From a virus: DNA of 54,659 nucleotides. The position numbers and the translations under genes are program-made. The notes below the pieces were generated by a model. That model worked only from the letters and a program-made list of their open reading frames with translations, searched no databases and was not told the origin of the DNA. Shown here piece after piece: positions 1 to 54,659 of this stretch; position 1 is the first letter of the stretch; the number at the start of each line of letters is the position of its first letter. Location: positions 1 to 54,659 of the IMG/VR virus record IMGVR_UViG_3300033997_000276, one strand, 5' to 3'.

Positions 1-560
1 TTTGCGCTAAACGGTCTGCTGTCGCTGGTGCTGACGATTGAATGATCACTTTGCCTTTGCCATTGGCGATCCCAGCGGCAGCGGCCGCATCAGCTTTAGC
101 TTGATCTGCGGCAGTTTGCGCCGTTGACGCTGCGCTGTTGGCCGCTGTTGCTGTCGCCTGCACCGTAGTGATTTGTGTTGCTAATGCGCTATCAGCATCC
201 GCGCGCGCTGTCTGCTCTTGCTGAATTGCCGCAGCGTTCTGTGTGGCCTTGGTATTGGCCGCATCAGCGGCGGATTGTGCAGCTGCTGCAGCGCTGGCAG
301 CATCCGTGGCCGCTTTATCGGTTACTGCAACCCATGCTGAGCCGTTCCAGCGCTTAGGTGTATTGGCGTTGTTTGTCGTGTCAATCCATAGGTTTTGCGC
401 TAAACGATCTGCAGTGGCAGGCTCGGAAGATTGAATAATCACCTTACCTTTGCCATTGGCGATACCAGCGGCTGCGGCAGCATCGGCCTTGGCTTGATCT
501 GCGGCTGTTTGCGCCGTTGAGGCGGCAGAGTTTGCCGCGGTGGCTGAGGCCTGCACAGTG
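1..560 (-). repeat. ~393-bp coding repeats of the J stalk (left-edge copies)
   Basis: Two units with period 393 bp are visible (equivalent points at 561 and 168). Each encodes an Ala-rich coiled coil plus a KGKVIIQSS...PATADRLAQ segment and a WIDTT...PKRWNGSAW segment. The last unit is cut by the window edge. A third, related copy lies at the right edge (~54250-54659). Divergence is mostly synonymous or small. Confidence 0.85.
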
Positions 561-3500
561 GTGATTTGCGATGCTAAAGCGCTATCGGCATCAGCGCGTG
601 CGGTTTGTTCTTGCTTAATTAAAGCCGCATTGCCATTGACTGTGGCTGAAATACTTATGATTTGGTTTGCCAGCGATTCATCTGCAGTGGATCTCGCCAT
701 TTGCTCTGTGATGATGGCGGCAGTGTTTTTATCAATACTGGCTGAAACCGCATCAATGCTTTTTGCTAAGGCTTCATCGGCCGCAGCTCTTGCATATTGC
801 TCAGACCAAACGCCAGCAAACACCGCAGCAGAACCCGCATTCCAGCTCATATCACCAGCAAGTGGCGGGTTTACTTGCGCAAATATACCGTCAATGCGTG
901 ATGTTTCTGCAGTCAGCTTGCCATCAATAGTTTCTATAGATGTCTCAACATTATCTACACGTACAGTCAATGCAGAAACTGCCTCGCCCAAAGAGGAGTA
1001 TTCACCTATTTTTGTCCAGTAGGCGGTATTTGTTGGCAGTGTTCCTGCAGGTACGGCTTGTTTAGCTGAGTAGAGATTCCCTTGATATTTAACCATCTGC
1101 CCGGTGAGGTAGCTGGCTGCTCCGTCCCACTCTGGTGCGCCTACAATGTCAGCGATATCTCCTTGCATTTGGTAAATTTTTTCCTGAACAAAGCCAATAT
1201 CATCTTCGATAGCAGGAATTTTTCTTACTTCTGTTTCGATAGCGGGAATTTTTCTTACTTCTGTTTCGATAGCGGGAATTTTGCTTACTTCTGTTTCGAT
1301 AGCGGGAATTTTGCTTACTTCTGTTTGAATGTCATGGATTTTATCCGTTTCAATCTTAATGATCGGGATCAGCTCAATCTCTGTTAGCAATTCTTGTCCG
1401 AGCGCTGAGGATGTGATTCGCTCACTGAAATACTCATCATATTTGGTTTGGTCGGTTGAGCTTTGGCCGTTTACAAAGTTAGACCATGGGCCCACGTTGC
1501 CAGTGCGATCAACCAATCGAGCTCTAAACCAAAAGCTAGCGCCGGCACTTAATCCTGTCATGGTGTGAGTGGCAATTGGGTAAGCAAAATCTCCTAGCTT
1601 GATCATGCCACTGTCGTTATTTTTGGGCCCGTATTCAATCTCTGTACGGAGCGTGTCCTCTGCACCTGCAGGGAACAACCAATTTAACGCAATGCCAAAC
1701 ACTAACGGCGTGGTGGTAAAAGATGCAACCGCTGGCGGTAATCCCGTTTTACCCGTGATATTGGTTAGGTCGGACGACTTAGGAACGGACGAAACGTCGA
1801 CAGAGTTGATCGCCCTCACCCGCGCAATATATTGCCCGGTGTAAACGCCACGGATATCAACCGATGTGCTGCTGGTTTTTGGCAGTTTTATCCATTCACC
1901 TGAGTCTTTACGCCATTCCACTTCATAAGCAACTGCATTTTTTGCGGTCGCCCACTGAATAGTCATAGTGGTAACAGAGAGTGTTTGCTCGGTGAATACT
2001 GACTGTGAAATGGTGACTGTTGCTGGCGCTTCTTGGGCACCGATCGGCAACTTGCTTATAGGGCGTTCTTCTAGCCGTGCGCCTGTGTCGATATAGGGGT
2101 ATTTACTTGGGTTATGCTCAACTGCGGTGATCTCGTACTCAATGCTATCGCTATTGGCTTTGGCGACACGCAGCACTCTAAATTGCTGTAGCTTTAGCTC
2201 GTCTGACTCAACCGACCATAGCAGTTGTGGCAATGGCGTTTCGCTGTATTCAGTAGTTACCGTTACCACTCGGCCATTAACGGCCTCAATGGTACGCGCC
2301 TGAGCCTTGCCGCTTGGCAAGTTAATAATCAAGCGGTCGTTAACAGCGATAGTGGCCGCACGGTCTAAGGTGACCTGCTTGCCGTTAACCGCTGAGATAC
2401 GCCCACCAATACGGCTACCTGCAATCAGTTGATCCGCTACGCCAATCACATAACCAGGTAATGGGATGCTACCATCCATACCCACTTTAAAATTAACCGC
2501 ACGGTCATTGTTATTGGTATAAATAGCCCATTTACCGCGGCGCTGCGCCTCTGATTCGCGGGTGCAACCTAAGGCGGATAATTCGACTACGTTGTCGCCA
2601 TAACGGCGCTGTAAGGCTTGATCAGATACCGAGGTAACATCGGACTCATAGGCGTTATCTGGATTATCCCAGCTGACCAAGGCGCGAGTGTATTTAACCT
2701 TTTCGCTGCTCGACGAATAGCTAAATTTGCCGTCGATCACGTTGGCATTGGTGTAGATAAAATCCATATCGCGAGGCATGTCTGCCACTGAGTACATTTG
2801 GCCGTTTGACCAGTACGTCATGCCACGGTAGATAGAGGCCAAATCGCGCAGCACTTGCCACGCCTCTGTTGCCTGCTGAATGTAGATATTGCAGATATAG
2901 CGAGGCTCCATGCCGCCTTTGCCGTCTGGCACCAGCTGATCGCAATATTGGGCAATTTGGTAAAGTTCCCATTTGTCCACCAGCGACGAATTGATCCGCT
3001 TGCCTGTGCCAAAGCGGTCGTCGAGGATAATGTCGTAACTCACCCATGCTGGATTATCGGTCCATGCGATTTTAAAGCTACCGTCCCACACGCCCGTATA
3101 TTCACGGGTAAGCGGATTGTAGTTAGTTGGTACCCGTACTTTGCGCATAAATGGTTCGCACGATACCACAGGAATATTCTGGAATTGGCTGGCATCAAAT
3201 TCCACGTACAACAATGCCGTGTTTGGGTATTTTAGCTTGCGGTCAATCACATCGGTGATCGCTGCAATTTGCATTAAATCTGCCACACGGTTGTTGTTTT
3301 GGTTTGGCGTTAAGCGGCGAATACGGATCTGCCAACTGTTACCAGCAGGTAAATCAATACGGTGGCTGCGCTCATAGGGCTGAGTGGTTTTTCCGTCCAC
3401 CGCGGTGCTTAATACGGTTTGATAGCTACCGCCATCGGTAGAGAGATCAATAGCGTACTCAATGCGATAGCCGTTTACATCGCCGTTATCAAGCTGTTGC

Positions 3501-3904
3501 TGCAGCGCTGGCCAGTGAAAGCGCACCCGAACTGCAGAGAGCAGTGAGTTTGTAATGGCTTTGGTGTATGGCTGCTCTGATTTTAACTCAATCCCTAATG
3601 CCACCTCGTTTTCAACCGATGGTAAGCCAGGAATATAGGTTTGATGTACAGAACCCGGACGAAAGTCCCAAATAACACCGGGGAAGTTTTCAGCGCCATT
3701 GGCATCGAGCAGAGGTGTGCCATCTAAAAACACATTTTGCCCGGATAATTGGCCCTCAAATTCACCTTCACCGATCGCCAGTAAAATCTTAGCTTTGGCG
3801 ATGGAGCGCAGATCATCTGGCGATTCAACCGGAGTACGCTGCTCGCTTTCGCCTGCTTTAGCGCCATGGATAACGAGTTGTTGATTTAATGCGGGAATAC
3901 CCAT
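1..3904 (-). CDS. J: Central tail-tip / host-specificity protein, lambda J-like (5' part; continues across the window edge)
   Basis: J-family proteins build the tail tip and contact the receptor. The ORF starts at ATG 3904 (MGIPALNQQ), 5 bp after the I-like stop, and runs open to base 1. Joining base 1 to base 54659 keeps the frame into the ORF ending at 53740, giving 1607 codons. The N-terminal ~640 residues resemble the J core. A fibronectin-III-like stretch covers roughly residues 645-790. A 10-residue IPAIETEV-type repeat follows (four copies of 30 bp at 1207-1326), and from about residue 1110 there are Ala-rich coiled-coil modules of ~131 residues. This explains why only fragments are open in other frames. 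Because the edge falls in a repeat, the true protein may be longer. Confidence 0.9.
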   Translation of the reverse strand, partial: MGIPALNQQLVIHGAKAGESEQRTPVESPDDLRSIAKAKILLAIGEGEFEGQLSGQNVFLDGTPLLDANGAENFPGVIWDFRPGSVHQTYIPGLPSVENEVALGIELKSEQPYTKAITNSLLSAVRVRFHWPALQQQLDNGDVNGYRIEYAIDLSTDGGSYQTVLSTAVDGKTTQPYERSHRIDLPAGNSWQIRIRRLTPNQNNNRVADLMQIAAITDVIDRKLKYPNTALLYVEFDASQFQNIPVVSCEPFMRKVRVPTNYNPLTREYTGVWDGSFKIAWTDNPAWVSYDIILDDRFGTGKRINSSLVDKWELYQIAQYCDQLVPDGKGGMEPRYICNIYIQQATEAWQVLRDLASIYRGMTYWSNGQMYSVADMPRDMDFIYTNANVIDGKFSYSSSSEKVKYTRALVSWDNPDNAYESDVTSVSDQALQRRYGDNVVELSALGCTRESEAQRRGKWAIYTNNNDRAVNFKVGMDGSIPLPGYVIGVADQLIAGSRIGGRISAVNGKQVTLDRAATIAVNDRLIINLPSGKAQARTIEAVNGRVVTVTTEYSETPLPQLLWSVESDELKLQQFRVLRVAKANSDSIEYEITAVEHNPSKYPYIDTGARLEERPISKLPIGAQEAPATVTISQSVFTEQTLSVTTMTIQWATAKNAVAYEVEWRKDSGEWIKLPKTSSTSVDIRGVYTGQYIARVRAINSVDVSSVPKSSDLTNITGKTGLPPAVASFTTTPLVFGIALNWLFPAGAEDTLRTEIEYGPKNNDSGMIKLGDFAYPIATHTMTGLSAGASFWFRARLVDRTGNVGPWSNFVNGQSSTDQTKYDEYFSERITSSALGQELLTEIELIPIIKIETDKIHDIQTEVSKIPAIETEVSKIPAIETEVRKIPAIETEVRKIPAIEDDIGFVQEKIYQMQGDIADIVGAPEWDGAASYLTGQMVKYQGNLYSAKQAVPAGTLPTNTAYWTKIGEYSSLGEAVSALTVRVDNVETSIETIDGKLTAETSRIDGIFAQVNPPLAGDMSWNAGSAAVFAGVWSEQYARAAADEALAKSIDAVSASIDKNTAAIITEQMARSTADESLANQIISISATVNGNAALIKQEQTARADADSALASQITTVQASATAANSAASTAQTAADQAKADAAAAAGIANGKGKVIIQSSEPATADRLAQNLWIDTTNNANTPKRWNGSAWVAVTDKAATDAASAAAAAQSAADAANTKATQNAAAIQQEQTARADADSALATQITTVQATATAANSAASTAQTAADQAKADAAAAAGIANGKGKVIIQSSAPATADRLAQ
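1207..1326 (-). repeat. Four tandem 30-bp repeats inside J
   Basis: Units begin at 1207, 1237, 1267 and 1297 and differ by only a few bases. They encode a repeated 10-residue IETEVSKIPA-type unit, probably an elongated stalk segment of the tail-tip protein. There are no spacers, so this is not a CRISPR array. Confidence 0.9.
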
Positions 3905-3908
3905 TTAG

Positions 3909-4544
3909 TTAAGGCTCCTGTTGATTGCCGCCGCCATTACTGCCACCCGATTGGATTGGGCGCTTAGTGGTTGCTATGTCTTCTGCATAAATACCTGCGC
4001 TAATAATGGCGCCACCAATACGGCGCTTGCCGTAACCAATACCAACAGGGTTACCCGCTGCCGTGGTATTAACCGCGCCACCAAAGGCATAGCTTGGCGC
4101 GTTCTCGTCGGCTTCCCTGCCCTTTAGTCCTTTGGCTTGGGGTGAAAGCATTTGCACCACGCCGCCAGCGACCATGGCAACACCTGGAGCCATTAGCATT
4201 TGAAGTCCGGGTATAAAAGAGGCAACAATCAAAACTGCTCCAATAATCGTCTGCAAAATTCCAGCGCGTTTGCTGCCTGTAATCACAGGCACAATCCTGA
4301 TCTCTCGAGTGCCGGCTAAATCAAATTCATCCTGTCCAGTGTTGCGGCCATTGCGAAAAATCGCATAACGCAATCCGAGCCTTGCCTGTTCTTTGATAAA
4401 TAACTCAAAGCCTTGCAGGGTATTTTTAAGGGCGCTAAACGCTTCAGTTGTGGTGCCTGTATCTAAAAATCGCTTATGCTCACGGCCAAACTTTTTAGCA
4501 AGCGATCCTGATAGTTTTATCGTGGTGAGTTGTTGTGAGTTCAT
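3909..4544 (-). CDS. I: Tail assembly protein, lambda I-like
   Basis: A protein of about 211 residues lies directly upstream of J, where lambda gene I sits. It has an N-terminal globular domain (KFGREHKRFLDTGTT), a central hydrophobic Gly/Ala-rich segment (IIGAVLIVASFIPG, then APGVAMVAGGVVQM) and a Gly-rich tail, all typical of family PF06805. I-family proteins act in tail-tip assembly and are absent or processed in virions. I chose ATG 4544 (MNSQQ) over the longer ORF start at 4577 because AGG lies ~10 nt upstream and the extra residues cross a terminator-proximal region. Confidence 0.8.
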   Translation of the reverse strand: MNSQQLTTIKLSGSLAKKFGREHKRFLDTGTTTEAFSALKNTLQGFELFIKEQARLGLRYAIFRNGRNTGQDEFDLAGTREIRIVPVITGSKRAGILQTIIGAVLIVASFIPGLQMLMAPGVAMVAGGVVQMLSPQAKGLKGREADENAPSYAFGGAVNTTAAGNPVGIGYGKRRIGGAIISAGIYAEDIATTKRPIQSGGSNGGGNQQEP

Positions 4545-4581
4545 ATTAGACCTGCTGTCATCAGCATTTTTTGGCAATAAA

Positions 4582-4610
4582 AAAGCCGCCTGATTAGGCG
4601 GCTTTAGATA
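4582..4610 (-). terminator. Intrinsic terminator downstream of the antirepressor module
   Basis: A 9-bp stem (4582-4590 with 4597-4605) with a 6-nt loop is followed on the minus strand by a run of six T. It ends transcription from the immI-like module just before tail gene I. Late transcription must read through it, which fits Q-type antitermination. Confidence 0.8.
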
Positions 4611-4664
4611 ATCTTTCTCGAAAGAGGGTTTTTCGGATTGTTATAGCAGGATAAGTCCTTTAGG

Positions 4665-5102
4665 CTAACTAGGCAAGATCGCTTTTAAGCCCCTTGCCTC
4701 AAGTTCGTTTATGCTACGTCTAACCGTTGCGGCAAAACACACACCATCACGCATATGATCAATCATCTGTGTGCCAGCGCGAGAGCCAAGCATAGTAAAC
4801 ACCTCATACAGCTTGTATTCGTCAAAGTACTTTTTCAAATAATCCATATGAGTGCAAAGCCCTTTGATATTGTGAATATCGTACTCATTTAGCAAAGGTT
4901 GTGGCGCGATTGCAGGGGCAGCAGGAATAAATTCGCCGTCTAACGGTACCCGCGCGGCAAGCGATAACGCCTCGGTAAATTGGTCTTCCGCTATTTGCTT
5001 GTAGGTGGTGCCAAAGTGAGACTTTAGCGCCGACCACATGGTAATAATCGCTTTAGCCTGCTTGTCTTTAGGTAGCGATTTACCACGGTACATGACTAAC
5101 TG
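4665..5102 (-). pseudogene. Antirepressor C-terminal part, severed by a MITE-like insertion
   Basis: This frame carries the sequence expected in the C-terminal half of phage antirepressors: KSLPKDKQAK, TMWSALKSHFGTTYKQI, then FTEALSLAARVPLDGEF. The N-terminal half ends at ...AIKQL in the ORF at 5422-5964. Removing 5103-5441 plus one 7-bp repeat joins the halves in frame (…KQL-VMYRGKS…) into a protein of ~317 residues. The spacing from EQQ to SLP then equals the family's usual 13 residues, from memory of the family. An ATG at 5093 with no obvious strong ribosome site could still give a 142-residue fragment. Confidence 0.8.
5096..5102. repeat. Target-site duplication, left copy (CTAACTG)
   Basis: Identical to 5442-5448 and directly abuts the element end at 5103. 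Confidence 0.75.
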
Positions 5103-5441
5103 AGCTGGCGACGGGATTCTGAATTTTTTTCACAAAAAGTAACTTAACCTGCTGACTCATATACATAAACCATCAACGCAAACTCAATCTCGGGTGTTAT
5201 AGCCTGAGCGAACGGCATGTGAATGTGGCCAGAGCGAGGCAATGTGGCATGTACCATTCCATACCGGCAAAACCGGCGGTTTGACAGGGTTCTGACGCTA
5301 ACAAGTAATAACCCAGAATTATTACTTGTTAGAATTACAGAATTTCAGCGGGTTCTGAACTGTATTTCAGTACGTATATACATATTACGTATTAGTACGA
5401 AATGAAAAAGCAGAAAAAAATTCAGAATCCCGTTGGACCCT
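5103..5441. mobile_element. 339-bp MITE-like element with TIRs and 7-bp target duplication
   Basis: The outer 29 bp of the two ends are inverted copies (24/29 identical), including a perfect 21-bp block at 5111-5131 versus 5413-5433. The element is flanked by CTAACTG direct repeats at 5096-5102 and 5442-5448. It holds no convincing gene. Inside is a perfect 14-bp stem with a 7-nt loop (5298-5332). It interrupts a single antirepressor gene, and precise removal restores the frame. No transposase is present, so it would have been moved in trans. I cannot assign the family. Confidence 0.8.
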
Positions 5442-5964
5442 CTAACTGCTTTATGGCTGTTTGCTGCTCTAGCGTAATTTTACCTTGCTGTGACTGGGTG
5501 GCTTTGCGCGGATTTTTGACTTCGCCTTTTGTCCAGTATTCATAAAGCACATCATCACACTCTTCTTGATACTGAATAACCCGATCGCGAATTTCAGGCT
5601 TAACCTTGTTTGGCTGGATGCTTGAAAGCCACGCTGCAAACTTACGAAAAGCCAAGCATGTCATTTCACGATTTTTACGATCAGAAGCAACCATTGTGAT
5701 TTCCACAACACTTCTAGTAAACCTTTGCTTTATCTTTGTGAACTGTGAAGCCCAGTCCAACCCCATTCCTTCAACGATAGGTTTCATTGGGACATAAGGC
5801 TCGTTGTTTATACTCACAACAAAAAGACTTGCTCCATGAAAAGGGACGTTGATTGTACGATCTGCAATTGCTAAACTTGTCATGTCAATGATTCCGCTTT
5901 GATTTGTTGATATAGAGGCCTCAACTGTTGCTGCAGTTGGGGCTTCATTCTTTATGGCGGTCAT
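5422..5964 (-). CDS. Antirepressor N-terminal part (P22_AR_N-like), truncated
   Basis: This 180-residue product starts at ATG 5964, overlapping the upstream TGA by 4 bp (ATGA). Residues ~35-150 match the P22_AR_N antirepressor domain: VPFHGASLFVVSINNEPYVPMK, GLDWASQFTKI, then FRKFAAWLSSI. P22 Ant-like proteins inactivate phage repressors. The reading frame runs 6 residues into a MITE-like element, whose end supplies the stop codon, so the native C-terminal ~143 residues are lost. Whether the fragment is active is unknown. Confidence 0.8.
   Translation of the reverse strand: MTAIKNEAPTAATVEASISTNQSGIIDMTSLAIADRTINVPFHGASLFVVSINNEPYVPMKPIVEGMGLDWASQFTKIKQRFTRSVVEITMVASDRKNREMTCLAFRKFAAWLSSIQPNKVKPEIRDRVIQYQEECDDVLYEYWTKGEVKNPRKATQSQQGKITLEQQTAIKQLEGPTGF
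5442..5448. repeat. Target-site duplication, right copy (CTAACTG)
   Basis: Identical to 5096-5102 and directly abuts the element end at 5441. It encodes the last intact residues (Q-L) of the antirepressor N-terminal part. Confidence 0.75.
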
Positions 5965-6635
5965 GCGGCCACCCCTTCACTCACTAACTTCTCACAAATC
6001 CACGCCTCACCCGCTGGGGTAAACATGGCCTGCGAAAAACCTTGGTCGGTTTGGCGTAGCTTTCCAAAGCCTTTATCAATAAACCACTGCTGAAACACTC
6101 TGCCGCGTTTAATGGCGTGGCTATAAACGTCATGTTCATCCAAAAATTTATTTAGGCGAACAGCGGACAAGTTATGCTTTTGCGCCACTTGGCTTGCATT
6201 CATTAATGTGTCACGTACCACCAGCCGATCGAAAAACTCCACTTTAGGCGCTTGTTGCTCGAGTAGCTTGGCTTGGTTAGCGGCGAGTTGCAGTGCTTCT
6301 GCAAATGAATGCGGGATCTGCGGGTAAGGCTTAGACTGCTTTGCTTCCAACTCTTGCCAGCGATCGACCAGTCTTGCGGTAAACTCAGGTGAAAGCTGGG
6401 CAACAACAATAATGCTATCGCGCTTGCCTTGCTCGCCAGAGAATACATAGTGTTTTGACTTCGAATTTTGGCTTAAGCTGTTGATATTCTCGAAAACCCC
6501 CATTGGGGGAAGTTGAATTACCCCATTTTTTGCCAAGCGTTCGATAGATTGCTTTACTTTGTCATGACGAGATCCAACTAGGTCGGATATCTCTCCACTG
6601 GTCATGGTCAATTGGTTGCCGGTGATTAATTTCAT
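5961..6635 (-). CDS. Phage regulatory protein, Rha N-domain plus KilA-C/ANT-like C-domain
   Basis: This 224-residue protein starts at ATG 6635, with a perfect AGGAGG just upstream and an ATGA overlap with the Arc-like stop. The first ~95 residues look Rha-like (GEISDLVGSRHDKVKQSIERL, then YVFSGEQGKRDSIIVVAQL). The C-terminal ~100 residues look like the phage antirepressor KilAC domain (TLMNASQVAQKHNLSAVRLN, then FTPAGEAWI). It sits between an Arc-like repressor and an antirepressor, so it is probably a second antirepressor or regulatory protein of the same circuit. Confidence 0.8.
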   Translation of the reverse strand: MKLITGNQLTMTSGEISDLVGSRHDKVKQSIERLAKNGVIQLPPMGVFENINSLSQNSKSKHYVFSGEQGKRDSIIVVAQLSPEFTARLVDRWQELEAKQSKPYPQIPHSFAEALQLAANQAKLLEQQAPKVEFFDRLVVRDTLMNASQVAQKHNLSAVRLNKFLDEHDVYSHAIKRGRVFQQWFIDKGFGKLRQTDQGFSQAMFTPAGEAWICEKLVSEGVAA

Positions 6636-6820
6636 GCGGCCTCCTGATTTTGCATAGTTGCCGCCTTTTCTTCTCTTAAGCATTTTGCAAGTCTCATCAC
6701 AATGGCAGAATTAAGAGAGATAAAGTCCATTTCTGCTTTTTGTTCAAGTTCAGCCCTCATCATTTCTGGAAGATTCAAGGTGAACCGACTTGTTTTATTT
6801 TGTTGCAGTCTGTCTTTCAT
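6632..6820 (-). CDS. Arc-like ribbon-helix-helix repressor
   Basis: A 62-residue protein with the ribbon-helix-helix signature: SRFTLNLPEMMRAELEQKA (beta strand and first helix), then SLNSAIVMRLAKCL (second helix). It is the first gene of the minus-strand regulator operon and diverges from a second RHH gene at 6947. The palindromic operators lie in between. By analogy with P22 immI it should repress the antirepressor operon, including itself. Confidence 0.85.
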   Translation of the reverse strand: MKDRLQQNKTSRFTLNLPEMMRAELEQKAEMDFISLNSAIVMRLAKCLREEKAATMQNQEAA

Positions 6821-6843
6821 TTTTAACCATCCTTAAGTCAACA

Positions 6844-6926
6844 TAGCACCAAGTTGGTACTAATACCATTTTGGCACTATTTTTTGATATGTCAAGTTGG
6901 TACTATCACCAAGTCAACGATATTTG
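6844..6926. promoter_or_regulatory. Divergent promoter/operator region between the two RHH repressors
   Basis: The half-site TTGGTACTA occurs at 6854-6862 and 6897-6905, with a variant (TTGGCACTA) at 6871-6879. Two 19-bp imperfect palindromes lie at 6844-6862 and 6861-6879, 17 bp apart, and an inverted half-site is at 6904-6912. A possible plus-strand promoter is TTGGTA (6897) with TATTTG (6921), spacer 18. Minus-strand hexamers (TTGACA at 6895-6890) lie among the operators. Assignment to Arc/Mnt-like proteins is inferred from position. Confidence 0.7.
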
Positions 6927-6946
6927 ATTATTAATGGATCGACATT

Positions 6947-7279
6947 ATGAAAGACTACCCTAGCCAAGAGATGGATAGATTCAATGTTAGGCTACCTGCT
7001 GGAATGAGGGAGGCAATTGCAGAACGCGCTAAAGCTCATGGCAGATCTATGAATTCTGAAATAGTAAAGATTCTGCAAGACACGCTTAACAGGTCTTCAT
7101 TGGAAATAGATAAGCTAAATGAGCTAGATGTTACTGAACTGCAAGAAATAGTAAAAACACAGGCAGCTATATTGCTTAAATATAACGAAACAATAAGCAA
7201 TAGTTACGACACAATTGCTGGAATAATGGATTTTCTTAATCAGAAAAAACAGGAAAAAAACCAAGCTAAAGATAAGTAG
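6947..7279 (+). CDS. Mnt-like ribbon-helix-helix repressor with C-terminal coiled coil
   Basis: A 110-residue protein. The first ~50 residues are an Arc/Mnt RHH domain (DRFNVRLPAGMREAIAERA, then SMNSEIVKILQDTL). A charged helical C-terminus follows, ending in Lys/Gln-rich sequence, as Mnt has a C-terminal oligomerisation helix. It is transcribed away from the Arc-like gene across shared operators, so it probably represses the antirepressor module during lysogeny. Confidence 0.85.
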   Translation: MKDYPSQEMDRFNVRLPAGMREAIAERAKAHGRSMNSEIVKILQDTLNRSSLEIDKLNELDVTELQEIVKTQAAILLKYNETISNSYDTIAGIMDFLNQKKQEKNQAKDK

Positions 7280-7301
7280 TAGGCCACTTTTTGGTGGCCT
7301 A
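7280..7301. terminator. Bidirectional hairpin terminator between convergent genes
   Basis: An 8-bp perfect stem (7280-7287 / 7294-7301) with a T-rich loop lies between the stop of the plus-strand Mnt-like gene and the stop of the minus-strand lipoprotein gene. Confidence 0.7.
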
Positions 7302-7309
7302 TTTAGCAA

Positions 7310-7828
7310 CTATTGAGACATGATTACTTCGGCAGTCTCACCATCTTGAAGGTAAACCCTTTTCAGCAATAACCCACCTTGCCGACTGTAGTCGCCAGTC
7401 ATCCAAGTAATTGAGGTTGTCACGTAATAAGTACCATCGGCAAGATCTTTAAACTTAAACCTACCTTCTGAATCACAAACTGTTGTTTTTGAATATTTAT
7501 CATAATCGGCTGGACGTGGTGGCATTTTCTTATTAAATATCCCCTCATCCGCCGCGAAGCCGCGCTCTGTCGTACCAAAGTATGCTAAAGCGCGTTCTGT
7601 GGCGTATGCGGTTGCAGGGACTAGCTGAACAGTCATGCCAGAGCAGGTAACTATGCCGCCACCACGCTGGCGTAGAAAAGCATTACCTTCAATGGAGTTG
7701 TTACCTTTTTCCATTAATTTTTTCGCTTCCACGGCATCAAATTGAGCGTTTAACTTTACTGTCGGTGATGCACAGCCGGCTAATGAAATAAGCACAATAG
7801 CAGCTAAACCTAATTTAAGTTTTTTCAT
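7310..7828 (-). CDS. Predicted lipoprotein, phage moron candidate
   Basis: A 172-residue protein with an N-terminal signal (MKKLKLGLAAIVLISLAG) and a lipobox LAGC, so it should be cleaved at Cys19 and lipidated. The mature part has RFKFKDLADGTYYVTTS and a short beta-rich C-terminus resembling small carboxypeptidase-regulatory-like domains. It lies between the K-like tail gene and the immI-like module and has its own ~85-bp upstream gap, the usual place for a lysogenic-conversion or superinfection-exclusion gene. Function unknown. Confidence 0.75.
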   Translation of the reverse strand: MKKLKLGLAAIVLISLAGCASPTVKLNAQFDAVEAKKLMEKGNNSIEGNAFLRQRGGGIVTCSGMTVQLVPATAYATERALAYFGTTERGFAADEGIFNKKMPPRPADYDKYSKTTVCDSEGRFKFKDLADGTYYVTTSITWMTGDYSRQGGLLLKRVYLQDGETAEVIMSQ

Positions 7829-7914
7829 TGTTTAATCCATTAATTCAATTAGTAAAATGTTATAGCTTAAACACTATGCCAACGACCTAACTCACTGTAA
7901 AGCTTTTAGCCGTT

Positions 7915-8628
7915 TTATCCTGCATAGCGTACTATCAAGCGGGTATTGCGTTGCCAGTATCCGCCATAGATATCGTAGCGGCTAAGGCGCCCGTAGAGGT
8001 GATGCAGGATCTTGCCTTCGCCAACATAAACAGCAGCGTGATTAACTCGCTGGCTTTGGATTTGCATTAAGAACACATCGCCAATTTGTAGATCGGCTAG
8101 ATTGATATTTGGCAGCGCCACAAATCCCGCTTTGGCAAAGTTATCGAGGTATAGCTCTTGCTCACCTTCCCACCAGCCGTCTTGGCGCTCAAAGTCTGGC
8201 AAATGGATTTGTTGCACCTCACGGTACCAATCGCGAACGCAGCTATAGCAATCCCACACGCCATGGACAAACGGACGGTTTAGCAGTGGTTTACGCTCAC
8301 CCGTTGGCACTATGGTGCGTAAGTCACCATCAGGCCAGCTGAGGATATGCCATGGCAAGCCACTCGCCTCACACATGGCGCGATCGCGCTCACTGGGTTT
8401 GCTACTGGCGTCTGGGTGGCTGTGGCAAATACCGATTATTGCGCCTTGTTCGTCAATATCCGCGTATTGCTGCGGATCAATCACAAACTCATCGGCTTTG
8501 TTAGTTGCCTTGTTTTCGCATGGCACATATTGCGCTTTGTTGCCTTGCCGGATCAGCAGGCCACAACATTCGTGAGGGTAGCAGCTAGCCGCATGCTGAC
8601 TGAAGGCATGTAAAATGGTTGGATGCAT
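7915..8628 (-). CDS. K: Tail tip assembly peptidase, lambda K-like (JAMM + NlpC/P60)
   Basis: A 237-residue, two-domain protein. The N-terminal half is a Mov34/JAMM domain: HECCGLL (Glu), HSHP followed by SERD as metal ligands. The C-terminal half is NlpC/P60: WDCYSCVRDWY with the catalytic Cys, then NHAAVYVG with the His. K-like proteins act in tail-tip assembly and cell-wall cleavage. It follows the L-like gene (stop at 8680) as in lambda. Confidence 0.9.
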   Translation of the reverse strand: MHPTILHAFSQHAASCYPHECCGLLIRQGNKAQYVPCENKATNKADEFVIDPQQYADIDEQGAIIGICHSHPDASSKPSERDRAMCEASGLPWHILSWPDGDLRTIVPTGERKPLLNRPFVHGVWDCYSCVRDWYREVQQIHLPDFERQDGWWEGEQELYLDNFAKAGFVALPNINLADLQIGDVFLMQIQSQRVNHAAVYVGEGKILHHLYGRLSRYDIYGGYWQRNTRLIVRYAG

Positions 8629-8679
8629 AGGGACCTGCTTAGTGAGTTAGACCATTTTGCTGACGGCGGGAAAATGCTT

Positions 8680-9420
8680 TTAACGTATTAGCCTAACGCT
8701 TGGGAAGCCGCCATGGGGTAATTCGTTATTTTCGCCAAAGCGTAAGGTGCAGCCTTTTATTGTGCCTGAGCACTGGTCTAGCGCTGGGTTATCGGTTGGT
8801 TGATCTTCATCGGTAAACATGGCCTCTCCTGTGTAGCCACAATCCGCGCCGCGATATTCACCCCGTTGGCACCAGTAGCAATACGCAGTCATTTGCCTAC
8901 CGATTTTATAGCCAGAAAGGTCGGCAGGGTTAGACAGCTCAAAGGTAACGGCGACATTATCCTCGTTGACCTTTTTATCGACATACCAAATCTCAATCGC
9001 TTCTTGAGTTGGATCCGCCTCACTATTGCCGCCGGGGAAGTTGGCTGCATCAAGATATTTTGCCAGCGTGCGGCGAATAGTGACCTTAGCTTGCTCCATA
9101 TTTTGAAAATACAAACACAAGGCACTAATGCTGCCATCGAGGTTAGCCACCGTTAGCGTTGGCGTACTTGGCGAGCCATCTGAGTTAACCTCTACCCCTT
9201 CTAGCTGGGCTGGCCATGGATTGTATTCTTCGCCCTGCCAATAAATCACTTTTGCTGGCAGTGGCTGCTGTGTTTGTGCTGCTTGTGTTAGCTCAGCCTC
9301 GGTATAGCTCAAATTATGGGAATGAAACCGCAGTATATCGGCGCCAAAGGCGGTACCGTCGATTTCGTAGAGAATAATCTCATTGCCCGGTTCGAGGGTT
9401 TGAATATCTGCACTAAGCAT
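8680..9420 (-). CDS. L: Minor tail protein, lambda L-like
   Basis: A 246-residue protein matching the Phage_tail_L family (PF05100). The N-terminal half is beta-rich with IWYVDKK and DLSGYKIGRQMTAYCYW. The C-terminal part has a cysteine cluster (CYWCQRG, DCGYTG, LDQCSG, IKGC) corresponding to the iron-sulfur site described for lambda L. Four Cys positions are intact. It is part of the tail tip, and the gene overlaps the preceding small ORF by 8 bp. Confidence 0.88.
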   Translation of the reverse strand: MLSADIQTLEPGNEIILYEIDGTAFGADILRFHSHNLSYTEAELTQAAQTQQPLPAKVIYWQGEEYNPWPAQLEGVEVNSDGSPSTPTLTVANLDGSISALCLYFQNMEQAKVTIRRTLAKYLDAANFPGGNSEADPTQEAIEIWYVDKKVNEDNVAVTFELSNPADLSGYKIGRQMTAYCYWCQRGEYRGADCGYTGEAMFTDEDQPTDNPALDQCSGTIKGCTLRFGENNELPHGGFPSVRLIR

Positions 9421-9694
9421 CGGCTGATACCATAGGGAATCTTGCTTTTATTTCTAGCACTTTGGCTCGCCATTTTGCTTCTGTAGCGGGCGTCTTATCG
9501 TATTGCCACTCCAAAAATAACGGGTCTGACTCTTGTACGTATGCCGCCTTTCTTTTTGTAATGACGCCTTCTCCTTCTTCGTAAGATTTTTGATTCATCA
9601 CTGACTCAATCTGCTCAACACTCATGCCGATTTCCAGCATGTAGTCATTTGATGTGTCAGTGTGAGATTTGCCCTCAAAAATATAACTAAACAT
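9413..9694 (-). CDS. Small tail-associated protein after the DGR reverse transcriptase
   Basis: A 93-residue product starting at ATG 9694 with AAGAGG upstream, overlapping the RT stop. The C-terminal segment (ESDPLFLEWQYDKTPATEA, then LEIKARFP) is a short helical module I have seen at the ends of phage tail-fibre proteins and tail chaperone-like ORFs. It could help display or assemble the variable protein. Not assigned to a family with certainty. Confidence 0.55.
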   Translation of the reverse strand: MFSYIFEGKSHTDTSNDYMLEIGMSVEQIESVMNQKSYEEGEGVITKRKAAYVQESDPLFLEWQYDKTPATEAKWRAKVLEIKARFPMVSADA

Positions 9695-10961
9695 GTTCAC
9701 CTCTTTTAAATGGCTGGCTTAATAGTGAGACTCTTAGCGAAAATGTATCAGCGTGGCTGGCGTGGCCGATCCATGACTGTATCGTTTGGTTTATGTCTTT
9801 AATATCAATCTCTCCAGCACTGTATTTTTTGCGAAATATTTTTAACTTTGCTTTAATGCGCTTTACGCTGCTTTTGCGCAGTAACTTTTTATTTGCGTAT
9901 ATGCGATAGCCAAGAAAATCAAGGCTTCTTCCGGCAGATGCTGCCACGGGGAATACCTGAGTTTTGCTGTTTGTTTTCAGCCTTAGCTGACAATTAATGA
10001 ATCTCTCTATCATCACCCTCCACTGATGCAGCTGCTGCTTGTCGTGATGAATAATCACAAAATCATCCATGTATCTGACGTAATTTTTGGCTTTTAGCGT
10101 ATGCTTAGCGAATCTGTCCAGCTCGTTTAGGTATAGGTTTGCAAAAACTTGGCTGGTGAGATTGCCAAGAGGGATCCCAACGCCGTGCGCGTCAGAAGGG
10201 CTGCTGTCTATGATGTAAAACAGTAGGCACTTGGTGCGCTCACACTGTATTTTAGCGCTGACAAGCGACTTAAGTATGTGGTGATCTATGCTAGAGAAAT
10301 AGCGGCTAATATCCGCTTTTAGCGCGAAAGCCTTGCCGTGCGTTTTCTCTACGCGCCTAATAAAGAGCTGAGCTCTATCAGCTCCCTTGTGAGTTCCTTT
10401 GCCGCGGCGGCAGGCGTAAGAGTCGTGGATGTATTGCCGATCAAAAATCGGCTCGATGATGTTATAAATTGCGCGGTGCACCACTCTGTCTCGAAAGCTG
10501 GGCGCAGATATTAATCTTCGCTTTGGCTCGAACACATAAAAATGGTGGTATGGCGATGATAGGTACATGCCCCAAATCAACTCGTTTTGGATCTGGATGA
10601 TATTTTCTTCTAGATTGTTAAAAAATACTAATGTGCTATTTGATTTCGTTTTCCCTTTGCGGCACTGATAAGCCGCATTTAGTAAATTTTCAAACTGATA
10701 TATTTGCTCAAATAAACAGCCCACTGGCGCACCGGCGGGCGTGGCTAAATCTATTTCGGCAATGGCCGGGGCTAGTGCATCCTTTTCATTTTTGCGCTGG
10801 CAGCACCCAGTAAGATGCTTGCTTCTGGCGTAATCAAGAGCTGGACGGAAACCGATGTTGATGTTCGAGTTCGAACGCGGGTTATTGAGGTTGAGCGCGC
10901 CAAGGCCGGCGTTGACGCCGTTGTTCCAGTTGCCGCCACGGATCGGTTCCAGTGTATTCAT
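9687..10961 (-). CDS. DGR reverse transcriptase
   Basis: The RT copies the TR RNA with adenine-specific errors for mutagenic homing. The core from about residue 84 (CLFEQIYQFENLL) to the end has the DGR-type order: EPKRRLISAPSFRDRVVHRA, HDSYACRRGKGTHKG, ADISRYFSSIDH, IPLGNLTSQVFANLYL (the SQ-containing motif 4 typical of DGR RTs), YMDDFVI at ~296, and LDFLGYRI. No X/maturase or msr/msd features were seen. The ORF opens at ATG 10961, overlapping the avd stop as ATGA, so it would translate the TR in frame. A shorter start is possible, for example GTG 10724 (345 residues). Confidence 0.93.
   Translation of the reverse strand: MNTLEPIRGGNWNNGVNAGLGALNLNNPRSNSNINIGFRPALDYARSKHLTGCCQRKNEKDALAPAIAEIDLATPAGAPVGCLFEQIYQFENLLNAAYQCRKGKTKSNSTLVFFNNLEENIIQIQNELIWGMYLSSPYHHFYVFEPKRRLISAPSFRDRVVHRAIYNIIEPIFDRQYIHDSYACRRGKGTHKGADRAQLFIRRVEKTHGKAFALKADISRYFSSIDHHILKSLVSAKIQCERTKCLLFYIIDSSPSDAHGVGIPLGNLTSQVFANLYLNELDRFAKHTLKAKNYVRYMDDFVIIHHDKQQLHQWRVMIERFINCQLRLKTNSKTQVFPVAASAGRSLDFLGYRIYANKKLLRKSSVKRIKAKLKIFRKKYSAGEIDIKDINQTIQSWIGHASHADTFSLRVSLLSQPFKRGEHV
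10839..10947 (-). repeat. DGR template repeat (TR)
   Basis: A 109-bp block that aligns without gaps to the VR at 11383-11491 (constant offset 544). In coding orientation it is rich in AAC codons. Of its 25 adenines, 11 differ in VR, and no other base differs. It lies between avd and the RT core, the same order as in Bordetella phage BPP-1 (variable gene, avd, TR, RT). Confidence 0.95.
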
Positions 10962-11311
10962 AATGCATTAGCCTGTTTATTGTTAATTGATTTAATCCAT
11001 CCTCCCGTCATTTTGCCAATTTCAACAATCTGCACTATCCATCGCTGATACCGGCTGATGTCGATATAACGCAGATCCTTGGCCAGCCTTATCATCCGCT
11101 TTAGCACCGCTAGTTCTACGTCCAAGTCGGTTAAGGTGGTCTTTTTGTGGTAGCGCTTCATTGCAGTGATGATTAGGCGCTGCATATGCAGCATTGACCG
11201 CCGAATTTCAGCGCCAAGAACATGTGTTTCATGTTTTGGGAATTGCTTAATGGCTTGATAGCCAAACACTATCATCTCTCTGCATTTTTCTTCAATTATC
11301 AATGCTGGCAC
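10958..11311 (-). CDS. avd: DGR accessory variability determinant Avd
   Basis: A 117-residue helical protein with the characteristic Avd pattern of a four-helix bundle related to 23S-intervening-sequence proteins: FPKHETHVLGAEIRRSML, LIITAMKRYHKKTTLTDLD, ELAVLKRMIRLAKDLRYI, then EIGKMTGGWIKS. Avd forms a basic pentamer that binds the RT and TR RNA and is needed for homing. It lies between the variable gene and TR, and its stop overlaps the ATG of the RT ORF. Confidence 0.93.
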   Translation of the reverse strand: MPALIIEEKCREMIVFGYQAIKQFPKHETHVLGAEIRRSMLHMQRLIITAMKRYHKKTTLTDLDVELAVLKRMIRLAKDLRYIDISRYQRWIVQIVEIGKMTGGWIKSINNKQANAL

Positions 11312-11333
11312 TGGCGATACCTTTTAATTAACC

Positions 11334-11351
11334 GCCGCGCTATCGCGCAGC
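11334..11351 (-). promoter_or_regulatory. Hairpin with GATA tetraloop downstream of VR
   Basis: On the coding strand a 7-bp stem (one T-G) encloses the loop GATA, fitting the GRNA loop rule known for DGR target-site hairpins. It lies between the stop of the variable gene and avd, 31 nt past the VR end. It is farther away than in BPP-1, and no such hairpin follows TR. Confidence 0.6.
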
Positions 11352-11370
11352 TAACAGAACACAGTCTACT

Positions 11371-12576
11371 TTACGCAAAATAAGCTGGACGGAAACCGAT
11401 GTCGACGTTCGAGATCGAACGCGGGAGACTGAGGCTGAGCGCGCCAAGGCCGGCGTTGACGCCGCTGCTCCAGTGGCCGCCACGGAGCGGTAATCGCTGG
11501 CCGAAGTTGCGCACGTACACTCGTCCCTGCAAATTATTTGCAGTAGCCGTCTCAATAAGCAGCCGACGCATCAACTCGCTGGGGGTGTATGCTGCATCCT
11601 TTGTTAGTAATTTAAAATCCACGGTAGCCGAATTGCCAGCGTTAGCACTGTCTCCTATTGCTCCAAGTCGGTTGATCACTTGGCTATTTAGCCGTGGCGC
11701 TCCGCCTGTGGGCGAAGTTGAATCGTAAAATGCTTGATGTGAAACCCAGTTAACCTCGGCAACAGATGGGTCATTGTCGAGCGTTGTTTTTATCTGTCCT
11801 TCTGAAAGCAACATTTGATCTTGCCACTCCCAAATATTTCCAACTAAATCGTGGATACCATGCACAGTGTGGTCATGCGTCCATGTTGCAGGGCCTTTTC
11901 CGGTGTCAGTTCTTCCTGTGCCACTCGCGTCACCTGGTACACCATTATCTGCACGGCGGGCCGTTTCATGCAGTTTATCGTGAGCGCGACCATAGTTTGT
12001 ATTGCCGCGGGGCACAGTACCGTTAGCAAGAGACCATAGCGCAATTGCCGCCCACTCATGCATTGACATTAAATGCCAATTCGCGCCTTTGTTGGTGCAC
12101 CGTGATTTTGCTTGATCATAATTAACTCCGGTTAACGGCTGCACACCACCAACAACTGAGCACGTTGTACCTCCAGCGCTGGCAAGATATTTTGCGATCA
12201 ATATTTCTCCGCGTGAGGCTCCGTTTGTCAGAAAGGCGGTTGGTGTTCCCGTTCCAAGTTGTAGGTCAGTTAGGCCAAGCGATTCGTAGGTGAATCGCGG
12301 CACAACAACCATCACATTTGGATTGCCTTGGGCGTCATAAATGACAGTGTTGCGACCGCCGCTTAACGCCTCAACCTCCTGTCGACGTGGATCTTTAATC
12401 AGAATCTGCAGTCCTGCTTTGTCAATGACATGATTATCATTTGACGTGCCGACTTCGCGGGAAGCGGAATGAGTCGGCGAGCTGAAATTAGCATTAAATT
12501 TTTCGGCTAAGTTACGCGCTGTATCGCCGCCAGCTCCCGACGGAGATGTGCCTAGATTGACTGTTGCTATAGCCAT
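11371..12576 (-). CDS. DGR variable protein, FGE-sulfatase/C-type-lectin fold, probable tail adhesin
   Basis: This 401-residue protein has ATG 12576 preceded by GGAG. The N-terminal ~100 residues resemble the tail-fibre leader NLGTSPSGAGGDTAR...EKFNANF. A central and C-terminal formylglycine-generating-enzyme-like fold follows: LMSMHEWAAIALWS, then DLVGNIWEW near residue 243. The C-terminus, residues ~362-398 (LRGGHWSSGVNAGLG...DIGFRPA), is the VR. DGR targets of this fold bind ligands through the variable surface. Its place between M- and L-like tail genes suggests a virion receptor-binding component. Being displayed on the virion is inferred. Confidence 0.92.
   Translation of the reverse strand: MAIATVNLGTSPSGAGGDTARNLAEKFNANFSSPTHSASREVGTSNDNHVIDKAGLQILIKDPRRQEVEALSGGRNTVIYDAQGNPNVMVVVPRFTYESLGLTDLQLGTGTPTAFLTNGASRGEILIAKYLASAGGTTCSVVGGVQPLTGVNYDQAKSRCTNKGANWHLMSMHEWAAIALWSLANGTVPRGNTNYGRAHDKLHETARRADNGVPGDASGTGRTDTGKGPATWTHDHTVHGIHDLVGNIWEWQDQMLLSEGQIKTTLDNDPSVAEVNWVSHQAFYDSTSPTGGAPRLNSQVINRLGAIGDSANAGNSATVDFKLLTKDAAYTPSELMRRLLIETATANNLQGRVYVRNFGQRLPLRGGHWSSGVNAGLGALSLSLPRSISNVDIGFRPAYFA
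11383..11491 (-). repeat. DGR variable repeat (VR)
   Basis: A 109-bp copy of TR at the 3' end of the variable gene. It has 11 substitutions, each opposite a TR adenine: seven A-to-G or A-to-C changes at Asn codons and others giving N to H, S, L, I or D, plus I to L and I to V. The last ~20 bp in coding direction (11383-11402) are identical to TR and would include the IMH. Confidence 0.95.
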
Positions 12577-12615
12577 ATTAACTCCATAAATAGATTGGTT
12601 CAGCGCCAGGGCGCA

Positions 12616-12951
12616 TCAAGGATGAAATGCTTGTTCGAAAGTGGCGGCGATGCGATACATGCCGCCGCCTAATGGGGTGTTGGTGACCTGCTTAACTTGC
12701 CATAGCGATGCAGTGCCAAGGGGTGGCGTCCAGATAAATGACGTAGCGCCTTGGTGTTCGTCAAGAAAGGCGACTATCGCCTCGGCCGTGGCTTTGTTTT
12801 TGGTAAACGTCAGCGGCCAGCTCTGCACCTTGCTGTTAATGCCATCGCCTACTGATTGGCGGTAGCCATCACCAAACTGAGCGGTGCGAGTACGATATTG
12901 GGTGTCGCCTGTGGCGCCATTATCTGGCGCCCATGTGAATGTTTGCGGCAT
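12616..12951 (-). CDS. M: Minor tail protein, lambda M-like
   Basis: A 111-residue protein of the Phage_min_tail family (PF05939): TFTWAPDNGATGDTQYRTRT, AQFGDGYRQSVGDGIN, then FIWTPPLG and FEQAFHP. It forms part of the tail tip near the tape measure. It lies one small gene after the tape measure, as lambda M follows H. A 40-bp gap separates it from the DGR variable gene. Confidence 0.9.
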   Translation of the reverse strand: MPQTFTWAPDNGATGDTQYRTRTAQFGDGYRQSVGDGINSKVQSWPLTFTKNKATAEAIVAFLDEHQGATSFIWTPPLGTASLWQVKQVTNTPLGGGMYRIAATFEQAFHP

Positions 12952-12954
12952 TAT

Positions 12955-13260
12955 TTATAAGCCTTTCATTTTTTGAATTTTCTGCCAAATAAACCCATTT
13001 GGCTGCAAAGATTCAATCATCATGGCTTCCATATCAGCGGTCACTTGCTGCGTTTTGGCGTTTAGCTGCTTGGCAATATCCATGCGGTAATCACCATCGG
13101 CAGAAACAGTGACTAAAATTCCCGCTAAAACCTCAGAAAACGCTCTCACTCTCTCCCGAATTTCTATTGCAGTTGTATTATGGGTGACATCATTAAAGAA
13201 AAACTGAATAGCGGAATCACTTAGCAAGGTAATTAATACCTCTTTGTTATATTGATACAC
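12955..13260 (-). CDS. Hypothetical protein between tape measure and M
   Basis: A 101-residue protein, almost abutting both neighbours (1 bp from the tape measure, 3 bp from M). It is mostly helical, with no cysteine cluster or signal peptide. Its position suggests a small tail-tip or chaperone-like protein. I do not recognise a family. Confidence 0.65.
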   Translation of the reverse strand: MYQYNKEVLITLLSDSAIQFFFNDVTHNTTAIEIRERVRAFSEVLAGILVTVSADGDYRMDIAKQLNAKTQQVTADMEAMMIESLQPNGFIWQKIQKMKGL

Positions 13261-13261
13261 C

Positions 13262-16200
13262 TTAATACCCTCCCTTCATTGCTCGCCAAATCATTCCACC
13301 CGGTCTAAGTTCTAGCGCGATTTGTGTTTTAGTACCTTGCTTAGATGACTCCGCGTAAGCCTTAATAACCTCGTTCATATTTGTATTGTTAGCCCCGTTA
13401 TTGTTATTACTTTCTGGCACAATAATTTGCTGATTGATGATGACGTTAGGACTTGTTCCAGCCATTGCGGCAGCAGGAACGCCGTTATAGGCTGCGCCGC
13501 CAACTACACCACCGTCCGCATAGCCTTTGTGGCCTTTACGCATGGCTTCAACCGTGGCCACACCACCCGCACGGGCGATATCTTGTTGTGACCAAACCAC
13601 CTCACCTTTATGCACGATGCCAGCAGGCTCATACTTGCCACCCGCGCCAGTGTATCCGCCTGATGATTTGCCGTTTTTAATCCATTTTTGATAAGCGTCT
13701 CCGGTGTAATCGGATGCACTACTACCTCCAACAACCCCACCATCTGCAAACCCAAACATGCTGCCAATAAATCCAGCAATGGCTTTTTGCATGGCGATTT
13801 TGGCAAGATCAGCCAAGATAGACTTGGTTAGCTCCGCAAAGTCGGCCTTACCTGAGGTGACAAAGTCGGTAAGCGCGTCGGTCATACCGCCAAAGGCGTT
13901 GTCCATTAACCGCTCTGTTTGCCCAGCCATATCTGCGGCGGCATCAATGTAATTCTCCATTGATGAACGGGCACCATTTGTCCAATCGGCTTGTTTGGCG
14001 TCGAGGGCGATGTAATACGCATTTTTTTCATCAAGCAGTTTTGCTTGATGATCTTTTAGCATCAACAACTGCTGTTGATATTCTTCGTCAGTCGTTCTGC
14101 CAGCTAGGTTATCGGATAATGCTTTTCCCTTGGCGCTTTCTATTTCGCGCTCAATGCTTTGGCGATCACCTAGGCGTTGTTGTGCTTTATCGCCTAAGCC
14201 AAAGCTGGAGAGTTTGTCGGCATTGCGTTGTTGCTCTGCAGCTAAGTTGGCCGCAAGGTTGGCGCTATAGCTTTGTTGACGTAAGGCCTGATCGCGCAAC
14301 TTTATTTGCTCTGCCAGCGCAACGTTCATTTGGTTTTCGGCGCGAAGCTGGTCTTCTTTTGCTAGATAGCTTTTTTGATCTGCCGTGAGAATGTCTTTTG
14401 ATTTCAAATCCGCGATTTGCTGCTCAAACTGCAATAGCTCCTTTTGCGATTGCGTCAGTTTAGTGTTGCTGTCTAGTTGGCCTTGCAAGCCTGCTTGAGT
14501 TTCGCGCAGGCGCATCAGGTAGCTAGTTGCAGCATCATCGGCAAAGGCTTTGGTGGTTTTGGCAGAGTCTTTAAACTTTTCTTCGATCGAGGCGAGTGTG
14601 CGCTTGATTACCTCAGGATTTAGCAGGGCGTTGTTTGGATCATCCTTGCGCAACTCTTCTATTTCTTTATTATATTTTTCAATCTCTTTGGTGCGCTTTT
14701 GCTCATTTGTTAGGCTTTTTTCATTTTCAGCGCCTAAATACTTAACCCGCTCAATGCGCTCTAGTTCAAGCTTTGTACGCTCGCCTTCAAGTCTGGCTAA
14801 TTCTTCCTCTTTCTGAATCTGTTTTACCAGCTCATTACCTTCTGCCTGTAACTTGGCTAATTGGTTTTCACGGCGGATTGCCTCACGGCCAGACCCCTTA
14901 CCCTTAGCAATTAGCGCATTTATTTCTTTTGCATTTTCTGCAAGCAATTGTTTTTTATCTGGGCCATTAAGGTAATACATTGCTCCGCGAATCATCGCGT
15001 CCCAACCTTCAGATGAAACCTCTTTTACCGTTTTCCAAGCGCCCTCGATACGACCAAGGTTTGCAGTAATCTCCTTGGTGCGCTGATCAATAGCATTGCC
15101 ATAGGCACTAAAGGCGAGTTCTGCGGCCTCAGTGGATTTACCCGCTTCTTTTAAGGCAACAATTTGCTGATAGGTTGATGCTGTAAGAAAGTTATATTTT
15201 TTATTAAGTTCTTCGGCAGCTTTTACCGGGTCATCGGCCAGTTTGACAAATTCCGCCACCGTATCAGCAACAGCTTTTCCGGTGACGTCTTCCATTTTAA
15301 CGGCAGCAAGGCCAACTAGCTCGATTTGGCTGGCGGTAAACTTGCCAGTATTGGCAACCTCAGCTAATGCAGCAGCGGCTTGGCGCTGAGTACCGCTAAT
15401 GGCATCAATACGCTTTGCGGCGTCCATAAGTTCGTCAGAGGTGGCACCCGCTGAGTTGCCAGTTAAGATCAGCGCATTTCTAAGTCTATCGGCTTCTACG
15501 CTACCCTGATAATACGCCAGTGCCATTACACCCGCTGCCGCAGCAGCTACGGTAAATGGATTAACTAAACCTAAAATATATGTACCAACACCGCTAATAG
15601 CGGGACCGATGCCGCCAAACATATCGCTGATTTGAGCACCTTGTTGCAGCAATACCGTCAGAGCATCTTGGCCACCTTGCAGTGATACTGCAATATCGTT
15701 AAATTGCGCTGGCAATCCGCGGATTGCCCAACCCAATTGACTTGAGGACTTAGCGCCAGCCGCATACTCCTCATTAGTCCCAACTAAATCTCGGCGCATT
15801 TCAGACAAACGTTTAGAGTAAAGGTCATATTCAGATGAATTTATTAAGCCTTTGGCAGAGCTAGATCTTAATAACTCTTGCGCTTTATCGAGCTCTCTAA
15901 TTTCAAAGATGACAGGATCAAGTCTTTGCTGCAGCCGTTGTAATTCTGACTGTTGTTGCTTGGTTTCCGCCTCAGCCTTCATTTGCGCTTCTGTTGTGCC
16001 ATCAATGGCCGAGCGCATTTGGTTAAGTTTTACTATTGCGCTATCGTATTGTCCCTTATCTATATTACCTGCAGCGAAGGCCGCTGATAGTTTAGTATTT
16101 TGCGATTCTAACTCTGCCAGCTTTGCTGTTACTGGATCTAACTGACGCAATAGCCCTTGCAGTTCCGCTTGCTCTTTTTGCTGAGCAGATTGCAGCCGAC

Positions 16201-16690
16201 CTGATGCGGTATATGCCCTGTCATACTCTTCACGCATTGTTGATAGCTGAGCATTATATTTTGTGAAATCTTCGCCACTGATAACACCCACTTTTACGCC
16301 TTCAGATAACCGCGCTTGCATGTTGTCTAATTCGGCATATTTAGCGATTGCAGGGTCTAGCTGGCTTACGACTCGGTTGATCTGCTTGTATTGGTCAGCG
16401 AAAGCCGAGTTTGCTTCATACGTGGCATTTTTAGTTTGTTCTAAGCGTTCCGATAAGATTTCGAACTCACGACCATTAAATATTCCCTTGTCATTTAACT
16501 CTGCAAGACGGCGCTGCTGAACTTCTAGGCTAGATAGCTGTGATATCAGCGGATCAATCTGTTTCACCATTCTGGCTGTCGCATTTTCAGCCTTTAATGA
16601 TGCACGCTCAGCTTTACTCATGCCTTCAACAAAGCTGCCCGTTTCGGCAAGCATGTTTAGCGTTAGTGTGCCGAGTGACTTATTTGCCAT
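13262..16690 (-). CDS. Tape measure protein, lambda H-like
   Basis: A 1142-residue protein that sets tail length. The N-terminal ~330 residues are long heptad-rich helices with an internally repeated pattern (QLDPxxxxxxELxxxxxxLxxxxxxGxI, four times). A conserved block AVSLQGGQDALTVLLQQGAQ with hydrophobic segments follows at ~365-400. Further coiled coils come next, then a Gly-rich C-terminus (GFADGGVVGG, GKYEPAGIVHKGEVVW) typical of H-family C-termini. It follows the tail chaperones. Confidence 0.93.
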   Translation of the reverse strand: MANKSLGTLTLNMLAETGSFVEGMSKAERASLKAENATARMVKQIDPLISQLSSLEVQQRRLAELNDKGIFNGREFEILSERLEQTKNATYEANSAFADQYKQINRVVSQLDPAIAKYAELDNMQARLSEGVKVGVISGEDFTKYNAQLSTMREEYDRAYTASGRLQSAQQKEQAELQGLLRQLDPVTAKLAELESQNTKLSAAFAAGNIDKGQYDSAIVKLNQMRSAIDGTTEAQMKAEAETKQQQSELQRLQQRLDPVIFEIRELDKAQELLRSSSAKGLINSSEYDLYSKRLSEMRRDLVGTNEEYAAGAKSSSQLGWAIRGLPAQFNDIAVSLQGGQDALTVLLQQGAQISDMFGGIGPAISGVGTYILGLVNPFTVAAAAAGVMALAYYQGSVEADRLRNALILTGNSAGATSDELMDAAKRIDAISGTQRQAAAALAEVANTGKFTASQIELVGLAAVKMEDVTGKAVADTVAEFVKLADDPVKAAEELNKKYNFLTASTYQQIVALKEAGKSTEAAELAFSAYGNAIDQRTKEITANLGRIEGAWKTVKEVSSEGWDAMIRGAMYYLNGPDKKQLLAENAKEINALIAKGKGSGREAIRRENQLAKLQAEGNELVKQIQKEEELARLEGERTKLELERIERVKYLGAENEKSLTNEQKRTKEIEKYNKEIEELRKDDPNNALLNPEVIKRTLASIEEKFKDSAKTTKAFADDAATSYLMRLRETQAGLQGQLDSNTKLTQSQKELLQFEQQIADLKSKDILTADQKSYLAKEDQLRAENQMNVALAEQIKLRDQALRQQSYSANLAANLAAEQQRNADKLSSFGLGDKAQQRLGDRQSIEREIESAKGKALSDNLAGRTTDEEYQQQLLMLKDHQAKLLDEKNAYYIALDAKQADWTNGARSSMENYIDAAADMAGQTERLMDNAFGGMTDALTDFVTSGKADFAELTKSILADLAKIAMQKAIAGFIGSMFGFADGGVVGGSSASDYTGDAYQKWIKNGKSSGGYTGAGGKYEPAGIVHKGEVVWSQQDIARAGGVATVEAMRKGHKGYADGGVVGGAAYNGVPAAAMAGTSPNVIINQQIIVPESNNNNGANNTNMNEVIKAYAESSKQGTKTQIALELRPGGMIWRAMKGGY

Positions 16691-16769
16691 GGGGATTCCT
16701 GCTTGGTTTAAGGACTTTGGTTTTACTGCATTAGGCTGGCCATCCTTGGCCTTATTGCTGTTAATCGGT

Positions 16770-17446
16770 TTACTTTTTAATTGCGCTGGCTTTGAGCATC
16801 AGTAACACATCGTCAACGGTGGCTTCTGGCTGCTCAGTTTCATCTAACTGGCTGAAAAGCATAAAATCTTCAAACTTGGCTTTGCCGCCGTGTATGGTGT
16901 TGATGTGATGCATTTGTGCTGCTGCAATGCGCTCTTGCCGCGCTTGGATGCTTAAGGGGCCGAACTTTGCTCGGTAGGCGATCCAGTCGATAACTTCTCG
17001 ATGCGTGAGGTTTTGCTGGGCTTCTTCGATAGTTCGTCCGCCGACTCCTGCGAGCACGAGCTCGTGCCAGAATTCTGAGTCGGCGGTAAGGTTTCCGGGT
17101 CTGGTTTTAGCCCAATGCCGTTAACCTCGTTAATGGCGCCAATTAACGCCATGCCTAATGAATCGCAAATGGGGCCATGAGCCTCATTGCCAAGAATGTC
17201 GTCAATCTCAAACAAGGGTTTACCCTGCTCATCGACAACACTTGAAACAATGCGAGACGTAAGCGAATCGACTCCATTGTTATAATTGTTGGCTTCGATA
17301 TTGGCGGTAGCGAATGACTTTTTACGGATGAATACAGTAGCTTTGCAGGTGTCACCTGCTGGGTTTATCCACGAAATTTCGCGGCGTTCTGGCTTTGCGG
17401 GAGAATAGGAACCCGACTGAATAAGGCTTGCAACACTTAATTCCAT
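16770..17446 (-). CDS. Tail assembly chaperones G and G-T (by -1 frameshift)
   Basis: The short G product (17446-16952, 164 residues) has the G-like body ISWINPAGDTCKATVFIRKKSF. The -1 frame opens into a T-like region: EFWHELVLAGVGGRTIEEAQQ, then VIDWIAYRAKFGPLS, ending at 16770. Without a shift the T part lacks a good start. The most likely slip is at CTAAAAC (around 17105-17110), giving a fusion of ~225 residues. The G frame after that point (ETLPPTQNSG...) is low-complexity. Chaperones G and GT load the tape measure and tail tube subunits. Confidence 0.8.
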
Positions 17447-17485
17447 GATTATTCCTTAGGATTAAGTTAATTAAGATAAAAAGCA

Positions 17486-17510
17486 AAAGCCCACGGCTTA
17501 GGTGGGCTTT
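17486..17510 (-). terminator. Terminator after the tail-tube gene
   Basis: A 9-bp perfect stem (17486-17494 / 17502-17510) is followed on the minus strand by TGCTTTTT. It lies between the tail-tube stop and the G chaperone and may help raise tail-tube transcript relative to downstream genes. Confidence 0.7.
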
Positions 17511-17529
17511 ACGGATGGTTAAACCAAAA

Positions 17530-18003
17530 TTAAGGCGTTGTTGATGCAGGGGTAAGTACAGGATCGCCAGAGACTTGAATGCCGATAGTACTTTTAACCA
17601 CATCGTTTTGCGCAAAGGCAAATGGGTAGGCCGTCATAAAGCCTTCAAAGGTGATCCATGTGCGACTAGTCGGTAAGACAAAAGCTTTACTGGTAACTGT
17701 TGGTGGAACATCTTTAGCATCTGACCAACCAAGCGCCCACTTAAGAGTGGTTCCAGCGGTTTTAAGCTGATGTAATCGCAAGTGTGCTTCGTGCTTTGGG
17801 TCTACGTTAATGCCAAATGTGGCCGCGCCAGGGGATTTTAAGCCAGCCATAAATTCACGGGCATCTGCTTCAAGCGGTGTGGTTTCAATGGAATCGACTG
17901 GGCTATCAATCCCGTCGATACTGGTGACGGCGATGATAGCTAAAACAGAATCATCTGCCGGATCTAGTGCATAGAGCTGGGTGCCCTGCGTTTTCATACT
18001 CAT
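17530..18003 (-). CDS. Major tail tube protein, lambda V / TTP-like
   Basis: A 157-residue protein of the phage tail tube family: IIAVTSIDGIDSPVDSIETT, then LEADAREFMAGLKSPG, ending in ITFEGFMTAYPF and QVSGDP. It polymerises around the tape measure. It is flanked by two hairpin terminators, common around highly expressed structural genes. Position upstream of G/T and the tape measure matches lambda-like order. Confidence 0.85.
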   Translation of the reverse strand: MSMKTQGTQLYALDPADDSVLAIIAVTSIDGIDSPVDSIETTPLEADAREFMAGLKSPGAATFGINVDPKHEAHLRLHQLKTAGTTLKWALGWSDAKDVPPTVTSKAFVLPTSRTWITFEGFMTAYPFAFAQNDVVKSTIGIQVSGDPVLTPASTTP

Positions 18004-18040
18004 GTTGTTGCTCCTAACAATAGCCTTGCGGCAGATACAA

Positions 18041-18068
18041 AAAAGCCCCTGAAGGTGCAGAGGCTTTT
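18041..18068 (-). terminator. Hairpin upstream of the tail-tube gene
   Basis: A ~10-bp stem with one mismatch, whose arms carry AAAAGCC/GGCTTTT, lies in the gap between the DUF3168-like stop and the tail-tube start. On the minus strand it ends in GGGGCTTTTTT, so it could terminate or stabilise RNA ends. Confidence 0.6.
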
Positions 18069-18097
18069 GGTTTTAAGTTGCGTTGTGGGTTTTACGG

Positions 18098-18466
18098 CTA
18101 ACGGGTGACTAGCCAATCAATATCAAAGCTGTGGCGGTAATTGCCGGTTTCTTTGTCTCGGTCATCACCGTTGTAATTGGTGGTATAGGCATCTAGCTCA
18201 ATGGCATAACGAATGGCATCACCCACCGCTGAGGCTGTGCTGCCGGAGTCGGCATATACATCTACCTGCAGGGTGAATGCATCGGTATCTGGTCTGCCGG
18301 CTAAATAGTTTTCAGGACTGCCGCCGATCACTTGCCAAACGGCATAGGGCTTTACTACGTCCTGCGGTGCTTGGCCGAAGGGGAATAGCCTTGTTGGGTT
18401 GGTGCCCAGTAGCGCGGTGACCTCTGGGCTATTGCTGCAAACCACAAAAATAGGCGCGATGCTCAT
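18098..18466 (-). CDS. Tail completion protein, DUF3168-like
   Basis: A 122-residue protein with the DUF3168 pattern: PEVTALLGTNPTRLFPFGQAPQ, PYAVWQVIGGSPEN, FTLQVDVYADS, then DAIRYAIE. Members cap or complete the tail (lambda U / HK97 gp11 position). It overlaps the upstream HK97 gp10-like gene by 4 bp. Confidence 0.8.
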   Translation of the reverse strand: MSIAPIFVVCSNSPEVTALLGTNPTRLFPFGQAPQDVVKPYAVWQVIGGSPENYLAGRPDTDAFTLQVDVYADSGSTASAVGDAIRYAIELDAYTTNYNGDDRDKETGNYRHSFDIDWLVTR

Positions 18467-18924
18467 GAAAGTGCCTTATCGAGTTCTTTTTCAAGCTCAG
18501 TAATCACTTTGTCGATCACTGGGTTAATGTTGTTGGCTAGCGCTGGGCGCATAAAAGGTTTTGCTTGTGTACGCTCGGTGCCGAGTTCAACCAAGTGCCA
18601 GTGTGGAGTGCTGCCTTTTGAGCCTTCATCTTCGTTTGGTGTTGGGATACGACCTCTTGGTGTCGTTACGCCAATTCGATACATAATGAGGCCGTCGCGT
18701 AAAAATTTGCGGCTACCAAACTGCAAAATAATGTTATCGCGGATCCGCCGCGCTGTTTTTGGATCGTCAATTTTTAGGGCGTTTTCTTGGGCAGCTTTTT
18801 TGACTAATTCGGCGGCTTGGCTGAGTGCGTGACGGGTGCCGTCATCCAGTATTGTTCTGGTCACTTTTGCCATTTTTTTTCGGACTTCTTTTAAGCCGAT
18901 TAGCTCAAATTTGATTGCTGCCAT
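18463..18924 (-). CDS. HK97 gp10-like neck/tail component
   Basis: A 153-residue protein with the family features FELIGLKEVRKKMAK, an Ala-rich helix (DDGTRHALSQAAELVKKAAQ), then TPHWHLVELGTERTQAKPFM, the most conserved HK97_gp10 segment. It is a minor neck or tail-completion protein. Genes 19824 to 18098 are arranged as in HK97-like phages. Confidence 0.88.
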   Translation of the reverse strand: MAAIKFELIGLKEVRKKMAKVTRTILDDGTRHALSQAAELVKKAAQENALKIDDPKTARRIRDNIILQFGSRKFLRDGLIMYRIGVTTPRGRIPTPNEDEGSKGSTPHWHLVELGTERTQAKPFMRPALANNINPVIDKVITELEKELDKALS

Positions 18925-18926
18925 GG

Positions 18927-19163
18927 TTAACCTACTTTGCTTTGGCTGTTTAAGTACTCAACTGTGACGCGGCCGTAATGCGTTTTGCAGATCACTTTCT
19001 TTTTATGTTTATGGACTTTAAGTGGCTGAGGACAAAACACCACCTTGCCCTTTTTGGTATCGGCATAAATACAGTGGTCTACTTTTTTACCGTTTAAAAA
19101 CACCTCGATGGGTTTACCTATTTCACTGGTATTTTCAATGGTGAAAATGTGAGGTGTATTCAT
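18927..19163 (-). CDS. Small conserved-position head/tail gene, unknown function
   Basis: A 78-residue protein starting at ATG 19163, three bases after the adaptor stop. A longer ORF from 19280 would overlap the adaptor and is less likely. It is basic, with FTIENTSEIGKPIEVFLNG and a Lys/His-rich core (KVHKHKKKVICKTHYGRV). It resembles small beta proteins found at this position in related phages. Role unknown. Confidence 0.65.
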   Translation of the reverse strand: MNTPHIFTIENTSEIGKPIEVFLNGKKVDHCIYADTKKGKVVFCPQPLKVHKHKKKVICKTHYGRVTVEYLNSQSKVG

Positions 19164-19165
19164 GG

Positions 19166-19528
19166 TTAAATGCCCTGATTCACGCCATCTTTGCAGCGTA
19201 AGCGCCACTCTTGACGGCCTGTTAAGTCTGTTTCTATCGAGTGAATATCGTAAGTTCTGCCGTCCCATAAAATTCGGCATTGGTAAAACAAGCTGAGATC
19301 AATTGGAAACCATCTAAGGTTGATTCTGGCGCTGGTTTCAGCTTGTTTTGCATCTGCTGCATAAAATTCACGCCCAGCCCCTGTTAATACCTCGGCGGCA
19401 ACCTTATCAAGCGGCTTAGTACCTAAGGTGAGGGTTTGCCACGATATTGAAACTGCACCTGTGAGCGGGTCTTGCTGCTTTACTGGCTGTTGCAGGTGGA
19501 TTCGATGGCGTAAACGATAGGCGAGCAT
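19166..19528 (-). CDS. Head-tail adaptor (stopper)-like protein
   Basis: A 120-residue protein of the Phage_H_T_join type (SPP1 gp16-like): YRLRHRIHLQQPVKQQDPLTG, GREFYAADAKQAETSARIN, FPIDLSLFYQCRILWDGRTYDI. It seals the packaged head and offers the tail docking surface. Its start overlaps the connector stop (19528) by one base. Confidence 0.85.
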   Translation of the reverse strand: MLAYRLRHRIHLQQPVKQQDPLTGAVSISWQTLTLGTKPLDKVAAEVLTGAGREFYAADAKQAETSARINLRWFPIDLSLFYQCRILWDGRTYDIHSIETDLTGRQEWRLRCKDGVNQGI

Positions 19529-19824
19529 TAAATCCCCCAGCCAATACGATAAGGTGTTAACTTGATTTCAGCGGCATTGCGCAGTTTAAGCGCGTCATCA
19601 GGTGACGCTTGATAACTCGATTGCAGCAATATCATTACGCCAGTGATGACGCTTGCAGGTAGTTTGCCCGTTGATTCATCAATCAAAGCGTTTAGGGATT
19701 CCATTCCCAAATATTGGCTTGCTTCGTCCTCTGCCCCATCAAGCAGCAGCTGCAAACTTGCATCATCTTCATCGTGAAACACATTTAGATTTTGCTTTGC
19801 TTGTTCTAGGGTGATGATACTCAC
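19528..19824 (-). CDS. Head-tail connector, HK97 gp6-like
   Basis: A 98-residue protein with the gp6/Phage_connect_1 pattern: ITLEQAKQNLNVFHDEDD, LLLDGAEDEASQYLG, then LLQSSYQASPDDA and LTPYRIG. It forms the ring below the portal. Confidence 0.85.
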   Translation of the reverse strand: MSIITLEQAKQNLNVFHDEDDASLQLLLDGAEDEASQYLGMESLNALIDESTGKLPASVITGVMILLQSSYQASPDDALKLRNAAEIKLTPYRIGWGI

Positions 19825-19845
19825 AGAGGACTCCTGTACTACTGA

Positions 19846-20136
19846 TTACGCTTTGACTTTTTTGGCTGCGGCTGTAGCAGCCTTAGCATCTACTTCTTCT
19901 TTTTCCTTTGCTTCAGCTTCAGCAGCCTTAGCATCTACTTCTTCTTTTTCCTTTGCTTCAGCTTCAGCAGCATTAACGTCTGCTTCAGTTGCTTCTTCTG
20001 GTGCGCGAGCAACTAAGCCATTGTGTTTTAGCTCGTTAAAGTGATGTTCATCTACTTCAAACGGTTTTGATGAAGTGGTTTTTACTTCGGTGTCCAAGTA
20101 AAAAGATTTGAGTGCAATGGCGAGTATTTTAGCCAT
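19846..20136 (-). CDS. Small head-region protein with acidic repeats (DUF7210-like)
   Basis: A 96-residue protein. The N-terminus (ALKSFYLDTEVKTTSSKPFEVD, then ELKHNGLVARA) matches a short phage protein found next to capsid genes. The C-terminal half is Ala/Glu/Lys-rich and contains two copies of a 15-residue EAKEKEEVDAK-type unit. Function unknown; perhaps a capsid accessory protein. Confidence 0.7.
   Translation of the reverse strand: MAKILAIALKSFYLDTEVKTTSSKPFEVDEHHFNELKHNGLVARAPEEATEADVNAAEAEAKEKEEVDAKAAEAEAKEKEEVDAKAATAAAKKVKA
19881..19970 (-). repeat. 45-bp tandem repeat, two copies
   Basis: Period 45 bp (equivalent points 19881 and 19926), almost identical, encoding the 15-residue acidic helix of the DUF7210-like protein. 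Likely to vary in copy number by slippage. Confidence 0.8.
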
Positions 20137-20166
20137 GGTAATTCTCCAAGAGTTATGCCACTAAAG

Positions 20167-20191
20167 CTAAAGGCCGAATTTCGGCCTTTAG
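20167..20191 (-). terminator. Terminator after the major capsid gene
   Basis: An 11-bp perfect stem with a 3-nt loop lies 25 bp downstream of the capsid stop. It lacks a long T run on the minus strand, so it may be a weak terminator or an RNA-processing/stability element. Confidence 0.65.
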
Positions 20192-20201
20192 TGCTTTAGT
20201 T

Positions 20202-20215
20202 ATCAGTTAACTGAT
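20202..20215. repeat. 14-bp palindrome ATCAGTTAACTGAT, copy 1
   Basis: A perfect palindrome at the end of the capsid gene. Identical copies are at 36581 and 46102. Confidence 0.7.
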
Positions 20216-21406
20216 TTAAGCAAAGGTAAAGTTGCCAGTGACAAAAGCTTCTGGACGGTATACAGCGAGCGCTAAACGCTCTTCTGCACGGATACTGACC
20301 ATGTTGTTTTCAAAGTCTTTGTCGTTCTCGGTAGAGATTAAAACTTCGATATCCATGCGGTCATAAATCTGTGCGCCCATTTGGAAGGCACCGACTAAAA
20401 ACTCGTTTTGCACGATTGATTGGGTTTCAACTACTGGGCGGTTCCACAGTGTTGGGCTAGTCTGCCCTTGCGGCTTGCCGATCAAGTAGTTTTTGTTGCT
20501 GTCCTTCAGCGTTTCAATCACCGCCCAATCAATTGGATTTAGAACGATACCATCAGCGGCATATTCGGCTAATGCCGCTTGCAGTAACGCTAAGCGAATG
20601 CGGTCAATATGCTGCTCGGTATCAACCGTTGCGCCAGTTGGTTTAACGTAAGCACTTGCCTGAGGAATAATACCGTGCAAATTGGCGCCAGTGTTGTTGC
20701 CGTATAACAGCTGGGTTTCTTCTTTAAGCATTAAGCCGTAACGTGCACGGGCATTGATAAAGCTTTGCAGTTGTTTTGCGTCATCCAAAATCTGGCGGCT
20801 GGCTTTAAACAAATGCGCAATAGTACGCACACCTGCACTGACTAGGCCAAATGTGATTTCAGAGTAAGGCTTAGCTGCACCTTCAGCTACAGGTGCTGCA
20901 TTATTGGTAAAGCCTGTCTCTTTAACGTATTCAATGCTGTTGCTCTCGGTTTCACCTGGAGCAATTAGGTCACGAATGGTTAAACGGCGCTCTGGACCTG
21001 CAACAATTCCAGCCATACGATCTGGACGAACTAAACCAGCACCTGAACCAGTGGCAGAGGTGATTGCCGAACGCGGCATAGCGACGCGACGGCTGCCACG
21101 GAATGAGCTGTTAACGCCTTCCATTTCCTTGTCGTTAACCACACGCTCACCGATTGACTGTTCGCGCTCTTGTTGGTTGCTTTGGGCGCCTTTTAGCAGC
21201 TTTTGCTCTGCTTCTTGCAAGCGAGCTTGCATAGCGCCTTGTTCTAACAACAGCTTATCGACCTTATCACGGGTTTCGGCATGCATTTCACCAGAAGCCT
21301 TGATCTGCTTGTTGGTTTCTTCTGCAGCGGCTTTAATTTGATCACCAATCTTGGTTAGATTGGCACCTAATTCTTCTACTTGCTTTTCAAAATTTGGGTT
21401 TGGCAT
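20216..21406 (-). CDS. Major capsid protein, HK97 family
   Basis: A 396-residue protein. The N-terminal ~110 residues form a charged coiled coil (EKQVEELGANLTKIGDQIK...), the delta/scaffold domain expected to be cut by the adjacent protease. The mature HK97 fold follows: TIRDLIAPGETESNSIEYV, PYSEITFGLVSAGVRTIAH, FINARARYGLMLKEETQLLYG, then GIVLNPIDWAVIETLKDSN and VSIRAEERLALAVYRPEAFV. It is the main shell component. Confidence 0.95.
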   Translation of the reverse strand: MPNPNFEKQVEELGANLTKIGDQIKAAAEETNKQIKASGEMHAETRDKVDKLLLEQGAMQARLQEAEQKLLKGAQSNQQEREQSIGERVVNDKEMEGVNSSFRGSRRVAMPRSAITSATGSGAGLVRPDRMAGIVAGPERRLTIRDLIAPGETESNSIEYVKETGFTNNAAPVAEGAAKPYSEITFGLVSAGVRTIAHLFKASRQILDDAKQLQSFINARARYGLMLKEETQLLYGNNTGANLHGIIPQASAYVKPTGATVDTEQHIDRIRLALLQAALAEYAADGIVLNPIDWAVIETLKDSNKNYLIGKPQGQTSPTLWNRPVVETQSIVQNEFLVGAFQMGAQIYDRMDIEVLISTENDKDFENNMVSIRAEERLALAVYRPEAFVTGNFTFA

Positions 21407-21418
21407 AGTCGCCTCCAG

Positions 21419-22273
21419 TTATTTAGACAAAATGTTTTTTGATGCGTTGATTAGCGCGGTTAGATCGGGGGCGATAGCGTTTTGCGTATCGGACACATCA
21501 GCATTTAGCGTGATGCCGCCAGCAGCGCTCGGCGTACTGGACTTTAAATCTTGAAGTAGTTGACGGCGTTCACTGCGCGGTACGCCAGCCTTTGCCATGG
21601 CCGCATCCACTTTACGCAGTGAGTTAGCGTTAGTGTTTTCGGTGGCTTCACCAATTTCATCGGCTGATAAAGTGTCAGCAGCAAAGCCAAGCTCTACGGC
21701 TTTTTTGCCACGGATAAAGGTTTCTTCATCCATCATGGTGGCAATGGATTTTTCGCTCTGTCCACTGCCTTCAACATACAAATCGACCATGGCAGAATCG
21801 AATTCTTCCATATCGTCGGCGATGTTACGTAGGGCGTGGCGATTACCGATGGCAAATACCCAGCAGTTGTGGATCATCAGAAAGGCAGAGCTAGCAACAA
21901 ATCGCGCATCATCCTCGCCAGCCATATAAATGACTGAGGCAGCAGAGGCTGCAAGGCCAAGTACTTTAGTGGTGACTTTGCCTTTGTGTTCGCGCAGACG
22001 GTTATAGATAGCGATACCTTCGAACATATCTCCGCCTGGGGAATTGATATAAACGGTGACGTCTTTTTCATTACCTATGCTGCGTAAAGCTGCATCGATA
22101 CGCTTTAGCGTGACGCCTTCGCCGTACCAATCTTCTCCAATGATGCCGTAAACAGTAATGGTTGATTCGGTGTTTTCTACCGCGGCTTTAATCGCTGGGT
22201 TCCACAGCTCTTGCGCGCGCGGAGAAATATCGCAGCGCACTCCGCTCTGCGAGAAGCTTTTTGGAAATGGCAT
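21419..22273 (-). CDS. Head maturation protease, ClpP-like (S14)
   Basis: A 284-residue protein. The ClpP fold carries VYINSPGGDMFEGIAIYNRL, catalytic Ser in GLAASAASVIYM and catalytic His in FLMIHNCW, then EETFIRGKKAVELGFAD-type sequence. A variable C-terminal ~70 residues follow. It cleaves the capsid delta domain during prohead maturation. It lies between portal and capsid. Confidence 0.93.
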   Translation of the reverse strand: MPFPKSFSQSGVRCDISPRAQELWNPAIKAAVENTESTITVYGIIGEDWYGEGVTLKRIDAALRSIGNEKDVTVYINSPGGDMFEGIAIYNRLREHKGKVTTKVLGLAASAASVIYMAGEDDARFVASSAFLMIHNCWVFAIGNRHALRNIADDMEEFDSAMVDLYVEGSGQSEKSIATMMDEETFIRGKKAVELGFAADTLSADEIGEATENTNANSLRKVDAAMAKAGVPRSERRQLLQDLKSSTPSAAGGITLNADVSDTQNAIAPDLTALINASKNILSK

Positions 22274-22282
22274 GGTTTACCC

Positions 22283-23581
22283 CTAGTTATCTTGATTGAG
22301 CCAGTTGTTTAGTACGGCTTGGACTTTTGCAGATTCTGATTGAGCACCCAGCTGATCAATGGGGGCTAAGTTGGTTTGAACGGTTAAGACATCGGCATTA
22401 CCACCGCGGCGCGGTAAGTTCTCTTTAACCCGGCAATCATCACGGGTGTAGATGCCGTTTTGAGTCATTTTGCTGTAGAACTCTGCGCGTGAAGCACTAT
22501 CGCCCCGTAGTAACGCCTCAAGGTTATATTGTGCGTACTGAGTTTGTCGCTGGGCTGGCGTAAGCAGATTAATAGAGATTGATTGCTCGATGCGGCGGAT
22601 CCAAGACGATAAAGTTAATGTGACAAAGCCGATCATCTTTTGCTCAAGCCCAGTCCCCCAATTGCTGTCTTTACCGCCAAAGCCGATGAGTGACGGATCC
22701 ACCAAAAACCAGCGGCAAATCTCTTCTACGCTGTAGTTTCGTGACTCGAGTAACTGGGCATCAATTGGGTTGATACCGATTAACTCAGGGGTGATGCCTT
22801 GCTCAAGTACGGGTGATTTTCCAGCATTCATTGCGCCAGTAATCGTTTTTACATATTCGCGAAATTCTTCACGCTGAGGTTTTGTCATTACGCGATCAAC
22901 TTTGAAAGCGACTGTTTTTGTCATGCCGTTTTTAAAGGTACTTGCGCTCACATCCTCGGCCGACATAGCACCACCAAACACATTGGCACCGTAAGATATG
23001 GTAGATAAACCAATCAACCCATCCAACGAGAATGCAGGAATGTGCATCATGTTTTGCTTTTTGATTTGACGGCGCGATCCGTTTCTTGGCGTGTACCAGT
23101 AGATCAAGCTACCGCTATCATCCAAGTCGATATCCATGCGGTGCGGCATAAGAAAATCGAGGGCGATAATCTCGCCGCCAGAGCGGTGGATCTCAATAAA
23201 CGCATTTCCTTTAAGTAGCAATGATGCGAGTACTGCCTCCCAAAACTGCATGGCAGTCATATCTGCATTGGGCTTAATGCTTAATACAGTAGAAAGACTG
23301 TTTTGAACTTGGATCCGGCCACCATCACTTTGGCGCTCGTACAAGCCTAGCGGCAGCATTGCAACAGTTTCTGAAATGCGGCGTACACAGGCCCATACTG
23401 CAGCAAGCTGCATAGCAGTATTCACATTGACTGTTTTTCCGCTTTTAGACGTTGCCATCAATTGCGACCAAAAATCACCGTCTGTTAGCCTTAAGGTTTT
23501 ACCCATAAAGCTGTCGAGTGACGCAAACGGCTGACTTGCTGCTTTAGCAATAACCAAAGCAAGTGAGTTTTTTTGTTTCAC
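22283..23581 (-). CDS. Portal protein, HK97 gp3-like
   Basis: A 432-residue protein of the Phage_portal family: TAMQLAAVWACVRRISETVAM, then YWYTPRNGSRRQI, NVFGGAMSAEDVSASTFKNG, and RWFLVDPSLIGFGGKDSNWG. The start is GTG 23581, overlapping the stop of the small membrane gene upstream (GTGA). It forms the dodecameric DNA channel. Confidence 0.93.
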   Translation of the reverse strand: MKQKNSLALVIAKAASQPFASLDSFMGKTLRLTDGDFWSQLMATSKSGKTVNVNTAMQLAAVWACVRRISETVAMLPLGLYERQSDGGRIQVQNSLSTVLSIKPNADMTAMQFWEAVLASLLLKGNAFIEIHRSGGEIIALDFLMPHRMDIDLDDSGSLIYWYTPRNGSRRQIKKQNMMHIPAFSLDGLIGLSTISYGANVFGGAMSAEDVSASTFKNGMTKTVAFKVDRVMTKPQREEFREYVKTITGAMNAGKSPVLEQGITPELIGINPIDAQLLESRNYSVEEICRWFLVDPSLIGFGGKDSNWGTGLEQKMIGFVTLTLSSWIRRIEQSISINLLTPAQRQTQYAQYNLEALLRGDSASRAEFYSKMTQNGIYTRDDCRVKENLPRRGGNADVLTVQTNLAPIDQLGAQSESAKVQAVLNNWLNQDN

Positions 23582-23739
23582 GCTGTCATTCCTTTACGTA
23601 AAAATGAAGCGCCTGCAAACGATAGGATCGAACCAGATAACAGCGACCAACCAAGTCCAAACAGGATATAAACACCAGCGACAGCCATTAACGAACCTGT
23701 TAGTGCCAGGAAGATGAATAGAGCAAGTGGTGTATTCAT
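23578..23739 (-). CDS. Small two-helix membrane protein between terminase and portal
   Basis: A 53-residue ORF with ATG 23739 overlapping the terminase stop by one base and a TGA overlapping the portal GTG, so it is tightly coupled. It has two hydrophobic stretches (ALFIFLALTGSLMAVAGVYI, then WSLLSGSILSFAGASFL) and a basic end. Role unknown. Confidence 0.7.
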   Translation of the reverse strand: MNTPLALFIFLALTGSLMAVAGVYILFGLGWSLLSGSILSFAGASFLRKGMTA

Positions 23740-25484
23740 TAGTAAATTGGGTCCTTAATTGCTGCTAGCCAATCTTCGGTATCATCGACGCCATCAGACT
23801 CTAATGCCGTTCCCACCGCCATAGCGGCGGCGACTACGCCGTCGATACGACCTGTGGATTTTTTCTTGGTAAAAATTCGGTTGTCTTTGGCGTCGGCCTC
23901 AAGCACGGCGCTTGCGGCGTTCCACCTTAGGCATGGGTTAGTTTTGATTCTGATCTCTTTACTGGTGATCAGCTTTTCAAATAGCTCAATTGAGCGCGGC
24001 ATCCAGAGGTTTGACTCTGACGCTTTGTAGTAACCTTGCCCGTGCTTAACCAGCGGGATAAATACGTTTGCCTCGGCGAGTTCTGGCTCGAGGTAGTGGA
24101 TCCGGTATTGGTCGAAGCCGATACTTTTTATCTCAAACAGTGCGGATATCTCGGCAATTCGTTCTGCCACAAAGCTGTAGTCAACTGCATGCCCGGGTGG
24201 CGCATGGATAAAACCTTGCCTGAGCCATGCTGAGTACGGCACGTTATCGGTGCGCTCGCGATCCAGTAACGTGTCTTTTGGCGTCCAAAAATCGACTAAC
24301 AACGTTTTGACTCGCGGGAAGTACAGCGCCAAAGCGGTTAAGTCGCGGGTACCGGATAAGTCGAGCCCACCGTAGCATTCTTCGCCGTAGAGCTCGCTGA
24401 TATCAAAATCATCTTCGCAATCCATCCACGTGTCGGCGGATAGCCAAGGTGAGGCACTATCTACCCACTGGCAGAAGTTTAAGCGGCGTACAATGCTCTC
24501 TTTGGCTGGCATGCCCTTGGCTTGGGTGACCTGTTCACGCAGGTATTTATGCGTGAAGGTGTGCCCAAGGGATGGGTTAGCTTTTTGCCAGCAACTTTCG
24601 TCATTAATCGGGTCGTCACCTTCATCGAGCGAACAGATAAAGGCGAAGAAGGAATCATCTTCTTTGGTACCCGCGCAAATGGCTTTGCCGTATTCGTGGT
24701 ACGAGTAACAAACGCTGGTGCGGTCGTGGCCTGAGTTGGTGATCATGAAGATCAACGCTTGCTTGCGGCCTTTGGTACCCGCACGCATCATCTCGACGAC
24801 GTTGTTGTTTTTGTGTTCGTGTACTTCGTCAATCAGCGCCATGTGTGGACGCGGCCCTGATTGGCCGTTGTCGGAGCTGATTGGTCTAAAAAATGAGTTT
24901 TTAGCGAGATAGGCAAGGTTCCAAACGCTTTGCCCGGTACCCGATTTTTTTAATCTTGAGCTTAACTGCGGCGATTGGTTAACCATGGAAACCGCGTCGC
25001 GGAATAAGATCATCGCCTGATCTTTTTTCGTAGCAGCTGCGAAAATCTCCGCGCTGGCCTCACCATCTGCTACTAAACCATAAAGTCCGATACCTGCGGC
25101 TAACGGGGATTTGCCAGATCCTTTGCCACTTTCGACATAGCACATGCGGAAACGGCGGGTACCGTCTGCATCCTTCCAGCCAAATAGCGAGCCGACAATA
25201 AATGCTTGCCAATCGAGCAGATTGAATGGCTTGCCTTCGTGATCACCACCACTTAAGCGCAATACTTTTGGGAAAAAGCTGATTGCGCGGTTGGCGGCGG
25301 CTAAATCCCAAGTAAGACCACGTTCTTGGCCTGTTTCTAAGTCTTTTAAATGCCGCTTACAGGCGTTGCGGATATCGGGGCCTGCGAGGAATTCCCCTGA
25401 TGCGACTTGTTTTGCCCAACGAGTGACGCGATCTTCTATATCAGCCGAAGAACTCGTCGATGTCGTCTTTTTTCTTGTCGCCAT
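23739..25484 (-). CDS. terL: Terminase large subunit
   Basis: A 581-residue protein of the Terminase_1 type. The ATPase domain has FRMCYVESGKGSGKSPLAAG (Walker A-like) and MALIDEVHEH (Walker B) with a coupling motif MITNSGHDRTS. The nuclease domain begins near CYGGLDLSGTRDLTAL, with acidic residues in FDQYRIH and KDNRIFTKKKSTGRIDGVVA. It pumps and cuts phage DNA. It overlaps terS by 44 bp, as in HK97-like phages. Confidence 0.95.
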   Translation of the reverse strand: MATRKKTTSTSSSADIEDRVTRWAKQVASGEFLAGPDIRNACKRHLKDLETGQERGLTWDLAAANRAISFFPKVLRLSGGDHEGKPFNLLDWQAFIVGSLFGWKDADGTRRFRMCYVESGKGSGKSPLAAGIGLYGLVADGEASAEIFAAATKKDQAMILFRDAVSMVNQSPQLSSRLKKSGTGQSVWNLAYLAKNSFFRPISSDNGQSGPRPHMALIDEVHEHKNNNVVEMMRAGTKGRKQALIFMITNSGHDRTSVCYSYHEYGKAICAGTKEDDSFFAFICSLDEGDDPINDESCWQKANPSLGHTFTHKYLREQVTQAKGMPAKESIVRRLNFCQWVDSASPWLSADTWMDCEDDFDISELYGEECYGGLDLSGTRDLTALALYFPRVKTLLVDFWTPKDTLLDRERTDNVPYSAWLRQGFIHAPPGHAVDYSFVAERIAEISALFEIKSIGFDQYRIHYLEPELAEANVFIPLVKHGQGYYKASESNLWMPRSIELFEKLITSKEIRIKTNPCLRWNAASAVLEADAKDNRIFTKKKSTGRIDGVVAAAMAVGTALESDGVDDTEDWLAAIKDPIY

Positions 25485-25953
25485 CAGTTACCTGTACTTT
25501 GCTACGGGCCGATGGAGTTAGCCCAAATTCTACGAGATAGGCCTTAAATCGCCTGTCGGCATCGGCCAGCATTTGCACTGCTGGGTTTGCCTTCATTAGC
25601 ATTTGCTCGACTTGAGTGGTTTCGCGGGTATCTTCGTCGAAGTTTTCGCCGATGATTTTGATGCTTTGGTAAGTTCGGCCGTTTTGTTTTATTTCGTCCC
25701 TCAGGTCGAGGATTTCTGAGTAGACGTCGCATAACCGCTCAAGCGCCATACCGTCGGCCAGTGTGAGCACGCCCATGTCTTTAAGCAGTTTTGTTAGCTT
25801 TTTCCATGCTGCTTTTGCTCTTGGGCTGAGATAAGCCGGCATTCGCGGGATCCCCGCTTCTAGCTTTGGCTCTTTTTTATTGAGCGGCCTTTTACCGGGG
25901 TTGCCTGTAACGAGCTTGAGCGCGGTTGGCGTGGTTTTTCGTCCTACTGCCAC
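25441..25953 (-). CDS. terS: Terminase small subunit, P27 family
   Basis: A 170-residue protein with the P27/Terminase_4 pattern: GRKTTPTALKLVTGNPGKRPLN, PAYLSPRAKAAWKKLTKLL, LTLADGMALERLCDVYSEI, then NPAVQMLADADRRFKAYLVEFG. It recognises the packaging site. Family members usually work with cos-type packaging; cos is not located here. Confidence 0.93.
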   Translation of the reverse strand: MAVGRKTTPTALKLVTGNPGKRPLNKKEPKLEAGIPRMPAYLSPRAKAAWKKLTKLLKDMGVLTLADGMALERLCDVYSEILDLRDEIKQNGRTYQSIKIIGENFDEDTRETTQVEQMLMKANPAVQMLADADRRFKAYLVEFGLTPSARSKVQVTDGDKKKDDIDEFFG

Positions 25954-25964
25954 GTTTTACCTCG

Positions 25965-26294
25965 CTATTTATTCCAATGGTGATTTGGGTCTGTTGGCTT
26001 GCCGCTTTCGTCTGCGCCAAGCTTTACCCCTCTGCTCTCCATTATTTTTTTGGTGCTATCGTGGCAAGGCTTGCACAGCGGTTGCCAGTTGTTGGTGTCC
26101 CAAAATAGGGTTGTGTCGCCTTTGTGTGGGATCTTGTGGTCCACTACTGTTGCGGCGGTGATAATGCCTTTTTGCTCGCAGAAGCAGCACAGCGGATTGC
26201 GCTTTAAGAAGGTTTCACGGGCTTTTTGCCAGCGTCCACCGTAACCACGCTCGGCGGTTTTGCGTTTGTCATCGCGCCAGCTTGGTTGGCTCAT
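25965..26294 (-). CDS. HNH endonuclease next to terminase
   Basis: A 109-residue HNH protein: CCFCEQKG, VVDHKIPHKGD (the HNH His/Asn region), WQPLCKPCHDSTKK (second zinc ligand pair). HNH proteins beside terminases take part in cos cleavage and packaging in HK97-like phages. The gene abuts the 26291-26653 gene by overlap. Confidence 0.92.
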   Translation of the reverse strand: MSQPSWRDDKRKTAERGYGGRWQKARETFLKRNPLCCFCEQKGIITAATVVDHKIPHKGDTTLFWDTNNWQPLCKPCHDSTKKIMESRGVKLGADESGKPTDPNHHWNK

Positions 26295-26653
26295 AGTTCA
26301 CCGGAGCCGTCCAGATAGAGTGAAGATCCATCTTGCTGTTCGTCTTCGGTAGCCATCATCTGATCGACAATATCCAGATTACTGTTAACCAGTTGGCTAA
26401 TTGCATTGGTTTGGGCGGTAATGGCAGCTGTTAGCGCTTGCATCGACTCAATTAAATCGTCTTGCTTACTTTGCTTGATAACTGGCGGCTTGGTTTTACC
26501 CTGAAATGTTGGGTATGCGGCGTTTATTGCAGTCACTTCAACCCAATCAGCAGGAACCAGTGGCACTAATTTTGTTTGACCATTGACAATATCAGACTCG
26601 ACAGCAGGCACAGAAACGATGGCGCCATTGAAGATAACTACGACTTTATTCAT
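26291..26653 (-). CDS. Hypothetical protein of the lysis-packaging junction
   Basis: A 120-residue protein. It starts as a short strand-rich domain (VVIFNGAIVSVPAVESD) and ends in an acidic, helical tail (LIESMQALTAAITAQTNAISQL). No family recognised. It overlaps the holin gene by 8 bp and the HNH gene by 4 bp, so it is co-transcribed. Confidence 0.6.
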   Translation of the reverse strand: MNKVVVIFNGAIVSVPAVESDIVNGQTKLVPLVPADWVEVTAINAAYPTFQGKTKPPVIKQSKQDDLIESMQALTAAITAQTNAISQLVNSNLDIVDQMMATEDEQQDGSSLYLDGSGEL

Positions 26654-26915
26654 TGCTATCGTCCATATTGATTACGTTTAGGTTGCCAGCTTTTATCGCA
26701 GCCATTCTGGCTTCGTGAAATTCGCGGTTTTGCCGTTTCTTTTCTCTTGAGAGGCGATATTGAACAACGAATAAAACGATTGTTGATGCGATACCGAGCA
26801 ATAACGCAATCTTATCTAGTGATAGAAAACCGCCAATTGCCGTAGAGATTGAAGCGATATAGCTCCCAGTTGTCGTTGCTTTATCCATAATTGGCGCCAA
26901 GGGTTTGATATTCAT
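26646..26915 (-). CDS. Holin, HP1-type (class II-like)
   Basis: An 89-residue protein. A first weakly hydrophobic region (SYIASISTAIGGFLS) is followed by a strong membrane span (IALLLGIASTIVLFVVQYRL) and a basic tail (SREKKRQNREFHEARMAAI). This matches small phage holins of the Phage_holin_2_3 type. It lies next to the spanin pair, before the packaging genes. Confidence 0.75.
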   Translation of the reverse strand: MNIKPLAPIMDKATTTGSYIASISTAIGGFLSLDKIALLLGIASTIVLFVVQYRLSREKKRQNREFHEARMAAIKAGNLNVINMDDSNE

Positions 26916-26928
26916 TGTTAGCCTCCGA

Positions 26929-27216
26929 TCACTCGGCAGACAGTTTCGACTTTTGCTCGTTAATCCAATTCTCTAGCGATAACCAATCGAGATCGCATAG
27001 AGAAATCACTTTCATCAACGAGTTGGTGTATTCAGAAAGATCTTGGTTTTTCTTGCTGGAATACGGCGGAACGATGCACTGACTGATCAGTTCCTTGGGA
27101 GGAAAAACATACTGAATCTTGGTTACGGTAACGGTTCGAACATCTGGCGGACTGCTCGAGCACGCTGTTAACAGCATCAGGGATATCAGTAGCGCCCCAA
27201 GTAAGCGTTTTTTCAT
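26929..27216 (-). CDS. Rz1: o-spanin (Rz1-like lipoprotein), nested in Rz
   Basis: A 95-residue lipoprotein. The signal peptide ends in a lipobox LTAC and a short mature part begins CSSSPPDVRTV. It starts inside the Rz gene in another frame and runs 103 bp past the Rz stop. It works with Rz to fuse the inner and outer membranes at lysis. Confidence 0.88.
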   Translation of the reverse strand: MKKRLLGALLISLMLLTACSSSPPDVRTVTVTKIQYVFPPKELISQCIVPPYSSKKNQDLSEYTNSLMKVISLCDLDWLSLENWINEQKSKLSAE

Positions 27217-27556
27217 CGCTGGACCTTTCGAATACCTGAGTTAACTCTTTGGTTGATTGCTCGAACTCGCGCTTAATCTCGTTTCGTGACCGTTCACGAT
27301 CGCTCAAGGCCTTTGCTAGCAATGCAAGATTGCCTAGCAAGGTTTGTTTGTCTTTTTCTGCCGATTCAAGTGATGAGGTGACAGATGATAAATTTTTTTG
27401 CAGCTCTGAACGGGAAAGCTCCGATTTATCCAAATTTGCATTTAATAGCGCTATTTGGCCCTTATTGATCACAAAAAATGCCGTGAATACGCCTATCAAA
27501 ACAATCAGCAAAACGATAAGTAACGCAATGATTTTACTTGATATTGTCGAGAGCAC
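27032..27556 (-). CDS. Rz: i-spanin (Rz-like)
   Basis: A 174-residue protein with one N-terminal membrane anchor (IIALLIVLLIVLIGVFTAF) followed by a periplasmic coiled coil (LNANLDKSELSRSELQKNL...) and a C-terminal domain with IPDAVNSVLE, a common Rz ending region. Overlaps Rz1 in a different frame. Confidence 0.85.
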   Translation of the reverse strand: MLSTISSKIIALLIVLLIVLIGVFTAFFVINKGQIALLNANLDKSELSRSELQKNLSSVTSSLESAEKDKQTLLGNLALLAKALSDRERSRNEIKREFEQSTKELTQVFERSSDEKTLTWGATDIPDAVNSVLEQSARCSNRYRNQDSVCFSSQGTDQSVHRSAVFQQEKPRSF

Positions 27557-27707
27557 TTTTATCGCCTAAATTTGCCAGAAAAAAAGGTCTCATTTCGCGG
27601 TTTTGCACGCGACTGTCCCCGAATGGTCAGTTAGGCAAAAGCCCTGAAGTTTTGACCCTCCCCACCACTTGCCACAAGTGATTGATATTAAAGGCATTTA
27701 TCACCAT
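27557..27707. other. Non-coding gap between lysozyme and Rz; possible cos region
   Basis: A 151-bp gap without a gene. It is GC-richer than the neighbours around GCGGTTTTGCACGCGAC and contains CGCG inverted arms. A cos site is often near this point in HK97-like phages, but nothing here proves it. Confidence 0.3.
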
Positions 27708-28220
27708 TCACTTGAGAGCATCGAGGCAGTCGCGGTGCCGCTGCTGCGCCCTGAGCCACACGCCATAGCAGCGCTTGTTGCCAGGCGTTGAGCAGTCATA
27801 GCCATCCACGGTGCGATACTTCGGCAGCAGCAATGCATCACATGATTGTTTGTACTCAGCTTTGAGCAAGTGATCTCGCATCGGCGAGGCTAACCAACGG
27901 CCAATGCCGTATTGATACGTCCAGTCGATGTACAAATCGTAAGATGCTTGGTTAAGCTCAACATTAGGTAAGCTAGCTCGAAAGCGTTGCTCATCTTTAT
28001 CGATATGAGCCTTTGCGGTTTTAAGTGCGTTAATTGGGGTAGTGGTTTCGCCTAGCTTTACTGGCCGTCCATCTGCGTGATAAGTGGACCCAAAACCTAA
28101 TGTAGGGCGATCACCTTTAACGGGGATCTCGGCAACTGGCGAGAATCCCTCAGATGAAACCAATGTGATCAGTGCGGCAGCTGATAAGCTCAGGCCTGTG
28201 ACTAATACCTTATTGCGCAT
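27708..28220 (-). CDS. Endolysin, lysozyme-like with N-terminal SAR anchor
   Basis: A 170-residue protein. I chose ATG 28220 (MRNKVLVTGLS) because GGGG lies upstream and the longer frame would start across a hairpin at 28238-28262. It has a weakly hydrophobic SAR-like N-terminus (VLVTGLSLSAAALITLV), then the catalytic region SSEGFSPVAEIPVKGDRPTLGFGST, with Glu and an Asp/Thr pair as in phage lysozymes (GH24-like), YDLYIDWTYQYGIG, and CxxxxxxCYGVWLR near the end. It cuts peptidoglycan after release from the membrane. Confidence 0.82.
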   Translation of the reverse strand: MRNKVLVTGLSLSAAALITLVSSEGFSPVAEIPVKGDRPTLGFGSTYHADGRPVKLGETTTPINALKTAKAHIDKDEQRFRASLPNVELNQASYDLYIDWTYQYGIGRWLASPMRDHLLKAEYKQSCDALLLPKYRTVDGYDCSTPGNKRCYGVWLRAQQRHRDCLDALK

Positions 28221-28237
28221 GACAAACCCCAAAACAA

Positions 28238-28262
28238 AAAGCCCCGGCGATGGCCGAGGCTT
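28238..28262 (-). terminator. GC-rich hairpin just upstream of the endolysin
   Basis: A ~10-bp stem (one T-G) with loop CATC is followed on the minus strand by TTTTTG. It lies 18 bp before the endolysin start; terminator or attenuator of lysis-gene entry. Confidence 0.6.
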
Positions 28263-28288
28263 GAACAAACTGAAAGGTATAGATAGCA

Positions 28289-28311
28289 AAAGCCACCTAT
28301 CTGGTGGCTTT
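28289..28311 (-). terminator. Intrinsic terminator before the lysis cassette
   Basis: A 9-bp perfect stem (28289-28297 / 28303-28311) with a 5-nt loop is followed on the minus strand by TTTTGC. Together with the next hairpin it separates the upstream genes from lysis genes, so late transcription needs antitermination. Confidence 0.7.
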
Positions 28312-28351
28312 AGATGCTATAACCCGCATTGTTATAGCAGGATAGTAAAAC

Positions 28352-28669
28352 TTAATGCTTGGGTAAATCATTTTGTTCTACTATTTTTTGTTTCACGCTA
28401 TCCCCATTTTTGACATCACTCTCAAATACTGCCCATGAGTTTCTCATGCTTGATAGGAGATTCTCTCGATTACTTACTTCCCCAGATGCCTCTTTTGCAT
28501 AAATAACAGCTTCTGTTAATTTACCTGCGGTATACCCATTTAAATCGCCAATAATATTTGCAACCATAGAATCTAGCTTTTGCGCATAAGGCTTTGCGTT
28601 CTTCTTGGTGCTTGCGTTGGCCACATCATCAATAAGTTCCCTGAGCTTTCTTAGTTGTTCATTATCCAT
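28352..28669 (-). CDS. Hypothetical helical protein
   Basis: A 105-residue protein, mostly helical and charged. Pattern: LRKLRELIDDVANAS, then LDSMVANIIGDLNGYTAGKLTEAV. No family recognised. Lies before two terminator hairpins that precede the lysis genes. Confidence 0.6.
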   Translation of the reverse strand: MDNEQLRKLRELIDDVANASTKKNAKPYAQKLDSMVANIIGDLNGYTAGKLTEAVIYAKEASGEVSNRENLLSSMRNSWAVFESDVKNGDSVKQKIVEQNDLPKH

Positions 28670-28714
28670 AATTTAACCTTATTTAATTACTTATCACTTA
28701 ACTGATTTAATTGC

Positions 28715-29041
28715 TCACGATACTAAACTCATACCGCGTTCAATGTCTATTCCAGTTGGAACAAAGACGATCTTAAGCCCTATCTTCTTGGCGTAGTAAT
28801 ACTCGGCGGTGGCGCCGGCAGACCTGCGCCAACCGGGCAACATCACTATCTCATTGCAGGCACGGATCATGGCGTAACAGATATCCATATACTGTGGTTC
28901 GGTTAGGCCGAACGGCAGGCAAGCAGAGTGAAGCACTACTCTGCCAGTTCCCTCCAGCTGCTCGGCCGCTTTAAAGAACGCCAGCTTATTGGCTTCGACA
29001 TTGCCGCTTATTGGGCCAGCGATGTAGGTGGTTATCATCAA
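28715..29041 (-). CDS. DUF4406-type nucleoside deoxyribosyltransferase-like protein
   Basis: A 108-residue protein with IAGPISGN (nucleotide-binding start), LPFGLTEPQYMDICYAMIRACNEIVMLPGWRRSAGATAEYYYAK, the typical DUF4406 order, and FVPTGI. Related enzymes cleave or transfer nucleobases, but activity here is unproven. Overlaps the upstream zinc-ribbon gene by 4 bp. Confidence 0.8.
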   Translation of the reverse strand: MMITTYIAGPISGNVEANKLAFFKAAEQLEGTGRVVLHSACLPFGLTEPQYMDICYAMIRACNEIVMLPGWRRSAGATAEYYYAKKIGLKIVFVPTGIDIERGMSLVS

Positions 29042-29289
29042 TCATCACCAGGTGGGGATTGATTAGCTGTGGCGCTATCTAACGTATGTTCACGCCAAGC
29101 ATATTTACAGCACCGGCATGTTTTTAATAGATGCTCTTTTTTACAGATTATTTGATAGTCAAATGTCCTTGCCACATAGCGAATAAACTCACTCATCTTT
29201 CCTTGTTCTTTGCATGTACCTAAATTGGTACCATCTTCTACAAACTGAAATTCTATCGAACTGGATCCGCACTTCACGCATTTACACAT
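29038..29289 (-). CDS. Small zinc-ribbon protein
   Basis: An 83-residue protein with CKCVKCGSS and CRCCKYAWRE cysteine pairs, the signature of a zinc ribbon. It overlaps both neighbouring small genes. Function unknown, perhaps nucleic-acid binding. Confidence 0.65.
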   Translation of the reverse strand: MCKCVKCGSSSIEFQFVEDGTNLGTCKEQGKMSEFIRYVARTFDYQIICKKEHLLKTCRCCKYAWREHTLDSATANQSPPGDD

Positions 29290-29464
29290 GAGTCACTACC
29301 TCTTGAATGTGGAAAACACCGTCAAGAAAAAAACCCTTTACTGTACCTGTGACATCATTACCTTCGCACTCATCGTAAACAAACTCCTTTGCCGCAGCAG
29401 GGATAAAATTAGAAGGGTATTGACTGACTGCTTTTTTTATAATGTCTCCATCTAGCCATTGCAT
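29282..29464 (-). CDS. Small hypothetical protein
   Basis: A 60-residue acidic protein, ending in FFLDGVFHIQEVVTHV, which overlaps the next gene by 8 bp. No family recognised. Confidence 0.55.
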   Translation of the reverse strand: MQWLDGDIIKKAVSQYPSNFIPAAAKEFVYDECEGNDVTGTVKGFFLDGVFHIQEVVTHV

Positions 29465-29485
29465 AGATACCTCACTTGATCACGG

Positions 29486-29731
29486 TTAACTTTTTGCCTG
29501 ACTCGATTGCTTTTTTGGAACAAAGCAGGTTCCATCTTTAATCTTATAAGTGACGTGCATTGTGCTAATTACAGTCATTAGTTTTGGAAGGCATCCACCA
29601 ATAACATTGGCTCCTTGGTTTAACTTAAAGTTATGGCAGGATCCGCACTGACGAGACTCAACAGCAAAAATCACTTCGCCACAATCGACGCATTTATGAT
29701 CTTTTGTAATTAGGTGGGTACAATTGTTCAT
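29486..29731 (-). CDS. Small zinc-binding protein
   Basis: An 81-residue protein with C-x2-C (KCVDCG), C-x2-C (QCGSCHNF) and a further Cys, matching two small zinc knuckles. Its start overlaps the stop of the upstream gene. Function unknown. Confidence 0.6.
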   Translation of the reverse strand: MNNCTHLITKDHKCVDCGEVIFAVESRQCGSCHNFKLNQGANVIGGCLPKLMTVISTMHVTYKIKDGTCFVPKKQSSQAKS

Positions 29732-29931
29732 TACTCTTTCCCCGCCTGCTCAATTGCATCGCGCACTGCCTCAGGCCATTCGCCAACTAACAGCTCGGTG
29801 CCGTCATCAAAGTGAATCTTGGTACCATTGAAGCCATTACTGCTATGCATACTAAAATGCTTGATTCTATCCAGAACAACAAAGCTGTTTTCACCGTGAT
29901 AGAAAGGTTTAAAATATGCTACTTTACTCAT
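29731..29931 (-). CDS. Small hypothetical protein
   Basis: A 66-residue protein. I take ATG 29931 (MSKVAYFKP), with GAGGAAG 8 nt upstream, over a longer frame. Contains IHFDDGTELLVGEWPEAVRDAI, a short strand-helix unit. No family assigned. Confidence 0.6.
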   Translation of the reverse strand: MSKVAYFKPFYHGENSFVVLDRIKHFSMHSSNGFNGTKIHFDDGTELLVGEWPEAVRDAIEQAGKE

Positions 29932-29991
29932 TAAATATCTTCCTCTTTTGAAGATGCATAAATCGCCTTGTAAGCCATAACCCACAAGGAT

Positions 29992-31227
29992 TTAAGCTGT
30001 TTTGCTAATATTTTCTATCTTGAAACTGTCTTGATTTAATCGTGCTGAAAATGGATGGTGTATCGATAGCAAATGCTTATGCCATCGCTCAATAGCCTCG
30101 CGCTTTTGATCAGCCAAATAGGTGTGAATATAGGCTTGGTCTAGCTTGGTCATAGAGTGGTTTAGCATCTGCTCGGCCACCATGTAATCGATACCCAAAT
30201 CAGCCCAACATGATCGAGCTAACTTGCGTAAATCGTGGGCCGTCCATTCACCACCACTTACCTGTTTAACCAAGCTATTAGCGCCACGTTCATCTAATCC
30301 AGTGTTACGGCATGGGTGCGGAAATAGGTACCCGCCGCGATAACCTGCAGCGGCTTGCATTAACTTATGCCAGCGCAATACATCGGCCATCAGTCCAGAG
30401 ATAGGGATAGTCAGTTGAGCATGGGTTTTGGTGATATTGGCTGGGATCACTAACTTAGCATTGGGTTCGTCGTAATAGCTCCACTTAAGCAAGCGGGTTT
30501 CCCCAATGCGGGTACCGTAGGCCAACATAATAAACACCAGCAACGCAGCACTATCACTGGCGGTATCAAGATCACTGAGCAGCTTAGGCAAATCCGTTGC
30601 CTGTAATTGAGGTGGTTTGGTAGCTATGGGTGTAGCGATAAAATCCGTAAAACTTAACAATGCCAACGGATCATCACTAATCAACTTAAGCACATTCGCT
30701 TGCTTAAATGCTTTGCGTAGCACTGCGTAATACTGGCGAACACTGCCGATTGAATAACGCGCCTGCAGCGGCCAAATTAACAGCTCATCGACTTTATGAT
30801 GATTGAGCTCACTCAGCATCACCTCACCTAGCACCGGCAATAAATGCTTAACAATGGTGCATTTGATATTGCGACGCCTTTTAATCGATAAGCTGGTGTC
30901 GGATTGTGACCGGGTTAAATACCAATTCAGCAAGCCACCACAACTTAACCAGGTATTCACCTTCGCGCTTTGATCTTGCCGATGCTGAATGCTAAACGTA
31001 GGTAAATCATCGATAATCGCCTTAGCACTCACCAGCGGCCAGTTAGCCACCTTTGACCAATTTGCCTTGCCTTCTTTATTGGTGACTAAATACCAACTGC
31101 CACGACTGCGCGAACTGCCAAGGCGCAACCGTAGCGGATAGCGTGGGTCCCTAATTTCGGTAATCGAGTGATCGGCCACAGCCCGTTTAATGGCGGCATC
31201 ACTTAAGGCAATACAGGCTATGGCCAT
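29992..31227 (-). CDS. Second tyrosine recombinase, unusual position in the late arm
   Basis: A 411-residue protein. I take ATG 31227, coupled to the upstream TGA (TGATG). The C-terminal catalytic domain has GTRIGETRLLKW (Arg), HDLRKLARS (His-x-x-Arg), a LNHSM region and Tyr in DQAYIHTY, so the family residues are present. The N-terminal ~100 residues look like a small arm-binding domain. It is not near attP and not near the integrase at 50945. A late-operon role (resolution, regulation, a second site) is open. Confidence 0.8.
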   Translation of the reverse strand: MAIACIALSDAAIKRAVADHSITEIRDPRYPLRLRLGSSRSRGSWYLVTNKEGKANWSKVANWPLVSAKAIIDDLPTFSIQHRQDQSAKVNTWLSCGGLLNWYLTRSQSDTSLSIKRRRNIKCTIVKHLLPVLGEVMLSELNHHKVDELLIWPLQARYSIGSVRQYYAVLRKAFKQANVLKLISDDPLALLSFTDFIATPIATKPPQLQATDLPKLLSDLDTASDSAALLVFIMLAYGTRIGETRLLKWSYYDEPNAKLVIPANITKTHAQLTIPISGLMADVLRWHKLMQAAAGYRGGYLFPHPCRNTGLDERGANSLVKQVSGGEWTAHDLRKLARSCWADLGIDYMVAEQMLNHSMTKLDQAYIHTYLADQKREAIERWHKHLLSIHHPFSARLNQDSFKIENISKTA

Positions 31228-31826
31228 CAGTCGCACCTCAGGTTAGTGCGGCAGTCGGCGTAAAAATACTCAACCGAGAGCGCCTCTTTATCAGCTGCTG
31301 ATAACCCCACTTTAAACAGCGCTGAGGTCAATTTTTCAATCAACTCAAACTCAGCCAATATCAAAGATTGCTGCAACTTAATCAGCTCGCTATTAGCCGC
31401 TAAATCCACACCAGAACCGCCGCATTTATCGCACGGGTACAGCTCGAACATCGGCTTAACTTTGCCAACACCACGGCAGGCAGTGCACTTAGGCAACGCA
31501 TTAATCTGCTGATGAATGGCGTTTTTAGCGTTAACTAGCGTCTTGTATTCAGGCGTAGATAACACCAGCTTTTTACAGTGCAAATCAAACCGCTCATTAA
31601 TAGATGACTGCGTTGCTAACACCGACATTAAACGCTTATTTATCCGCTCTAATGGCTCAATCCGGTGATAATCCTCATTACCAATCGGCAAGTGGTCATC
31701 GAGTTCATTGCAGATCACCCTTACCGCCGCTTCAACACCACAGGCCAGATCAACTGAGCCCATAGACTCGAGTTGCTCTGCCTCCGCTTTAAGCCGTTTA
31801 ACTAAATCGCTTACCGTTTCAATCAT
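31227..31826 (-). CDS. Zinc-finger protein beside the Q-like gene
   Basis: A 199-residue protein starting at ATG 31826, coupled by TGATG to the Q-like stop. It carries a DnaJ-like zinc module (CTACRGVGK, then CDKCGGSG) between helical regions. This module also occurs in some phage antiterminators. It might be a partner or paralogue of the Q-like protein, but I am unsure. Confidence 0.55.
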   Translation of the reverse strand: MIETVSDLVKRLKAEAEQLESMGSVDLACGVEAAVRVICNELDDHLPIGNEDYHRIEPLERINKRLMSVLATQSSINERFDLHCKKLVLSTPEYKTLVNAKNAIHQQINALPKCTACRGVGKVKPMFELYPCDKCGGSGVDLAANSELIKLQQSLILAEFELIEKLTSALFKVGLSAADKEALSVEYFYADCRTNLRCD

Positions 31827-32392
31827 CAACCCGCTAGCCCCATTTCTTCGCCAACCATCCGCAGTACTTTTTTAGCAAAGCGAGCTGCATCATGTTCGTG
31901 CTGATGCAGTGCATCTACGCCACTCATATACTTGTCGTAAAAATGCTGGCTAAATTGCTCTGTCGTGATCTTGGCGCCACTCAAATCACAAAACGATTTA
32001 GTCAACTGCTCAACCGTATTCAACATTTTCCCGGTACCGCTACAGAGTTTGCACTCACCATTGCGGTGATAGTTGAGTTTTGTTCCCTTACACTTAGGGC
32101 AAACGCGGGTACCGCAAACTTCATTCACTGCCAGCCTTGCTAATACTGCGGATACCAATGGTCTGAAATTCTCCTCATATTTCCATGTCAGCGCCTTAAC
32201 CAGTGCATCCTCGGCATCTACATCGCCGCAAATGGTCGCCTCTAACACCTTCACCCCAACGGGGTACTTACCCTGTACCTGCGCAATAACACCCATAGCA
32301 TCCTCCCGACTAAAAACCCCTTTCCCCGCCGCCGCACCAATCGATAACCCGCGTGGAGATAGCAGCTCAAACAAGCGCTCAATTGAAATCAT
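31826..32392 (-). CDS. Antiterminator Q-like protein
   Basis: A 188-residue protein. The C-terminal half has CPKCKGTKLNYHRNGECKLC plus GTG, a four-Cys zinc finger as in the phage 82/21-type Q family (PF06530), with helical flanks on both sides. It sits at the end of the early minus operon just before the late genes, the usual Q position, and precedes several internal terminators that late transcription must cross. Confidence 0.72.
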   Translation of the reverse strand: MISIERLFELLSPRGLSIGAAAGKGVFSREDAMGVIAQVQGKYPVGVKVLEATICGDVDAEDALVKALTWKYEENFRPLVSAVLARLAVNEVCGTRVCPKCKGTKLNYHRNGECKLCSGTGKMLNTVEQLTKSFCDLSGAKITTEQFSQHFYDKYMSGVDALHQHEHDAARFAKKVLRMVGEEMGLAG

Positions 32393-32977
32393 TTATCTGC
32401 CATCTCCTTGGTGGTTAGCTGCAGCACGGGCAGCGGAATGAATAATGCTCAGTGCCATGCTTGATACACGGCTTTCGGCCGACTCAAGCGGATCTTGGCG
32501 CGATACAGTGCTCATTGGTTTACGCTCTGGATGCTTGCGCAGTAATCCACGGGCACTTAGCGCATCGCCTAAGGTTTGGTTGCCAACTTTAGCTTGGCGT
32601 GAGGCCGCAAAAATGGTGGCGCCAGCTACATACAAGGCGATCGCTTGCTCCAAGTTGGCGGCGCTCTTTTCGGCCGTATTACGCAGTAAATCGCGCTCTC
32701 TTAATACTTTGGCTAGTGCCGTCTTGCATACGCCTGTGTTAGCTGCAGCGTTAAAAACAGATAAGTTTTCATCAACATAAAGCTTGATGGCCTTTTCAAA
32801 TTTCTCGCTGAGCTTTTTAGGCTCCTTGCGCAATAACCCGCGGTCCTTTAACTCTTTTGTGAGTTTTTTACGGCACACAGGCGCAGCAGCAGAACTATCT
32901 AAAAGCGTCATCTTTTGGTTTACATACAACTCAACACCACGCGCTAAACGCTCAGCTAATGGGGCTTTTAACGGCAT
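32393..32977 (-). CDS. Protein with three tandem helix-turn-helix-like repeats
   Basis: A 194-residue protein made of three ~45-50 residue repeats. Each begins E-x-A-I-x-LYV (ARGVELYVNQ, EKAIKLYVDE, EQAIALYVAG) and ends L-x-x-RGLLRK (KDRGLLRK, RERDLLRN, SARGLLRK). The pattern resembles resolvase-type HTH units. A basic, Ala-rich C-terminus follows. It may bind repeated DNA near the replication genes. RBS AGGGGGA precedes ATG 32977. Confidence 0.65.
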   Translation of the reverse strand: MPLKAPLAERLARGVELYVNQKMTLLDSSAAAPVCRKKLTKELKDRGLLRKEPKKLSEKFEKAIKLYVDENLSVFNAAANTGVCKTALAKVLRERDLLRNTAEKSAANLEQAIALYVAGATIFAASRQAKVGNQTLGDALSARGLLRKHPERKPMSTVSRQDPLESAESRVSSMALSIIHSAARAAANHQGDGR

Positions 32978-33486
32978 AAATCCCCCTTGCCAAATAAGGC
33001 GATTAACGCAGCATCGCGGGTATCGGCATTGCTGCGGCCAGTCCAGCCGGTGATTTTGTTAAAATACACACTGCTATCCTTAGCCTTTTTCACTGGGCCA
33101 CGCAGCGGTTTAACCAAAGTCACGGTAATCCCTTTGTCCTCGAGTACTTCTTTAATTAATCTTGCCGTGGCTTTCACTTTTCCCAAGTCCTCGGCCTTGC
33201 TCATATTGATCTTAAATTCACTACCGCCTTGGCTTGGGGCATGGCCAACGTAAGCCAGCAATGGATTTTGGCCTTTGGCAGTCCGCTTTAACTTGCTAGC
33301 GAATACTGGATTTTTGTTATCCACATCCTCAAGCAGCACAACGCAAGGCGAACTCGCAGCACTGCAAACAACAAACTCAATCAACTCACTAAAACCCATG
33401 CTCTTAAGCAGCTGTATCTTGCCGTCCACCACAGTGGCCACGCCGCTTTTAGTGAGATCAGGATCAATACCAATAATTAGCTTCAT
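32968..33486 (-). CDS. RuvC-like Holliday-junction resolvase
   Basis: A 172-residue RNase H-fold protein. Motifs: LIIGIDPDLTKSG (first Asp), VVLLEDV (Glu), RSNADTRDAALIALFG (last Asp pair), matching RuvC-type resolvases. It probably resolves branched phage DNA before packaging. It overlaps the methyltransferase gene by 4 bp. Confidence 0.85.
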   Translation of the reverse strand: MKLIIGIDPDLTKSGVATVVDGKIQLLKSMGFSELIEFVVCSAASSPCVVLLEDVDNKNPVFASKLKRTAKGQNPLLAYVGHAPSQGGSEFKINMSKAEDLGKVKATARLIKEVLEDKGITVTLVKPLRGPVKKAKDSSVYFNKITGWTGRSNADTRDAALIALFGKGDLCR

Positions 33487-34223
33487 GCTGCCTCCGCATT
33501 ACCAGCGCAATACTTAGCAAACGCATCAGCATAAAAATCAGCATCTTGTTCGATGCCAATGTAATTACGCCCAGTGTTCATGCTGGCTATTCCGCTTGAG
33601 CAACTACCAAAGCAAAAATCAAGAACGGTCTCTCCATGATTGCTATATGTGTTGATAATCCATTCGCACAGCGCTACTGGTTTACGAGTAGGGTTAATTC
33701 TTTCGCCCTTCCTTTTTTGCTTATCTGATGAGAAAAACTGAACAGAACGTGGGTAACGGCTAGTGCTGTCGTAAACAGACCCTTTTGAGCCTTCTCCATA
33801 GCACTCACTGCCTGTTTTCTTTCTTGATGCTGTTTTTCTTGGATGACCATGCGTCATTTGTGGGTTGTAAGTGCCAACTCCATTACAAAAAATAAGCACA
33901 TGCTCATGAGCTCTCATTAGTTGCTTTTTGGCATTGTAAAAACCTGTCGCATTACCTTTTTCCCAAACTATTTCTTCTTTAAACCAAGGTAAGTTTGAGC
34001 ATGTTAAAACCGAGGTGAATGGCTGTGCTGCATGCATTGCAATAACACCATTAGGCTTAATAATTCGTTTAAGCTGCTCCCACATTGGAATTAGAGGAAT
34101 AACTTCATCCCATGCGCAGCGAGTCGTTCCGTAAGGAACATCTGCATAAATCAAATCAATGCTGTTATCAGGTATGCCTTTCATCAGCTCGAGGCAATCT
34201 CCATGTAGTAATTTAAAGTCCAT
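33483..34223 (-). CDS. DNA N4/N6 methyltransferase (D-x-PY type)
   Basis: A 246-residue protein with motif IV DVPYG (usual form DPPY) near residue 31, and motif I FCFGSCSSG with GIEQD near the C-terminus, so catalytic and AdoMet motifs are in beta-class order. The target recognition part lies in between. Likely protects or marks phage DNA at short sites. RBS GAGGGG lies 8 nt before ATG 34223. Confidence 0.85.
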   Translation of the reverse strand: MDFKLLHGDCLELMKGIPDNSIDLIYADVPYGTTRCAWDEVIPLIPMWEQLKRIIKPNGVIAMHAAQPFTSVLTCSNLPWFKEEIVWEKGNATGFYNAKKQLMRAHEHVLIFCNGVGTYNPQMTHGHPRKTASRKKTGSECYGEGSKGSVYDSTSRYPRSVQFFSSDKQKRKGERINPTRKPVALCEWIINTYSNHGETVLDFCFGSCSSGIASMNTGRNYIGIEQDADFYADAFAKYCAGNAEAA

Positions 34224-34227
34224 ACTG

Positions 34228-34614
34228 CTAAACCCCTCTAAACCGCTTTGACTGCCTTACCAAAAACTGATTAGCCTGTTTGCGACAAGCTGGCCCACCC
34301 AGCGCAAATAAACGCTCATACTCGATTGATACGGAATGTTTAAACTCCGCGGGGATAACCGACATATGCTTTACAATCTTCTCCATATCCGACTCACCAC
34401 CGCGGCAATGCCACATTTGCGGTAGTTCGCGTTCACGCAATAACCCTTGGGCCCGTAACTCAGCGGCTGTCACCGCTTTTGGTACAAACAACTGCGCATC
34501 GTTAACCGCCTCTTGCACGACTTGCTTTGATGCACAGTCCACAACTCCAGGCGCCACAATCGCGCTATAAAAATCTGGCGCATCTGCTGGGAGGTGTTTA
34601 ATTGCTTTAGCCAT
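34228..34614 (-). CDS. Hypothetical protein of the replication operon
   Basis: A 128-residue protein overlapping the P-like gene end by 8 bp. Pattern AVTAAELRAQGLLRERELPQ, then SVIPAEFKHSVSIEYERLF. No family recognised. Confidence 0.55.
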   Translation of the reverse strand: MAKAIKHLPADAPDFYSAIVAPGVVDCASKQVVQEAVNDAQLFVPKAVTAAELRAQGLLRERELPQMWHCRGGESDMEKIVKHMSVIPAEFKHSVSIEYERLFALGGPACRKQANQFLVRQSKRFRGV

Positions 34615-35422
34615 GGCGAGCCACCCTTAAGCGGCTGTTGGCTTTGCGGCGCTTAAATGCCGTAATGCGCTGAATGATTGCGCTACCAGTTCTAGTGCTG
34701 CTTTGCGCCTTACGTCGCCTAAACGCTTTGCGGCGTTTTGTTGCCATCTGCAACTTGAGCATGCGAATTTCAATCGACGTTCTAGCTACACGCTTGCCGA
34801 TCTGGGCTTCAAAATCCTGATTGAATTGGCGAGGCTGACCTTTGCGCTCAAGTAACTTGGTGTCACGGCTTGGGATAAACTCCCCGCGCGCTTGCTTTGC
34901 GCTAAATGCTTTCATGTGTGAAGTGAATAGCACCAAAGCTTTGTCTTGTGGTAGTTGATTGCGGCATTGGTACGCGCACTTAAGCCTTGCTGCGTGCTCA
35001 ACGTCAGTCATTGCAGATTTGTGTTCAATCATTCTCGTGAACGCCTCAAGCACTTCAATTTCACCCAACTGTGAAACAGGGCCGCACAACATTAAAAACT
35101 CTGTAGGATTAACGCTCCATGGAGCTGTCGCAGCTTTAAGCTTATAGACATCAATCCCCATTCTTACTTGCTGCTCACTTAAGCCAGCCTTGCAAATCAC
35201 CTCAACAAACTCCGAAATTACAGACTCAAGCTCATTGCCGAATTTCTTTGAGAAATCACGACTGTATAAACTCATCGCGGGGATCAGCTCCAGCATGACC
35301 ACCTTGGCAATCGTTTTGTTCATCAAGGCTTGCGGCCATTTCCCTGAGCTGACGGAATACTCTGGCTGTTGGGTTCTCATAGCGTTGATTGTGTCCGGCA
35401 GAATCGATTGCAGTGGTTTCAT
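34607..35422 (-). CDS. P: Replication protein P-like (helicase loader)
   Basis: Up to 271 residues. Region NKTIAKVVMLELIPAMSLYS, then IDVYKLKAATAPWSVNPTEFLMLC, corresponds to the lambda P pattern (motif ...PSPGQFVAWC). The C-terminal ~70 residues are very basic. P-type proteins load the host DnaB helicase onto O at the origin. The start is uncertain: ATG 35422 overlaps the O-like end by 167 bp, and starts near 35296 would shorten it. Confidence 0.7.
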   Translation of the reverse strand: MKPLQSILPDTINAMRTQQPEYSVSSGKWPQALMNKTIAKVVMLELIPAMSLYSRDFSKKFGNELESVISEFVEVICKAGLSEQQVRMGIDVYKLKAATAPWSVNPTEFLMLCGPVSQLGEIEVLEAFTRMIEHKSAMTDVEHAARLKCAYQCRNQLPQDKALVLFTSHMKAFSAKQARGEFIPSRDTKLLERKGQPRQFNQDFEAQIGKRVARTSIEIRMLKLQMATKRRKAFRRRKAQSSTRTGSAIIQRITAFKRRKANSRLRVARHG

Positions 35423-36335
35423 GTGATGATCTCGCTAGCAGTTTGGCGTTAAGTTTGTCCCATTGTTTACGGAGGGTTTTTGGGCATAACACATTGCTCG
35501 CCCAAAATGAGTCGGAGTTGGCAAACTTAAACAGCTTGCAGATGTCGTGGTGAGTGCGCTTGTCTTGCACACGCATCAAGCGCACTTGGTTAGCCCAATC
35601 AGGCCAATTCGGTTGCTTTGCAGTGGGGTTAACAATCAGCACTTTGTTGAAGATGTACTCAGCACAGGTTAAATCGTCTTGAGTGCCCCAAAGCTTGCCA
35701 TTGGGAGTTTGAATAGCAGCATCGGGTTTAACCTGCATGTCGGCCATTGCGTTAGCAATGTGCGACGAAGAGATCTTTTGTATTTCTTTTGTATTAATGT
35801 CTTTCTTTTGTAGGGGTCTATCTAGACAGTTTTTACTGTCAGAACAGACAGCCTCGCTGTCAGAATAGACAGGTTTTACTGTCAGAATAGACAGTGAATT
35901 TTTACTGTCAGAATTGACAGTTTTTGCCTTTGCTGTTTTATCAGTCCAAGAAGAAACCGTTGGGTTAACCCCAATTTTCTTGCCGTCTTTTATCAGCACA
36001 TTGCGCTTTAATAAGCCGCCAATCACCCGCGATACGTTGTCAGTATCGATATCCGTCATTTCTTCTATTTGACTGTACGATACCCAGTCAGTGGCCTTGC
36101 CGTAGCCATAGGTTCTACGGATAACAGCAAATAAAACACGACTCTCACGATCGCTTAATTTCGTGCGGCACAGGGCGTCCACCAGCGTATTGGAGAGTCG
36201 TAAATAACCATCATCCAAATCTGCTTTCACCACCCCACCCCGCGCATGCTGTTTATTGTCAGCAACGGGCCGTAACGGCACCACATTACTGCCACCAGCG
36301 CCATGATTGACGCTATCAATTGATTCCAGTACCAT
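35256..36335 (-). CDS. O: Replication initiator O-like protein
   Basis: About 359 residues. I take ATG 36335 (MVLESIDSVNHG) with GAGG upstream; a longer frame from 36374 crosses a hairpin (36358-36389). The N-terminal winged-helix region GYLRLSNTLVDALCRTKLSDRESRVLFAVIRRTYGYGK is the Phage_rep_O domain. The middle (PVYSDSEAVCSDSKN) is encoded by the iterons. Its C-terminus overlaps the P-like gene. It binds the iterons and recruits P/DnaB. Confidence 0.87.
   Translation of the reverse strand: MVLESIDSVNHGAGGSNVVPLRPVADNKQHARGGVVKADLDDGYLRLSNTLVDALCRTKLSDRESRVLFAVIRRTYGYGKATDWVSYSQIEEMTDIDTDNVSRVIGGLLKRNVLIKDGKKIGVNPTVSSWTDKTAKAKTVNSDSKNSLSILTVKPVYSDSEAVCSDSKNCLDRPLQKKDINTKEIQKISSSHIANAMADMQVKPDAAIQTPNGKLWGTQDDLTCAEYIFNKVLIVNPTAKQPNWPDWANQVRLMRVQDKRTHHDICKLFKFANSDSFWASNVLCPKTLRKQWDKLNAKLLARSSHETTAIDSAGHNQRYENPTARVFRQLREMAASLDEQNDCQGGHAGADPRDEFIQS
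35836..35920. other. Replication origin iterons inside the O-like gene
   Basis: Four copies of a 16-bp partial palindrome of the form CTGTCAGAAnnGACAG at 35836, 35857, 35879 and 35905 (spacing 21, 22, 26 bp). A degenerate fifth (GACAG) is at 35825-35829. The lambda origin also sits in O, with four iterons. The region is AT-rich between copies. Confidence 0.88.
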
Positions 36336-36357
36336 TGTTATTGCCTCACTTGGTATT

Positions 36358-36389
36358 AAGCCCACGGCCTGCACAGCTCTAGTGGGCTT
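36358..36389. terminator. Hairpin upstream of the O-like start
   Basis: An 8-bp stem (36358-36365 / 36382-36389) with a 16-nt loop just before the O-like ATG. The minus-strand T run is poor, so it may be an attenuator rather than a strong terminator. Confidence 0.45.
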
Positions 36390-36391
36390 TC

Positions 36392-36637
36392 TTATTTAAA
36401 GCGCACCGCACTACCCGAAAACTGATACCCCGCATCCAACACTCGCGCCGCAATCGCCTCAGCACTCGTTGTTGGTGAACTGCGGATCACGTTAGCCAAC
36501 AAAGCGATATCTTGATTGCGCTCAATGCGAGCGAACTCGGCATCTTCTTCAGGTGTGTAGGGAATATTTGCGCAGGAGTTATCAGTTAACTGATTTTCAT
36601 TAAATTGCGGGATAAGGACTAAGTTTCTATCTGACAT
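36392..36637 (-). CDS. Small hypothetical protein
   Basis: An 81-residue protein from ATG 36637, coupled by TGATG to the upstream gene. Contains YTPEEDAEFARIERNQDIALLANVI. It includes the second copy of the 14-bp palindrome as codons for QLTD. No family recognised. Confidence 0.55.
   Translation of the reverse strand: MSDRNLVLIPQFNENQLTDNSCANIPYTPEEDAEFARIERNQDIALLANVIRSSPTTSAEAIAARVLDAGYQFSGSAVRFK
36581..36594. repeat. 14-bp palindrome ATCAGTTAACTGAT, copy 2
   Basis: Identical to 20202-20215 and 46102-46115, here within a small coding gene. Confidence 0.7.
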
Positions 36638-36831
36638 CACACTCTCCCATTCGCCTTTAACCGCTCGTAATCGTGGCGGCAGTCGGCATCACAAAAATGT
36701 TGATTATTTGAAACAGTTGCCTTGCAGTAATGGCACTTGCCAATAAAAGGCAGTGTTGGTTGACGAACAGTTAAAGCGGCCTTGATATGCGCTTCATGCT
36801 CTAATGCCGCATCATAAATAACATCACTCAT
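36637..36831 (-). CDS. Small zinc-finger protein
   Basis: A 64-residue protein with CHYCKATV and FCDADCRHDYE, a four-ligand zinc finger common in phage early operons. Function unknown; perhaps DNA-binding. Confidence 0.65.
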   Translation of the reverse strand: MSDVIYDAALEHEAHIKAALTVRQPTLPFIGKCHYCKATVSNNQHFCDADCRHDYERLKANGRV

Positions 36832-37393
36832 GCTGCGCGCTCTTTGTTATTGACACAGAGTCATTAATTGAAAAAATCTGACTAGGTTGTAACTCAACGC
36901 TGAAAGGGTTTGCTTTTGGCAGATCCCGCACTTGGCTACTCACTACCGCTTTAAGCGACAGCACTTCACGCACGGTTTTGGTGAGCTCACGGCTAATGCA
37001 TTCAAACTCATCAGGGGTGATCACCCCATCAGCGCGGGAGTCGCGGATCTCGGCCAGCGCAATGCCCATTTGCTCGCTAATCAGCAGCAGCTGATCGCTT
37101 AGCTCTTCATCGCAATTCACCGACTCAGGCAGTTTGACAAACACCCCACCGCGGCTATGGCACCACGCCGATAAAATGCGGTCATCATCGGCCAGCTCAG
37201 TCAAATGAATCGCATCACGTAAATACAAGTGATTGCTGTCGTTCTCAGGGTTCAATTTGTTGTACATCACCCCGGGCTGTTGGAATAAATCCCGCGCCAG
37301 CTTATCCACGCCGTAATCGTGCCCAAGCGCATGGGCGGCATAGAGTGGATCGGAGCATGAAAGCGATTCGCGCTTTAATGTGTGTTTAGTCAT
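36824..37393 (-). CDS. CII-like phage regulatory protein
   Basis: A 189-residue protein from ATG 37393 with AAGGA ~11 nt upstream (a longer frame starts at 37420). Motifs YAAHALGHDYGVDKLARDLF, PGVMYNKLNPENDSNHLYLRDAIHL match the Phage_CII/CP76 family (PF06892). The C-terminal part is helical. As the gene after Cro, it is probably the activator or regulator for lysogenic decisions. Confidence 0.78.
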   Translation of the reverse strand: MTKHTLKRESLSCSDPLYAAHALGHDYGVDKLARDLFQQPGVMYNKLNPENDSNHLYLRDAIHLTELADDDRILSAWCHSRGGVFVKLPESVNCDEELSDQLLLISEQMGIALAEIRDSRADGVITPDEFECISRELTKTVREVLSLKAVVSSQVRDLPKANPFSVELQPSQIFSINDSVSITKSAQHE

Positions 37394-37426
37394 ATGGTTA
37401 GATATCCTTGTCATTAACAAGAGCAG

Positions 37427-37636
37427 TTAAGCAACCCGAGGTGAAGACGTAGACTCAATGGCTTTATCAGCATGAACCTTCAACTCACCGCCCGTTAAGC
37501 GCTCAAGCTGAAACGCACGAAGCTCAGGAACCTCTTCGCCCCACTGAGAAATTGATGAGTGAGTGATCCCTAGTTGCTTCGCCAAATTTGATTTGGTTTT
37601 GAAGTAAGCTACCGCGTCAGATGTTTTCATTTTCAC
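37427..37636 (-). CDS. Cro/DicC-like repressor
   Basis: A 69-residue HTH protein: DAVAYFKTKSNLAKQLGITH, then SISQWGEEVPELRAFQLERLTGGEL. This matches the DicC/Cro-like family. It is the first gene of the minus-strand early operon, divergent from the S24 repressor, with an operator between them. Confidence 0.85.
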   Translation of the reverse strand: MKMKTSDAVAYFKTKSNLAKQLGITHSSISQWGEEVPELRAFQLERLTGGELKVHADKAIESTSSPRVA

Positions 37637-37643
37637 CCCTAAA

Positions 37644-37657
37644 GTTAGTTTTCTAAC
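37644..37657. promoter_or_regulatory. Operator GTTAG-N4-CTAAC between Cro- and CI-like genes
   Basis: A perfect 5-bp inverted repeat with a 4-bp centre, the same motif as at 39919 and 39954. A site for the CI/Cro-like proteins, placed between their divergent starts. Confidence 0.75.
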
Positions 37658-37678
37658 ATTATCAACAAAAGGATTCTA

Positions 37679-38461
37679 ATGTCAAACGAATGTAAGATAA
37701 CTAACAACAAAGATTTTGCAGATGAGACTGTTGTTATGAGTTATCAAACAGAACAAATTGGCGTGAGGATTCGACGCCGAAGAAAAGAGCTAAAACTCAC
37801 GCAAAAAAATATTGCTGATTCCCTGCAAATCACACCAAGTTCAATAACACAATGGGAACTAGGCATATCTGCGCCATCAGGTAAAAATCTGATTAATTTA
37901 GGTAAGATTCTTGACTGTGATCCTGAGTGGATTCTTAGTGGTGAAACAGAAAAAATTGAGGTCCGTGAATCAAATGCCGAGTGGCATGCTGGCTTTGAGC
38001 TATGGGATGGCGATACACCGCTAAGGGATGATGAAGTGGCACTACCGTTTTACCGTGAAGTGGAATTAGCCGCAGGCAGCGGATCAACATTTGTGCAAGA
38101 GAACGGCGGCTGCAAACTACGCTTTGCGAAATCCACCCTTAAAAAAAGCCGCGTAGAACCAAGCAATGCGGCCTGTGTAACCGTAAGCGGCAATAGCATG
38201 CTGCCAGTGCTGCGCCACGGAACTACCGTTGGTATCGATACCAGTAAAAAATCAATTATCGACGGTGAAATGTATGCCATAGATCACGATGGCATGTTAC
38301 GAGTAAAAATGCTCTATCGTACCCCAGGCGGCGGTATTCGTATCAAGAGCTATAACAACGATGAATTCCCCGATGAATTTATTGCGCCAGAAAAAGCCTC
38401 CGAGATCAAAATTATCGGCTGGGTGTTCTGGTGGTCAGTGCTAAACGTTTGGAATAATTAA
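37679..38461 (+). CDS. CI-like repressor (HTH + S24 autoprotease)
   Basis: A 260-residue protein; ATG 37679 has AAAGGA ~6 nt upstream. HTH at ~27-80 (RIRRRRKELKLTQKNIADSL, then SSITQWELGIS). The LexA/CI-type peptidase has a scissile Ala132-Gly133 (ELAAGSG), catalytic Ser173 (GNSMLPVL) and Lys210 (RVKMLYR), separated by 37 residues as in LexA. So SOS-induced self-cleavage is expected. Confidence 0.93.
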   Translation: MSNECKITNNKDFADETVVMSYQTEQIGVRIRRRRKELKLTQKNIADSLQITPSSITQWELGISAPSGKNLINLGKILDCDPEWILSGETEKIEVRESNAEWHAGFELWDGDTPLRDDEVALPFYREVELAAGSGSTFVQENGGCKLRFAKSTLKKSRVEPSNAACVTVSGNSMLPVLRHGTTVGIDTSKKSIIDGEMYAIDHDGMLRVKMLYRTPGGGIRIKSYNNDEFPDEFIAPEKASEIKIIGWVFWWSVLNVWNN

Positions 38462-38487
38462 TTTTTAAATAATGAAAGGGATTTTAA

Positions 38488-38919
38488 ATGTTTATAATTA
38501 GATTGTTATCTTTGATTTTACTAGCTGGCCTTAGTTTTGGTATGGGTCAAATACCTTCAAGCCAGCTAAATGAGTTTGGTCAATTGCTATCCGCATCTTT
38601 CATTTTGTTTGCGCCGTTACTTTACTTCTACCCAATGTATGAAGCCTACTTTCACAAACAACCTAACTTTTATTCAATATTTGCGTTAAACCTGTTTTTA
38701 GGCTGGACACTTGTAGGTTGGGTTGTGGCATTAGTCTGGGCGATAAAAAGTCACGAACCGATAAAAACGATTAACGTGGCAGCACAGGAACCTGCACCAA
38801 CACCAACATCAGTACAGCCCGTCACCGAAGCGCCAAAACAAATTAAACAATGCCCTTATTGTGCAGAAGATATATTGATGGCCGCCAAAAAATGCAAACA
38901 CTGTGGCAGCGACGTTTGA
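38488..38919 (+). CDS. Superinfection-immunity membrane protein with zinc ribbon
   Basis: A 143-residue protein. Two membrane spans at the N-terminus are followed by NLFLGWTLVGWVVALVWAI, the Imm_superinfect (T4 Imm-like) signature. The C-terminus is a zinc ribbon (CPYCAEDILMAAKKCKHCG). T4 Imm blocks DNA entry of other phages. Expressed from the lysogeny operon after CI, it is probably a prophage-expressed exclusion factor. Confidence 0.82.
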   Translation: MFIIRLLSLILLAGLSFGMGQIPSSQLNEFGQLLSASFILFAPLLYFYPMYEAYFHKQPNFYSIFALNLFLGWTLVGWVVALVWAIKSHEPIKTINVAAQEPAPTPTSVQPVTEAPKQIKQCPYCAEDILMAAKKCKHCGSDV

Positions 38920-38937
38920 AACAAAAGGAATTATTAT

Positions 38938-39831
38938 ATGGATAAGCAAACCGCAGAGTTTTTAGCTAAATACCCCTACATACCGACAAAATTTATTGCA
39001 TTAGATGCCGAGACCACTGGGCTTGAGGCTGAAACGGACAAGATAATCGAGATTGCCGCAATCAAATTTGATCTCCTATCCAACGATCACCCTGTATTTG
39101 AGTCATTGATAAATCCTGCGGTAAAAGTGCCACGCAAAATAACCAATATCACAGGCATCACCAACAAGATGCTGGTAGACCAGCCGCCCTTTGCAGAGCT
39201 CGCGCAAGACTTAAAAGCCTTTATCGGTGATCTACCTATCGTGGCCTATAACGCCAAGTTTGATAAAGGCTTTTTAGATGCTGAGTTCGCTAATGTTGGC
39301 ATCGTGCTCAATAACCACTACCACTGTGCATTAAATCTGGCAAAAGCAGCATTCAGCTTACCTAACTACAAATTAGCTACGGTATCACAGCACTGTAATA
39401 TTCCGCTTGATGAAGCACACCGAGCCAAATCCGATGCAATTGCAGCTGGCCGAGTGTTTATGTGTGCAGCAGTCACCCTTGGTCACATTAACGAAATAAA
39501 ACCTAAATCGGCATTCGGTAAACCCAAAGGCGCGGATCACAAAGCTTACCCACCTAATGAAGATGGCGAACTATACGGCCAAACCATCGTCTTTACTGGC
39601 GAACTATCCATCAGCAGAGCAGAAGCCTTTGAAGCCGCCGCAGAACTCGGGCTAGAAATTAAAACAGGCGTATCTAAAAAGACCGATTACTTAGTCGTTG
39701 GTGAGCAGGATGAAAACTTAGTTGGACCAAGTGGCATATCTAGTAAGCAACTAAAGGCGCAAGATCTAATTGATGAAGGCTTTGATATACAGATTTTAGA
39801 TGAAGATGAATTTATGGATTTAATCTCATAA
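38938..39831 (+). CDS. DEDDh 3'-5' exonuclease with C-terminal BRCT domain
   Basis: A 297-residue protein. The DnaQ-like domain (~18-175) has IALDAETTGLEAETDKIIEIAA, YNAKFDKGFLDAEF and HRAKSDAIAAGR (exo I, II and III). The BRCT-like part (~215-297) has YGQTIVFTGELSISRAEAFE and KKTDYLVVGEQ. It is third in the CI operon and so expressed in lysogens. Possible roles are DNA repair or anti-phage defence; context favours the latter. Confidence 0.87.
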   Translation: MDKQTAEFLAKYPYIPTKFIALDAETTGLEAETDKIIEIAAIKFDLLSNDHPVFESLINPAVKVPRKITNITGITNKMLVDQPPFAELAQDLKAFIGDLPIVAYNAKFDKGFLDAEFANVGIVLNNHYHCALNLAKAAFSLPNYKLATVSQHCNIPLDEAHRAKSDAIAAGRVFMCAAVTLGHINEIKPKSAFGKPKGADHKAYPPNEDGELYGQTIVFTGELSISRAEAFEAAAELGLEIKTGVSKKTDYLVVGEQDENLVGPSGISSKQLKAQDLIDEGFDIQILDEDEFMDLIS

Positions 39832-39853
39832 CCTCAAGCAAATCTCAATCACC

Positions 39854-39880
39854 AAGCCACCTACTTAGGTGGCTTTTTTG
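39854..39880 (+). terminator. Strong terminator of the lysogeny operon
   Basis: A 9-bp perfect stem (39854-39862 / 39867-39875) with a 4-nt loop and a T run on the plus strand, 23 bp after the exonuclease stop. Confidence 0.85.
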
Positions 39881-39918
39881 TATCTGCAATTCACCAAGCT
39901 GAGCAAAAAATAAATAAT

Positions 39919-39969
39919 GTTAGATAACTAACTTTTTATGTTGACTTTAAAAAGTTAGCAAACTAACAT
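39919..39969 (+). promoter_or_regulatory. Early rightward promoter with two CI/Cro operators
   Basis: Operators GTTAG-N4-CTAAC at 39919-39932 and 39954-39967 match the site at 37644. TTGACT at 39941-39946 and TAACAT at 39964-39969 are spaced 17 bp, giving a promoter in which one operator covers the spacer/-10 and the other lies before the -35. It should drive 40.4-50.9 kb and be silent in lysogens. Confidence 0.75.
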
Positions 39970-39978
39970 TTGAGCATC

Positions 39979-40008
39979 GATTAGAACGGAAATGAAAAGA
40001 TTCTAATC
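39979..40008 (+). promoter_or_regulatory. Leader hairpin upstream of boxA
   Basis: A perfect 8-bp stem (39979-39986 / 40001-40008) with a 14-nt loop ~10 bp after the putative start of transcription, just before boxA. Perhaps a boxB-like or attenuator structure. Confidence 0.55.
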
Positions 40009-40009
40009 A

Positions 40010-40021
40010 CGCTCTTTAACA
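40010..40021 (+). promoter_or_regulatory. boxA-like antitermination site
   Basis: CGCTCTTTAACA matches the boxA of bacterial rRNA operons (TGCTCTTTAACA) in 11 of 12 bases, bound by NusB-NusE. It lies just after the early promoter and hairpin, so it is a likely nut/rrn-type antitermination element for the long operon. Confidence 0.72.
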
Positions 40022-40439
40022 GACTGGCCCATGAACAACTAACCTTGGTCCCCTCGTATGTGAGGCTCCCAAGCTAGGTTACTCCGAGGATCACGCGGCG
40101 GAGGATAGTAATCCGCGTAAATAGACTTGTGCGCCTCTTGCGGCGACCGGGTATTAGCTCCCCCAGATAAGGGATAAAACTCTGGAACAACCAGCGGCTA
40201 ATAAGTGACGTGATCACGCCCTGCGAGCATGACCCGTTAAGCGCACAACCCCGCCCGTTCTGGCGGTGAGGTAAGAACACCATGCACCTGTTAAATCAGG
40301 TTGCATTGGGAAGGTGGCTGAATAGTAAGACTCGACTACCGATTGAGCCAACCGTGGCGCTATAGGCTCCACCCTTTCGGTAACTGGAAATGAGCGCCAG
40401 TCAGCCACCTTCACCAATGCGACTTACAAGGAGAACGCC
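40022..40439 (+). ncRNA. Non-coding, probably structured early leader
   Basis: This 418-bp stretch has no convincing gene (frames there are shadows). It has inverted repeats such as a ~19-bp near-complementary pair around 40302-40320 and 40400-40418 (one-base bulge), and shorter hairpins (ACGCGG/CCGCGT). It may be a structured RNA of the early transcript. No known family recognised. Confidence 0.45.
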
Positions 40440-40685
40440 ATGCAAATCTATGGCAGAAGTTCATTAGAAATTGCCGAGGATAACCTGCTAGATCTGGTTA
40501 ATCCTGTCTTCAATATCAACCGTGGTGAAGCGCAAAGGCTATGCATTCACCGCCGAGAGCTAGGCGCTGAGTTTAGAAAAGCAGGCCAAACCATGCTAGA
40601 TGCCTGGGAAGGTACAAAGGATCAGATTGAAAGTGTTAATCAGCTTTTACTAGCAAAGAAATTAGCGATTTTAAAATCACGTTAA
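40440..40685 (+). CDS. Small hypothetical early protein
   Basis: An 81-residue protein with RBS AAGGAG 6 nt upstream. Helical, ends in LLLAKKLAILKSR. No family recognised. First clear gene after the promoter. Confidence 0.65.
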   Translation: MQIYGRSSLEIAEDNLLDLVNPVFNINRGEAQRLCIHRRELGAEFRKAGQTMLDAWEGTKDQIESVNQLLLAKKLAILKSR

Positions 40686-41020
40686 TCACGCCAATGGCAC
40701 GGCAAAAGTAGCCAATCAATCAGAGGACAAGCCCATGTGACTAACTAGCCGTTAGAAGCGGCCACTTACAAGCGCAGGTTATGACAGCGCCCCGAGTCGA
40801 GCATAGTTCTCGAGCCAGCTTTGGATCTGGTTAGGGTTAATAAGCAAGGGCCCACTGGTAAAGCAGCACGAACGCCTGAAAGTCACGCACCAGTTATTAG
40901 CGGCAAGATTGCGGCAGAGGACGGGTTCAGGCCGCCGGATGACGTAACCGGCAACGTTTACACCGCAACTATCCGGAATTACCGGATAGTTGCCACCGTA
41001 AAACCGCAGGGAGCAATACT
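40686..41020 (+). ncRNA. Non-coding stretch with strong hairpin
   Basis: This 335-bp stretch has no likely gene; a 67-codon frame at 40821 is weak. A perfect 12-bp hairpin near 40966-40994 (arms GCAACTATCCGG / CCGGATAGTTGC) is a terminator or structured RNA, though no T run follows. Confidence 0.4.
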
Positions 41021-41098
41021 ATGAAAGCCCAACAACCTGATTTTATCGACCTAGTGCTAATGCTATTAGCCAAGTTAATCCCCTTCGATTTGCTCTAA
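41021..41098 (+). CDS. Very small hydrophobic ORF
   Basis: 25 codons (MKAQQPDF...) with GGGAG at a good distance. Contains a short hydrophobic helix (LVLMLLAKLIPFDLL). Translation is unproven. Confidence 0.4.
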   Translation: MKAQQPDFIDLVLMLLAKLIPFDLL

Positions 41099-41173
41099 GC
41101 CGTACCAGCGCCAACAGCGCAGCACAAAACCAACCCATTCAAACAACCTAAACTAAACCATGCGAGGTGACCT

Positions 41174-41596
41174 ATGCCCCACCCAATCGCAGCGCATCAC
41201 AGCGCCCCACTGCTACCCGTAGAATCGCAACTGCTGTTACACCTCAGCATTGCTTGTCGCCTCGCCCAATTGCCAGACCTAATGCATTGCCCAACGGTGA
41301 TCCAGCGTAAAAACGAACTCGAGGCCTACTTGCAAAGCCATGTTTGCAGCTATGCCTTCCGCGAGCGATTCCACGTCACCAAATTGGATGACGGCCCGTT
41401 AAAAACCACCGCATTAAACGAAGTGGCCAACATCCAAGTCAGCCGCAGCGGTCGCGTAAAACTCACCCGCATCGCCGAGCCACCAGCAATCAATATCACG
41501 GTAAGCGATAGAACCATCAGCTGGCTCAACCGCAGCGCTCATCACACAAGCCATCACGCAAACCAGCCAATAATTAAGGCAGATAGCCATGTTTGA
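41174..41596 (+). CDS. Hypothetical early protein
   Basis: A 140-residue protein with GAGGTGACC upstream. His-rich, ending in HHTSHHANQ. Overlaps the next gene by 8 bp. No family recognised. Confidence 0.55.
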   Translation: MPHPIAAHHSAPLLPVESQLLLHLSIACRLAQLPDLMHCPTVIQRKNELEAYLQSHVCSYAFRERFHVTKLDDGPLKTTALNEVANIQVSRSGRVKLTRIAEPPAINITVSDRTISWLNRSAHHTSHHANQPIIKADSHV

Positions 41597-41888
41597 TGCA
41601 CAAGCCCATGCCACCAGCGACGCCCTAGTCGCCATGCTTGCAAGTGAACTGGAGCAAGAACGGCAAGCCAAAGGCAACGCCATGGCCGCTTACTGTGACC
41701 GCTCAATTGCCGAATTAAACCAGCTGATTATCGACTATCCAGAATCGAAGAATGTTTGGTTGCGTCATATCGAAAGCTGGCAGCAGATCAAGCAAAAACA
41801 CGGCTACAGCAGCGCTCAAGATCTGCTTGACGATCAATATGCACAACTCGCCAGCTACCTCAGCCAAACACACAAGTTGAACGTGTAA
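41589..41888 (+). CDS. Hypothetical early protein
   Basis: A 99-residue helical protein (ASELEQERQAKGN...). It ends in a 13-bp inverted-repeat arm (41876-41888 paired with 41903-41915), so an attenuator-like hairpin follows the stop. No family recognised. Confidence 0.55.
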   Translation: MFDAQAHATSDALVAMLASELEQERQAKGNAMAAYCDRSIAELNQLIIDYPESKNVWLRHIESWQQIKQKHGYSSAQDLLDDQYAQLASYLSQTHKLNV

Positions 41889-41950
41889 GTAATCGTTACA
41901 CGTTACACGTTCAACGCCAATCGTCTTACATCATCCAGTGAGTAATCACC

Positions 41951-42682
41951 ATGAAAACCAAATTAAACATTCAATACCTGCCAATGCTGGCAGCGTTCGC
42001 CGCAAAAAATGATGTTCGTTACTACCTAAACGGCTTTCACGTAAAACCCCATCCTGAAAAAGGCGTAATCCTCACCGCCACCGACGGACATTGCCTAGTC
42101 ACAATTCACGACGAGGACGGCTTTAGCGATGGCGACTACATTTACCCAATCAGCAAAGAGTTGCTAAAAGCCGCCAACAAAAAAGCATTACCGTCTATTC
42201 AAAACATCTTTATCAACGATGGCGTAGCCATGCTCACATCGATTTACGACATCCTTGATACCTTCACCACCTTTGAAGCGTTGGACACTCAGGAACGTAA
42301 GCTTATTACTCACATTGAGTTTATTAACCCAATCGATGGGCCATACCCAGATGCAGGCAAAGTATTTAAGTCGCTGTTAAGTGATGAAAATAAAACGCCA
42401 GTATCAACATTTGGCATGAATGTTGAGCTTCTAGGCCGACTTAAAAATTTAAAAGTTAGCATTAAAAAAGGCGCCGTTTTACGCATTTATGAAGGGCAGG
42501 CGCTTACCGCTGTAATGGGCTTAAAAAACGAAATCGTCGCCGCAATCATGCCCATGACCATGGGAGAAAATGAGCGAGCACTCCCAGGCGACTTTATTCA
42601 CATTGCTGGACGCCAAAAAGCACTGCATACCTCAGCCACTCAAACCACCTCACCCGAGCCTGAACAGTCAAGCGCAGCTTGA
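41951..42682 (+). CDS. DNA polymerase III beta sliding-clamp-like protein
   Basis: A 243-residue protein. NDVRYYLNGFHVKPHPEKGVILTATDGHCLVTIHD matches the beta clamp surface motif (ATDGHR-L type), and a late IMPM patch is similar to the clamp C-terminus. It is shorter than host DnaN (~366 residues), so probably a reduced or two-domain version. It would tether a polymerase or compete with the host clamp during phage replication. Confidence 0.65.
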   Translation: MKTKLNIQYLPMLAAFAAKNDVRYYLNGFHVKPHPEKGVILTATDGHCLVTIHDEDGFSDGDYIYPISKELLKAANKKALPSIQNIFINDGVAMLTSIYDILDTFTTFEALDTQERKLITHIEFINPIDGPYPDAGKVFKSLLSDENKTPVSTFGMNVELLGRLKNLKVSIKKGAVLRIYEGQALTAVMGLKNEIVAAIMPMTMGENERALPGDFIHIAGRQKALHTSATQTTSPEPEQSSAA

Positions 42683-42718
42683 TAGTTGCCACCATTCACG
42701 AAAGAAGGAATAGCAATC

Positions 42719-43345
42719 ATGAACACTAAACCGCTCAAAGCATACGAAGTCCGCGAAGGATTTGAAGGTTACAGCAGCATCGTATTTGCAACTAACTCAG
42801 CAACTGCTCGCAGAGAAGGTGCGGCTGAATTAGGTATTGATTGGGAAGATGTTGATTTTTGTCGTCGCTTGCCATGGGCCGACGAATACGCTGGCGTTAA
42901 AGGTGGAGTCCCACCACTGGTTTGTATTGAGCACGGTTGGTCGTTTAGGTGCATGCATTGCAATTGCAAAATCGACTGTGATCTTGAAGGTGAAGATGAA
43001 CAAGGCAACTACATCAAATTAGAGCCTGTAGAAGATGGTAGCGCAATTTTCTGCTCACAATCCTGTAAAGACGAACTCGACAACGAAAAAGCTAACAGAA
43101 ATTTAGCTTTCGAGGCATTCAAAAAGTCAGTCCAAGAAAAACGTCCTGACCTTACATTTACTGAATTCACTGGCGGATGGCCTTTGATAACCATGGAAGG
43201 AAGGTTCACCTTCACTGGTTCAAAGTACGGCGGCAGCGCAAGAGACCAACAAGGTAACGGCTATATCCAATGGTTTATTGCCAACGGTGATAAAGCCGCT
43301 TGGGACGAATACGAAGCCAAACGTGAAGGCGGTGCAGCATGCTAA
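42719..43345 (+). CDS. Hypothetical protein with Cys pairs
   Basis: A 208-residue protein from ATG 42719 with AAGGAATAG upstream. Motifs FRCMHCNCKID and FCSQSCKDEL form possible metal sites (C-x2-C, C-x3-C). Rest is charged. No family recognised. Confidence 0.6.
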   Translation: MNTKPLKAYEVREGFEGYSSIVFATNSATARREGAAELGIDWEDVDFCRRLPWADEYAGVKGGVPPLVCIEHGWSFRCMHCNCKIDCDLEGEDEQGNYIKLEPVEDGSAIFCSQSCKDELDNEKANRNLAFEAFKKSVQEKRPDLTFTEFTGGWPLITMEGRFTFTGSKYGGSARDQQGNGYIQWFIANGDKAAWDEYEAKREGGAAC

Positions 43346-43503
43346 CCCACGACAAACCCCAAAACAGCGATATCAAAATCGGCCTCGGCCATATCGTTGC
43401 AGACAAAGATGGTTGGATGTTGCCAGGTGGCAAGTTAACCACCAATCGCGCCGTTGCCATCCGTGCAGCAAAAGGCCTGCACCGTTTCTTGGTTAAAAGA
43501 TAA
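43339..43503 (+). CDS. Small hypothetical protein
   Basis: 54 residues, ATG overlapping the previous stop, with DKDGWMLPGGKLTTN, then a short basic helix. No family recognised. Confidence 0.55.
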   Translation: MLTHDKPQNSDIKIGLGHIVADKDGWMLPGGKLTTNRAVAIRAAKGLHRFLVKR

Positions 43504-43512
43504 GGACGTCAC

Positions 43513-43842
43513 ATGAGCCAACAACTCACACCAAAGCAAATCGCGGCAAGGGCTTACTACCAAGCGCATAAGGAAAGTATCAAAGCGCAAAAACGGGCTC
43601 AATACGAAACTAAGGCGCGAAAGCCAAAAGTGATGAAGGTCGTTAACTCATCGACTTCTCAACCTCCAACTGCTGCACCTAAAGCTAAAACAGTCCGATT
43701 CCGAGAGGAAAATGAGCCAGTCATCCAGTCAATTAGGATATCGACCGAGGATAAAGTGCGCTTAGCTAAACGCCGCCGCATTGAGGACATAAAACTCGCC
43801 AAAGAGCTGGGCCTAAGTATGGAGGATTTTGAAGCATGCTAA
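43513..43842 (+). CDS. Hypothetical basic protein
   Basis: A 109-residue Lys/Arg/Gln-rich protein (ARAYYQAHKESIKAQKRAQY) and a C-terminal RISTEDKVRLAKRRRIED. Perhaps DNA-binding. No family recognised. Confidence 0.5.
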   Translation: MSQQLTPKQIAARAYYQAHKESIKAQKRAQYETKARKPKVMKVVNSSTSQPPTAAPKAKTVRFREENEPVIQSIRISTEDKVRLAKRRRIEDIKLAKELGLSMEDFEAC

Positions 43843-44081
43843 CCATAACCCCTCCAGATTTTTCAGAAATCGAACTGGTATCTGGCTATCAAGTCACCTG
43901 TAACAGCTGCACCGATACGTTGTTTATTCAACGCAAGCACCGCAGTGTGATCACCAGCGTCAGCGAAGGCCTAAGCCGCTCAGGTTGGCAAAAGGCAGTT
44001 AACGACAATGAGTACTTTGTCTGCATCTGCCCCAAATGCGTGAAAGAACTGCAAGAAAACGAACTAGAAGGAGCCGAATAA
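43836..44081 (+). CDS. Small zinc-ribbon protein
   Basis: An 81-residue protein with CNSC and CPKC, forming a zinc ribbon across YVTCNSCTDT-type and FVCICPKCVKE segments. Its start overlaps the upstream stop; its end meets the DndB-like start. Confidence 0.6.
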   Translation: MLTITPPDFSEIELVSGYQVTCNSCTDTLFIQRKHRSVITSVSEGLSRSGWQKAVNDNEYFVCICPKCVKELQENELEGAE

Positions 44082-45142
44082 TGGAAATGTGCTACTCAAT
44101 GCCAGCAGTAATGGGCATGCAAGGCGGTAAGGTGCTTTACACCGTGAGCATGTCAATGCTTGTCCTTGTGCGCATGTTACGTATTGACGATGCTGGCAGC
44201 GTGCTCGAACGCAGCCAACGCAAAGTCAATCCTGCTCGTGCAAAATCCATCAGCAATTACATGCTCAATAACCCAAAAGGCTACTTCTTGCCGGGCATTA
44301 TCGGCGTGGTAGAAGTGCCAACAGGCGGCCAAGCGCCTAAGTTTGAAGCATCCGAAGTTAGCGGCAGCGTGGGTGTGTTAAAAGTCGGCATGGATTCGAT
44401 AATCAAGCTGTTCGACGGCCAGCACCGCGCCACGGGTATCGCCAAGGCGCTCGAAAAATCCCCAGAGCTGTCGCAAGACACTATCTCTATCACCCTGTAC
44501 ACCAGCTTATCGCTGCAAGAACGCCAGCAAGCGTTTACCGATATCAACCAAAACGCCAGCAAGCCGCCTCAAGGTTTGTCAGATACCTACAACCACCGCG
44601 ATGAGCTATCCACGCTCACCATGGAGTTAGTTAAAAATATCGACTGGATGCAAGGCCGCGTGGATTTTGCCACCAACAAACCCGCAGCACAGAGCGAGTT
44701 CTATTGGTCCTTTAAACAAATCAAAGACGCCACGGCCATCGTGCTCGGTACCAAGAAAAACTTTGAGCCCTACCACGCCACCATTGCTTATGACTTTTGG
44801 AGCACCATGGGTACCGCCATGGAGTTGCAATCCCTCGGCAGCAAACACCGCGAAAACAGCTTATTTACCACAACGGTAATGCTTAAAGCACTGGCGAGCG
44901 CCGCAAACGAGGCTGAATCCATCGGCCAGCGACACTGGCGCCACGCTTATCAAAATTTGGTTTGGAGTCGCACCAGCCAAGACTTCACTGGCCGCTGCAT
45001 ATGCCCAAAAACAGGCAAGCTACTAGCCAACGCTGATGCAGTAATGCTGGCCTCAAACCTCATCCTTAAAACCATGGGGCAAGCGCTCAACACCACACGC
45101 GCCAGCGTTGAAATAACCTACTTCCCAGAGGTGGCAGCATGA
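44081..45142 (+). CDS. DndB-like DGQHR-domain protein
   Basis: A 353-residue protein from ATG 44081 (RBS AAGGAG). A DGQHR motif sits in IIKLFDGQHRATGIAKAL, preceded by YTVSMSMLVLVRMLRI and followed by FTDINQNASKPP. This is the DndB/DGQHR family that regulates DNA phosphorothioation in bacteria. No dndACDE are here, so it is an orphan, perhaps an anti-restriction or interfering protein. It overlaps the ASCH-like gene by 4 bp. Confidence 0.78.
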   Translation: MEMCYSMPAVMGMQGGKVLYTVSMSMLVLVRMLRIDDAGSVLERSQRKVNPARAKSISNYMLNNPKGYFLPGIIGVVEVPTGGQAPKFEASEVSGSVGVLKVGMDSIIKLFDGQHRATGIAKALEKSPELSQDTISITLYTSLSLQERQQAFTDINQNASKPPQGLSDTYNHRDELSTLTMELVKNIDWMQGRVDFATNKPAAQSEFYWSFKQIKDATAIVLGTKKNFEPYHATIAYDFWSTMGTAMELQSLGSKHRENSLFTTTVMLKALASAANEAESIGQRHWRHAYQNLVWSRTSQDFTGRCICPKTGKLLANADAVMLASNLILKTMGQALNTTRASVEITYFPEVAA

Positions 45143-45792
45143 AACAGCGCCTTATTATCTTCAACACCGAAATGGTGCGCGCCATTCTAGACGGGCGCAA
45201 AACGCAAACGCGCAGGCCCATGAATCCACAGCCTCATAAAGAATGGCAACCGCTCTCTGCAAAAGCGGAATGGTACACACCAACAGTAATTGATAAGAAA
45301 GGATTTTATCAGCCTGCCAAAAATGATGTTTTTGGTGTTAGTGATGAAGACCAAGGGTTTATATCTCCTTTTGGCTCTATCGGCGATCAGCTTTATGTCC
45401 GCGAAACATGGCGAAAATTTAATTCTTCTGATGAATGTGGGTGCAGTGAATCACCTTGCTCATGCCCTTCTAATGGCACCGTGTTATTCAAAGCGTCACA
45501 TGATAGCGGTGAAAGCAAATGGAAACCATCTATCCATATGCCACGTTGGGCTGCTCGCATCATCTTAGAAGTAACCGATGTTCGTGTAGAGCGGGTACAA
45601 AACATAAGCGAGCGTGACGCGTGGGCAGAAGGGTTTGACGGTTACGACGATGATGTGACTGGTGGTAAAAACGGTTACTCAGAGTTTTGCGAAGCTTGGC
45701 AATCAATCTATGGCGATGAATCTTGGCAATCAAATCCTTGGGTTTGGGTAATTGATTTCAAGGTGATCAGCACCACAGGCGGTGCAGCATGA
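45139..45792 (+). CDS. ASCH-like phage protein
   Basis: A 217-residue protein. MVRAILDGRKTQTRRPMNPQP and WAARIILEVTDVRVERVQNIS, WVWVIDFKV mark the ASCH-like (PUA-related) family seen in phage early regions. It may bind RNA or modified nucleic acids. It overlaps both neighbours by 4 bp. Confidence 0.72.
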   Translation: MKQRLIIFNTEMVRAILDGRKTQTRRPMNPQPHKEWQPLSAKAEWYTPTVIDKKGFYQPAKNDVFGVSDEDQGFISPFGSIGDQLYVRETWRKFNSSDECGCSESPCSCPSNGTVLFKASHDSGESKWKPSIHMPRWAARIILEVTDVRVERVQNISERDAWAEGFDGYDDDVTGGKNGYSEFCEAWQSIYGDESWQSNPWVWVIDFKVISTTGGAA

Positions 45793-46136
45793 ATCTGTTA
45801 ATCCCTGGCTTTGAATCGCCAAAGCGCATCGAGCTGATGCTGTCACTGACCAAAATCAACTCAGAAAACCTAATCAAAGCATTGATGCTGCATTACACCG
45901 TTACCTACCTTGAGAGCGCCCCATGGCGAGCAGCAATAAGGCACGATGTTCAGCTCTCTAACTTTGTGCGCGGCCAAGAACGCCTCGAAGAAGTAGCGGC
46001 AATTGTCGAGAAAATCAAAGAACTCGACTGGGAAAAGCATCTTGCCAAGTTAGCCGCAGCCAACGCGCGGATCGCCGAGCTAGAAACCCAATTAGCCAAT
46101 TATCAGTTAACTGATTCAAAGGAGCATGCTGCATGA
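45789..46136 (+). CDS. Hypothetical coiled-coil protein
   Basis: A 115-residue protein with C-terminal coiled coil (LAKLAAANARIAELETQLANY). Contains the third palindrome copy. No family recognised. Confidence 0.55.
   Translation: MNLLIPGFESPKRIELMLSLTKINSENLIKALMLHYTVTYLESAPWRAAIRHDVQLSNFVRGQERLEEVAAIVEKIKELDWEKHLAKLAAANARIAELETQLANYQLTDSKEHAA
46102..46115. repeat. 14-bp palindrome ATCAGTTAACTGAT, copy 3
   Basis: Identical to 20202-20215 and 36581-36594, here inside a small coding gene. Confidence 0.7.
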
Positions 46137-47050
46137 GCAAAAAATATCAGCTGATTTACGCGGATCCGCCATGGGCCTTTAGCAACCAAAACACGGGCGG
46201 CTCGATGAAATCCAGCGCCCAAGCAAAGTACACCGTCACTAGCACAGAGGACTTAAAACGCCTCGATGTGGGCAGCATTGCCGATGACAACTGTGTGCTG
46301 GTGATGTGGTATGTGGGCGCCATGCCGCAGGATGCCATTGATCTGGTTAAAAGCTGGGGCTTCACCCTTAAAAACATGAATGGCTTTGTCTGGAACAAGC
46401 TAACAGTCAATAACAATCCATTTTTTGGCATGGGCTTTTGGACCCGCGCAGGTAGCGAGTCGGCCATTATCGCCATCAAAGGCAAACCAACACCAGCTTG
46501 CCGCAGCGTTCGCGCCGTGGGCAATTTCGACCCACAAAGCCTTGATGAAGTACTCGCTCACCTCTGCTACGTGGGCACCTATCAAAACATTCGCCACAGC
46601 CAAAAGCCCGATGAGTTTCGCGATAAATGCGTCGAACTCATGGGTGACGTTCCGCGCCTTGAAATGTTCGCCAGAACCAAAACCAAAGGTTGGGATGTGT
46701 TTGGGAATGAAACCGTTGATTCAATCGATATTCCTATTAAATCAGCTGATCAGGTTGACACAATTAAACACAAACAGACTAGAAAGAAACGAAATCAAGC
46801 TAAACAGCTTGATATCGAAGATCAAATCGCGCGGGACAGCACTGCAACAAACAGCGTATGGCCGATTGAAGTGATGAACATTGCCAAAGAAGTTTTCGAG
46901 CTTTGCGGCATAAAGGAAACCACTGAAATCCAGTTTCAAGAACTGTGTGAAGAAGCCAATCGACAGCGGTTAGAAGGTTATCCAACCGACTCAATCATTG
47001 ATGACTTAGTTATGAACATGCCAACGGAGAAAAAACCATGCGCGGCTTAA
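46133..47050 (+). CDS. MT-A70 family adenine methyltransferase
   Basis: A 305-residue protein with YADPPWAFSN (DPPW), then GFWTRAGSESAIIAIKG, HSQKPDEFRDKCVELMG, RLEMFAR and KGWDVFGNE, the standard MT-A70 order (N6-adenine DNA methylation in bacteria/phage). The C-terminal ~90 residues (charged linker and helical part) are extra to the catalytic core. Confidence 0.88.
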   Translation: MSKKYQLIYADPPWAFSNQNTGGSMKSSAQAKYTVTSTEDLKRLDVGSIADDNCVLVMWYVGAMPQDAIDLVKSWGFTLKNMNGFVWNKLTVNNNPFFGMGFWTRAGSESAIIAIKGKPTPACRSVRAVGNFDPQSLDEVLAHLCYVGTYQNIRHSQKPDEFRDKCVELMGDVPRLEMFARTKTKGWDVFGNETVDSIDIPIKSADQVDTIKHKQTRKKRNQAKQLDIEDQIARDSTATNSVWPIEVMNIAKEVFELCGIKETTEIQFQELCEEANRQRLEGYPTDSIIDDLVMNMPTEKKPCAA

Positions 47051-48654
47051 TCGTAGATAACTTTGCAGGCGGTGGCGGTGCCTCCACTGGCATGGCTTGG
47101 GCACTGGGTCGCAGCGTGGATATTGCAATCAATCACGACCCTGATGCCATTGCAATGCACTCAGCCAACCATCCCGAAACGCTGCACTATTGCGAATCGG
47201 TGTTTGATGTTGATCCAGTTAAAGCCACTGCAGGTAAGCCAGTTAATGTGGCATGGTTTAGCCCTGACTGCACTCATTTTTCCAAGGCCCGTGGTGATAC
47301 TCCAGTAAAAAAAGAAATACGCGGATTGGCTTGGATCACCATTCGTTGGATCTTGAGAACCCGCCCGAAATTAATCCCATTAGAAAATGTTGAGGAATTT
47401 AAAACGTGGGGGCCGTTGATTGGTGAAGGTTCACAAAATCAACGCCCCGATCCTGCTCGCAAAGGTGAAACGTTTGAAGCCTTCAAAGCCATGCTTACTA
47501 CTGGTGTCGATGCTGATCACCCTGCTTTAGCTGAGTGCGTTGAAACCTTAGGGTTAACTCATTCAGATAGATATAAGTTGATAAAAGGGCTCGGCTATAA
47601 AGTTGAATTTCGTGAGCTACGCGCCCGTGACTATGGCGCCCCAACTATCCGTAAACGCCTAATTATGATTGCCCGTTGTGATGGTCGGCCGATTGTGTGG
47701 CCAGAACCGACACATGGTGCCCCGCATGATCATCGGGTTATTCGTGGTGAATTAAAGCCGTGGGTGACAACGGCTGAAAAAATTGATTTTTCTTTGCCGT
47801 GCCCAAGCATTTTTATGACCAAAGAAGAAGCGAAACAGCAAGGGCTTAACGTTAAACGCCCTTTAGCTGACGCGACATTAAAACGTGTTGCCATCGGCAC
47901 GATTAAGCATGTTTTAGAAAACCCTAACCCATTTATTATTGAGATCGCCAACTGGTCAAGCAAAGGTACTAAGAGCGTTAACGAGCCCATTAAAACAATC
48001 ACCGCCTATCCTAAAGGCGGTGCATTTGCTCTTGCTGCACCGGTTATGGTTCAGGCTAACGGTGGATTTAATACCACCCATGCTTACTCAATTGAAGAAC
48101 CCTGCAGCACGATAACCAACACAGGCAGCCAGCAGCAAATAGTCTCGGCCTTTATGGTTCACTTGCGTAAAAACATCAAGCCAACTTCTTTAAGTGACCC
48201 GATGCCAACTATTACTGCAGGCGGTACACACCATGCTGAGGTCAGGTTAACTCTTGTTGCACCAGGCGACAGCGGTTTAACGGCAGAGCAAGAAGCTGGC
48301 GCCGTGCAAGTCAGCGCGTTTTTAATGCGTTATTACTCAAACGGTGGCCAATGGAGTTCACTCAACGAGCCATTAGCCACTATCACCACTAAAGAGCGTA
48401 TTGCGTTAGTCACCGTCACTTGGAATAACAAAACCATGGTGATTGTGGATATTGGCTTAAGGATGCTTACGGCTCGAGAGCTATTCTGCCTGCAAGGCTT
48501 TCCTGATGACTACATCATTGAGGGCTATAACGGCAAAACCAACAAAACTCAGCAGGTCGCAAGGTGCGGCAATTCGGTACCGCCGCAATTTGCAGAAGCC
48601 ATTCTCCGCGTGAATCTCCCCGAGATTTGCACACAAACCGCCAAAGCAGCATAG
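47038..48654 (+). CDS. C5-cytosine DNA methyltransferase
   Basis: A 538-residue protein. Motif I NFAGGGGASTGM, motif IV region FSPDCTHFSKA with catalytic Cys (usual PPC is PDC here), motif VI ENVEEF, motif VIII region RKRLIMIARC, then motifs IX-X (TARELFCLQGFPDDYI, GNSVPPQFAEAIL). A long target-recognition region is between VIII and IX. Overlaps the MT-A70 gene by 13 bp. Confidence 0.87.
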   Translation: MRGLIVDNFAGGGGASTGMAWALGRSVDIAINHDPDAIAMHSANHPETLHYCESVFDVDPVKATAGKPVNVAWFSPDCTHFSKARGDTPVKKEIRGLAWITIRWILRTRPKLIPLENVEEFKTWGPLIGEGSQNQRPDPARKGETFEAFKAMLTTGVDADHPALAECVETLGLTHSDRYKLIKGLGYKVEFRELRARDYGAPTIRKRLIMIARCDGRPIVWPEPTHGAPHDHRVIRGELKPWVTTAEKIDFSLPCPSIFMTKEEAKQQGLNVKRPLADATLKRVAIGTIKHVLENPNPFIIEIANWSSKGTKSVNEPIKTITAYPKGGAFALAAPVMVQANGGFNTTHAYSIEEPCSTITNTGSQQQIVSAFMVHLRKNIKPTSLSDPMPTITAGGTHHAEVRLTLVAPGDSGLTAEQEAGAVQVSAFLMRYYSNGGQWSSLNEPLATITTKERIALVTVTWNNKTMVIVDIGLRMLTARELFCLQGFPDDYIIEGYNGKTNKTQQVARCGNSVPPQFAEAILRVNLPEICTQTAKAA

Positions 48655-48662
48655 GAGGCAGC

Positions 48663-48899
48663 ATGAAAAACACTTTGATTGATCTAAATAATCACTTATT
48701 CGCCCAGTTGGAACGCTTGTCTGACGAAGACCTTAAAGGCGAAAACTTACGAGAAGAAATCGACCGTTCCAAATCTGTCACGCAGATATCAAGCCAGATC
48801 ATCGCCAACGCTAGATTAGCTCTAGATGCACAATTAGCAGCTAATGAGTTAACCATTGGCCGCAAACTTCCTGAAATGCTGGAGAACAAAAATGGCTAG
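48663..48899 (+). CDS. Small hypothetical protein
   Basis: A 78-residue protein from ATG 48663 with AGGAGG upstream; a longer frame overlaps the methylase. Helical (DLKGENLREEIDRSKSVTQ). Resembles short phage proteins of unknown function. Overlaps the HNH gene by 8 bp. Confidence 0.6.
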   Translation: MKNTLIDLNNHLFAQLERLSDEDLKGENLREEIDRSKSVTQISSQIIANARLALDAQLAANELTIGRKLPEMLENKNG

Positions 48900-49683
48900 G
48901 TTTATCTATACGGCAGCAATGCTCGATTTTTTACGGGTGACTTTCCCTGAAAAATCGCTAGCAGAAACCACAAGTTTATTTAACTTTGCTTTTGGCTTAG
49001 ACAAAACTATTCAGCAAATTAAAGGCGCATGCAAAAACCACAAAATCACCTGTGGACGCAAGCAAGGCGAGCTAACAAAAGGTAAGTTACGCTGCTTCAC
49101 CAAAGAACAATTTGATTGGGTTAAACTAAAATTTAAGTCACTGACTATTAAACAAATTACGATTGAATTCAATCACAATTTCGGTACCGAAAAAACGGTT
49201 AATCAAATCCGTGCGCTTACCAAAAATCACGGCATGAAATCAGGCAGAACAGGCCGATTTGCAAAAGGCCAAAAAACGTGGAATGCAGGGATGAAAGGCT
49301 GGCAAGCTGGCGGAAATTCAACATCTACGCAGTTTAAAAAAGGCATTATCCCGCAAAACCATCGGCCTGTAGGTTCTGAGAGAATCGACAATAAAGATGG
49401 TTTTGTCATGGTTAAAGTGGCAGAGCCAAGAACATGGCGCCTAAAACATATTCTCGAGTGGGAAAAACACCACGGCCCAGTGCCAGCAGATCACAAGATC
49501 TGGTTTATCGATAACGATCGCACCAACTGCGACATTAGCAACTTAATGCTAGTCACCACAGCAGAACATGCCGTTGTCAATAAGATGGGTTTAGGCCGTG
49601 CACTACCAGAAGCTAAAGAAACCGTATTGCTGTTAGCCCGTATAAAAATGGCGACCACTAAGCGCAAACGGGAGGACGCATGA
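48892..49683 (+). CDS. HNH endonuclease (HNH_3-like)
   Basis: A 263-residue protein from ATG 48892 (MARFIYTAA). Helical N-terminal repeats LTIKQITIEFNHNFGTEKTVNQI are DNA-binding-like. The C-terminal HNH part is RLKHILEWEKHHGPVPADHKI, then FIDNDRTNCDISNLMLV. It may nick DNA during homing or degrade competing DNA. Confidence 0.78.
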   Translation: MARFIYTAAMLDFLRVTFPEKSLAETTSLFNFAFGLDKTIQQIKGACKNHKITCGRKQGELTKGKLRCFTKEQFDWVKLKFKSLTIKQITIEFNHNFGTEKTVNQIRALTKNHGMKSGRTGRFAKGQKTWNAGMKGWQAGGNSTSTQFKKGIIPQNHRPVGSERIDNKDGFVMVKVAEPRTWRLKHILEWEKHHGPVPADHKIWFIDNDRTNCDISNLMLVTTAEHAVVNKMGLGRALPEAKETVLLLARIKMATTKRKREDA

Positions 49684-49805
49684 AGCAATCAACCGCAATC
49701 CGCGAAGCGCTTAAAAAGTGGTACGCCCTGCCACGAAAACAAGCATGCTCCTGCCAACAGTTTATGAAACAACTCGCCGAAGAATTGGCAAAGGAAGGCA
49801 AGTGA
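49680..49805 (+). CDS. Small hypothetical protein
   Basis: 41 residues, ATGA-coupled upstream, TGATG-coupled downstream. Helical with one Cys pair (QACSCQQF). Unknown function. Confidence 0.5.
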   Translation: MKQSTAIREALKKWYALPRKQACSCQQFMKQLAEELAKEGK

Positions 49806-50008
49806 TGACTGCTAAAGCAACCAAAGTGTGCAAGTGGAAGTATCAAGAGGGTGGTTTTGTTTTTGAATATGACACTGCTCAAGAATTAGCAAAGCTCATG
49901 TTTGAAAACTTACCTAAAGTTACAAACCCATATGATCCTGCTTGCACTGACTTTGATAATTTCAATGAAACATTATGGCAATTGCAGCGTGATAAGGATG
50001 GTGAGTGA
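49805..50008 (+). CDS. Small hypothetical protein
   Basis: A 67-residue protein from ATG 49805 (MTAKATKV). Acidic, no family recognised. Coupled to both neighbours. Confidence 0.5.
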   Translation: MTAKATKVCKWKYQEGGFVFEYDTAQELAKLMFENLPKVTNPYDPACTDFDNFNETLWQLQRDKDGE

Positions 50009-50283
50009 TGTTTGAGTTTACTGAAGATAAAAAAGGTTTAAGACCTAAGTATATTGGCACAATCAAACATAACGGAATTAGAAGAACGTTAATGATTCTG
50101 ATGATATTTCCACTTATTTCAGCCACTATTTTTTTGAATATTTTTGCATTTATTGGCTTTGTAATTATGGCGTTTTGGAAACTTATTTTATTAGGAACAT
50201 TCAAGATTCTTGCTTGTATGTTTCAGGCTAAAACATGGGAAGTATGGCATAAGCCAAGGCAGGTGCATGATGACTCTAAATGA
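50008..50283 (+). CDS. Small membrane protein
   Basis: A 91-residue protein with two hydrophobic segments (MILMIFPLISATIFLNIFAF, then IMAFWKLILLGTFKILACM) and basic ends. No family recognised. Confidence 0.6.
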   Translation: MFEFTEDKKGLRPKYIGTIKHNGIRRTLMILMIFPLISATIFLNIFAFIGFVIMAFWKLILLGTFKILACMFQAKTWEVWHKPRQVHDDSK

Positions 50284-50560
50284 CCGCATGAATTTGCTTA
50301 TCGCAGAGAACGAGCAGCTTAAAGCCGAACGGCTTCAAATGCTGACTAAATTTGGTGAGTTAAATCGTGACAAGTTAAGGCTCGATCTACTTGATGATGT
50401 TAACGCTGGTTTCAATAAAGAAAAAGGCACTTTATACGGATGGGCTGTTCATTGGAACCATAACAGAATTTCTCTACATGATAGCGACCCTATGAAGAAG
50501 TCAGTTAGACAAGCAATCGATGAGTTTGCATCAAAAATAAATAAGGCAGGTGCAGCATGA
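50270..50560 (+). CDS. Hypothetical protein
   Basis: A 96-residue protein from ATG 50270. Its MTLN start is the same as in the next gene. Helical start (NLLIAENEQLKAERLQM), then FASKINKAG. No family recognised. Confidence 0.55.
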   Translation: MTLNDRMNLLIAENEQLKAERLQMLTKFGELNRDKLRLDLLDDVNAGFNKEKGTLYGWAVHWNHNRISLHDSDPMKKSVRQAIDEFASKINKAGAA

Positions 50561-50727
50561 CTCTAAATATCGGAGAAGCGTACCAGTTTAAAGGTGTACG
50601 AGATCAAATCATCTATGTCGGTAAAGAAGGAAATTGGCACCAGTTCGAGCTTAATGGAGAGCCTGGTGTTATTTGGTGCGAGTTGTTAGATACCGACTTG
50701 CATTTAATTGAAAAGGCAGGTGCATAA
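50557..50727 (+). CDS. Small hypothetical protein
   Basis: 56 residues, start coupled to the upstream gene by overlap and stop coupled to the excisionase by TAATG. Pattern FKGVRDQIIYVGKEGNWH. Unknown function. Confidence 0.5.
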   Translation: MTLNIGEAYQFKGVRDQIIYVGKEGNWHQFELNGEPGVIWCELLDTDLHLIEKAGA

Positions 50728-50939
50728 TGTTTCAGCAAGAAATAGAAGCTATGCAGGGTAAAGTGGTGCAGCAGTTTTTCTCGCCAGCTCAACTTGCAAA
50801 AGCGTTGGGGATTGGCACAACCAAGCTATACCAACTGTTTAAGTTGGAAGACTTCCCAAAACCAACCACTAACCCGCACTTTAAAAACAAGTACAACTTT
50901 CAAGAAGTTAAAGCGTGGATTTATGAGAATGAAAAATGA
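50727..50939 (+). CDS. xis: Excisionase/AlpA-like HTH protein
   Basis: A 70-residue protein with a winged/MerR-like HTH: FFSPAQLAKALGIGTTKLYQ, then FPKPTTNPHFKNKYNFQEVKAWI. It ends 5 bp from the integrase stop, facing it. Excisionase role is inferred from this position and size. Confidence 0.72.
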   Translation: MFQQEIEAMQGKVVQQFFSPAQLAKALGIGTTKLYQLFKLEDFPKPTTNPHFKNKYNFQEVKAWIYENEK

Positions 50940-50944
50940 GGCCG

Positions 50945-52204
50945 TTACTGCGCGGCCTTAAGCTCAATCACGTTGTGGTAGGCTGCGGGATCTTTGAGCC
51001 GCTGCAGCTTCTGCCACCAAATTCGATATGCCTTAGCTTGTTCTTCTAAATAGTCGTAGTGATCATAAATCGACTGAATCCCGCTTAGCTTATGCCCCAG
51101 CATGGTTTCGGCCACTTCTGTAGTAGTAATCTTACTCATGTTAGTGCGCTGCGTTCTGCGCAAATCGTGCAAATACCACTCATTTAACGGCGTACCATTC
51201 AGCTTAGCCCAGGTGTTTATTGGGTTAGACATGCGTGTTGTCGCCGCCTGCGAATACACCCCGCCTTTCTCTGTCGGAAACACCAGCTCGTTAGGGCTGA
51301 GTGAAAATGCTAGCTCAAGCAATGGTACTATCTCGTCGATGATCGGCCGCAATAGCGGCCGCTGCATCTTGTACCCTGTCTTGTGGTTTTCAACCGGCAC
51401 CGTCCAGATCATCTTAGTAAAATCAAAGTGCGCTTTCTGCGCCAATCGTAATTCACCGATCCTACAGCCAAAGAATAAGGCCATAAAAACCATAATCCGG
51501 TTACCAAGGCGCTGCCGTTTTGCGTTATCAATGGCTTGCAAAATAATCTTGAGTTCGTCATCGCTAAGCGTGCGCTTACGGCTTTTGCGCGAGATATTTA
51601 AGTCCTCTTTCGACTCAATCCCCATCAACTCATTTGTGCTAATAATTCGCCGACGAACAGCCCACTTAAGCGCCCTGCGACTCACTGTTAACGTTAGATT
51701 AGTAATGGTGGGCTTCTTGGCGGCGATAGACTCAAACAAATCTAGCCACTGATGCAGAGTGACTTGTTCTACCTGCTTTTTGCCAAGCACCGGGAAAACG
51801 TTAATTTCCAGTGCGCGCAAATACTCATGCGCGGTACTGTCTTTAACGCTAGCACGGCCATCACTAAACTGTGACTTATGCCAAGCCCTAAAAACCTGCT
51901 CGACTGAGCCTTCGTTTGATACGGCCTTTGCCGCTTTATCGCGTTTGTATTCCCGCGGATCTTGGTTATCCAGTAGCAACTTGCGGTAGACTTCACACTG
52001 TTCTCTGGCTTCTTTAAGCGAGAGCAAAGGATAAGGCCCAATATCAACCCGAGCAGCCTTGCTTGCCCAGCGGTAGCGCATTTGAAATGTAATAGCGCCC
52101 TTAGCTGATACCCTGACGCTAAGGCCGTCACGATCTGCTTTCTCATAAGGCTTATCAGCGACTTTATTCAGGTTTGCTTTTAACCATGAGTCAGAAAGTG
52201 CCAT
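50945..52204 (-). CDS. int: Integrase, P4-type tyrosine recombinase
   Basis: A 419-residue protein. I take ATG 52204 with GGAGAAAGG upstream. The N-terminal DUF4102-like arm-binding domain has LSVRVSAKGAITFQMRYRW and DIGPYPLLSLKEAREQ. The catalytic domain has FFGCRIGELRLAQ (Arg), HDLRRTQRT (His-x-x-Arg), MLGHKL and Tyr in QSIYDHYDYL. It catalyses phage integration and, with the Xis-like protein, excision. Confidence 0.93.
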   Translation of the reverse strand: MALSDSWLKANLNKVADKPYEKADRDGLSVRVSAKGAITFQMRYRWASKAARVDIGPYPLLSLKEAREQCEVYRKLLLDNQDPREYKRDKAAKAVSNEGSVEQVFRAWHKSQFSDGRASVKDSTAHEYLRALEINVFPVLGKKQVEQVTLHQWLDLFESIAAKKPTITNLTLTVSRRALKWAVRRRIISTNELMGIESKEDLNISRKSRKRTLSDDELKIILQAIDNAKRQRLGNRIMVFMALFFGCRIGELRLAQKAHFDFTKMIWTVPVENHKTGYKMQRPLLRPIIDEIVPLLELAFSLSPNELVFPTEKGGVYSQAATTRMSNPINTWAKLNGTPLNEWYLHDLRRTQRTNMSKITTTEVAETMLGHKLSGIQSIYDHYDYLEEQAKAYRIWWQKLQRLKDPAAYHNVIELKAAQ

Positions 52205-52636
52205 AACCTTTCTCCATCTTGTACATGAGTCTTTCATGTACGCAAATATGTACACAAATATCAAGAATAGAATCGAACGAAAGTGAAAAACTTTTCAATG
52301 AAAAATCCATTTTTCTTAATAGTTTCAAAGAGAATTAGCGGAAAAACGTAAGACAATGAACGATACTGAAACAATAGTGTTTAAATCACTCATTAGTTAT
52401 ATCTTCAATAAAATTCTTTTTGAAAACAAGGGTTTTGTCACCTCGCATTCTGTATATTTTGTTTGCATGTACACAGCCATGTACACAGTTCCAAAAGTGG
52501 TATAATTATACGTTAATTGCAGTTGGTCGTACAGTGAGCCCTATTTTAATGGATATGAAACACAACAGAACATTAAAAACTGTGATAATTTAATGTTTTT
52601 AGTTACTATTTAATATTCTTATCATTTTGAATTTTA
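52205..52636. other. Probable attP region with TGTACACA repeats
   Basis: A 432-bp, AT-rich gene-free stretch between the integrase start and the tail protein. TGTACACA occurs at 52249-52256, 52468-52475 and 52480-52487 (the last two 12 bp apart), with TGTAC also at 52220 and 52237. Such repeats could be integrase arm sites. P4-type integrases often have att just before their start. No tRNA end or att core is recognised. Confidence 0.55.
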
Positions 52637-53743
52637 TTAGAAATAATCATCTTCATGTATGTATGGGATTGGCGAATTAGCCGAAGATTCTCCCCAGTAA
52701 CCAAATGCACTACCTCCGACCGGCATACTACCTGAGCCTTTGGTTAATACTCCGCAAGTGAAAGTGCCATCTGATTTAAGCCATATACCGACAGGAAAAG
52801 GGGTAAAGCTGAGCTTTGCTGCGCCGATCAATCTAGCCTGAAACATCGGCTTTTTGGTAGCGAAGTTTGGGAATTGCTGCGGATTTGAATCGCCAATTGC
52901 ATGCCAACCAACCGAGCCAGGAGGGTTTGCTAATGGTGTAGGTGAGTTAAGATATCCTCTTGGCATTTCTGGCGGGTTTGCTGAACTAAATGCCACGCCA
53001 CCATCGTCACCATAAAACGCTAACCCCCAACTTGGCAGGATTTGCAATGGTGACCCAAAGGCAATAATTCTGACTGTGCCAGATCTTGGAGGCTCTTCAT
53101 TATAGGTCGATCCAACATTATACAAACCGCCTGCTCTTAAGCACTTAACTCGCCAGTAACCTCCACTTGAATAAACGTAAGATGCCATGGCGTTGTAACC
53201 TGTATCGCTTACATAAACACTTGGCGGCGGTTCTATTGATGCAATTGCGGTTGAAACGTCAATTTCTCTATCTGCATTGGTGATTGTGTATTTAAATCGC
53301 TCTACGTTTAAGCGGTTAGCATTTGATAAGGCTACCGCTACTCCGCCATCAGAAAATAGTATCCCGTAGTTATCTGGGACATTGGATACAGGGTAATACG
53401 CATAAACATTAAATTTAACGACAGAGTTATTTAGTGGGGAGTCTGCGCCACCGTACCAAAGGCTTTGTGATAGCGTTACCCTGCCGCCATCGCACTTACT
53501 GCTAACAATGTAACCAGTGTAAACTGTGCTGCCAAAGCTGACATAAGAGCTGTGCCTAACTGCTGCTCCAGCAGGCTGAATAAAAAGCCTACAACCATTC
53601 GGTATGATAAAGTCTTGCACAACATCTGCTGAAGATAGATATTTTACGGTAAACTCAATTGTTCCTTTAAAGGCCATTGGATACCATCCGCTGGTGATAT
53701 CTATGGTCCGATCTTGAGCGTAAAGCGCTAATCCATAACTCAT
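52637..53743 (-). CDS. Tail protein encoded after J (DUF6453-like)
   Basis: A 368-residue protein overlapping the J-like stop by 4 bp (ATGA). Starts MSYGLALYAQDRTIDITSG, a beginning I have seen in tail-tip associated proteins after J. Mostly beta, with several Gly/Ser-rich parts, no coiled coil. May be a tail-tip decoration or receptor-binding component. Family is a memory match only. Confidence 0.65.
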   Translation of the reverse strand: MSYGLALYAQDRTIDITSGWYPMAFKGTIEFTVKYLSSADVVQDFIIPNGCRLFIQPAGAAVRHSSYVSFGSTVYTGYIVSSKCDGGRVTLSQSLWYGGADSPLNNSVVKFNVYAYYPVSNVPDNYGILFSDGGVAVALSNANRLNVERFKYTITNADREIDVSTAIASIEPPPSVYVSDTGYNAMASYVYSSGGYWRVKCLRAGGLYNVGSTYNEEPPRSGTVRIIAFGSPLQILPSWGLAFYGDDGGVAFSSANPPEMPRGYLNSPTPLANPPGSVGWHAIGDSNPQQFPNFATKKPMFQARLIGAAKLSFTPFPVGIWLKSDGTFTCGVLTKGSGSMPVGGSAFGYWGESSANSPIPYIHEDDYF

Positions 53744-54659
53744 ATAAGTTTGCCCAGTCTGATTTTCAGTGTGCCAGCTGCGTCATAGACATCGATTCTT
53801 TCATTGGTCATTCTCATGCGGCCTTGGCCAGCTTGATACCCGTTGATTTCGAAAAGCCCATTTTTATCTAACTTCCAACCAATTGAGTTAGCAACATAGT
53901 TTGTTGACTGGATATAGCTGCCGATCTTAGCGTTGGTGATTGTGCCATCGCCAATTACGGCACTATTAATAAATACCTGACCACCTTGGACAACGAAAGG
54001 CGTGGTAATGGTCGATGTGCCAGTAATTTGATTCACAATCGCAAATCTATCCGCAGTAAACAGTACCTGAGGTTGCATACCTGCTGGTGTGTTCTCAATA
54101 CCGATCGCCATGCCTGCGCCGTAGTATTTACCGTCTGCAGTCACCCCAACTTTTATTGAGTACATTGCTTGCAACTTGCCATCTAATTGGGCTAATGCGG
54201 TAGATGTTTGCTGTACAGCGGCAGTGTTAGCCCCTGCTGTGGCCTGCACGGTATCAATGCGCTGACCTAAGGCGCTATCAGCATTGGCGCGTGCTGTCTG
54301 CTCGGTTTGGATGGCAGCTGCGTTTTGCGTGGCCTTGGTGTTGGCTGCATCGGCGGCAGCTTGTGCGGCTGCGGCGGCGCTGGCGGCATCCGTGGCCGCT
54401 TTATCAGTGACAGCAACCCAAGCTGAGCCGTTCCAGCGTTTTGGCGTATTGGCGCTGCCTGTGGTGTCAATCCATAGGTTTTGCGCTAAGCGGTCTGCAG
54501 TGGCAGGCGCAGACGATTGAATAATCACCTTACCTTTGCCATTGGCGATCCCAGCGGCAGCGGCCGCATCAGCTTTAGCTTGATCTGCGGCAGTTTGCGC
54601 CGTTGAGGCCGCAGTGTTCGCCGATGTTGCCGAGGCCTGCACCGTACTAATATTTTGAG
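53740..54659 (-). CDS. J: Central tail-tip protein J, 3' part (continued from base 1)
   Basis: This is the C-terminal ~305 residues of the J-like protein. The frame is open to the right edge and continues that of base 1 if the ends are joined. It starts in the same ~393-bp repeat as the left edge (KGKVIIQSSAPATADRLAQ again). Near the end is a DUF1983-type part (YSIKVGVTADGKYYGAGMAI, then LFTADRFAIVNQITG), then a coil-free C-terminus. It binds or positions the receptor at the tail tip. Confidence 0.9.
   Translation of the reverse strand, partial: QNISTVQASATSANTAASTAQTAADQAKADAAAAAGIANGKGKVIIQSSAPATADRLAQNLWIDTTGSANTPKRWNGSAWVAVTDKAATDAASAAAAAQAAADAANTKATQNAAAIQTEQTARANADSALGQRIDTVQATAGANTAAVQQTSTALAQLDGKLQAMYSIKVGVTADGKYYGAGMAIGIENTPAGMQPQVLFTADRFAIVNQITGTSTITTPFVVQGGQVFINSAVIGDGTITNAKIGSYIQSTNYVANSIGWKLDKNGLFEINGYQAGQGRMRMTNERIDVYDAAGTLKIRLGKLI
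54250..54659 (-). repeat. ~393-bp coding repeat of the J stalk (right-edge copy)
   Basis: Bases from about 54480 to 54640 are nearly identical to bases 1-160 (over 70 bp without a difference), and the whole copy matches the unit at 168-560. The window edges therefore sit inside one repeat family. Confidence 0.85.

Follow-up and report, generated by a model that had tools for sequence, protein, structure and literature searches.

The window, a virus record analyzed over its full 54,659 bases, very probably carries a complete diversity-generating retroelement (DGR) among the tail-operon genes of a lambda-like siphophage, with an avd-TR-RT transcript that would serve as both mRNA and template and a variable protein (VP) that is most likely receptor-binding. 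With such an element, a phage copies a template with errors and thereby alters the tip of a single tail protein; adenine mutagenesis is the hallmark of mutagenic homing. Its mechanism is ordinary. The VHML/VP58.5/ACA lineage, known mostly from phages with P2-like tails, thereby gains a new member that is complete, likely active, and associated with a lambda-like tail. As mRNA, the avd-TR-RT transcript would encode the N-terminus of the reverse transcriptase (RT) from the template repeat (TR) and spacer; as template, the same transcript would act via TR and the structured spacer. The RT together with Avd would copy this template with errors at adenines, and the cDNA would replace the variable region (VR) in the VP C-terminus, guided by an IMH-like 3' end and a GATA hairpin. 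As VP is most likely receptor-binding, the element would yield variants able to track changes of the host surface.

All four cassette genes were encoded on the minus strand. These were VP (11371-12576, 401 aa) of the FGE/C-type-lectin type (PF03781, phrog_2889, and TaqVP homology), the accessory variability determinant avd (10958-11311, 117 aa; PF22296 with 108 bits, NF033474 with 106 bits against a cut-off of 80, and phrog_3206), the DGR RT (9687-10961, 424 aa; PF00078 and phrog_1423) containing the motifs GIPLGNLTSQ (SQ motif) and YMDD, and orf95 (9413-9700), a fourth gene from phrog_5714, a family without functional annotation, that was kept after RT in relatives. The M-like (12616-12951, minus strand; PF05939) and L-like (8680-9420, minus strand; PF05100) minor tail proteins suggested as neighbors in a preliminary description of the sequence were both confirmed by their family matches, with the tape measure (13262-16690) upstream and a K-like tail gene (7915-8628) and a J-like gene for a large J-type central fiber (2-3904) downstream. 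That description had delimited a block at 9687-12576 containing VP, avd, and an RT with SQ motif and YMDD in BPP-1-like order. The parts and their order (VP-avd-TR-RT) stood, but TR was not located ahead of the RT gene, being part of its reading frame, and conservation of the cassette reached farther, to the fourth gene ending at 9413.

Adenine-specific differences between the repeats

TR (10839-10947, minus strand, in frame within the RT gene) and VR (11383-11491, minus strand) aligned over 109 nt at an offset of 544 with minus as the coding strand, and recomputation exactly reproduced the coordinates and gapless alignment given earlier. It also returned the same 11 mismatches, every one at a TR adenine, out of 25 available (TR content 25 A, 39 C, 26 G, and 19 T), for which the hypergeometric chance of 11 of 11 random differences falling on A was 1.2e-8. 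The changes altered 10 VR codons (I>L, N>H, four N>S, N>L, N>I, I>V, and N>D), and the TR adenines were almost exclusively at codon positions 1 and 2 such that residues can change freely. A blind direct-repeat search recovered the pair as family D6 and found no third TR/VR copy within the window.

The comparison covered 36 viral and three genome loci plus the annotated phages VP58.5, VHML, ACA1, ACA2, and proACA1-A. Over 37 cassettes, TR and VR differed at 446 of 944 TR adenines compared to 32 of 3336 other TR positions, with 13 of the 32 contributed by one locus where the 5' end was placed too far out. VR that varies at adenines while TR remains constant had been proposed as a check on sequencing reads and was instead observed among relatives, where the pair L019/L022 had 14 differences in VR and ACA1/ACA2 had 19, with zero in the VP upstream segment, avd, TR, and RT in both pairs. 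The VR-only divergence of ACA1 and ACA2 was already published (PMC10612066).

An ordinary duplication or gene conversion beside an RT of the group II intron, retron, or defense type had a negligible probability. The best NCBIfam model for the RT was a group II maturase, although below its cut-off (137 vs. 300 bits), while no defense or retron model exceeded its own cut-off, avd passed the DGR model, and adenine-only differences in nearly all related cassettes spoke against duplication or conversion. Taken with avd and the hairpin described below, the adenine-only pattern refuted duplication, conversion, and a non-DGR RT, and chance was rejected as well. The DGR reading put forward in the preliminary description was likewise backed by family models, adenine-only change, a GRNA-type hairpin, and VR diversity among relatives.

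The same cassette with lambda-like neighbors was identified in contig L007 and in L008 (IMGVR_UViG_639633059_000001, prophage-type, 54,609 bases), the latter of which may correspond to the DGR of Shewanella sp. W3-18-1. VR of L008 and L007 differed from the window at 13 and 15 of 109 sites, respectively, compared to two to three sites in TR. The TRs of the window and L007 carried different bases at offsets 67, 86, and 96, and all three polymorphisms recurred in the respective VRs; the TR polymorphisms relative to the nearest relative that recurred in this way were at non-adenine sites. VR was therefore recopied from TR after the window and L007 lineages split, with the direction given by the adenine-only differences. 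VP upstream of VR also differed between the window and L008 (9%, 82/883), making the VR contrast weaker in the window's lineage than in the other pairs. An RT search of 129 genomes from the genus of the Shewanella record L043 returned only L043's own RT at the threshold used.

Loss of TR adenines was observed in two relatives, all A to G, at five sites in L012:996-1112 and three sites in L020:5864-5979. VR had the same bases in L012 and still had A at two sites in L020, such that back-copying from VR alone is insufficient to account for the loss and mutagenic homing into TR is a possible source.

Cis elements beyond the variable region

The 3' end of VR was IMH-like (ATCGGTTTCCGTCCAGCT, 11383-11400, minus strand) with the same bases in TR, and its last adenine was invariant, differing in 0 of 12 loci tested; its putative role is taken by analogy from BPP-1. 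Located 31 nt past VR was the hairpin GCTGCGC-GATA-GCGCGGC (11334-11351, minus strand) with seven pairs including one G-T, and its GATA loop, seven pairs, and position downstream of VR defined it as GRNA-type. A hairpin 31-33 nt past VR with a G[AG]TA loop was present in 36 of 36 loci compared to 4% of shuffled sequences. In phage DGRs, including VHML and Shewanella sp. W3-18-1, hairpins with a GRNA loop occur at a distance of 4-34 bp from VR and are required for BPP-1 homing (PMC3240598), suggesting by comparison with BPP-1 that the GATA hairpin is likely the target-recognition element. An Rfam search of the region gave no match.

Template repeat and spacer inside the RT reading frame

The RT start codon overlapped the avd stop codon (ATGA), from which TR is predicted to be translated as the RT N-terminus, with residues 1-42 derived from TR plus a short leader, residues 43-82 from the spacer, and the RT domain starting from about residue 83. 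The frame through TR and spacer was kept in nearly all checkable relatives, with the VHML record as the exception. In that record (L003:7081-7668) the RT frame opened only after TR, unlike the window, and avd was interrupted, with either mutation or sequencing error as the source of both. A start downstream of TR was considered unlikely for the window since several relatives had no ATG, GTG, or TTG between the ATGA start and the RT domain, and the spacer evolved as coding sequence (dN/dS of 0.19 in TR and 0.29 in the spacer, with indels of whole codons).

Synonymous divergence was 0.52 in TR and 0.45 in the spacer, approximately half of the 0.84 in the RT domain. Alignment of 16 relatives further revealed three covarying RNA hairpins in the spacer on the minus strand, namely hairpin 1 (10804-10817, five pairs in the alignment), hairpin 2 (10757-10768, four pairs), and hairpin 3 (10719-10740, nine pairs in the alignment, seven with compensatory changes, and one C-A mismatch in the window). 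Together they contained 44 cells with two-sided changes compared to 12.5 in shuffles and at most six when slid. From dN/dS, synonymous divergence, and covariation, we infer that the same TR and spacer bases are constrained jointly as protein and as RNA; this dual constraint was not found stated in the DGR literature cited here. Translation of TR in the ACA phages was noted by the authors and termed uncommon (PMC10612066), and the structured spacer of BPP-1 recruits RT-Avd and primes cDNA synthesis (PMC12875486).

A broader and tentative possibility is that one stretch of RNA combines the template, the landing fold for RT-Avd, and the code for the RT N-terminus, while VP and orf95 travel together as a receptor module, exchanging the tail adaptor and acquiring or shedding the DGR. 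If so, translation through the template could gate reverse transcription, or the RT N-terminus, being VR-like, could itself serve some function. The relatives provide a comparative set where the template and the structured spacer RNA overlap the coding sequence of RT, such that a hindering or controlling effect of translation on template use is directly testable.

Variable protein as a likely receptor-binding tail part

The VP profile matched one solved protein, 5vf4 (E 4.5e-76), that is the Thermus aquaticus DGR variable protein TaqVP and was also matched by Foldseek with the low-confidence VP model (E about 1e-18). The AlphaFold VP model was poor (pLDDT 52, 26 sequences), so the fold assignment rests on TaqVP homology. 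PF03781 and this homology agreed with the FGE-like assignment made from the sequence earlier. The homology with TaqVP (PMC6328139) extended over residues about 61-401, with VR at the C-terminus of both proteins and a common C-terminal frame GGxWxxG...GLxALxL...GxRPAF. TaqVP was solved as a single-domain monomer and has no tail-adaptor N-terminus, unlike the window VP.

The VP N-terminal segment (approximately residues 1-60) was tail-type specific. An NLGTSPxGxxGDTAR segment was common to the lambda-like window, L008, and L017, an unrelated helical-looking segment was found in P2-like loci, and a third kind was present in other loci. The segment of the P2-like relatives resembled that of a tail protein from a phage that has no DGR. 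Variation of this kind with tail type would be anticipated for an adaptor to the virion, and it suggests that swapping of the N-terminus lets the diversified domain pass from one tail type to another. VP is most likely a diversified receptor-binding part of the tail and likely has a role in host range, and its ACA homolog was detected by mass spectrometry and named an antireceptor (PMC10612066).

An unlikely alternative is that the DGR works on a VP that is a side decoration or secreted binding protein, leaving host choice to the J-like central fiber. The large J-type fiber encoded in the window is consistent with this reading, as are the very high antireceptor counts seen by the ACA authors, who remarked that there may be more to this protein (PMC10612066). 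On the other hand, the VP gene is within the tail-tip operon, its N-terminus follows the tail type, and ACA1 and ACA2 infect different species while differing mainly in VR (PMC10612066), all in favor of a receptor-binding tail part.

Relationship with known DGR systems

VHML, VP58.5, ACA1, and ACA2 (PMC10612066) shared with the window homologous VP, avd, RT, and fourth genes arranged identically, TR/VR differences confined to adenines, and a GRNA-type hairpin, and for the ACA phages and VP58.5 TR was likewise in frame within the N-terminal part of RT. Their tails are contractile and P2-like and their VP begins with a different N-terminus, whereas the window has a lambda-like tail with the cassette located between the M- and L-like genes. 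The cassette was therefore found on both lambda-like and P2-like tails. The BPP-1 system (mtd-avd-TR-brt) was similar to the window in part order, adenine mutagenesis, Avd, and a hairpin past VR. The BPP-1 Brt was also 42% identical to the window RT. However, the two aligned only from window residue 83, and the BPP-1 spacer is between TR and brt (PMC12875486) whereas TR and spacer are within the RT frame of the window.

Fourth gene and loss of the DGR machinery

Homologs of orf95 followed RT in the related cassettes reaching that far, although weak in the L031-L036 group, with 49-59% identity to more distant lineage members, and in ACA1 this fourth gene had already been assigned to the module (PMC10612066). 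A distant homolog was identified after a run of tail-fiber genes in ICP2. In Vibrio phage 1.137.O (L049:22651-24299), a VP homolog with a VR-like end abutted an orf95 homolog, and no avd or RT was found in this partial-genome record. In Vibrio phage pYD38-B (L050:3047-4786), a deletion joined the beginning of avd directly to the RT end; the VP homolog with its VR-like end stayed open and the orf95 homolog was kept. That orf95 stays beside VP where the DGR genes are gone suggests it goes with VP and not with the mutagenesis machinery, and from this context it is plausible that orf95 assists VP, for example in assembly; a chaperone role would be a guess from the same context. The orf95 monomer model was confident and gave no significant structure match in the PDB or BFVD, and no Pfam family or convincing solved relative was identified.

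The decayed relatives pYD38-B and 1.137.O, along with the frameshifted RT of proACA1-A, raise the prospect that the DGR was once active and is now defunct in this phage, and two features of the window would also be compatible with this, namely the G-T pair of its target hairpin and the mismatch in spacer hairpin 3. Such a relic is improbable, as the open frames, SQ motif, YMDD, TR, VR, and target hairpin were all intact in the window and VR carried the TR polymorphisms of its own lineage. Furthermore, over 377 aa the RT was 98% identical to those of L007 and L008, indicating that it is under protein constraint. Based on these sequence features, the DGR is probably functional in this phage.

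Repeats and ends of the window

Joining the contig ends as a circle (1-3904 and 53740-54659) produced a single open J-like frame of 1607 residues, such that the record may be circularly permuted and nearly a whole genome; the J-like gene also had repeats 81-86% alike that could mislead assembly. Tandem repeats of 30 nt coding for the 10-residue IETEVSKIPA were identified in the J-like fiber gene (1175-1354). Elsewhere, a 29-nt TAGACAG...CTGTCAG...GACAG element occurred three times at 35823-35920 and was operator- or origin-like, and a 26-nt AAGGCAGGTGCA..ATG element occurred three times at 50256-50738, where small frames begin or end.
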